A stretch of 32,655 nt of DNA, from assembly GCA_013001975.1 (NCBI GenBank), contig JABDKX010000081.1, positions 1-32,655 on the forward strand, in the 5' to 3' direction. A program made the translations under genes and the position numbers. Source of the stretch: Saprospiraceae bacterium. GTDB lineage: Bacteria > Bacteroidota > Bacteroidia > Chitinophagales > Saprospiraceae. The notes below the pieces were generated by a model. It was not told the origin of the DNA and did not search any database. It saw only the letters and a list, made by a program, of their open reading frames with translations. Below are positions 1-32,655 of this stretch, piece by piece; positions within the stretch are counted from its first letter, which is position 1, and the number at the start of each line of letters is the position of its first letter.

Positions 1-300
1 AATTACGAAGTGCAAGCCAATCAAATATACGCTAAAAACTTAGTCGGAAAATTAATGATTGCTCACGGTGCTATGGATGATAATGTGCCAATATCAAATT
101 CATACTTGGTAGTTGATGCATTAATTAAAGCAAACAAAGATTTTGACTTAATCGTTTTTCCAAATGCACGACATGGATTCGGAATGGACGGATTATATAT
201 GATGCGAAAAAGGTGGGATTATTTTGTTACACATTTACAAGGTAATATTCCGCCTCCAGGATATAAGATTGAATTTGAAAGAAGAGTAAATCAACCGTAG
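1..300 (+). CDS. S9-family (prolyl oligopeptidase / DPP IV type) serine peptidase, C-terminal end only
   Basis: The reading frame is open from the first base and the gene starts before the window, so only about the last 99 residues are present. They match the end of the alpha/beta-hydrolase catalytic domain of S9 peptidases, which cleave short peptides, usually in the periplasm. The segment AHGAMDDNVP carries the catalytic Asp (first D, codon 76-78), and NARHGF near 163-180 carries the catalytic His (codon 172-174). The nucleophile Ser lies outside the window. The spacing of about 32 residues between Asp and His is what DPP IV relatives show. A GTG at 10 is in frame but is not a plausible start, because the fold is already under way. 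Whether it is a DPP IV, prolyl tripeptidyl peptidase or acylaminoacyl peptidase cannot be told from this end. Confidence 0.85.
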   Translation, partial: NYEVQANQIYAKNLVGKLMIAHGAMDDNVPISNSYLVVDALIKANKDFDLIVFPNARHGFGMDGLYMMRKRWDYFVTHLQGNIPPPGYKIEFERRVNQP

Positions 301-309
301 AATTCTGTG

Positions 310-395
310 TTCAATGTGTTCAATGTGAACAATGTAACAATGTGAGTAATGTTACAATGTGAGTAATGGTACAATGTGAGTAATGGTACAATGTA
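310..395. repeat. Short tandem repeat array (17-base units built from 8-9-base subunits)
   Basis: Three near-identical 17-base units, acaatgtgagtaatgGt, lie head to tail at 337-353, 354-370 and 371-387, and a broken fourth begins at 388. The first has T instead of G near its end. The units themselves look like alternating ACAATGTG and AGTAATGGT subunits, and the flank 310-335 holds related copies (TTCAATGTG twice, AACAATGT). It sits between the ends of two convergent genes, so it is noncoding. It looks like a slippage-generated microsatellite; no function is evident. Confidence 0.8.
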
Positions 396-454
396 AACGT
401 ACAATCATTTTCAGGACCTAAAAGTAATTCATAATTCATAGTTTTTAATCATTA

Positions 455-475
455 ATATTGAATATTGAATTTTGA
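455..475. repeat. Three tandem 7-base repeats (ATATTGA-like)
   Basis: ATATTGA, ATATTGA and ATTTTGA follow each other directly, just after the 3' end of the MutS-like gene. A TAATTCA at 425-431 is complementary to TGAATTA at 473-479, so the stretch could form a weak AT-rich hairpin downstream of that gene. It lacks the G+C stem of a good terminator. Confidence 0.5.
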
Positions 476-480
476 ATTAT

Positions 481-2259
481 TTAAATAATTCCATTTTTTT
501 CCATTAAAAAAGATGCGCTTTGATTTTGACAAATACCTGGTCTTAATTTATAATCAAAATAAAGTTCATCATTTATAATATCTACTTCGAAACAATTATT
601 AATCAAATAATCAGGATATTGTTCTGTTGTTTTACAAACTTCTAGGTCATGAGTTGCAATGACACCTTTTGCTTTTAAGCCTATTATTTTTTCAATAAAT
701 TTTATCGTACCATTTCTTTTATCATCAGAATTTGTTCCTCTGAGGATTTCGTCTAGTAAGACAAAACATGCTTCACTTTTTGCAACATTCATAATTGATT
801 GCAGTCGCTTAACTTCAGCAAAAAAGTAAGACTCATTATCAGCTAACGAATCAGTAGAACGCATTGATACTTGAAGTTTATTTAAACCAATCATAGCTTC
901 ATCAGCACATACAACACTTCCGGCATTAGCTAGGACGATATTAACACCGATACTACGTAAGAATGTAGATTTGCCTGACATGTTAGATCCGGTAAGAATG
1001 ACAAAAGGATGGCTGGTAAAATCAACATCACTGCACACTCTTTGCCTTGAATCAATCAGTGGATGTCCGATGTTTTTGAAAACGTAATTATTGTCTGAAC
1101 TTATTGATGGGAAAGTATAATTCGAATTATTAAATTTAAAATTAGCATAGCATATCAGAGATTCAATTTCTCCGATTACGTTTATCCATTTCAAAATATG
1201 TTTTCCATTTTCACGCTTCCAATCGAGAAGTTTTTTTAGGAGATGTATGTGATATAGAATTGTTCCATTCATTAACGCGGCACCAACTGCATTATTAATT
1301 GTATCCATATTTCCAAAAAGCCGTGACAAATATTTAATGGATTGACTGGCTTCCGAAGTATTTAAGCTTAGACTGTTTTTTAATTCTTTTAATGTTTCAG
1401 ATTGCCAATCATGGTTTTCGACCTCTTGCATTAGGATACTGTAATTGTCGAGAATCTTATTCAATTTTGTCGATTTATCAATTTCAGATTGAATCAATTT
1501 TAATTGAGATCCTAAAATTGATAAGTTGACGATAAATAGTAAAGTAACCATACTTCCAAGACCCAAACTGAAATAGATATTTGCCACAAATGCAAGCATA
1601 AAAATCACTGGAAAAATAAATGCCATTAAGTAAATGTGCTTGGGAATATTTGCTTTAGCATTTAATGCCCATTGCTTAAGAAAAATGTAATTGCTTTTAC
1701 TGTCTTCTTGCAATTCAGAAAATGCCGAGAAATTCTGACGCCATTCTAATTTTAGAGATAATTCATTAATGGCTTCTTGTCTTTTTAGAATTTCATTTTT
1801 ATTATTGTTTTGGATTAGGCTTTCGTGTAAAATATATTCTCCAATATAACTTTGTGTACGATTCAAGTGCTGATAGAGTGATTGACGGCCAAATAAATCG
1901 AGGTCAAAACTAAAGGCATGCTGTATATTTATAAATGGCTTGCCATCCTTAAATGGCATTTCTCCTTTGTCTAGAAAATCAATTTCCCTTTCATTTATTT
2001 TTACCTTGATACGATTCAGATTTCTATAAAACTTGTTGTAGTTGAAGATTTTAACTAAAATCCCAAATACAAGTATTGTTATAAAAAAGGCAATTATAAA
2101 TGTAGGTGTTGAGAAAACATCATTTTTATAAATTATAAAAACTAAAATCCCAATAACTATAAATCTTAGGAAGCTGAATATTTTGACTCTTTTATCAAAA
2201 TAGTTTGCTTTTGCGTTTGCTATTCCTTTCTGCTTTTCGTATTCCTGAATTGGGTTCAT
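481..2259 (-). CDS. MutS-like ATPase with membrane segments (MutS family, C-terminal ATPase type)
   Basis: The C-terminal third is a MutS-type ABC ATPase. Numbered from an upstream in-frame ATG at 2295, it has Walker A TGSNMSGKST at about 435-444, Walker B FVLLDE at 511-516 followed by the signature LRGTNSDDK, and the switch ATHD at 547-550. Upstream is a MutS lever/core-like helical region, but the mismatch-binding N-terminal domain of true MutS is missing. Instead there are hydrophobic segments at about 40-85 and 220-262 that look like two membrane hairpins. At about 590-600 residues this fits a Bacteroidota family usually annotated as DNA mismatch repair protein MutS; a role in repair is not established by the sequence. 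I prefer the ATG at 2259, which follows a purine-rich stretch (gagaaaagaaaag). It is the last gene of the minus-strand operon, 52 bases after priA (16 if the 2295 start is used). Confidence 0.85.
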   Translation of the reverse strand: MNPIQEYEKQKGIANAKANYFDKRVKIFSFLRFIVIGILVFIIYKNDVFSTPTFIIAFFITILVFGILVKIFNYNKFYRNLNRIKVKINEREIDFLDKGEMPFKDGKPFINIQHAFSFDLDLFGRQSLYQHLNRTQSYIGEYILHESLIQNNNKNEILKRQEAINELSLKLEWRQNFSAFSELQEDSKSNYIFLKQWALNAKANIPKHIYLMAFIFPVIFMLAFVANIYFSLGLGSMVTLLFIVNLSILGSQLKLIQSEIDKSTKLNKILDNYSILMQEVENHDWQSETLKELKNSLSLNTSEASQSIKYLSRLFGNMDTINNAVGAALMNGTILYHIHLLKKLLDWKRENGKHILKWINVIGEIESLICYANFKFNNSNYTFPSISSDNNYVFKNIGHPLIDSRQRVCSDVDFTSHPFVILTGSNMSGKSTFLRSIGVNIVLANAGSVVCADEAMIGLNKLQVSMRSTDSLADNESYFFAEVKRLQSIMNVAKSEACFVLLDEILRGTNSDDKRNGTIKFIEKIIGLKAKGVIATHDLEVCKTTEQYPDYLINNCFEVDIINDELYFDYKLRPGICQNQSASFLMEKNGII

Positions 2260-2311
2260 GTTCACTTTTCTTTTCTCACTTAATTTATACTTCAATATTA
2301 TTCAGGTTTGA

Positions 2312-4759
2312 TTAAGGATCAACATTAAAAATGATTCTCACACTTTTCATACCCTCAATGTTTAATACTTCGTTTTTCGTTGCTTTCAGAAACGATTTTA
2401 TGCTACCAACAGTTTTTCTGTTCTTTTCCATTTTGATTATAATCTGCTGTTGGTAAAATCCTCTTAATCTTGCAATGCCTGGAACAGAAGGGCCAATGAC
2501 CCGATTACCTAATTTCACTTTTATTCTTTCAGCAAATATTTTGGCGACATGCTCTGCTTTATCAAACCTTTTGTGTTTGATCGTAATATTGATCATCCTG
2601 AAAAATGGAGGATAGACAAATCTTTTTCTTTCTAATAATTCTCTTTTGTAAAAAGTAGCATAATCGTATTTATGGGTTTCAATAACAACGGGATGTTCAG
2701 GATTGAATGTTTGAATAATGACACGCCCTTTCTTTTCTCGTCGACCTGCTCGCCCTGCTACTTGAGTAAAAAGTTGAAATGCTCTTTCATTGGCTTTAAA
2801 ATCTGGAAAGTAGAGAATGCGATCAGCGGATAAAATACCCACAATGGCGATATTGTCAAAGTCCAACCCTTTTGTTATCATCTGAGTACCAACTAAGATG
2901 TCTATTTTTTGTTGCTTAAAATCTGAAAATATTTTTTCGTAAGCATTTTTAGTTTTTGCGGTATCAAAATCCATTCTCCCTACTGTCGAATTTGGGAATA
3001 TTTTTTGAATCTCATCTTCAATTTTTTCTGTTCCGAATCCTTTTTTATTGAGATCAGTAAAACCACATTGAGGACAATCTTTTGGTAATTTATGTCGGTA
3101 CCCACAGTAGTGGCAACGCAGTTCATTATAATAATTATGTACTGTTAAACTGACATCACAATTTGGACAACCTGCATTATAATCGCATGCCATACATTGA
3201 AGTGTAGGGGAGTATCCACGTCTGTTTTGGAATAACAGAATTTGTTCATTCTTCGCTAAAGCATTTTTAATTGCATCTTTTAAATCTTTACTCAAAATTG
3301 AATCCATGTAGCCTTTTTTATATTGCTCCCTTAAATCAACGATATTAATTTCGGGCAATACTGAAGCACCGTGTCTCTCTAATAATTTCACAATACCAAA
3401 CTTGCTATCGATTGCATTTTTATAAGTTTCTAGAGAAGGTGTTGCGGTGCCAAGTAATACTTTAGATTTATAAATTTGGGCAAGATAAATAGCTGTGTCA
3501 CGGGCATTATATCTGGGAGCTGGATCCGATTGTTTGTACGAAGGATCATGCTCTTCATCTATAATGATTAAACCGAGATTGTTGAACGGTAGAAACAAAC
3601 TTGAACGTGCGCCAAGAATAAGGCTTTTGCCATTTAAACAAGCATTCCAAAGTTCAACACGCATGTTGTTGTTCATCTTACTATGATAAACGCCAATATT
3701 GTCTTCAAAGACATGCATCAGTCTGTCAACAATTTGAGTTGTTAAGGCTATTTCTGGCAGGAGATATAAAACCTGTTTTCCTTCAGCAATAGTCTTTCTG
3801 ATAAGATCAATATATATTCTGGTCTTACCACTTCCAGTAACCCCAAACAGTAAAACATGATCTTTTAATGTGAATAGATGATCTATTTCTGAAAGTGCTT
3901 TTACTTGATGTTCATTTAAAGGCGGTGTTTCTTTGAGCTCTACAAGTTCATTGCTGAGTCTGCTGATTTCTTTTGATTCTACTTGGAAAATATTTTTTTT
4001 CACCAAAGCTTTAATGACGGATGAATCAACATTTGCTAATTTGTAAATATCAGATTTTGGAATCCATTCTTGTTGTCTTGATAATTGGATATAACTTAAC
4101 AGTGCTCTGGTTTGCTTTTCACTTTTTACTGTTAATTCAAATGCTTCACTCATGATATCTCCTTTCGATGCATAAGGAGAAGTTAATGAAATGAAGTCAG
4201 CAACTTTCGCTTTAAATTTTGATTTGAGTTCTTCTTTAATATATAAAATATTCTTGTCTAATAGGGATTTGATAAGAGGGTAAACAGTCTTTTGATTTAG
4301 AATATCTTGTGCTTGGTTGATGGTGATTTCATCTTGAATTGAGATAGCTTCGGCCAACATATACTCTTTATCCGTTAGTGTATATTCTGTGCTGTCAATA
4401 TGCTCTCTTGCAATGAGTTTGGTCTCGCTATTTAATTTTAACCCTGATGGCATAGCGACATTCATTACTTCACCAATAGTTGTCATATAGTATTCTGCCA
4501 TCCAAGACCACAGTTTAAATTGCTCCTGAGTAATGATTGGATGCTTGTCTATAAATGATTGAACAGATTTAAATCGGTGAAGTGTATCTGGTTTTTCGAT
4601 TTCATCAATAAGAATGGCTGAATACAACTTGTTTCGCAAAGGGACTTCAACACGAACCCCAAATTGAATATAATCCCAATGAATTTCATCAACACGATAA
4701 GTGTAAATTTTAGGCACCGCTAAAGGTAAAATGACGCGTATATATTTATAAACCTCCAA
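2312..4759 (-). CDS. priA: Primosomal protein N' (replication restart helicase PriA)
   Basis: PriA is the 3'-to-5' helicase that recognises stalled forks and reloads the replicative helicase. The 815 residues match the family in full. There is an N-terminal 3'-DNA-binding domain (about 1-105, opening with VILPLAVPKIYTYRV), a winged-helix region, and a DEAD-like helicase core with Walker A GVTGSGKT at about 306-313 and a DEEH box followed by DPSYKQSDPAPRYNARD. The double zinc site has four CxxC pairs (CMAC, CPNC, CHYC, CPQC), and helicase C motifs such as GTQMITKGLDFDN and QVAGRAGR follow. The gene sits 12 bases after the deacetylase-like gene and ahead of the MutS-like gene, so it is probably transcribed with both. 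No key residue appears to be missing. Confidence 0.97.
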   Translation of the reverse strand: MEVYKYIRVILPLAVPKIYTYRVDEIHWDYIQFGVRVEVPLRNKLYSAILIDEIEKPDTLHRFKSVQSFIDKHPIITQEQFKLWSWMAEYYMTTIGEVMNVAMPSGLKLNSETKLIAREHIDSTEYTLTDKEYMLAEAISIQDEITINQAQDILNQKTVYPLIKSLLDKNILYIKEELKSKFKAKVADFISLTSPYASKGDIMSEAFELTVKSEKQTRALLSYIQLSRQQEWIPKSDIYKLANVDSSVIKALVKKNIFQVESKEISRLSNELVELKETPPLNEHQVKALSEIDHLFTLKDHVLLFGVTGSGKTRIYIDLIRKTIAEGKQVLYLLPEIALTTQIVDRLMHVFEDNIGVYHSKMNNNMRVELWNACLNGKSLILGARSSLFLPFNNLGLIIIDEEHDPSYKQSDPAPRYNARDTAIYLAQIYKSKVLLGTATPSLETYKNAIDSKFGIVKLLERHGASVLPEINIVDLREQYKKGYMDSILSKDLKDAIKNALAKNEQILLFQNRRGYSPTLQCMACDYNAGCPNCDVSLTVHNYYNELRCHYCGYRHKLPKDCPQCGFTDLNKKGFGTEKIEDEIQKIFPNSTVGRMDFDTAKTKNAYEKIFSDFKQQKIDILVGTQMITKGLDFDNIAIVGILSADRILYFPDFKANERAFQLFTQVAGRAGRREKKGRVIIQTFNPEHPVVIETHKYDYATFYKRELLERKRFVYPPFFRMINITIKHKRFDKAEHVAKIFAERIKVKLGNRVIGPSVPGIARLRGFYQQQIIIKMEKNRKTVGSIKSFLKATKNEVLNIEGMKSVRIIFNVDP

Positions 4760-4771
4760 GCTTGTAAATTA

Positions 4772-5674
4772 CTAAAAGTAAATGTATTGTGCATGCCGAT
4801 ATGTATTGGCATGTGCTTCTATAATATCGGTTAATTTTTCTGAATACCCACCTCCCATTGAAACGACAACAGGTATTTTGTTTTTCTGACATTGTTCGAA
4901 AACAAATTTATCTCTTTCGGCACAACCATTAATTGAAAGGGAAAGTCTTCCAAGTTTATCAGTAGATAAAACATCTACGCCCGATTGGTAGAATATAATA
5001 TCAGGTTCTTGTTGTTCAATAAGTCTAGGCAGCGCATTTTTCAATAATTTTAAATATGGACCATCTTCGATCTTGTCAGGTACACCAATATCCATATTTG
5101 AAGTTTCTTTTCTTACAGGATAGTTTTTTTCTCCATGCATACTGAAGGTAAAAACTTGATCATTGTTGGCAAAAATATGAGCATTTCCGTTGCCTTGATG
5201 AACATCCAAGTCAACGAATAAAATTTTGCTTACCAGATTATTTTTTAATAGCAAATTAGATGCTATGGCCATGTCATTTAAAACGCAAAAGCCCTCACCA
5301 CGATCTGCATATGCATGATGTGTCCCTCCAGCGATATTCATACTTATGCCATAAGTCAAAGCATGTAATGCGCATTCATAAGTTGCATGTGAAATGTACT
5401 TGCCACGTTCGATTAAATCCTTTCTTATTGGAAAACCAATATTCCTAGCTTCCTTTTTTGATAAAGATAAATTATTGAGTTTATCTAAATACAATGGAGT
5501 GTGTGTCAGAAGAATTTGTTCATCACTCAATTTCTTTGGCTTAAAGAAGTTGTCTTGAGTAACCGTTCCCTCATAGAGTAATTGCTCAGGTAGTAATTCA
5601 TATTTATCCATTGGAAAGCGGTGGCCTTCCGGTAATTGATATTTATAAATGTCAGAAAAAGCTATTTTGAGCAA
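4772..5674 (-). CDS. Histone deacetylase / acetoin utilization (AcuC)-family deacetylase
   Basis: This is a zinc hydrolase of the arginase/deacetylase fold, 300 residues, single domain. The active site is readable: the His pair in GGTHHAYADRGEGFC (H119, H120), zinc ligands D157 and H159 in DLDVHQGNG, the third ligand D234 in SGVDVLSTDKLG, and the transition-state Tyr in GGGY (Y277). Bacterial members act on acetyl-lysine proteins or on small acetylated amines, and the substrate cannot be told here. No signal peptide is present, so it is cytoplasmic. It lies 49 bases after the crotonase gene and 12 bases before priA, on the same strand. Co-transcription with priA is likely, but no functional link follows from that. 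Confidence 0.93.
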   Translation of the reverse strand: MLKIAFSDIYKYQLPEGHRFPMDKYELLPEQLLYEGTVTQDNFFKPKKLSDEQILLTHTPLYLDKLNNLSLSKKEARNIGFPIRKDLIERGKYISHATYECALHALTYGISMNIAGGTHHAYADRGEGFCVLNDMAIASNLLLKNNLVSKILFVDLDVHQGNGNAHIFANNDQVFTFSMHGEKNYPVRKETSNMDIGVPDKIEDGPYLKLLKNALPRLIEQQEPDIIFYQSGVDVLSTDKLGRLSLSINGCAERDKFVFEQCQKNKIPVVVSMGGGYSEKLTDIIEAHANTYRHAQYIYF

Positions 5675-5723
5675 AGAATAATTATTTCAAAAAAATTAAC
5701 AGAATAATACAAAGAATAGTTGT

Positions 5724-6491
5724 CTATCCTTTTAGAAATCCTTGAATTGTTTTTTTAGAAAAGTCAGACAGCACCAAGGTGCCGCTTGTCGCAGCTCTTT
5801 CAGCTAAAAGGTCATCCCAATTATCTGTACCTTCCCAAAATATTTTTTTCAAACCAGATAAGGCTTCAGGGTTCATTGATAACAACATTTTAGTAAAGCG
5901 AACTAAGTAATCATCCATCAGTTCTGATGTGTCGAATACATCTTGAAAAAGACCTTTCTCTTTAGCCCAATTTGCTGTTTGCCATTCTTTTGCACTAATG
6001 GCCAGATGGCTGAAAGCCGATAATCCTATTTTTCTTTGGACAGCTGGGCCGATTACAAATGGGCCAATACCCACCGCTAATTCACTCAGTTTAACAGATG
6101 CAAATTTAGTAGCCATACAATAATCTACAGCTGATGCCAATCCGACGCCGCCACCTACTGCCTTTCCTTGAACTCTACCAATGACTATTTTACCACACTT
6201 CCGAACAGCATTTATGACATTGGCAAATCCCATGAAAAACTGCTTCCCTTGAATTTCATTGTCTATAGCTACGAGTTCATCAAAACTTGCTCCTGCACAG
6301 AAAGTACGATCACCATCACTTTTTAATAATATGAGTTTGACATCATTATTTTGACCAGCCTTCATAATATTCTCTGCTAATTGAGATAACAGGTTGGAAG
6401 GTAATGAGTTATGTGAAGGATGATAAAATGATATTGTTGCAAGTCCTTCATTAATATCAATATTTATATGTCCTTGTTTAATTTTTTGCAT
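5724..6491 (-). CDS. Enoyl-CoA hydratase/isomerase (crotonase) family protein
   Basis: The protein has 255 residues, the usual size for single-domain crotonases, which act on acyl-CoA thioesters. The oxyanion-hole segments are visible: CAGASFDEL in the first half, and GKAVGGGVGLASAVDYCMA about 45 residues later. SELAVGIGPFVIGPAV follows, with a Glu at the position of the first catalytic Glu of hydratases. I could not place the second catalytic Glu with certainty, so hydratase versus isomerase, or methylglutaconyl-CoA hydratase, is left open. It is the first gene of the four-gene minus-strand unit and lies divergent from obgE, with 113 bases between their starts. Confidence 0.9.
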   Translation of the reverse strand: MQKIKQGHINIDINEGLATISFYHPSHNSLPSNLLSQLAENIMKAGQNNDVKLILLKSDGDRTFCAGASFDELVAIDNEIQGKQFFMGFANVINAVRKCGKIVIGRVQGKAVGGGVGLASAVDYCMATKFASVKLSELAVGIGPFVIGPAVQRKIGLSAFSHLAISAKEWQTANWAKEKGLFQDVFDTSELMDDYLVRFTKMLLSMNPEALSGLKKIFWEGTDNWDDLLAERAATSGTLVLSDFSKKTIQGFLKG

Positions 6492-6579
6492 TTATTATGT
6501 TTTTATACACCAGGCATGGGCTAAAGATAGTGATATCTAAAAATCAATCACCAAATACACATATTAATCATTAAAGGTC

Positions 6580-6587
6580 TAATTTTG
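6580..6587 (+). promoter_or_regulatory. Candidate -7 box for obgE (TAATTTTG)
   Basis: TAATTTTG matches the Bacteroidota -7 consensus TAnnTTTG exactly and lies 17 bases before the obgE ATG, which would give a very short leader. No TTTG was found at the -33 position, so this rests on one element. Confidence 0.45.
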
Positions 6588-6604
6588 TTTTCTATTTAAA
6601 AAAT

Positions 6605-7600
6605 ATGGCAGATCAGAATTTTGTAGATTATGTAAAGATATGTTGTCGTTCAGGTAGAGGTGGCGCAGGATCTTCTCATTTTCATAGAGATAAAATTACG
6701 TCAAAAGGTGGTCCTGACGGTGGTGATGGCGGTCGAGGTGGTCATATTATATTGAAAGGTAACAAGCAATTATGGACTTTGCTACATGTGAAGTTTAGAA
6801 AACACATTATAGCCGAGGCAGGTACAAATGGTGCGGGTACGCTAAAAACAGGAGCTCAAGGAAAAGACGTTATTATAGAAGTCCCCTTAGGTACTGTTGC
6901 TAAAGATGTAGAAACAGGAGAAGTCGAATTTGAAATCACAGAAGATGGAGAGACGCGAATCTTGACTGCTGGCGGTAGAGGTGGGTTAGGAAACTACCAT
7001 TTTAAATCTTCTACTAAACAATCTCCAACATATGCTCAGCCGGGTGAAAATGGAAAAGAGGAATGGAAAATCCTCGAGTTAAAAATATTGGCAGATGTCG
7101 GTTTGGTAGGTTTTCCAAATGCAGGCAAATCAACACTGCTTTCCGTTGTTTCTGCAGCAAAACCTAAAATAGCCAATTATGCATTTACGACTTTGGTTCC
7201 CAATTTAGGAATTGTAAGTTATAGAGATAATCGATCTTTCGTGATGGCGGATATTCCTGGAATTATAGAAGGTGCCAGCGAAGGAAAAGGATTAGGAATC
7301 AGATTCTTGAGACACATCGAGAGAAATGCTGTATTGTTATTTATGATTTCAGCAGAGTCAGAAAATATAAATAAGGAGTATCGTATTTTATTAAACGAAT
7401 TGCATAGGTATAATCCTGAATTAATGGACAAACCAAGACTCCTCGCAATTACAAAATCAGATATGCTTGATGATGAACTCAAGGAATTAATAGCTAGTGA
7501 AATTGATGTTGACGTTCCTTTTGTTTTTATCTCATCCGTCGCACAGTCAGGTCTCGATAAATTAAAAGATTTGATTTGGCAGAATATAAATGATGAATAA
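6605..7600 (+). CDS. obgE: GTPase ObgE/CgtA (ribosome assembly)
   Basis: Obg is an essential GTPase that binds the 50S subunit and couples ribosome assembly to growth and stress. The 331 residues hold the glycine-rich OBG domain (about 1-160, with [12 protein letters not shown] at 35-46) and the G domain with G1 GFPNAGKS (169-176), G3 DIPG (216-219), G4 TKSD (283-286) and G5 SSVA (310-313). The Obg switch segment [19 protein letters not shown] follows G3. It ends right after the G domain without the extra C-terminal (OCT) domain found in some Gram-positives. The start ATG is 17 bases after a good -7 box. Its last 11 bases overlap the start of the next gene, indicating translational coupling. 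Confidence 0.97.
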
Positions 7601-8168
7601 AAATCTATTATCAAATTTCATCATACGAACTGGCAACCCAATTTCTGATTTATGTTTGTCTTTTAACCTCACTGATTTTTATAAACTATCTGAATGGCTG
7701 ACAAAACTGCCATATGGGCGAACAAGCTCCAGAACTGATTTGACGTTATTGTTTTCTGAAAATAGGGGAACTTGTAGCTCCAAACACGGCTTATTTAAAA
7801 CCGTCGCATTAGAAAATGATTACAAAGAATTTGATTTAATTATATGCATTTATAAGATGCATGAATACAATACACCTGGTATAGGAAGTTATATTCAAGA
7901 TGCTGGATTAAAATTTATACCGGAGGCCCATGCTTACATTCGTTCCAATGATTTGACGATTGACTTAACTTCTTCTCACAGTGATTTCGAAAGGATAAAA
8001 GCAGACGTTCTTGACGAGATAGTAATATTACCCAAACAAATAGGCACTTTCAAAGTTGATTATCATCAAGAATATTTAAAAAAGTGGATTAAAGAAAACA
8101 ACATTTCTCTGACCTTGAATGAAGTATGGAAAATCAGAGAAATGTGTATTTCAAATTTAAGCGGTTGA
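7590..8168 (+). CDS. Uncharacterised protein with a transglutaminase-like Cys-His-Asp pattern
   Basis: I recognise no named family with certainty. The 192-residue protein has no signal peptide or membrane segment. It contains [11 protein letters not shown] (Cys62), then PEAHAYIR (His114), then TIDLTSSH (Asp125). That is the residue order and rough spacing of the transglutaminase/papain-like fold, where a Cys after a small residue is followed by His in a strand and then Asp. I infer a transglutaminase-like hydrolase or amidase, or an inactive relative. It starts inside obgE (ATGATG at 7590, overlap 11 bases in another frame), so it is made from the same message. It ends 11 bases before a convergent gene. 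Confidence 0.7.
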
Positions 8169-8179
8169 GATTATTGGAC

Positions 8180-8827
8180 TTAAAAGAGCACGCCAATATT
8201 CAAGCTTATTTTTTGTGTACTTTGATCTAACTCAATAGGAGAATTACGATATAATATACCATCAGTTGCACTGCTGTAACTTACTTCTCTTTTCAAATCG
8301 ATATGTAATTTATCAGCGAAGCTATAACCAATTAAAAATTGAAAACCACCATTATAATCATTATCAGAAACAGTAATGTAGTCTAGGTTATCTATGTCAT
8401 TATTTGTTGAAGTCGTAAATTTAAATAATGGACCAACACCAAATTTAAAATTATTAAATTTCAGACCTGCAGCAACTGGAATAACAACAGAATTTGTTTT
8501 TCTGGTAAAATTTCGAGTTGATCGGGATCTTTTCAAATCAACGATGTCTGAACTTAACTCAAAGTTTGAACTGCTTTTTTGAAATAAAAATTCGGTCATA
8601 AAAAATAGCAAAGCATTATCTGCATAGATAAAACCCCCAGCTCCATAACCTGCATTATCACCTTTGTAAGTTAAATCGATAACTTCAACTGGACTAACGC
8701 TTGTAAGTTGAACTGTTGCTCCTGATGAGGTGCCCATTGAAATTTGAGTCCTTGCACCGTATTTAAATTGCGCTTGAATATTTAATGATAATAACAGGAA
8801 TGCTAATGAAAAATATATTGCTCTCAT
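8180..8827 (-). CDS. Outer-membrane beta-barrel protein (PorT-like fold)
   Basis: A signal peptide (about 1-20, hydrophobic core LAFLLLSLN, cleavage after QAQ) is followed by 195 residues of alternating polar and hydrophobic beta strands. The protein ends in ISLNIGVLF, with a terminal Phe as expected for barrel insertion by BAM. Repeated segments of the type AAGLKFNNFKFGVGPLFKF and FQFLIGYSFADKLHIDLKR are typical of the small 8-stranded barrels common in Bacteroidota. The ligand or role is unknown. It is preceded by a 98-base gap after the T9SS protein and ends 11 bases from the convergent 3' end of the transglutaminase-like gene. Confidence 0.75.
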   Translation of the reverse strand: MRAIYFSLAFLLLSLNIQAQFKYGARTQISMGTSSGATVQLTSVSPVEVIDLTYKGDNAGYGAGGFIYADNALLFFMTEFLFQKSSSNFELSSDIVDLKRSRSTRNFTRKTNSVVIPVAAGLKFNNFKFGVGPLFKFTTSTNNDIDNLDYITVSDNDYNGGFQFLIGYSFADKLHIDLKREVSYSSATDGILYRNSPIELDQSTQKISLNIGVLF

Positions 8828-8925
8828 TTCTAATATGTTTTGATTGGCTACTTAAACTGATTAGAAAATAAGTTTAGTATGTCAAAACAAATTATTTTTT
8901 ATTGGGTCAACATTGAAGACAAGTC

Positions 8926-10107
8926 CTATTCTACCTTTATCACTCTAAATGTTCGTTTCTGGTTGGAATTTTTATCAGACAAGTTAAACAAATAGGAGCC
9001 AGAAGCATATTTAGATATGTTAATATAATTTTTGACACGATCTCCATCTATCACTTCTATCAAGTTACCATTTAGATCAAAGACTTTCGCGATTAATTCC
9101 AATTGATTAGGGTTTGAGATAGCGACGAATTCAGAACTTGGATTCGGATAAATACCAATATCAATCATATTATCTAAAACATCATCAGCTTTTTCAATTT
9201 TTACTTCATCGTCTGAAATTTCGTCAACCTGTCCAATGAATAGTTCATTATGTAGCCATTCATTTTCTGCAGATCTTGTAAAGACAACAAATTTAGAATT
9301 CGATGAAAAATACGGTTGATGTGATCGACACAATTTATTATTGATAACTGAGTTTTGCAGCGGATGCAACTCACTAAAGTTTTCATTCAAGTTATCTCTT
9401 GTTAAAATGTAAATCTTTGGCTTTCTATTATGTTTAGCTATTGATACATAATATGCTAACCCATCTGCACTGAATTTACCAGTTTTTACCCTATATTTTT
9501 TAGGGAATTCAAGTTTGCCTTTAAATGTGTAATTGTTTCCTTCAGACTTTTTATATATTAGAAGAAAACGACTATTTCTGTATTCATTATAAACAATGAG
9601 TTGTTCAAGATCTTGAGTAAAACTAGGACTGAGAATCGTCCCTTTTATTTGACCACCAAGATTTATCTGTTTCAAATTTTCGAAAGGATTATCAGTGCTT
9701 TGCCTATTTGCAATGAATAAACTGGTCTTTGTAATTCCTTTCTTATTTCTTTTTACAAAAGCAATATTCAATTCATCTTGACTCAACCATGAACAAAGAT
9801 TGTCGACATTAGGATCATTAATATTTAGTTTGGTAATGTTTGAGAATCCTTCTTGAATGTTGGATCTATTGGCTGAATAAATATTACTTACCCCATTGTC
9901 TTCTTCTTGGGAAGTATAATATAATCGTAACCCATCATCACTTATCCAAGGATAAGCATCACCATATCCATTAATATTAATTTCTGAGATGGGCCTAATA
10001 TTATAGTCCACTTCATAATTGAGAGTCTTAGATTGACCTTCAATTTGACAGTAGGTAAGAAATAACAAAAACATGACTTTAACACCTAAAGCACATTTTT
10101 GTATCAT
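8926..10107 (-). CDS. Secreted PD40/beta-propeller-like protein with T9SS C-terminal sorting domain
   Basis: The protein has 393 residues. An N-terminal signal peptide (core VMFLLFLTYC, cleavage near EGQS) is followed by repeats of the TolB/PD40 propeller kind: YPWISDDGLRLYYTSQ, LCSWLSQDELNIAFV, GKFSADGLAYYVSI and HQPYFSSNSKFVVFT. The pattern 'aspartate/serine - short loop - strand' recurs about every 50 residues. The last 75 residues form a type A T9SS sorting domain starting IGIYPNPSSEFVAI and ending in a KRTFRVIKVE strand. The protein is therefore exported through the outer membrane and probably anchored or released at the surface. It begins only 9 bases after dnaA on the same strand, an odd partner for a replication initiator. 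Its function beyond a likely binding propeller is unknown. Confidence 0.85.
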   Translation of the reverse strand: MIQKCALGVKVMFLLFLTYCQIEGQSKTLNYEVDYNIRPISEININGYGDAYPWISDDGLRLYYTSQEEDNGVSNIYSANRSNIQEGFSNITKLNINDPNVDNLCSWLSQDELNIAFVKRNKKGITKTSLFIANRQSTDNPFENLKQINLGGQIKGTILSPSFTQDLEQLIVYNEYRNSRFLLIYKKSEGNNYTFKGKLEFPKKYRVKTGKFSADGLAYYVSIAKHNRKPKIYILTRDNLNENFSELHPLQNSVINNKLCRSHQPYFSSNSKFVVFTRSAENEWLHNELFIGQVDEISDDEVKIEKADDVLDNMIDIGIYPNPSSEFVAISNPNQLELIAKVFDLNGNLIEVIDGDRVKNYINISKYASGSYLFNLSDKNSNQKRTFRVIKVE

Positions 10108-10116
10108 AATAAATTT

Positions 10117-11496
10117 TTATGTCATCAGACTAAGTTCGACTTTCTTTTCCAATTCTGCAACAGTATCCTTAAAAATAGAATCCGTATCAATCAGATCTCT
10201 AACAGTATTGATCGAATAAATAACTGTGCTGTGATCTTTACCTCCAAAATTGTCACCTATGGTTTTGAGAGAACTTTTTGTATAGTTTTTTGCTAAGTAC
10301 ATTGACAATTGCCTTGCTATTACAACCTGTCTTTTTCTTGTCTTGCTACTCAAGGTTTCGATAGGCACCTGAAAATGATCAGCTACTAATTTAGCGATGT
10401 TTTCAACTGTAATTCCTTTATTTACTTGAGTAACAAACTTTTGAATAATTTCTTTAGCTAATTCAATATTAATAAATCGGTTATTGAGATTAGCTTGAGC
10501 CAATAAGGATATCATAACACCTTCTAACTCTCTAATATTATTTTTGATATTGAAACAAATGTATTCCATTACATTTTTTGGAACATTTTCTACATCTGTT
10601 CCCATTTTGTGCTCTACAATTGCAAGGCGTGTTTCAAAATCTGGAGATTTCAAATCAGCTGTTAGGCCCCATTTAAATCTATTGATTAATCTTTCGCTGA
10701 TCCCTTGAAGATCTTTAGGAGGTCTGTCAGAAGTAAGAATAATTTGTTTTCCAGTTTGTTGTAATTGGTTGAAGATGTTAAAGAAAATATCTTGTGTTTT
10801 TTCTCTGCCTGCTAAAAACTGGATATCATCAATTATCAGAGTATCGATTAATTGGTAGTAATTAATCAAATCATCCATTGTGCCATTTTTAATAGCGCTG
10901 ACAATTTGATTTGTAAATGTTTCGGTTGTGAGGTATAACACATTATGGTTGTTGAAATTTTTAATTATTTCATTTCCAATAGCGTGAGCCAAATGTGTTT
11001 TTCCTAATCCTACATCACCATATATTACCAAAGGGTTAAATGCCGTACCACCTGGTTTTCTGCAAATCGATAGACCAGCTGACCGTCCTAGCCTGTTACA
11101 ATCTCCTTCGATATAGTTTTCGAAAGTATATTTGGTAATAAGGTTTGATTGAATTTTCGTTTTTTTAAGACCTGGAATGATAAATGGGTTTTTAATATCT
11201 TTCGATGAAAACCTTTTTTCTTTTGATTTTGAGGAATTGTTTTCTAACAGGAATTTGTATTCCAATTGTCCTTTTGGTCCAAGAACTTGGTAAATGGTTT
11301 TTTTGAGCGTTGTCAAATAGTGCTCTTCAATATAATCGTAGAAAAACTTATTAGGTACTTGAATAGTCAATATGTTGGTTTCAAACTTAATTGACTTAAT
11401 AGGCTTAAACCAGGTATTGAAACTCTTCTCGGTTAAATTCGACTTTATAATTGAGAGACAACTGTCCCATATTGATGCATGTGATTCGATCATCAA
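10117..11496 (-). CDS. dnaA: Chromosomal replication initiator DnaA
   Basis: DnaA opens oriC and loads the replicative helicase. The 459 residues show domain I (about 1-85, beginning with IWDSCLSIIKSNLTEKSFN), a short linker, and an AAA+ domain with Walker A GDVGLGKT and Walker B LIIDDIQFLAG. The DNA-binding domain IV carries the signature GGKDHSTVIYSI. The translation starts at an ATG in ATGATCGAATC..., or an in-frame ATG one codon before. It is not next to dnaN or recF in this window. The nearest neighbours are a T9SS propeller protein 9 bases downstream and a 305-base gap upstream. No cluster of DnaA boxes was recognised in that gap. Confidence 0.98.
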   Translation of the reverse strand: MMIESHASIWDSCLSIIKSNLTEKSFNTWFKPIKSIKFETNILTIQVPNKFFYDYIEEHYLTTLKKTIYQVLGPKGQLEYKFLLENNSSKSKEKRFSSKDIKNPFIIPGLKKTKIQSNLITKYTFENYIEGDCNRLGRSAGLSICRKPGGTAFNPLVIYGDVGLGKTHLAHAIGNEIIKNFNNHNVLYLTTETFTNQIVSAIKNGTMDDLINYYQLIDTLIIDDIQFLAGREKTQDIFFNIFNQLQQTGKQIILTSDRPPKDLQGISERLINRFKWGLTADLKSPDFETRLAIVEHKMGTDVENVPKNVMEYICFNIKNNIRELEGVMISLLAQANLNNRFINIELAKEIIQKFVTQVNKGITVENIAKLVADHFQVPIETLSSKTRKRQVVIARQLSMYLAKNYTKSSLKTIGDNFGGKDHSTVIYSINTVRDLIDTDSIFKDTVAELEKKVELSLMT

Positions 11497-11801
11497 GCTA
11501 CTGTTTTAGCAAGGTTTTTAATACAAAAAAAAATCTCCGATTAAGTCCCCGATTTTTGGAATTAGGATACTTCTGTTAAATACGATTGTTGGTGCGTACC
11601 GATTTAGGAGTTGACAAATATTGGAAAAAAAATTGACCTACGACGACAATGTAAAAAGGTTTTTTTCAAAAATCAGCAATTATTTTTTAAAAACATATCA
11701 ATTTTATATATGCTAAAAAAATGCCAATTGTAAGTCCCTATAATTTACTATATTATAAATTAATATTTCAATAATTTATAATCTGTTAAGGCACAATGAA
11801 A
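11497..11801. other. Noncoding gap upstream of dnaA
   Basis: This 305-base AT-rich stretch must hold the dnaA promoter and the end of the 5'-nucleotidase transcript. At 11529-11535 and 11551-11557, AAAAATC and GATTTTT could pair. On the minus strand they would be followed by a run of T (11525-11533 in A on the plus strand), a weak terminator-like element. No exact TAnnTTTG box on the minus strand was found; CAATTTTA (11699-11706 region) and CAATTGTA (about 11725) are one base off its complement. I saw no TTATnCACA-type DnaA box on either strand, so I do not call an origin. Confidence 0.5.
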
Positions 11802-12722
11802 CTACTTAATTAATGTGTTTTTGCAACTCAAGCAAACATGCTTTTTGTTCTTTTCAAAATGAATATTTATCTGTCCCAACAATATGCCTGCCCATCCAGC
11901 CTGACTCACAATAACCTCTCTGCCTTTTCTATTTCTTCTGATGTCAGCCTTTCTCATAAAAGTATGGGTATGTCCTCCAAGAACCAAATCAATATCTTCA
12001 GTGTTTTGAGCGAGGTGAATATCAGAAACGGTATCGTCATTGTACTTGTATCCCAAGTGTGATAAACAAACGACATAGTCGCAGTCCATTTCATTTTTTA
12101 ATAAGCTGGCATATTTCTGAGCTTCACTGATGGGATCTAAATATTGCGTTTCTTTATATAATTTCTTTGGAACAAGTTCATCAAGCTCAATACCAATGCC
12201 TATAACGCCAACTTTGATATCATCGATTTCAAAAATTTTATATTTATGCGTTTTCCCATTTAGAATTGTATTCTTAAAATCATAGTTGCTTACTATAAAA
12301 GGAAAATTTGCATGTTTCATCTGTTTTTCAAAGCCGTCAATACCAGCATCAAAATCATGGTTGCCCATTGTAGAAGCGTCATACTTCATTTTTGACATCA
12401 ATTTCATTTCCAGTTCACCACCAAAAAAATTGAAATAAGGTGTTCCTTGAAAAATGTCACCACAATCGAAAAGCAAAACATTTTTTTCAGCTGCTCTTAT
12501 ATTCGATATCATTTGAGCTCTGCGTTCGGCACCTCCAAGTCCTGCATTGCGTGACCCGTCCATAGGAAATGGGTCTATTCTACTGTGCACATCATTGGTG
12601 TGGAGGATTGTCAGTTTGGTTATATTAGAATCATCTGCAAATGCATTTAAAGGAAAACTAGATGATGCTAATAAAAAAGATCCTGTGATAGATTGGTGGA
12701 TAAATTTTCTTCTACTGCTCAT
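11802..12722 (-). CDS. 5'-nucleotidase, metallophosphatase (catalytic) half, Tat-exported
   Basis: The protein corresponds to the N-terminal catalytic domain of UshA-type 5'-nucleotidases, which hydrolyse nucleotides outside the cytoplasm. The metal-binding motifs are LTILHTNDVHSR (D, H), LFDCGDIFQGTP, GNHDFDAG and GGHTHTF. The N-terminus MSSRRKFIHQSITGSFLLA is a twin-arginine (Tat) signal with cleavage near AFA, so it is exported folded with its metals. At 306 residues it lacks the C-terminal substrate-binding domain, which is encoded by the gene just upstream. The start ATG shares one base with that gene's TAA stop (TAATG), so the two are translationally coupled. The pair probably assembles into one enzyme. 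Confidence 0.92.
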   Translation of the reverse strand: MSSRRKFIHQSITGSFLLASSSFPLNAFADDSNITKLTILHTNDVHSRIDPFPMDGSRNAGLGGAERRAQMISNIRAAEKNVLLFDCGDIFQGTPYFNFFGGELEMKLMSKMKYDASTMGNHDFDAGIDGFEKQMKHANFPFIVSNYDFKNTILNGKTHKYKIFEIDDIKVGVIGIGIELDELVPKKLYKETQYLDPISEAQKYASLLKNEMDCDYVVCLSHLGYKYNDDTVSDIHLAQNTEDIDLVLGGHTHTFMRKADIRRNRKGREVIVSQAGWAGILLGQINIHFEKNKKHVCLSCKNTLIK

Positions 12723-13468
12723 TAGTAAATCCTTTTAGTATTATTAATAGTGATGGGTTCTCCTCTTTCCTTTAATTGTTCTAAGTATTGGATGACACCT
12801 TCTCGAATAAAAATTCCAGTATCAAATTGTTGAATACCTCTTAGAAAAGTAGAACCGCCCCCACCGTTGGCAACGTAATCAGGTAACCCTACTATATAAG
12901 TTTTTGAAAGATCAAGAGCTTCTCCTTTAATTTTAATGTCTACCGCTTTGTCATCTTCTATTCTAAAGGAAACAGTATGTGAAACTGGAGCTCCGTTACT
13001 ATCTGCCATATTATCACAAATCATTTGAACGATGTCACCTTTTACATTTATAATTACAAGTTTATTGTCAAAAGGCATTAATTCAAAAATAGTATTTTTT
13101 GTTAGGTTCCCTTTTGGAATCGTTGGGATTCTTAACCCGCCATAATTTTGTAGTGCAAAATCAACTTCTTTATCATAATACTGATTACTCAGATCAAGTA
13201 AAGCATCGCAAAACCAATTGCCCATATTACTGTTTGGCTTTCCTTTTTTTAAAGTTTCAGGCATGTAACCTATTTCAGTATTCATTTCTTCTTCTACTTG
13301 GTTGCGGTAAGATGCAACCAACGTTTCAATGTCTTTGTCAGATCCTTCAACGTCATCGTTGGCTCTTAAATATGTGATGTCCGCATCTGCGACATGTTGC
13401 TTTTGAGTTACGCAAGCACCTAAACTGAATGCAATGAGGAATAGATAATATAAAGGGTTCTTATACAT
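12722..13468 (-). CDS. 5'-nucleotidase C-terminal (substrate-binding) half, lipoprotein
   Basis: This 248-residue protein matches the C-terminal domain of UshA-like 5'-nucleotidases. Its motifs are QNYGGLRIPTIPKGNLT (the nucleotide-binding NxGG-R motif), FELMPFDNKLVIINVKG, and YVANGGGGSTFL near the end. The N-terminus (FLIAFSLGACVTQ) has a lipobox LGAC, so the mature protein is lipid-anchored. The usual two-domain enzyme is thus split in two, and the order is reversed: this half is translated first and the catalytic half follows with a 1-base overlap. It overlaps the preceding membrane-protein gene by 8 bases. All three are likely one operon. Confidence 0.9.
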   Translation of the reverse strand: MYKNPLYYLFLIAFSLGACVTQKQHVADADITYLRANDDVEGSDKDIETLVASYRNQVEEEMNTEIGYMPETLKKGKPNSNMGNWFCDALLDLSNQYYDKEVDFALQNYGGLRIPTIPKGNLTKNTIFELMPFDNKLVIINVKGDIVQMICDNMADSNGAPVSHTVSFRIEDDKAVDIKIKGEALDLSKTYIVGLPDYVANGGGGSTFLRGIQQFDTGIFIREGVIQYLEQLKERGEPITINNTKRIY

Positions 13469-13988
13469 TTAAAATTATTTTGGCTTCTTCTTTAATTGCA
13501 TTTATTGTCAGTGCTATCGTGCTTTTACCTTTGGATCTTGCATTGTTTAATAATAAAGTTGAAAGAGCATTGGCATTTTCAAGTTCACTGATGGTGTTTG
13601 CTTCTTGCCCTATATGTGCAATTGTGTCATTTTTTGCTAAGGTGATAATATCCCATAGTTTTTGACTCACATATAATTGCTGTGCCATATTGTGCTCATA
13701 TTCTTTTTGGACTGAGATCATCATAGCATTTTTCAATTCAACGCTGGTCATAGCATTGGTTTTTAATCTAAAGATCAAATTTGGAATACTGATACGTTCA
13801 CAAAATAGTAGCAATCTTTCGTATGCTTGTAATTTCAAAGGAATGGCATCTTGTGAATATTTCGCCCTAACTTCTAAAGACTTTAACTGGTATTGGGCGT
13901 TTAGATATTGCCGCAAAATAAAGTAGGTTGCTAAAAAAACGATTAGACCTGGAATAGTATATTTTATGATCTCAAGAATGATTTCCAT
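13461..13988 (-). CDS. Conserved-looking membrane-anchored protein of unknown function
   Basis: The protein has 175 residues, with a single N-terminal membrane helix (about 5-27, YTIPGLIVFLATYFIL) and a long helical, probably cytoplasmic, domain rich in Leu, Ala, Lys and Glu (for example LKLQAYERLLLFCERI and QQLYVSQKLWDIITLAK). I do not recognise a catalytic motif. The composition fits a membrane-anchored coiled or helical-bundle protein, a type common among Bacteroidota hypothetical proteins. It is the first gene of the unit leading into the split 5'-nucleotidase, overlapping the lipoprotein gene by 8 bases. A shared role with it is possible but not shown. Confidence 0.65.
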   Translation of the reverse strand: MEIILEIIKYTIPGLIVFLATYFILRQYLNAQYQLKSLEVRAKYSQDAIPLKLQAYERLLLFCERISIPNLIFRLKTNAMTSVELKNAMMISVQKEYEHNMAQQLYVSQKLWDIITLAKNDTIAHIGQEANTISELENANALSTLLLNNARSKGKSTIALTINAIKEEAKIILNV

Positions 13989-14151
13989 TTACTAAGGTTG
14001 ATATTTTCAGATAAATAAATTCGTGATAAAATTACCATTTAATATGATTTAGCAAGAGATTAGGCATTCAAAATAATATTTGAGTAAACTTTCCAAAACC
14101 ATTTTGCGTTATCGTTAAATAGAATAAAGTGATTTTATCGCTTGTTATTGT

Positions 14152-14159
14152 TAATTTTG
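14152..14159 (+). promoter_or_regulatory. Candidate -7 box for the IscA-type gene (TAATTTTG)
   Basis: TAATTTTG fits TAnnTTTG exactly and ends 15 bases before the ATG at 14175. No clear TTTG is present about 20 bases upstream. Confidence 0.45.
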
Positions 14160-14174
14160 TATAAATTTTAATTC

Positions 14175-14531
14175 ATGGATGATTTAAAGACAGCTACTAA
14201 AGCGTCACCTATTTCATTAACCGATGGCGCAGTTACACAACTCAACCGATTGTTTAATGAAAAAGAGGTGCCAGAAGGTTATGGATTACGTGTGGGAATT
14301 AAAGGTGGAGGTTGCTCTGGTTTTTCATATGTTTTAGGTTTTGATGAAAAGACCGACAAAGACGATGAGTTTAATGTAAATGGCATTACTGTTTTTATGG
14401 AAAAATCTCATGGATTGTATTTATTAGGAATGGAAATCGATTGGTTAGACGGACTGAATAACCGAGGATTCGTTTTCAATAATCCAAATGCCAAAGATAC
14501 TTGTGGATGTGGCACCAGTTTTAATGCATAG
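14175..14531 (+). CDS. Iron-sulfur cluster assembly accessory protein, IscA/ErpA/HesB family
   Basis: A-type carrier proteins hold or pass Fe-S clusters to apo-enzymes. The 118-residue protein has the three invariant cysteines: Cys47 in GGGCSGFSY, and Cys110 and Cys112 in DTCGCGTSF close to the C-terminus. The family signature GLRVGIKGGGCSGFSY is intact and the length is typical (105-120). It stands alone, without iscS/iscU or suf genes nearby, as is common for ErpA/SufA-like genes. It converges on the isocitrate dehydrogenase gene and shares a strong terminator with it. Which subtype it is (IscA, SufA or ErpA) cannot be settled from the motif. Confidence 0.93.
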   Translation: MDDLKTATKASPISLTDGAVTQLNRLFNEKEVPEGYGLRVGIKGGGCSGFSYVLGFDEKTDKDDEFNVNGITVFMEKSHGLYLLGMEIDWLDGLNNRGFVFNNPNAKDTCGCGTSFNA

Positions 14532-14566
14532 ATAGTAATAGAAATATTATTTTCATTTAATAATAA

Positions 14567-14599
14567 AAAAAGCCCTTCAAAAATTTTGAAGGGCTTTTT
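14567..14599. terminator. Bidirectional rho-independent terminator between iscA-like gene and icd
   Basis: A perfect 16-base inverted repeat, with left arm 14567-14582 (AAAAAGCCCTTCAAAA), one unpaired base, and right arm 14584-14599. The GCCCTTC/GAAGGGC core is flanked by A-tracts on one side and T-tracts on the other, so it reads as a terminator from both strands. It sits between two convergent genes. Confidence 0.92.
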
Positions 14600-14620
14600 A
14601 ATATATTATCAGATGACCAA

Positions 14621-15850
14621 TTACATATGCTTGATCATTTCATCTCCAAATTCGCTACACTTCAATAAAGTCGCATTCTTCATTAATCTCTCAAAGTCAT
14701 AAGTAACTCTCTTCGCTTTAAGTGCTCCTTTTAATCCTTTTTCAATTATTTGAGATACTTTTTTCCACCCCATATAATTAAACATCATTGCGCCTGAAAG
14801 AATGACTGAACTTGGATTTACTTTATCCATTCCTGCATACTTAGGTGCTGTACCATGCGTTGCTTCGAATACGGCAATGCCAGTTTCATAATTAATATTG
14901 GCTCCTGGAGCGATACCGATTCCGCCAACAATAGCTGCTAAGGCATCAGAGATATAGTCACCATTTAAGTTTAATGTTGCAATAACATCATACTCAGCTG
15001 GTCTCAATAAAATTTGTTGTAAGAAAGCATCAGCAATAACATCTTTAATAATAATTTGTCTGCCTTTATGCTCTATTACTTGCCAAGGTCCACCATCTAA
15101 ATCAGTAGCACCAAACTCAGTTTTTGCTAAGTTGTAACCCCATTCTTTAAATTTACCTTCAGTAAATTTCATGATGTTTCCTTTGTGAACCAATGTGATT
15201 GATTTACACTTTTTATTTTTCAAGCCTTCTTTAATAGCTGCTCTTACCAATCTTTCGGTTCCTTCAACAGATACTGGCTTTACACCAATTGAAGCTGTTT
15301 TTGGGAATCTGATTTGAGTTACACCCATCTCATTCATCAAAAATGACTTTACTTTTTCATTTTCTTCAGTACCATGAAGGTATTCGATTCCAGCATAAAT
15401 ATCTTCTGTGTTTTCTCTGAAAATCACCATGTCAACAAGTCCTGGTTTTTTTACTGGCGAAGGAACCCCTCTAAACCATTTAACTGGTCTGACACAAGCA
15501 AAAAGATCCAATTTTTGTCTGATAGCTACATTAAGAGATCGGAATCCACCACCTACAGGCGTTGTTAGTGGTCCTTTGATGGCAACCAAGTGCTCTCTTA
15601 TATCATTAATAGTAGCATCCGGCAACCAATCACCTGGCGTTCTTTTATTTGCTTTTTCTCCTGCGTAAACTTCTTTCCAGTGTACTTTTCTATCTCCTCC
15701 ATATGCTTTTTCAACAGCAGCATCAAATACCCGAACAGCCGATGCCCAAATATCCGGCCCAATACCATCTCCTTCTATAAAAGGAATAATTGGGTGTGTA
15801 GGGACATTTAGTTTCCCTCTTTTTGTCAATGTTATTTTAGTTCCACTCAT
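14621..15850 (-). CDS. icd: NADP-dependent isocitrate dehydrogenase
   Basis: The enzyme converts isocitrate to 2-oxoglutarate in the TCA cycle. The 409 residues follow the E. coli Icd type throughout: [12 protein letters not shown] near the N-terminus, the substrate segment [18 protein letters not shown] (Ser105 at the position phosphorylated in E. coli), [14 protein letters not shown], and [17 protein letters not shown] specificity is supported by HGTAPKYAG (the Lys-Tyr pair) and by TYDFERLM near the end, which supplies the Tyr and Arg that contact the 2'-phosphate. It is a single-gene unit convergent with the IscA-type gene. A -7 box candidate lies 41 bases upstream of its start. Confidence 0.97.
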
Positions 15851-15890
15851 ATTTATGTGAATTTGTTATTAAGTTCTTGTAATTGGGCTG

Positions 15891-15898
15891 CAAAACTA
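15891..15898 (-). promoter_or_regulatory. Candidate -7 box for icd (TAGTTTTG on the minus strand)
   Basis: The plus strand reads CAAAACTA, the complement of TAGTTTTG, matching TAnnTTTG. It lies about 40 bases before the icd start. A matching -33 TTTG was not found. Confidence 0.35.
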
Positions 15899-16200
15899 TA
15901 AAAATCGTTGTTTTTATACACTTTTTGCCCCATTTTGTTTGAAAAACCACCTTATTTTCTATTGAATTCACGATTTATACCATTAAAATAAGCTGTAAAG
16001 CAGTCAAAAAGTTCTTTTTATGACTTCTTTTCTTGATTTAAATAGCTATTAAATACCAATTCTAATCCTTTTTATTAATGACAAGCTTCACAAAATAATA
16101 TTTTAAAAGTCATAAGTTATTAACAGTTAATTAGTTATAAAATATATTCTCTGAAGTTTTTACAAAATAAAATTCTTTAGCGATACATTATTATAAAGTC

Positions 16201-16208
16201 TATATTTG
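16201..16208 (+). promoter_or_regulatory. Candidate -7 box for the SulP gene (TATATTTG)
   Basis: TATATTTG matches TAnnTTTG and lies 35 bases before the ATG at 16244. A partial -33 element (CTTTAG, 16175-16180) stands about 20 bases upstream. Confidence 0.5.
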
Positions 16209-16243
16209 CGCACTTTTTACCCAAACTTTTGACAAGAACAGAT

Positions 16244-17857
16244 ATGAAGCGATTGATTAAAAATTTTACTAAAGATCCTAAGAGTGATGTGCTTTCGGGA
16301 TTGACGGTAGCCTTAGCATTAGTGCCTGAAGCTGTGGCATTTGCATTTGTAGCTGGGCTTGATCCTTTAGTTGGACTTTATGGCGCTTTTATAATGGGAA
16401 TTATAACAGCTCTTTTTGGCGGAAGACCAGGTATGATTTCTGGAGCGACAGGAGCTATGGCAGTTATTATGGTACATTTGGTAAAAGAAGGAAATGCAGT
16501 AGGTCAAGCATTAGATAATGCTATTCCAAGTCTTGGCTTGCAATGGTTATTAGTCACATTATTGATCGTTGGAATGATCCAAATTTTAGGTGGAACTTTC
16601 AGATTGGGAAAGTTTGTCCGACTTATTCCTCATCCTGTCATGATGGGATTTGTAAATGGCTTAGCAATCGTGATTTTTTTAGCACAACTGACTATGTTTA
16701 AGACTACTGTTAATGGTCAAGAAGAATGGTTATCAGGTCAAACACTTTTTCTCATGCTTGGCTTAGTTTTGTTAACAATGGGTATCATGTGGGGCTTACC
16801 AAAACTTACAAAAAAGATTCCAAGCGCATTGGTTGCTATTGTTGTGGTTGCTGCAGTAACTATATTAGGCAATCTGGATGTCAGTACCGTTGGTTCATTT
16901 ATACGTGATGGTGGCGGAGAGGGATTAAAAGGAGGATTACCCGAATTTCAAATGCAATTATTCAGCATGATTCCAACTATCGATGGACATTGGAAATTGA
17001 TAATTATGACCGCATTTTTATTAGCAGCTGTTGGTCTGATAGAATCGTTGATGACGCTTAATCTTGTTGATGAATTAACAGAAACAAGAGGAAGTGGGAA
17101 TAGAGAATGTATTGCTCAAGGTGCAGGAAATATTTTATCGGGTTTATTTGGAGGAATGGGTGGATGTGCCATGATTGGTCAATCAATTATAAATGTAAAC
17201 TCAGGCGGTCGAGGCAGACTATCGGGAATCGTGGCTGCAGTGACTTTACTTTGTTTCGTATTATTTGGATCTTCGCTGATTGAACGTATTCCAATAGCTG
17301 CTCTGGTAGGAGTTATGTTTATGGTTGTCATCGGAACCTTTGCATGGAGTAGTTTTAGAATTATAAATAAAATTCCTCTTTCAGATGCTTTCGTCTTAAT
17401 TGCTGTTTCTATAATTACTGTTTGGCAAGATCTGGCTGTCGCTGTCATTGCTGGAGTGATAATGTCAGCTTTGGTATTTGCATGGAAAAATGCAACAATG
17501 ATTAGAGCACGAAAGAGAATAAAAGAAGATGGTACTAAAGTTTATGAAATTTGGGGTCCATTATTTTTTGGGTCTGTACAAAATTTCAATACCAAGTTTT
17601 CGGTAAAACAAGATCCAAAATCTGTAGAGATTGATTTTATCGAATCTAAAGTGAGTGATCACTCAGGGATAGAAGCGCTTAGAAACGTGGCAAACAAATA
17701 TATTGACTCAGGAAGGAAAATAAAGATTACCCACTTGAGTAAAGAATGTAAAGTGCTTTTAATGAAAGCTAATCCTAAATGGCAAAATTACATAGAGACA
17801 AATATTGATGATCCTCGATATCATGTAATGACCGATGTAATGGATTCTGAAATTTAA
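16244..17857 (+). CDS. SulP/SLC26-family anion transporter with STAS domain
   Basis: The protein has about 537 residues. The first 400 or so form many hydrophobic helices of the SulP fold, with the N-terminal motif VLSGLTVALALVPEAVAFAF and the substrate-site region GLYGAFIMGIITALFGGRPG. Other conserved pieces are PHPVMMGFVNGLAIVIF and GGMGGCAMIGQSIINVNSGG. A cytoplasmic STAS domain fills the last 100 residues (VEIDFIESKVSDHSGIEAL). SulP members carry sulfate, bicarbonate or dicarboxylates, usually with Na+ or H+, and the substrate is not readable here. I take the ATG at 16244 rather than a TTG at 16229, because the motif MKRLIKNF follows it. It ends 7 bases from a convergent gene. Confidence 0.93.
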   Translation: MKRLIKNFTKDPKSDVLSGLTVALALVPEAVAFAFVAGLDPLVGLYGAFIMGIITALFGGRPGMISGATGAMAVIMVHLVKEGNAVGQALDNAIPSLGLQWLLVTLLIVGMIQILGGTFRLGKFVRLIPHPVMMGFVNGLAIVIFLAQLTMFKTTVNGQEEWLSGQTLFLMLGLVLLTMGIMWGLPKLTKKIPSALVAIVVVAAVTILGNLDVSTVGSFIRDGGGEGLKGGLPEFQMQLFSMIPTIDGHWKLIIMTAFLLAAVGLIESLMTLNLVDELTETRGSGNRECIAQGAGNILSGLFGGMGGCAMIGQSIINVNSGGRGRLSGIVAAVTLLCFVLFGSSLIERIPIAALVGVMFMVVIGTFAWSSFRIINKIPLSDAFVLIAVSIITVWQDLAVAVIAGVIMSALVFAWKNATMIRARKRIKEDGTKVYEIWGPLFFGSVQNFNTKFSVKQDPKSVEIDFIESKVSDHSGIEALRNVANKYIDSGRKIKITHLSKECKVLLMKANPKWQNYIETNIDDPRYHVMTDVMDSEI

Positions 17858-17864
17858 AAAATAT

Positions 17865-20426
17865 CTATTTTTCTAACGTTCCAGAATTTATAAGTTTAGA
17901 GAAAAAAAGAGCATTAGCAAATAATTGACTGCCTCCAAGCCAGTATCCTCTAAAATTTGGATTATCAATCATTCCAATTATTCGGCCTCCACCGTATCCA
18001 TAACAGATGATTCCTGCAGCACCTCTTGCTTTCTCGATATTCTGAGAGGAAGAATATCCACTCAATAATGGTGAGTTCGTATACGTCATTGGAGATGCCA
18101 GTTTATTTTTAACTTTATAGAACTGCGTGCCCCTTTTAAATATTGGTAATTGATTGCCAGAATATCCAAAAAATAATGGATGATTTGTGTCGATGTTTGT
18201 TTTGTAAATAGCGCCTCCAATAACTTGCGCTCCTCTGGAATTACTGTAACCATCATAACTTGGAGGACTTGATTTAGCTTCTATAGTTTTATTCTCTAGT
18301 TTTGGTGTCAATCCAATAGTCTTTGTGTAATTCAATGAACGCCTCAGCGCAATAAGTGTTCCACCAGAACTTACCCAATTAATCAATTTTGAGCTAAATC
18401 TCTCATCATTGGAATATGATCCATCTGGAAGAATAATGACATTATAACGATCCAAAGACGTTCTTCTGAACAGCTTCTTATCTATCATCGTCACAGGCAT
18501 ATCTAACCGATGATCAAATTGGTACCAATTGTCGCCAGCTTCATAAGCATTTACGCCATCTCCAATCACCATAGCCACACTTGGTTTGATTAAATTACTT
18601 TGTTTGGGACTTCCCAAAGAAAAACCATTCGGAGAAATACCTGTATCAATACGATATAATTTTTGAGACATCTTAGCTGACGCCTTATTCAAATAGGTAA
18701 TCAATTTTTCTTTTTCAATAGGTTGGTTTGATAAAGGAACAACTATGGTTCCCTGCTTAAAATTCCTAAACGAACCGTTTGTTTTAAAGTCTGTTGCTTT
18801 GGTCAAAGCTTTGACATTTAAACCCTTGTCTAATAATTTATAAAGTAGGGTAGGTGCTTGAATATTGTCCCAATCGAAAGCAACCGCATAGGCATCAGTT
18901 GAAATTGATATGTCTGAATGAGTGGCTGTCTTTTCAGAAGCCAAACTAAGATTTTTCAAATTAGGGGCTTTCTTGGATTCTCCATATATGATGTTTAAAG
19001 CCATTGGTATCGTCCAAGCAGAAACATCATAAAAAAGACTGTCTCTGAAAGTATTTACACTTTCAAAAATGGTTTTTATTAGTGCTGTCTGATTTTGTTT
19101 TTTTGGAACGATGTAGCTTTCCGAAGCTTTAAATTTTTTGGCTTGTATTATTTTATCATTATCATTTTGATAAACATCAATCTGATGTCTTTTTAAAAGA
19201 CCTAAAAAGAAGTTAGCTTTATAAATATCATTGGTCTGAAAAATATAGTAGCCTTCAGCATTAGAATCATTATATCTTTTTCTAAAGAAATCTTGCTTAT
19301 AATTTAATATATCTTCTCGTAATGCCAAAGCGGCTTCTTGAGTTGATAATGATGTCACAACCTGATTTCGAATTGTAAAAGGAAAACTCATAATGCCATT
19401 GGACGTTTCTCTTAAATGTCCACGAGAACTGGCCTGCTCAAAAAGAATTCCTATACAACCGTTGATATCTGGATAAGTTGAACCTTTCCCATAATAATAA
19501 TCATCAAATGATTCTTTTGTGTAATACAAAGATCCAATCGAATCTAAAAATGAAGCGTGGAATTCTCCAATTTCTTCAGTCAAATCTTGATTTATTTGAG
19601 GTGTATTTGGATTCGTGCGACTTGGAATTCCTGGTTGAAAAAAGAATGTTGAATTAGATCCCATTTCATGATGATCCGTCAAAATATCTGGTTTCCATTT
19701 ATGAAAAGTTTCAATTCTTCCTTTACTTGATGGATGTATATTAAATAACCAATCTCGATTAAGATCAAACCAATAATGATTAGTCCGGCCACCTGGCCAA
19801 ACCTCATTAAATTCTCGACTTTTTGTATCCGAAACCAAATGTAAGTGCTTATGAGAATTCGCCCATGTACTGAATCGTTGAAGACCGTCAGGGTTATACA
19901 CAGGATCCAAAAGTATCACAGTATTGTCTAATAACTTCTCAATTTTTTCGCTCTTACCTGCTAATAAATAATATGCATTCATTAAAGCTGCATTGGCACC
20001 ACTGCTTTCATTTCCGTGGATGCTGTATCCTTGATAAAGGACCAAGGGCATTTCTGAAACATTTAATTTAGGGGTCTTTGGATCTGTTAATCTTAAATGT
20101 GATTCCCGAATATTTTCAATGTCAGCTAAGTTATCTTCACTGGTGATTGTCAGGTAAATCAACGCTTTTTGCTCATGAGATCGTGCGTATTCTGTAAAAA
20201 CACATTTGTTACTTTGCTCACAGACTGTTTTCATATATAAATAAACTTGTCCATGAGTGGCATGCCATTCACCTACTTGAAATCCTAAAACTGCTTCTGG
20301 TGTTGGAATATTTTCGTCATATTCTATCTCGGGGAGATAATAATTTAGATCTACTTGTCCAAATGTTGAGAATGATTTTGCAAATATTATAATAACAATA
20401 AGTACATTCGCAATTCGAAAGTTCAT
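17865..20426 (-). CDS. Secreted M14-family zinc carboxypeptidase-like protein
   Basis: The protein has 853 residues with a signal peptide (core VLIVIIIFAKSFSTFG). An M14 carboxypeptidase domain fills roughly residues 40-380. Zinc ligands are in YSIHGNESSG (His137, Glu140), followed by the Asn-Arg pair in DLNRDW (223-224) and the His in DHHEMGSNSTFFFQPG (252-253), where the third ligand is expected. The remaining 450 residues contain a glutamine-amidotransferase-like (Rossmann) region, for example VIILPDGSYSNDERF and WVSSGGTLIALRRSL. This arrangement is familiar from large Bacteroidota M14 proteins. It probably trims peptides in the periplasm for nutrition. No T9SS tail is seen. It is divergent from the small membrane protein gene, 31 bases away. 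Confidence 0.9.
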   Translation of the reverse strand: MNFRIANVLIVIIIFAKSFSTFGQVDLNYYLPEIEYDENIPTPEAVLGFQVGEWHATHGQVYLYMKTVCEQSNKCVFTEYARSHEQKALIYLTITSEDNLADIENIRESHLRLTDPKTPKLNVSEMPLVLYQGYSIHGNESSGANAALMNAYYLLAGKSEKIEKLLDNTVILLDPVYNPDGLQRFSTWANSHKHLHLVSDTKSREFNEVWPGGRTNHYWFDLNRDWLFNIHPSSKGRIETFHKWKPDILTDHHEMGSNSTFFFQPGIPSRTNPNTPQINQDLTEEIGEFHASFLDSIGSLYYTKESFDDYYYGKGSTYPDINGCIGILFEQASSRGHLRETSNGIMSFPFTIRNQVVTSLSTQEAALALREDILNYKQDFFRKRYNDSNAEGYYIFQTNDIYKANFFLGLLKRHQIDVYQNDNDKIIQAKKFKASESYIVPKKQNQTALIKTIFESVNTFRDSLFYDVSAWTIPMALNIIYGESKKAPNLKNLSLASEKTATHSDISISTDAYAVAFDWDNIQAPTLLYKLLDKGLNVKALTKATDFKTNGSFRNFKQGTIVVPLSNQPIEKEKLITYLNKASAKMSQKLYRIDTGISPNGFSLGSPKQSNLIKPSVAMVIGDGVNAYEAGDNWYQFDHRLDMPVTMIDKKLFRRTSLDRYNVIILPDGSYSNDERFSSKLINWVSSGGTLIALRRSLNYTKTIGLTPKLENKTIEAKSSPPSYDGYSNSRGAQVIGGAIYKTNIDTNHPLFFGYSGNQLPIFKRGTQFYKVKNKLASPMTYTNSPLLSGYSSSQNIEKARGAAGIICYGYGGGRIIGMIDNPNFRGYWLGGSQLFANALFFSKLINSGTLEK

Positions 20427-20457
20427 GGATTAATAATTTAGCATTAAAGATTAAAAA

Positions 20458-20757
20458 ATGTCTTATTACTTGACCAAACTACTGATTCCTTTAATTCTTT
20501 TTATCATTTTGATCAATTTTTACTTGCGAATCAAAATTTTTAAGAGTTATAGATCTTTGGCTAAAAAGAATATAACCGTTGATCCTAAACTTGTTTTAGA
20601 TAAGAAAAAATTTGAAGCTTTTATTGAAACCAATCACCCAGATCATCACGAAGAATTGCAAAGTTTTAAAAAGCAATTACGCAATCTTATAATTATTGCA
20701 ATTGGTGGATTATTTTGGATTCTTGTGATTTTCTTAATTGTCCATTTTAATAAATAG
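20458..20757 (+). CDS. Small two-helix membrane protein of unknown function
   Basis: A 99-residue protein with an N-terminal hydrophobic helix (about 5-27, LIPLILFIILINFYL), a charged middle with many Lys, Glu and His, and a C-terminal helix (about 74-95, IGGLFWILVIFLIVHF). I do not recognise the family. It lies 31 bases from the divergent M14 gene and 3 bases before the TTG start of the oxidoreductase, so the latter is surely translated from the same message. A near-consensus -7 box TAATTTAG (20434-20441) precedes the ATG. Confidence 0.65.
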   Translation: MSYYLTKLLIPLILFIILINFYLRIKIFKSYRSLAKKNITVDPKLVLDKKKFEAFIETNHPDHHEELQSFKKQLRNLIIIAIGGLFWILVIFLIVHFNK

Positions 20758-20760
20758 AAA

Positions 20761-21717
20761 TTGAAAATAGGATTATTCGGTTTTGGACATCTTGGTAAAA
20801 TTCATTTTAAATGTCTTAAGCAATGCTCATTCGAATTGGTTGGGATATATGATCCTTTATACGTAGGAAAAGCAGATTGTGATGATGTGCCTTTTTATAG
20901 TTCTGAAGAAGAATTAATGGAAAGTATAGATGCATGTGTTATTGCTTCCGAAACCAGTTCTCATTTTGGCTTAACGAAGTTAGCGATTAAAAACAAAGTA
21001 CATTTTTTTGTAGAAAAGCCAATGACAAAAACCCTCAATCAAGCTAATAAATTAATTAAGCTGTTAGATCAAAATCCTAATCTTATCACAATGGTTGGCT
21101 TTGTTGAAAGATATAATCCTACTTTCAAATACCTAAAACCACATATCAAAAGTCCCCGATTTTTAGAAGTACACAGATTGACTACATTCACTAACAGAGG
21201 TTTAGATGTTTCAGTTGTTTTCGATTTGATGATTCATGACTTAGATCTTATTTTAAATATCAAAAAAGAAGAGATTATTGATATTAAAGCAAGTGGCGTA
21301 AAATTATTAACAGATTCATTGGATATTTGTAATGTTAGATTAGAATTTAGCGATTTTTCAGTTGCCAATATTACGGCAAGTAGAATGAGTATGAAAAATA
21401 TGAGGAAGTTTAGAATTTTTCAGAAAAACGCTTATTTATCAATGGATTTGAATAAAAAAGAAGCTCAAATTGTAAACTTAACTGATGAACAAGTAGAAGA
21501 GAGTATGCGTGTCCCCAGTGAAGAAATAGAAAAATACTTTACAGTAAAGTCTTCAGGAACACTTGAAGGGAACGCTATATTGGATGAACTCAATGTTTTT
21601 TATAATGCTATCGTTAACAATAAACAAACTGAAAGTTGTGTTAGAAATGCATTAAAAACAACTAAATTGGCGGACGAAATTGAAACTATAGCTCTCCAAT
21701 CTGCTAGCATAGCTTAA
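20761..21717 (+). CDS. Gfo/Idh/MocA-family NAD(P)-dependent oxidoreductase
   Basis: The protein has 318 residues. The N-terminal Rossmann fold opens immediately (KIGLFGFGHLGKIH, a GxGxxG-type nucleotide site), and the family's EKPMTKTLNQANKL segment supplies the Lys-Pro of the active site. The C-terminal half is the alpha/beta dehydrogenase domain, with HDLDLILNI carrying a likely active-site His/Asp. Family members oxidise or reduce sugars, sugar nucleotides or inositols. The start is forced: the TAG stop of the preceding gene is in the same frame only one codon upstream, and the Rossmann motif begins at once, so the TTG at 20761 must be the initiator. The cluster also holds a sugar transferase, so a sugar or polysaccharide substrate is plausible. 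Confidence 0.88.
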   Translation: MKIGLFGFGHLGKIHFKCLKQCSFELVGIYDPLYVGKADCDDVPFYSSEEELMESIDACVIASETSSHFGLTKLAIKNKVHFFVEKPMTKTLNQANKLIKLLDQNPNLITMVGFVERYNPTFKYLKPHIKSPRFLEVHRLTTFTNRGLDVSVVFDLMIHDLDLILNIKKEEIIDIKASGVKLLTDSLDICNVRLEFSDFSVANITASRMSMKNMRKFRIFQKNAYLSMDLNKKEAQIVNLTDEQVEESMRVPSEEIEKYFTVKSSGTLEGNAILDELNVFYNAIVNNKQTESCVRNALKTTKLADEIETIALQSASIA

Positions 21718-21755
21718 AAAATTGATAGGAAGCTATTTAAAAACGAATCTCAATT

Positions 21756-22601
21756 GTGAAAAAACTACTTATTCTACTGTTTACAGTAAACTTTACCTCT
21801 TGTACGCTCCTTGATGGTTTTGATGAAACTCCTATGTTTATTCAAGTAGATTCAGTTTCACTATCAACAAATGGCAACCAAGGATGGCCTTCCCATAAAA
21901 TTAGTGATATAGAAGTTTTTGCAGATGGTTTTTCTGTTGGTGTATTTAATTTACCTGCAAAAGTACCTGTACTTCAAATAAATGATTCTATAGATATCAC
22001 GATTGCGCCAGTAATTAGAAATAATGGCATATCGTCAAATCCTGTTAAATATCCATTTTATCAAAATCTAGATTTCTCATTTTTATTTGAAGAAGGCACA
22101 ACTATTCCATTAAGTCCCACATTTAAATATAGAAATGATGCTGTGATAGTTCCTATTTGCGATTTCGAAATTAGTAACTGCATCAACTTGGATTTTGACC
22201 AAAATATAAATATTGGATTCATTAAATCATCGGATACCGAATACGGAGATTTTTCAGGTTTGATTGAAATAGAAGAAGCCAATACTTTTTTCGAAAAAGG
22301 AAGTTTTACCCAAATTAATAAATCTTTACTTTCTAATAATATTGCATTTTTGGAAATGGATTATAAATGTGAAATTGGATTTGGAGTAGGTGTTATTTTA
22401 TCAGGTCAAGGTGTACCAGATTTTCCAGCATACAAAATTGTACTTAAACCCCAAGAAACTTGGAATAAAATTTATATTGAGATTTCACAATTAATTTCTC
22501 CATCAAATGTCGAAGGGTTTCGAATTTTATTTGGTACTACAACGGCTACAACAATACCAGGAAAAATTTGGGTTGATAACCTTAGGGTTGTTCATTTTTA
22601 A
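21756..22601 (+). CDS. Lipoprotein of unknown function, beta-sandwich type
   Basis: The 281-residue protein starts with GTG at 21756. Its lipoprotein signal (LLILLFTVNFTSC, lipobox FTSC, Cys16) predicts an anchor on the periplasmic or outer face. The mature part is rich in beta strands and ends with GKIWVDNLRVVHF, a closing strand often found in jelly-roll carbohydrate-binding modules. That resemblance is only suggestive. No catalytic motif was seen. It follows the oxidoreductase by 38 bases and precedes the sugar transferase by 32, on the same strand. A role in handling a surface glycan would fit but is inference. Confidence 0.65.
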   Translation: MKKLLILLFTVNFTSCTLLDGFDETPMFIQVDSVSLSTNGNQGWPSHKISDIEVFADGFSVGVFNLPAKVPVLQINDSIDITIAPVIRNNGISSNPVKYPFYQNLDFSFLFEEGTTIPLSPTFKYRNDAVIVPICDFEISNCINLDFDQNINIGFIKSSDTEYGDFSGLIEIEEANTFFEKGSFTQINKSLLSNNIAFLEMDYKCEIGFGVGVILSGQGVPDFPAYKIVLKPQETWNKIYIEISQLISPSNVEGFRILFGTTTATTIPGKIWVDNLRVVHF

Positions 22602-22633
22602 AAATTATAATAAAAGAATATTTTAAGGCATTC

Positions 22634-24055
22634 ATGAAAAGCTACCGAAAAACTGAGCTCATTTTTTATCGCCTATTTGATTGGGTGACAGCAGCGGTTG
22701 CGTGGTTGTTTTTCTTTGCCTACCGAAAAGAACTTGAGCAACCTACAGTAACTTGGTCAGAAGTATTTGCAGATGAACGTTTGCATGCTGGTTTACTTAT
22801 AATTCCTTTGGGGTGGCTTGTGCTTTATACCATATTTGATAAGTACCAAGACATTTATAGGTATTCAAGAATGGCAACTTTAAGAAGGACGTTTATTTTA
22901 TCTCTTTTTGGTTGTTTGTTTTTGTTTTTCTCTGTAATGCTTGATGACAAAACCATTCATTATACTTCTTATCTTAATCCTTTCTTATACTTGTTTTCTC
23001 TTCATTTTTTATTAACAGCTTTCGTCAGAGTTGTCTATTTATCTTGGGCAAAACGAAAACTAAAGACTGGAAAAATAAAGTACAATACTTTGATTATTGG
23101 TGGAGATAAAAAAGCAGATGAGTTGTATAATGAAATCACAAATCAAAATGCACATCTTGGGCATAAATTTGTCGGGTTTTTAGATTCTAATGGTCAATCA
23201 AAGAATCTTCTAGAAAAGGAATTGATCAATTTAGGAAAGTTGGACGCTTTAAAGGAAGTTATCACAACGCATAAAGTAGAAGAAGTCATAATCGCCATTG
23301 AAACTTCAGAGCATGATAAACTCAAATCCATCCTTGATGTTTTGTATTCATTTAAGGATAATGTAATGGTGAAAATCATTCCCGACATGTATGATATTAT
23401 GATAGGAACTGTAAAAATGAATCATGTTTATGGCGCAGTTCTAATTGAGATTGATCAAGAGTTAATGCCAAAATCGGAACGCATCATTAAGCGATGCATT
23501 GATTTGGTTGCTTCAATAATTTTGTTCATTCTTTGTATACCACTTTATATATTTATTGCTGCGCGAATAAAATTATCTTCTAAAGGACCCTTGTTATTTG
23601 CTCAAGAAAGAATTGGAAAAGATGGTAAACCCTTTATGATTTATAAGTTCAGATCTATGGTCGTTGATGCGGAGCAAAATGGACCACAATTATCCAACGA
23701 TGATGATCCTAGAATCACGAAGTGGGGAAAAACAATGAGAAAGTACAGACTGGATGAATTGCCTCAATTTTATAATGTCATAATTGGTGATATGTCATTA
23801 GTAGGTCCCAGACCAGAGCGACAATATTTTATCGATAAAATTACGCAAGAAGAACCCTTGTATCGTCACCTTTTAAAGGTGCGACCAGGCATTACATCTT
23901 GGGGTCAAGTAAAATATGGTTATGCCTCTGATGTGAAACAAATGGTTCAAAGAATGAAATTTGATTTGATATACTTAGAGAACATGTCATTGGCTTTAGA
24001 TTTCAAGATATTAATTTATACTGTGCTTATTTTATTTCAAGGAAAAGGTAAATAA
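22634..24055 (+). CDS. Polyprenyl-phosphate sugar-1-phosphate transferase (exopolysaccharide initiating enzyme)
   Basis: The protein has 473 residues. It has four N-terminal membrane helices (about 10-125), a soluble Rossmann-like middle (YNTLIIGGDKKADELYNEI), and a fifth helix (CIDLVASIILFILCIPLYIF). It ends in the C-terminal bacterial sugar transferase domain with KGPLLFAQERIGKDGKPF, YKFRSM, RKYRLDELPQFYNVI and GDMSLVGPRPER. The WbaP/WcaJ-type enzymes transfer a sugar phosphate to undecaprenyl phosphate, the first step of exopolysaccharide, capsule or O-antigen assembly. All conserved motifs are intact. Other glycosyltransferases are not in this window, so it is an isolated initiator. The stop is separated by 1 base from aroE. 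Confidence 0.95.
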   Translation: MKSYRKTELIFYRLFDWVTAAVAWLFFFAYRKELEQPTVTWSEVFADERLHAGLLIIPLGWLVLYTIFDKYQDIYRYSRMATLRRTFILSLFGCLFLFFSVMLDDKTIHYTSYLNPFLYLFSLHFLLTAFVRVVYLSWAKRKLKTGKIKYNTLIIGGDKKADELYNEITNQNAHLGHKFVGFLDSNGQSKNLLEKELINLGKLDALKEVITTHKVEEVIIAIETSEHDKLKSILDVLYSFKDNVMVKIIPDMYDIMIGTVKMNHVYGAVLIEIDQELMPKSERIIKRCIDLVASIILFILCIPLYIFIAARIKLSSKGPLLFAQERIGKDGKPFMIYKFRSMVVDAEQNGPQLSNDDDPRITKWGKTMRKYRLDELPQFYNVIIGDMSLVGPRPERQYFIDKITQEEPLYRHLLKVRPGITSWGQVKYGYASDVKQMVQRMKFDLIYLENMSLALDFKILIYTVLILFQGKGK

Positions 24056-24056
24056 A

Positions 24057-24779
24057 ATGAGAAGATTTGGATTGATCGGTTACCCGTTAACGCATAGTTT
24101 TTCACCAAGTTATTTTAAAAATAAGTTTGAAAAAGAGGATATTCAAAACACAGAATATAAATTATACCCTATCGAAGAAGTGAGTCAAATTATGACTCTA
24201 TTTGAATCAGATATTTTAGGTTTAAATGTAACCATTCCATACAAAGAAAGTGTTATTCCTTTTTTAGATGATCTTGATATGTCAGCATTGTCTGTTATGG
24301 CTGTTAATACGATTAAAAATGAAAATGGATTATGGGTAGGATATAATTCTGATATTTTTGGATTCGAAAATAGTCTTGATTTTGATTGGTTTGAAAACAA
24401 GCCAAAACGATGTCTTATCCTAGGGACCGGTGGTGCATCAAAAGCTGTGAAAAAAGTTATGGATAACCACGAATTTGAAACCATTTTTGTTTCATCTTCA
24501 GGAAACGGAATGGCCTATAATGATATAGACAAATCCATTATTGAAAGCGTATCCATAATCGTAAATACTACGCCTTTGGGCATGGCTCCAAACATAGAAA
24601 AATACCCTTTAATACCATACGAATATCTTTCAGATCAACATTTAGCATATGATCTAATTTATAATCCTGAAAAAACAGTATTTTTGAACTCAGCTAGCGC
24701 ACATAATGCTAGAATTCAAAACGGATTACCAATGCTCAAATTACAAGCTGAGAAGTCTTGGGAAATCTGGAATTCCTAG
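24057..24779 (+). CDS. aroE: Shikimate dehydrogenase
   Basis: AroE reduces 3-dehydroshikimate to shikimate with NADPH in aromatic amino-acid synthesis. The 240 residues carry the substrate site GYPLTHSFSPSYF (Ser14, Ser16), the catalytic Lys63 in GLNVTIPYKES, AVNTIKN (Asn84) and Asp99 in GYNSDIFGF. The NADP site is LILGTGGASKAVKKV, followed by NTTPLGMAPN and AYDLIYNPEKT. The size is slightly shorter than E. coli AroE (272) but normal for Bacteroidota. It begins 1 base after the stop of the sugar transferase, so both come from one message. No other aro genes are adjacent. Confidence 0.95.
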   Translation: MRRFGLIGYPLTHSFSPSYFKNKFEKEDIQNTEYKLYPIEEVSQIMTLFESDILGLNVTIPYKESVIPFLDDLDMSALSVMAVNTIKNENGLWVGYNSDIFGFENSLDFDWFENKPKRCLILGTGGASKAVKKVMDNHEFETIFVSSSGNGMAYNDIDKSIIESVSIIVNTTPLGMAPNIEKYPLIPYEYLSDQHLAYDLIYNPEKTVFLNSASAHNARIQNGLPMLKLQAEKSWEIWNS

Positions 24780-24813
24780 TGTAATGGCAATTTTTTAATA
24801 ATTGTAATGATTA

Positions 24814-26001
24814 ATGGACTCAGAACCCAATTCGAGCTTAGATTTTGAAAATACTGAAATAGCATTCAGCTATAAATCTGATAAAGAGTTGAAACGACTT
24901 AAGTGGTTGTTTTCTTTAATGAATAATAAATCCCTGGTAAAAATGGGGTCATTATTTACACCAACTGCTCTAAAACTCAAACTCCCTTTCGTAAGAAGTG
25001 CCATAAAAGCGACTATATTCAAGCAGTTTGTTGGTGGTGAGAATCTTTTAGATACTCAAAAATCAATTGATTTATTATACAGGTATAATACATTAACAAT
25101 CTTGGATTATGGTGCAGAATCAAAAACTAGTGAGGAAGATTTAGACAATGTGATGAATGAAACAATTAATGCAATTGAGCTGGCGGCATCTAACAGTTCT
25201 GTTCCTGTGGTCAGCACGAAGTTGACAGGATTGGCTCCAAATGAATTGCTAATTAAAGTCCAATCTGACGAAGCATTGAATGAGAGCGAGAAGAGGGAAT
25301 ATGATAAATTGGTTTACAGGCTTGATGCTATCTGTAAAAGAGCTCATGACCTTAAAGTGGGCATTATGATTGATGCTGAGGAGAGCTGGATGCAAATTTC
25401 AATCGATGATCTGGTTAATCAAATGATGGCTGCTTACAACAAGTCTTCGGTTATTGTTTATAATACTTTTCAATTGTATCGAAATGATAAGTTAGATTAT
25501 TTAAAATTGTCGCACGAGCAAGCTATTGCTGAAGGATATTTACTTGGCGCAAAATTAGTCCGGGGCGCCTACATGGAAAAAGAAAGAAATTATGCAGAAG
25601 AAAATGGCTTGAAAGATGTAATTAATGCAACAAAAGAAGATACAGATAGAGATTATAATGAAGGTATAAAATATTGTGTAGATAATTATGAAAGTATTGC
25701 TTCTGTTTGCGCTTCTCATAATGTAAAAAGCAACCTCTATCAAGCGCAATTAATTGAAGAAAATCAAATTGAAAAAACGCACCCACATCTTAATTTTTGT
25801 CAACTCTTTGGTATGAGTGACAATATCACTTTTAATTTAGCTAAAAGCGGATATAACGTAGCAAAATATTTGCCTTATGGACCGCTTAATGAGGTGGTTC
25901 CATATCTGATAAGACGTGCTCAAGAAAACACATCAATTACTGGTGATATGAGTAGAGAATTAAAATTTATAGCGAGAGAAATTAAAAGAAGAGGCCTTTA
26001 A
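24814..26001 (+). CDS. Proline dehydrogenase (FAD-dependent, single-function)
   Basis: The enzyme oxidises proline to pyrroline-5-carboxylate with FAD, feeding electrons to quinone. The 395 residues form the PRODH beta/alpha barrel: STKLTGLAP, VGIMIDAEESWMQ, AKLVRGAYMEKER (250-258, the FAD/proline site), FCQLFGMSD, and VAKYLPYGPLNEVVPYLIRRAQEN, whose Arg pair binds the proline carboxylate. No P5C dehydrogenase domain is fused, so this is the stand-alone form, as in mitochondria and many Bacteroidota. It is 34 bases after aroE and the last gene of the plus-strand run, ending 14 bases from a convergent gene. Confidence 0.95.
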   Translation: MDSEPNSSLDFENTEIAFSYKSDKELKRLKWLFSLMNNKSLVKMGSLFTPTALKLKLPFVRSAIKATIFKQFVGGENLLDTQKSIDLLYRYNTLTILDYGAESKTSEEDLDNVMNETINAIELAASNSSVPVVSTKLTGLAPNELLIKVQSDEALNESEKREYDKLVYRLDAICKRAHDLKVGIMIDAEESWMQISIDDLVNQMMAAYNKSSVIVYNTFQLYRNDKLDYLKLSHEQAIAEGYLLGAKLVRGAYMEKERNYAEENGLKDVINATKEDTDRDYNEGIKYCVDNYESIASVCASHNVKSNLYQAQLIEENQIEKTHPHLNFCQLFGMSDNITFNLAKSGYNVAKYLPYGPLNEVVPYLIRRAQENTSITGDMSRELKFIAREIKRRGL

Positions 26002-26015
26002 TTATTGCTGCTTTT

Positions 26016-26381
26016 TTAATATTGATCTGTCTGCAATAAAACCAAGGTGCATGCATTTTCAACATCAATATTAAGTGATCTTAACTTGTATGATAACTGC
26101 AAATTTTCACTTCCAGGATTAAAAATAACCCGTCTAGGATTTAAAGAAATAATATAGTCTTCAATCTCACTTTGAAGTTCTTCTCTAATATAGATGCTAA
26201 TGGTATCGACATTTTCAAATTGATCTTGTGATGTTAATATGGGTGTATTTCCAATGGCGCCTTCTTTCCTACCTAATGCTATGACATCGTTACCCTTTAT
26301 ATTTAATAAATGAACAGCACGGTTGGAGTACCTTTCAGGATTTGTTGATGCACCAATTATCAAAGTCTTTTTGTTATTCAT
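26016..26381 (-). CDS. CoA-binding domain protein (YccU-like)
   Basis: A small single Rossmann-domain protein of the CoA-binding family: KTLIIGASTNPERYSNRAVH at the start, GNDVIALGRKEGAIGNTPI, and RRVIFNPGSEN. This is the fold of the succinyl-CoA synthetase CoA-binding domain, and its cellular role is not established. The frame is open back to 26444 and has ATGs at 26444, 26408 and 26381. I choose 26381 because the family begins right before KTLIIGAS, and because a full promoter lies at 26427-26458, downstream of the 26444 ATG, which would leave that ATG outside the transcript. The 26408 ATG remains possible. It is convergent with proline dehydrogenase and divergent from the M49-like gene. 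Confidence 0.85.
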   Translation of the reverse strand: MNNKKTLIIGASTNPERYSNRAVHLLNIKGNDVIALGRKEGAIGNTPILTSQDQFENVDTISIYIREELQSEIEDYIISLNPRRVIFNPGSENLQLSYKLRSLNIDVENACTLVLLQTDQY

Positions 26382-26426
26382 AGCGTCGTTTATAATAATA
26401 TTAAACATGGATCCAGTAGCTTTGTT

Positions 26427-26458
26427 CAAACTTACTTTTACCAATCTTATTATGCAAA
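26427..26458 (-). promoter_or_regulatory. Bacteroidota-type promoter for the CoA-binding protein gene
   Basis: On the minus strand TTTG (26455-26458) is followed after exactly 20 bases by TAAGTTTG (26427-26434), which matches the -33/-7 pair TTTG-N19-21-TAnnTTTG. Transcription would begin near 26420, giving a short leader to the ATG at 26408 or 26381. Confidence 0.6.
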
Positions 26459-26489
26459 AAAATTCTTTACCTTTAGGAAAAATAGACTA

Positions 26490-28175
26490 ATGATGAAATC
26501 TATAATTACAGCATGTTTTATAGTAGTGCTTTTTACAACTTGTAAGAATGATTCAACTGAGAATAAAGTTGAAGATGTCGTTACTAATAGCGAAGATTAC
26601 CCAAATTTTGAAGCGTTTTATTCAAAAGGAGACTTAGATGAAAATCTAAAAAAATATACACCTTTTACATTGACAACCGATGTAACCAAGTTGTCTGAAA
26701 GTGAAATTGCCATTATCAAAAAGTTAATTGAAGCTTCTAAACATATTGATGAAATGTTTTGGTATGAAGCTTACGGTAATAAAGATAAATTACTGTCATC
26801 AATTGATAATGAAAAAACAAAGTTATTTGCACAAATAAATTATGGTCCTTGGGATCGACTTAATGGAAATGCTCCTTTTATTGATGGAGTAGGAGAGAAA
26901 GCAAAGGGTAGTAATTTTTATCCGGCAGATATGACAAAAGAGGAATTCGAAAAATCAAATCTGAAAAGCAAAGAAAGCTTATATACTTTTATTAGACGAG
27001 ATAATAACGGTAAGCTAATAGCCGTGCCTTATTTTAGACAATTTAAAAAACAAGTAACTGAAGTATCGAGATTGCTAGATGAAGCTGCTGAGTTGTCAGA
27101 AAATGAAGCATTTAAAAAATATTTAAAACTAAGGTCAAAAGCTATGCTTGACGATGAATATCAAGCATCAGATATGGCTTGGTTAGATATGAAAGATAAT
27201 CACTTGGAAGTTGTCATAGGACCTATTGAAACCTATGAAGATCAATTGTATGGTTTCAAGGCCGCTCATGAAGCTTATGTTTTAATAAAAGATATGGCTT
27301 GGAGTAAGCGACTTGAAAAATATGCACAATTCCTTCCTGATCTGCAAAAGGGATTACCTGTAAGTCAAGCATATAAAAATGAATCACCTGGCAGGGACAC
27401 TGAGCTTAACGCTTATGATGTGATTCATTATTCTGGAGACTGTAATGCAGGCAGTAAAACGATCGCAATAAACCTGCCTAATGATGAGGAAGTTCAATTA
27501 GAAAAGGGAACCAGACGACTACAGCTAAAAAATGCAATGAAAGCTAAATTTGATAAAATATTAGAACCAATAGCTGATGAGTTAATCGATCCCAAACAAA
27601 GACACCATATAACTTTTGATGCGTTTTTTTCAAATACGATGTTTCATGAAGTGGCTCATGGATTAGGAATAAAAAATACTATAAATGGGAAAGGGACAAT
27701 TCGAAAAGCACTTAAAGAACACGCTTCAGCACTTGAAGAAGGTAAAGCAGATATGCTTGGTCTTTATATGATTAATCAATTACATGAAAGAGGAGAGATT
27801 TCAGGTGATATTATGGATTATTATGTGACATTTATGACAAGTATTTTCAGATCTGTTAGGTTTGGAGCATCTTCAGCACATGGAAAGGCCAATATGATCA
27901 GATTCAATTATTTCGATGAAATGGGCGCTTTTACACGTGATGAAAAAACGGGCCACTACTCGGTAAATAGTGAAAACTTGAATAAGGCTATGAACCAATT
28001 ATCAGAGTTGATTTTGACATTACAAGGCGATGGCGATTACGATAAAGTCGCTGCCCTTGTCGCTGATAAAGGTGTAATAAAAGCGCAATTACAAGCTGAT
28101 TTAGACAGACTATCAGATCTGGGTATTCCTGTAGATGTTGTGTTTAATCAAGGTGTAGACGTCCTAGGCATATAA
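26490..28175 (+). CDS. M49-like (DPP III / NUDX3 C-domain type) metallopeptidase lipoprotein
   Basis: The 561-residue protein has a lipoprotein signal (FIVVLFTTC, Cys18). The zinc site is HEVAHG (His386, Glu387, His390) with the downstream Glu ligand in ALEEGKAD (416-417), a gluzincin arrangement. Segments such as HYSGDCNAGSKTIAINLPND resemble the dipeptidyl-peptidase III family as found in the C-terminal part of plant NUDX3-type proteins. Classical M49 enzymes have HExxGH, one residue longer. This branch has a plain HExxH followed by Gly, so dipeptidyl peptidase activity is likely but not certain. It probably acts in the periplasm or on the outer membrane. Two ATGs (26490, 26493) are possible starts. 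Confidence 0.87.
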   Translation: MMKSIITACFIVVLFTTCKNDSTENKVEDVVTNSEDYPNFEAFYSKGDLDENLKKYTPFTLTTDVTKLSESEIAIIKKLIEASKHIDEMFWYEAYGNKDKLLSSIDNEKTKLFAQINYGPWDRLNGNAPFIDGVGEKAKGSNFYPADMTKEEFEKSNLKSKESLYTFIRRDNNGKLIAVPYFRQFKKQVTEVSRLLDEAAELSENEAFKKYLKLRSKAMLDDEYQASDMAWLDMKDNHLEVVIGPIETYEDQLYGFKAAHEAYVLIKDMAWSKRLEKYAQFLPDLQKGLPVSQAYKNESPGRDTELNAYDVIHYSGDCNAGSKTIAINLPNDEEVQLEKGTRRLQLKNAMKAKFDKILEPIADELIDPKQRHHITFDAFFSNTMFHEVAHGLGIKNTINGKGTIRKALKEHASALEEGKADMLGLYMINQLHERGEISGDIMDYYVTFMTSIFRSVRFGASSAHGKANMIRFNYFDEMGAFTRDEKTGHYSVNSENLNKAMNQLSELILTLQGDGDYDKVAALVADKGVIKAQLQADLDRLSDLGIPVDVVFNQGVDVLGI

Positions 28176-28231
28176 TTTTTTTAATATGTATAGGGGTATT
28201 AGAAAATTTTATTGTCTTTAATATATAGCTT

Positions 28232-28299
28232 GAATATTTAAGTGGAATATTGAAGTGTAGATAGAATATTTAAGAGTAAAGTCTGATAGAATATTTAAG
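28232..28299 (+). repeat. Four direct repeats GAATATTTAAG with growing spacing
   Basis: Copies start at 28232, 28245 (GAATATTGAAG), 28264 and 28289. Three are identical over 11 bases and one differs by a single base. The start-to-start distances are 13, 19 and 25, each 6 more than the last. They lie just after the metallopeptidase gene. They could be binding sites or a decayed tandem array. Confidence 0.7.
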
Positions 28300-28348
28300 G
28301 GTTACTTTTACAAAAAAATTGACCACTTATATTATGAGTGTTATTTTT

Positions 28349-28385
28349 AATTTTGAAAACAAAATTTTACCTTGTTTTCAAAATT
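28349..28385. repeat. Perfect 14-base inverted repeat (hairpin)
   Basis: AATTTTGAAAACAA (28349-28362) and its exact complement (28372-28385) flank a 9-base loop. As RNA this would be a stable, though AT-rich, stem. There is no T-run after it, so it is not a typical terminator. Confidence 0.75.
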
Positions 28386-28435
28386 GAGAATGAAACCTCA
28401 ACAAAGATTATTGGTTTTTAATTAATGATTAAGTT

Positions 28436-28460
28436 ACCTCGGTTCGTCCGAGGTTTTTTT
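28436..28460 (+). terminator. Rho-independent terminator
   Basis: ACCTCGG (28436-28442), loop TTCGT, CCGAGGT (28448-28454), then a run of T to 28460. It ends any transcript coming from the metallopeptidase side and isolates the lysyl oxidase gene, which starts 46 bases later. Confidence 0.88.
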
Positions 28461-28506
28461 ATTTATTATACTTAAGTTATCTTGTCGCTGAAATTATTTG
28501 AAATTC

Positions 28507-30861
28507 ATGTTAATAAAATATCAATTTCTCTTCCTTCTCTTTTCATTGAGCATACCTACTTTCTCACAGGACATTATAGTTGATGTCAACATTACAGCGG
28601 ATGAATTTCCTCAAGATATATTTTGGGAAATAACAGACCAACAAAAGAATATCATTCTTTCTGGTGATCTGGAAGGATGTGAACCATTTCAATCTTGTAA
28701 TAATAGTTTTACGATACCTAATGCATGTTACATATTTATAATCAGAGATGTTTATGGAGATGGTATCAATGAACCAGGTGGTTTTGAAGTTTTGGTGAAC
28801 GGCAACTTGATCGGTATAGGTAATACTTTTGAATCAAAGGAGCAGTTCGATTTAAATTGTAAAAGTGGCGAGTCTTGCCAAATGGCAGTTGTGCTTGACT
28901 TACCTGATAACAATATAAATGCCCCAAAAGATAAAGATTATTGGTTTAAATTAATCCCAGAAGTATCAGGACTTTATAGAATGAACACGTGCTTAAATTT
29001 TATCACAGGTAGTGGATACGCTAATACTACAATGTGGGTTTATGACAGCTGTGATGCAGATCTTCATCAAGAAGGGGCTGAAGGCGCGCTAGGGTATTCC
29101 GATGACTCCAGTCAATGCGCACCTGGTTCCTCATTTAATTACGTTCCCTTAGAAAAGGACAATGAATATTTAATACGAACACGCGTTAATGACCTTTCAT
29201 GGCCAGTGGACTCAATAAAGGTGCGCGTTCAAAAATTACCACCATTCTCAGGATGTACTGATCCTAATGCATGTAATTTTAATCCATTTGCTGGAAGCGA
29301 TAACGGAACTTGTTTTTATAGCGAAGATTGCAGACCTGATTTAAAACTGGATGAAGAAGAGTTGAAAAGTTCTATAATTTTGGATCGCGTGTACAATAAT
29401 GATGAATGTTTAATCGAAGAAGGATGTTTGAAAGGATCAGGCTGGAGAGATGTTATCAAATTTTCTACCAAGATTGATAATATTGGCAATGCGGATTACA
29501 TTGTAGGAATCCCTGAAAGGAATCCTCAAAATTTCTCAAAAGAAAATTGTCATGGTCATTGGCATCACCAAGGATATGCAGAATATTTATTGTTTTCAGG
29601 CAATGGGCAACCTGAACCTGTTGGATTTAAAAATGGTTTTTGTGTTCTTGATCTCGATTGCGAATCAAATCAACCCAAATATCTTTGCAGTTATATGGGC
29701 ATTACGGCTGGCTGCAGCGATATTTATGATGTTGATGTTGATTGTCAATGGATAGACATCACAGATATAGCAGATGGAGAATATACATTAGTAGCTCGAG
29801 TGAATTGGAATCGGTTACCTGATATGCGATCTTTTCAGGAGATGACATATCAAAATAATTGGGCACAAGTGTGTATTTCGATTGATCGTTCGTCCGGAAG
29901 CTTGGCTGTTGATATTCTTGAAGATTGTGATAGTTACACAGATTGCTTAGGTGTCGCCTATGGAGAAGCTGAAATAGATTGCAATGGTGTTTGTGGTGGA
30001 AATGCTGAATTTGGTGATGTGAATGCTGATGGCATTTTAGACGATTCAGATGTTGATATTTATCTTGATTTGATTACAAACAAGCAAACTGATAATTTAC
30101 CTTGCTTAGATTTAAATGGAGATGTCGGGTTGAGTATATACGATGCCTTATTGCTTCAGGAATGTATTTTTATAAATGAAGAGGAGGCAGGTAATCCTTT
30201 TCATACGCATTGTTTCTTTCCTGCTGGTATTCAAAACTTTGACGACAATTTATCCCTGATTGTAACCAATTTAGATATGTCTTTAAGGACGTTAGAATTA
30301 TCAATTCAAATTCCTGATAATAACTTGCTGGGATTTCAAGTGCAATTTGAAGGGATTGAAATTGATAGTTTCGAAAAATTGTATAATGAAGAGGCTTCAT
30401 ACCTTCATAAAAACCAAAACGAAATCATTGGGTTTCATAAAGAAGAAGCTATCAAGCGAAACCCAGAATTTCAACCTTTTTTAAAATTATATTTTTCTGA
30501 AATTTTAAATGATAGCCTCTGTATACTATCTTCTTCAGAATTCGTTAATGTTGAATTTGAATTGATTTTTCCATTAATCAGTGATGAGTGCCTCTTTGTA
30601 ACTGATAATTCTAACTTAAATTATCTAAATAATATTACGATTTACCCAAATCCTACTGTCGATATTTTAAATGTGTACAGCACTCTAGACATCAAATCTA
30701 TTCAAGGATTTGATATGCAAGGAAAGCAAGTCCTTTGGGTTAGCAACCTTGGAAATGGACAGTCGAAAATTGACATTGGATATCTCTCCCCAGGATTGCA
30801 TATTTTGAAGTTAAATTTAGAAAATCAACCTCCTCAGTTTTTAAATTTTATTAAAATATAG
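28507..30861 (+). CDS. Secreted lysyl oxidase-domain protein with dockerin-like segment and T9SS sorting domain
   Basis: Residues are numbered from an in-frame TTG at 28498; I take the ATG three codons later, which leads straight into the signal peptide (core FLFLLFSLSIP, cleavage near FSQ). Order: a beta domain (about 25-120), a PPC-like domain (125-245), a Cys repeat GCTDPNACNFNPFA (252-265), then a lysyl oxidase domain at about 280-462. Its copper site is CHGHWHHQGYAEY (His352, 354, 356). K378 in GFKNGFC and Y410 in GCSDIYDVDVDCQWIDITD sit exactly where LOX Lys320 and Tyr355 form the quinone cofactor, with the K+4 Cys and the C-x9-C pair conserved. A dockerin-like part (GDVNADGILDDSDVD, 507-521) and a T9SS type A tail (ITIYPNPTVDILNVY, 713 on) follow. 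LOX oxidises lysine amines to aldehydes that cross-link proteins. The substrate here is unknown. Confidence 0.9.
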   Translation: MLIKYQFLFLLFSLSIPTFSQDIIVDVNITADEFPQDIFWEITDQQKNIILSGDLEGCEPFQSCNNSFTIPNACYIFIIRDVYGDGINEPGGFEVLVNGNLIGIGNTFESKEQFDLNCKSGESCQMAVVLDLPDNNINAPKDKDYWFKLIPEVSGLYRMNTCLNFITGSGYANTTMWVYDSCDADLHQEGAEGALGYSDDSSQCAPGSSFNYVPLEKDNEYLIRTRVNDLSWPVDSIKVRVQKLPPFSGCTDPNACNFNPFAGSDNGTCFYSEDCRPDLKLDEEELKSSIILDRVYNNDECLIEEGCLKGSGWRDVIKFSTKIDNIGNADYIVGIPERNPQNFSKENCHGHWHHQGYAEYLLFSGNGQPEPVGFKNGFCVLDLDCESNQPKYLCSYMGITAGCSDIYDVDVDCQWIDITDIADGEYTLVARVNWNRLPDMRSFQEMTYQNNWAQVCISIDRSSGSLAVDILEDCDSYTDCLGVAYGEAEIDCNGVCGGNAEFGDVNADGILDDSDVDIYLDLITNKQTDNLPCLDLNGDVGLSIYDALLLQECIFINEEEAGNPFHTHCFFPAGIQNFDDNLSLIVTNLDMSLRTLELSIQIPDNNLLGFQVQFEGIEIDSFEKLYNEEASYLHKNQNEIIGFHKEEAIKRNPEFQPFLKLYFSEILNDSLCILSSSEFVNVEFELIFPLISDECLFVTDNSNLNYLNNITIYPNPTVDILNVYSTLDIKSIQGFDMQGKQVLWVSNLGNGQSKIDIGYLSPGLHILKLNLENQPPQFLNFIKI

Positions 30862-30985
30862 TTCGTTTTTAAATTAAGTTCTTTATCTTTTATATGATTT
30901 ATTGGCCCCTAATAACCAAAAAACATTTTTTATCTTCTTATATGTAATAAATATTTATAGTATTAATCAATGATTACCAAAGGTT

Positions 30986-31027
30986 TATAAAATGATAAAA
31001 AATATATTAAAAAAAAGTCATTTTATA
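30986..31027. repeat. 10-base inverted repeat with AT-rich loop
   Basis: TATAAAATGA (30986-30995) is exactly complementary to TCATTTTATA (31018-31027), with a 22-base A-rich loop. It lies about 125 bases after the lysyl oxidase gene. It could slow or end transcription, but has no G+C core. Confidence 0.55.
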
Positions 31028-31253
31028 ATAGGGGTAAACTTTAAATATAATGTCCTTATTACAGACTAAGGATTCTATTTTTTAGATTTCTCAGTATTTT
31101 ATCAATACCTGTTTTGTACGATTTTGATCAATAAAAATGGAGATTATTTCCTTTTGGAAACTAGTTGTCATTTGGATTGATTTTGACGTATTTATGGTGA
31201 AATATTGGGCTCTTTGAGCAATATTGCACTAGGTATTTTTAAAAAAGACCTTT

Positions 31254-31261
31254 TAATTTTG
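31254..31261 (+). promoter_or_regulatory. Candidate -7 box for the surface-protein pair (TAATTTTG)
   Basis: TAATTTTG fits the TAnnTTTG consensus. Transcription from it would give a leader of roughly 210 bases. No TTTG lies at the right distance upstream (one is at 31213-31216, too far), so support is partial. Confidence 0.3.
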
Positions 31262-31343
31262 AGAATGAAAACCTACCGGCACTCTAGGTTCGCGTATGAT
31301 CCTAATGTATTTGAGTATACTCTATGTATGCTTAAATCGCCTA

Positions 31344-31371
31344 TTTCTGCATGTTTATCCTTAAGCAGAAA
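31344..31371. repeat. Leader hairpin TTTCTGC/GCAGAAA
   Basis: Left arm 31344-31350 and right arm 31365-31371 pair perfectly over 7 bases around a 14-base loop, in the leader of the downstream pair. A 10-base palindrome (31313-31322) stands 21 bases upstream. Confidence 0.5.
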
Positions 31372-31480
31372 CTTAATAAACAAATTCACTAACAACTATA
31401 TTTTTTCTGAGCCAATACATGAAAATCGTGTAGGGGCTTTAACATTTGGATTTAATTCACTTAACCGAAACACCCACACT

Positions 31481-32146
31481 ATGAGATACTCTATGAAATC
31501 AACTCTGGTTCTCTTTTTTGCTTTTGCATTGACTTTCGTGACTCAAGCTCAAAAGCGGGGATTCAACGATTCAACACTCTTAGTTCATGAAAGCGTTGAC
31601 AATAAGTTTAGTCAGATGAAAGCCAAGTCTGGGAACATCGAAGTTATTTTCAGAAAAGACAGACTTGAGATTTTTGAAAAGACACCAAATGGAATTGAAG
31701 AAAAACAATCATTCTTGTTTTTCAATGATTCAAATAAAGTTGAACCTAAGGCCATAGGATTGTTGACATCAGGTACAAAGCAAATTCCAAATGAAAATAT
31801 GGCAGCAGTACTAGGTGCTGATGAAATGAATGTGAGTACCTATAAAAAAATTGTATATGAAAATCTATACAATGGAGCAAACCTAGAAATCTCAGTTGTT
31901 AATAGAGCAATCCAATTTTCGATTGTTAGCAAATCAAATGTTTCTGATATTCCTTTCAGTTTATCGTCATGGAATGATTCAGATATGATCAAACTTGATG
32001 ATATTATCAAATTGGTAAATCATGAAAGTTTTGAAATTTATTCAAACAATACATTTCTAGCTGTTGACGGCAAAGATTTAAATTTTGCTCAGACAAATAA
32101 ATCAGCATCCCAAAATATAACTTTCACCCTTAACTTTTTAAACTAA
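31481..32146 (+). CDS. Small secreted protein of unknown function, possibly related to DUF7948-type N-terminal domains
   Basis: From the ATG at 31481 (or 31493) the protein has 221 residues, with a clear signal peptide (LVLFFAFALTFVTQAQ). The frame continues upstream to 31205, but the signal peptide and protein-like sequence begin only at 31481. The mature part is beta-rich: GNIEVIFRKDRLEIFEK, then YKKIVYENLYNGANLEISVVN. That second stretch resembles the 'Y..V.Y.N.YPGIDL.Y' segment at the start of many large Bacteroidota T9SS proteins. The resemblance is faint and the family call is inference. There is no T9SS tail or lipobox. The next gene starts 6 bases after its stop, so the two are made together. 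Confidence 0.65.
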   Translation: MRYSMKSTLVLFFAFALTFVTQAQKRGFNDSTLLVHESVDNKFSQMKAKSGNIEVIFRKDRLEIFEKTPNGIEEKQSFLFFNDSNKVEPKAIGLLTSGTKQIPNENMAAVLGADEMNVSTYKKIVYENLYNGANLEISVVNRAIQFSIVSKSNVSDIPFSLSSWNDSDMIKLDDIIKLVNHESFEIYSNNTFLAVDGKDLNFAQTNKSASQNITFTLNFLN

Positions 32147-32152
32147 CACCCA

Positions 32153-32655
32153 ATGAGAACTTTAAATCTTAAGCAACAAAGTATAATTGCATGCGTCGCA
32201 ATTTTGTCCTTTTTTAGTTTAGGTGTTAGCGCCCAGACCGCAACCTTAACTACAAATGGGCCGTCCCCTATGATAAATATTGATGGGACATCATATCAAA
32301 CCTTTTGCGTTGAATATAACAACAACACACCTCAAGCAGGTCATGGTTATAACTGGGATAATACCCCAGAAGATATAACCAATGATGATATAATCTCATG
32401 TTTGGCTGCCCAAGGGAGTTACAGTATATCTGCTATTCAAGCAGCCGTATGGTATTTTTCAGATAACATAAATCCATCTTCAGGTTCAAATGCTTGGAAT
32501 ATAATTAACAGCGTCAACAATGGGACTTATCAACCCCAATGTTGTTCTGAATGGTATCCTAATGACAATTCATATCAAGATGTTATTTCTAGGGATGATC
32601 CGTACTGTGTTCCTACTTGTGATCCAGCATTAACAATTTACAATAATGGCACATG
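32153..32655 (+). CDS. Secreted protein with a Cys-Gln thioester-domain signature (5' part, runs off the window)
   Basis: An ATG at 32153 opens a frame that stays open to the window end (167 codons seen). A signal peptide (SIIACVAILSFFSLGVSAQ, cleavage after SAQ) is followed by YQTFCVEYNNN (Cys52) and SAIQAAVWYFSDN (Gln96). These match the two hallmarks of thioester domains, [YFL]C and a hydrophobic-Q-x-x-hydrophobic motif ending in W. In such domains the Cys and Gln side chains form an internal thioester that bonds covalently to host or surface amines. These domains were described mainly in Gram-positive adhesins. Further Cys residues (130-131, 152, 156) follow. The rest of the protein, probably a long adhesin stalk, is beyond the window. 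It shares a message with the gene 6 bases upstream. Confidence 0.75.
   Translation, partial: MRTLNLKQQSIIACVAILSFFSLGVSAQTATLTTNGPSPMINIDGTSYQTFCVEYNNNTPQAGHGYNWDNTPEDITNDDIISCLAAQGSYSISAIQAAVWYFSDNINPSSGSNAWNIINSVNNGTYQPQCCSEWYPNDNSYQDVISRDDPYCVPTCDPALTIYNNGT

Follow-up and report, generated by a model that had tools for sequence, protein, structure and literature searches.

The window examined here, a stretch of 32,655 nucleotides from a Saprospiraceae bacterium, carries a gene whose product combines a lysyl oxidase (LOX) domain with a T9SS sorting tail. The question raised by this locus is what a LOX of this kind does outside a bacterial cell. The remark in the initial annotation that bacterial relatives exist but are little studied agrees with the literature: the survey of Grau-Bove et al. 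(2015) lists such proteins, names the Bacteroidetes among five bacterial clades with LOX and asks for more studies (PMC4448552). A 2019 archaeal study calls the functions of prokaryotic LOX 'enigmatic' (PMC6452851).

Gene structure and domain composition

The features of the LOX gene and its product are listed in Table 1. Residues are counted from TTG at 28498; the ATG at codon 4 is the likelier start, and with it every residue number is lower by three. In a whole-protein alignment, the product shares 31-47% identity with 60 relatives.

Table 1. Features of the LOX gene and of the encoded protein (residues counted from TTG at 28498).
Feature	Position	Strand	Basis or remark
LOX gene	28498..30861	+	ORF of 787 aa from TTG; 784 aa from ATG at 28507
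Predicted signal peptide	28507..28566	+	hydrophobic start MLIKYQFLFLLFSLSIPTFSQ, judged by eye
Beta-sandwich, residues 121-248	28858..29241	+	fold of clostridial collagenase collagen-binding (PPC-like) domains
Cys-rich GCTDPNACNFNP loop, residues 252-278	29251..29331	+	sequence
Lysyl oxidase catalytic domain, residues 276-479 (Pfam 281-463)	29323..29934	+	PF01186, LOX fold
Predicted copper triad His352, His354, His356	29551..29565	+	kept in 114/114; aligned to LOXL2 CHRHYH
Lys378, predicted LTQ lysine	29629..29631	+	kept in 114/114; aligned to Lys of LOXL2 GHKASFC
Tyr410, predicted LTQ tyrosine	29725..29727	+	kept in 114/114; aligned to Tyr of LOXL2 CWDMY
CQWIDITD, residues 416-423, past the LTQ tyrosine	29743..29766	+	sequence; conservation in the ten-Cys class
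Dockerin type I-like module, residues ~505-562	30010..30183	+	weak profile match and helices in the model
Cohesin-like beta-sandwich, residues 579-706	30232..30615	+	fold
T9SS type A C-terminal sorting domain, residues 712-787	30631..30858	+	PF18962, TIGR04183

The PF01186 profile matched the protein with an E-value of 1.3e-29 and 103.8 bits (cut-off 20.4), corresponding to nucleotides 29335-29886. Comparison with human LOXL2 by phmmer gave an E-value of 2.6e-22, and the structural model has the LOX fold (Foldseek, 4.8e-15). Given these E-values, the LOX identity is not a matter of chance. This is the one PF01186 match in the genome at E-values up to 0.001. All residues named in the initial annotation occur under the numbers given there: the histidines in C351-H352-G-H354-W-H356-H357 (CHGHWHH), K378 (KNGFC) four residues before C382, and Y410 (CSDIY) four residues past C406 and six ahead of C416. 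The analysis confirmed a LOX domain that has the residues for copper binding and for LTQ, set in a Cys framework resembling that of animals, and a T9SS sorting tail in the same protein. Matrix cross-linking has found no genomic support so far.

The sorting tail is seen in matches to PF18962 (Pfam; E 4.7e-8, residues 715-776) and to TIGR04183 (NCBIfam). Both components of the T9SS machinery that were searched for, PorU (1150.7 bits) and SprA (2061.4 bits), are encoded in the genome. Taken together, the tail and these two genes make export of the LOX protein by T9SS likely, as predicted from sequence. The N-terminus is, by eye, hydrophobic enough for a candidate Sec signal peptide. Six complete ORFs in the best 80 of 571 loci encode a LOX domain for which no tail was found.

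The domains surrounding the LOX domain look like binding modules. Seven positions of the Cys-rich loop (G252, C253, C259, P263, A265, C272, and C278) are invariant in 61 sequences. The dockerin-like module shows two helices in the model (516-527 and 547-562); profile comparison with dockerin chains gave weak matches with E-values of 0.013 to 0.87, and PF00404 was matched in nine of 61 members, the protein from the window being without such a match. The fold comparison of the LOX protein barely covered residues ~24-120 and the 480-506 loop. To go by the folds, anchoring to a surface or in an extracellular matrix is the most likely task of the PPC-like, dockerin-like, and cohesin-like modules. 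The dockerin-like module is followed by a cohesin-like one within a single T9SS-tailed protein (30010-30615), an arrangement from which self-assembly could follow, to judge by weak profile and fold matches.

Conservation of the catalytic residues

Two sets of loci were compared, with some genomes occurring in both. The first set of 33 loci (L001-L033) was obtained with the PF01186 profile alone and comprises 30 of 34 matches, counting that of the window, and three further ones. The second set consists of the best 80 of 571 confirmed relatives from a scan of the collection with two peptide patterns. The class to which the window protein belongs, here called the ten-Cys class, accounts for 19 of the 33 profile loci and for all of the best 80 of 571; the other 14 profile loci form a second class.

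None of the 99 rows of the ten-Cys class (92 distinct) departs from the three histidines, from Lys378 and Tyr410, or from nine of the cysteines. These nine extend from C304 to C459, and the tenth, C477, is present in 97 of the 99. Further conserved positions are C416 and D420 (99/99) and W418 (98/99), all within the CQWIDITD motif. Eight cysteines of the window protein align with cysteines of LOXL2; with the last pair added, the ten could form the five disulfides of the LOX catalytic domain.

In a 114-row alignment, composed of 99 ten-Cys rows, 13 rows of the second class, one Gemmatimonadota protein, and LOXL2, only 11 columns are fully identical; five of these are H352, H354, H356, K378, and Y410. 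Conservation of the lysine in the 80 loci is partly a product of selection, since one of the two scan patterns contains K378, whereas Y410 was part of no scan pattern or filter. The extraction filter HxHxH...K...C dropped no locus from either set (33/33, with L016 retained through a Lys-only pattern, and 80/80). Among the loci found with the profile alone, both the lysine and the tyrosine were present in 33 of 33, and HxHxH in all 32 that include the His stretch, L016 being a fragment without it.

The 14 members of the second class (L016-L021, L025-L030, L032, and L033) fall on one side of a tree branch with a support of 100/100. Like the class of the window, they keep HxHxH, Lys, and Tyr in all 13 rows with this region, and the two classes match each other with an HHalign probability of 98.8. 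Unlike it, they possess no Cys equivalent to C351, C406, or C416 and have a longer Lys-Tyr spacing. The T9SS tail was found in seven of these 14, L016 being a fragment and L026 being cut at the locus end. One genome (G037) has up to five PF01186 matches.

Comparison with other lysyl oxidases

The catalytic domain shares 35.3% identity over 173 aa with human LOXL2 (97.8 bits). Lys378 and Tyr410 align with the LTQ-forming residues of LOXL2, a correspondence of residues and not of a formed cofactor; the spacing between them is 32 in the window protein versus 36 in LOXL2 (PDB 5ZE3). In the domain model, Lys378 lies outside any regular strand, in a block with a pLDDT of 83. No SRCR domain was matched by Pfam in the window protein, which has T9SS, dockerin-like, and cohesin-like parts instead.

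The initial annotation would have judged the LTQ pair by the distance between Lys378 and Tyr410 in a model. Such a distance cannot refute LTQ, because Lys653 and Tyr689 are reported to be 16.6 Å apart in the LOXL2 crystal 5ZE3 (PMC9694262) and the proximity of Lys and Tyr reportedly differs between AlphaFold models for human members of the family, LOX and LOXL2 (PMC9659206). Our reading of the alignment places Glu349, Glu362, and Phe377 of the window protein at His623, His637, and His652 of LOXL2. Position 377 is Phe in 92 of the 99 ten-Cys rows, and position 349 is Asp in 71 of them. Gln mutants of the non-ligand residues His623 and His652 are described as leaving less than 50% of LTQ in LOXL2 (PMC9694262), and the absence of their equivalents, as aligned, could mean lower LTQ formation in the window protein. 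According to the 2015 survey, the first talon His is absent from bacterial LOX in general, and work cited there found that its loss changed copper binding or activity little (PMC4448552).

Conservation of Lys, Tyr, and the three His is also recorded for the bacterial LOX of Grau-Bove et al. According to the same source, all but three of the prokaryotic LOX have no further domain besides LOX, accompanied at most by a signal peptide or a transmembrane part (PMC4448552); the class described here differs in that a multidomain, T9SS-tailed form of ~790 aa is common. Another prokaryotic point of comparison is HTU-LOX from the archaeon Haloterrigena turkmenica, reported to be active with Cu2+ and inhibited by 3-aminopropionitrile (PMC6452851). 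Both proteins are prokaryotic, and that study describes the His trio that binds copper, together with the Lys and the Tyr that give LTQ, as hyperconserved; unlike the window protein, HTU-LOX is archaeal, and it has a relaxed specificity. The same report considers the number of disulfides highly variable across LOX (PMC6452851), whereas the Cys framework is kept throughout the ten-Cys class. A plasmid-encoded LOX of Gemmatirosa kalamazoonensis (NZ_CP007129) resembles the window protein in having CHQHFH, KRGFC, and an aligned Tyr.

The window protein and the Gemmatirosa LOX share 26.6% identity (62.8 bits), less than the window protein has in common with LOXL2. The ten-Cys row most similar to the Gemmatirosa LOX (L036) reaches 32.3% and 88.2 bits, which is below the 99.4 bits of this same row with LOXL2. 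The score between LOXL2 and the Gemmatirosa LOX is 56.2 bits, and the best row of the second class scores 45.8 bits against LOXL2. Bit scores with LOXL2 exceed those with Gemmatirosa in all 99 ten-Cys rows, which puts the ten-Cys class closer to LOXL2 than to the single further bacterial phylum compared. In a tree of 107 rows, with one animal and one other bacterial phylum, LOXL2 and Gemmatirosa sit on long branches at an open fork, flagged as a meeting of long branches, and the tree does not fix the point at which LOXL2 joins.

LOX from Bacteroidetes is known since 2015. The conserved T9SS, dockerin-like, and cohesin-like architecture seems to be undescribed: searches of the open-licence literature turned up neither it nor, judging by titles and the opening of abstracts, a paper on a T9SS-exported LOX, and the one paper that contains both lysyl oxidase and secretion terms is a review on Porphyromonas and cancer.

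Occurrence among Bacteroidota

Counting the genome of the window and both LOX classes together, PF01186 was matched in 21 of 60 relatives, 87 of 393 genomes of the order, and four of 392 genomes of the phylum. The closest of the best 80 of 571 relatives are from uncultured Saprospiraceae MAGs, with L034 at 69% identity; relatives are also carried by Phaeodactylibacter and Lewinella strains (L061, L084, and L094). Within the genus, three of 13 other genomes have a match, which in one case is a mere fragment belonging to the second class. Several genomes of the genus with a completeness of at least 95% have no PF01186 match, and the gene is therefore patchy in its occurrence. A search of viral contig and phage collections for relatives found none; the plasmid collection yielded one distant relative.

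Gene neighbourhood

The neighbours of the LOX gene in the window recur beside LOX in at most two of the 80 loci (best 80 of 571), and the commonest of the recurrent neighbour clusters is present in 10; these counts are lower bounds because the flanks are unequal, with at least 3 kb on both sides in 46 of the 80. Fourteen clusters, one of them LOX itself, were examined on the basis of the N-terminal 150 residues, and for six a Pfam search was added. A gene for a glucose/sorbosone dehydrogenase-like protein (PF07995) lies beside LOX in eight of the 80 loci and is absent from the window. The example analysed (L044:9583-10980; E 3.7e-73) has its own T9SS tail and is located ~40 bases past the LOX frame. 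The PF07995 and LOX proteins possibly form a set of exported oxidoreductases. The other five Pfam-checked clusters, each represented by one example, correspond to an ABC transporter ATPase, MiaE, a thiolase, a TPR histidine kinase, and ARPP-1. None of the neighbours points to a substrate of LOX.

In the window, a protein of peptidase family M49 (dipeptidyl peptidase III-like; E 1.4e-15) is encoded at 26490-28175. The apparently secreted protein encoded at 32153-32653, cut by the contig end, has a thioester-domain-like region that falls slightly short of the PF08341 cut-off (21.0 against 22 bits) and a TFCVEYN stretch followed by IQAAVW, in which Cys and Gln are arranged as in thioester adhesins. 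A whole-genome search with PF08341 gave no match at E 0.001, and the controls were likewise silent. This gene was dropped as a candidate partner of LOX, having matched nothing in the 80 loci (best 80 of 571). Just upstream of it, the product of 31205-32146 resembles DUF7948 weakly, at 18.2 bits against a cut-off of 27, and its TTG start is probably too early.

Proposed function

The protein is taken, with good confidence, to be a LOX-family copper amine oxidase that T9SS would carry to the cell surface or past it, as deduced from its sequence. After Sec export, the ten cysteines could pair in the periplasm. The C-terminal domain would then direct passage through SprA and processing by PorU, in keeping with the tail and with both genes being present. 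From what is established for the family, copper held by His352, His354, and His356 would oxidize Tyr410, and Lys378 would add to Tyr410 to give LTQ. The enzyme should then, by analogy with the family and with the active archaeal LOX, oxidize primary amines, peptidyl lysine presumably included, to aldehydes with release of NH3 and H2O2. As for its role, modification or cross-linking of extracellular proteins is placed slightly ahead of the scavenging of small amines.

The scavenging alternative, in which an extracellular enzyme of broad specificity would gain nitrogen by deaminating primary amines, whether free or bound to polymers, and would cross-link nothing, is unlikely on balance. Besides lysine polymers, HTU-LOX is reported to oxidize a range of amines, among them methylamine, cadaverine, and glycine, and its authors propose a modest nitrogen role (PMC6452851). 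No matrix partner was found at the LOX loci, and the T9SS-tailed PF07995 neighbour could fit an exported-oxidase set. However, the 14 neighbour clusters examined include no look-alike of an amine transporter or aldehyde dehydrogenase, and the binding-type modules together with the T9SS tail point to a fixed extracellular place rather than to uptake.

Production of H2O2 and aldehydes by a surface enzyme acting as a weapon or in defence appears rather improbable. The LOX reaction does yield H2O2, and some amine antibiotics are among the reported substrates of HTU-LOX (PMC6452851), but no look-alike of an immunity, catalase, or defence gene occurs among the same 14 clusters. Still less credit is given to an inactive adhesin in which the LOX fold would persist for binding only, as a stable module with disulfide bonds. 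The resemblance of the other domains to binding modules would agree with it, as would the lack of reported activity for any Bacteroidota LOX in the literature covered; yet there is no evident reason why such a module should retain H-x-H-x-H together with the Lys and the Tyr in every one of the 114 rows while its cysteines change.

The least probable reading, cross-linking of a bacterial collagen-like protein in the animal fashion, draws on an apparently secreted collagen-like protein encoded in the same genome (L117:1045-2439; three PF01391 matches over the cut-off) and on the fold of collagen-binding domains in the LOX protein, but PPC-like folds are common and bind many different ligands, and the 53 Gly-X-Y triplets contain neither Lys nor Arg, the lysines of the protein being confined to the parts outside the repeats. 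As the repeats offer no lysine, a reaction of the animal type on the collagen-like helix is disfavoured, and this protein was dropped as a helix substrate; its triplet sequence counts against collagen-style cross-linking.

Implications

The finding that Bacteroidota have a large LOX class of conserved sequence, showing a clear sign of export to the surface and a fixed set of extracellular modules, narrows the question to the external substrate of such an LTQ enzyme. The second class, with its different set of cysteines, offers a natural test of which disulfides are needed for LTQ formation. Given their closeness to LOXL2, the ten-Cys sequences are useful for tracing the origin of the animal enzyme. 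A far-reaching view, and at present a doubtful one, is that members of the Saprospiraceae and related Bacteroidota surround themselves with a protein matrix whose covalent cross-links come from a T9SS-exported, animal-type LTQ enzyme and which is assembled through dockerin-like and cohesin-like modules, and that few bacterial proteins alive today are as closely related to the animal enzyme as the ten-Cys class. If true, a tool with which animals build their matrix would also be in use in the matrices of bacteria.
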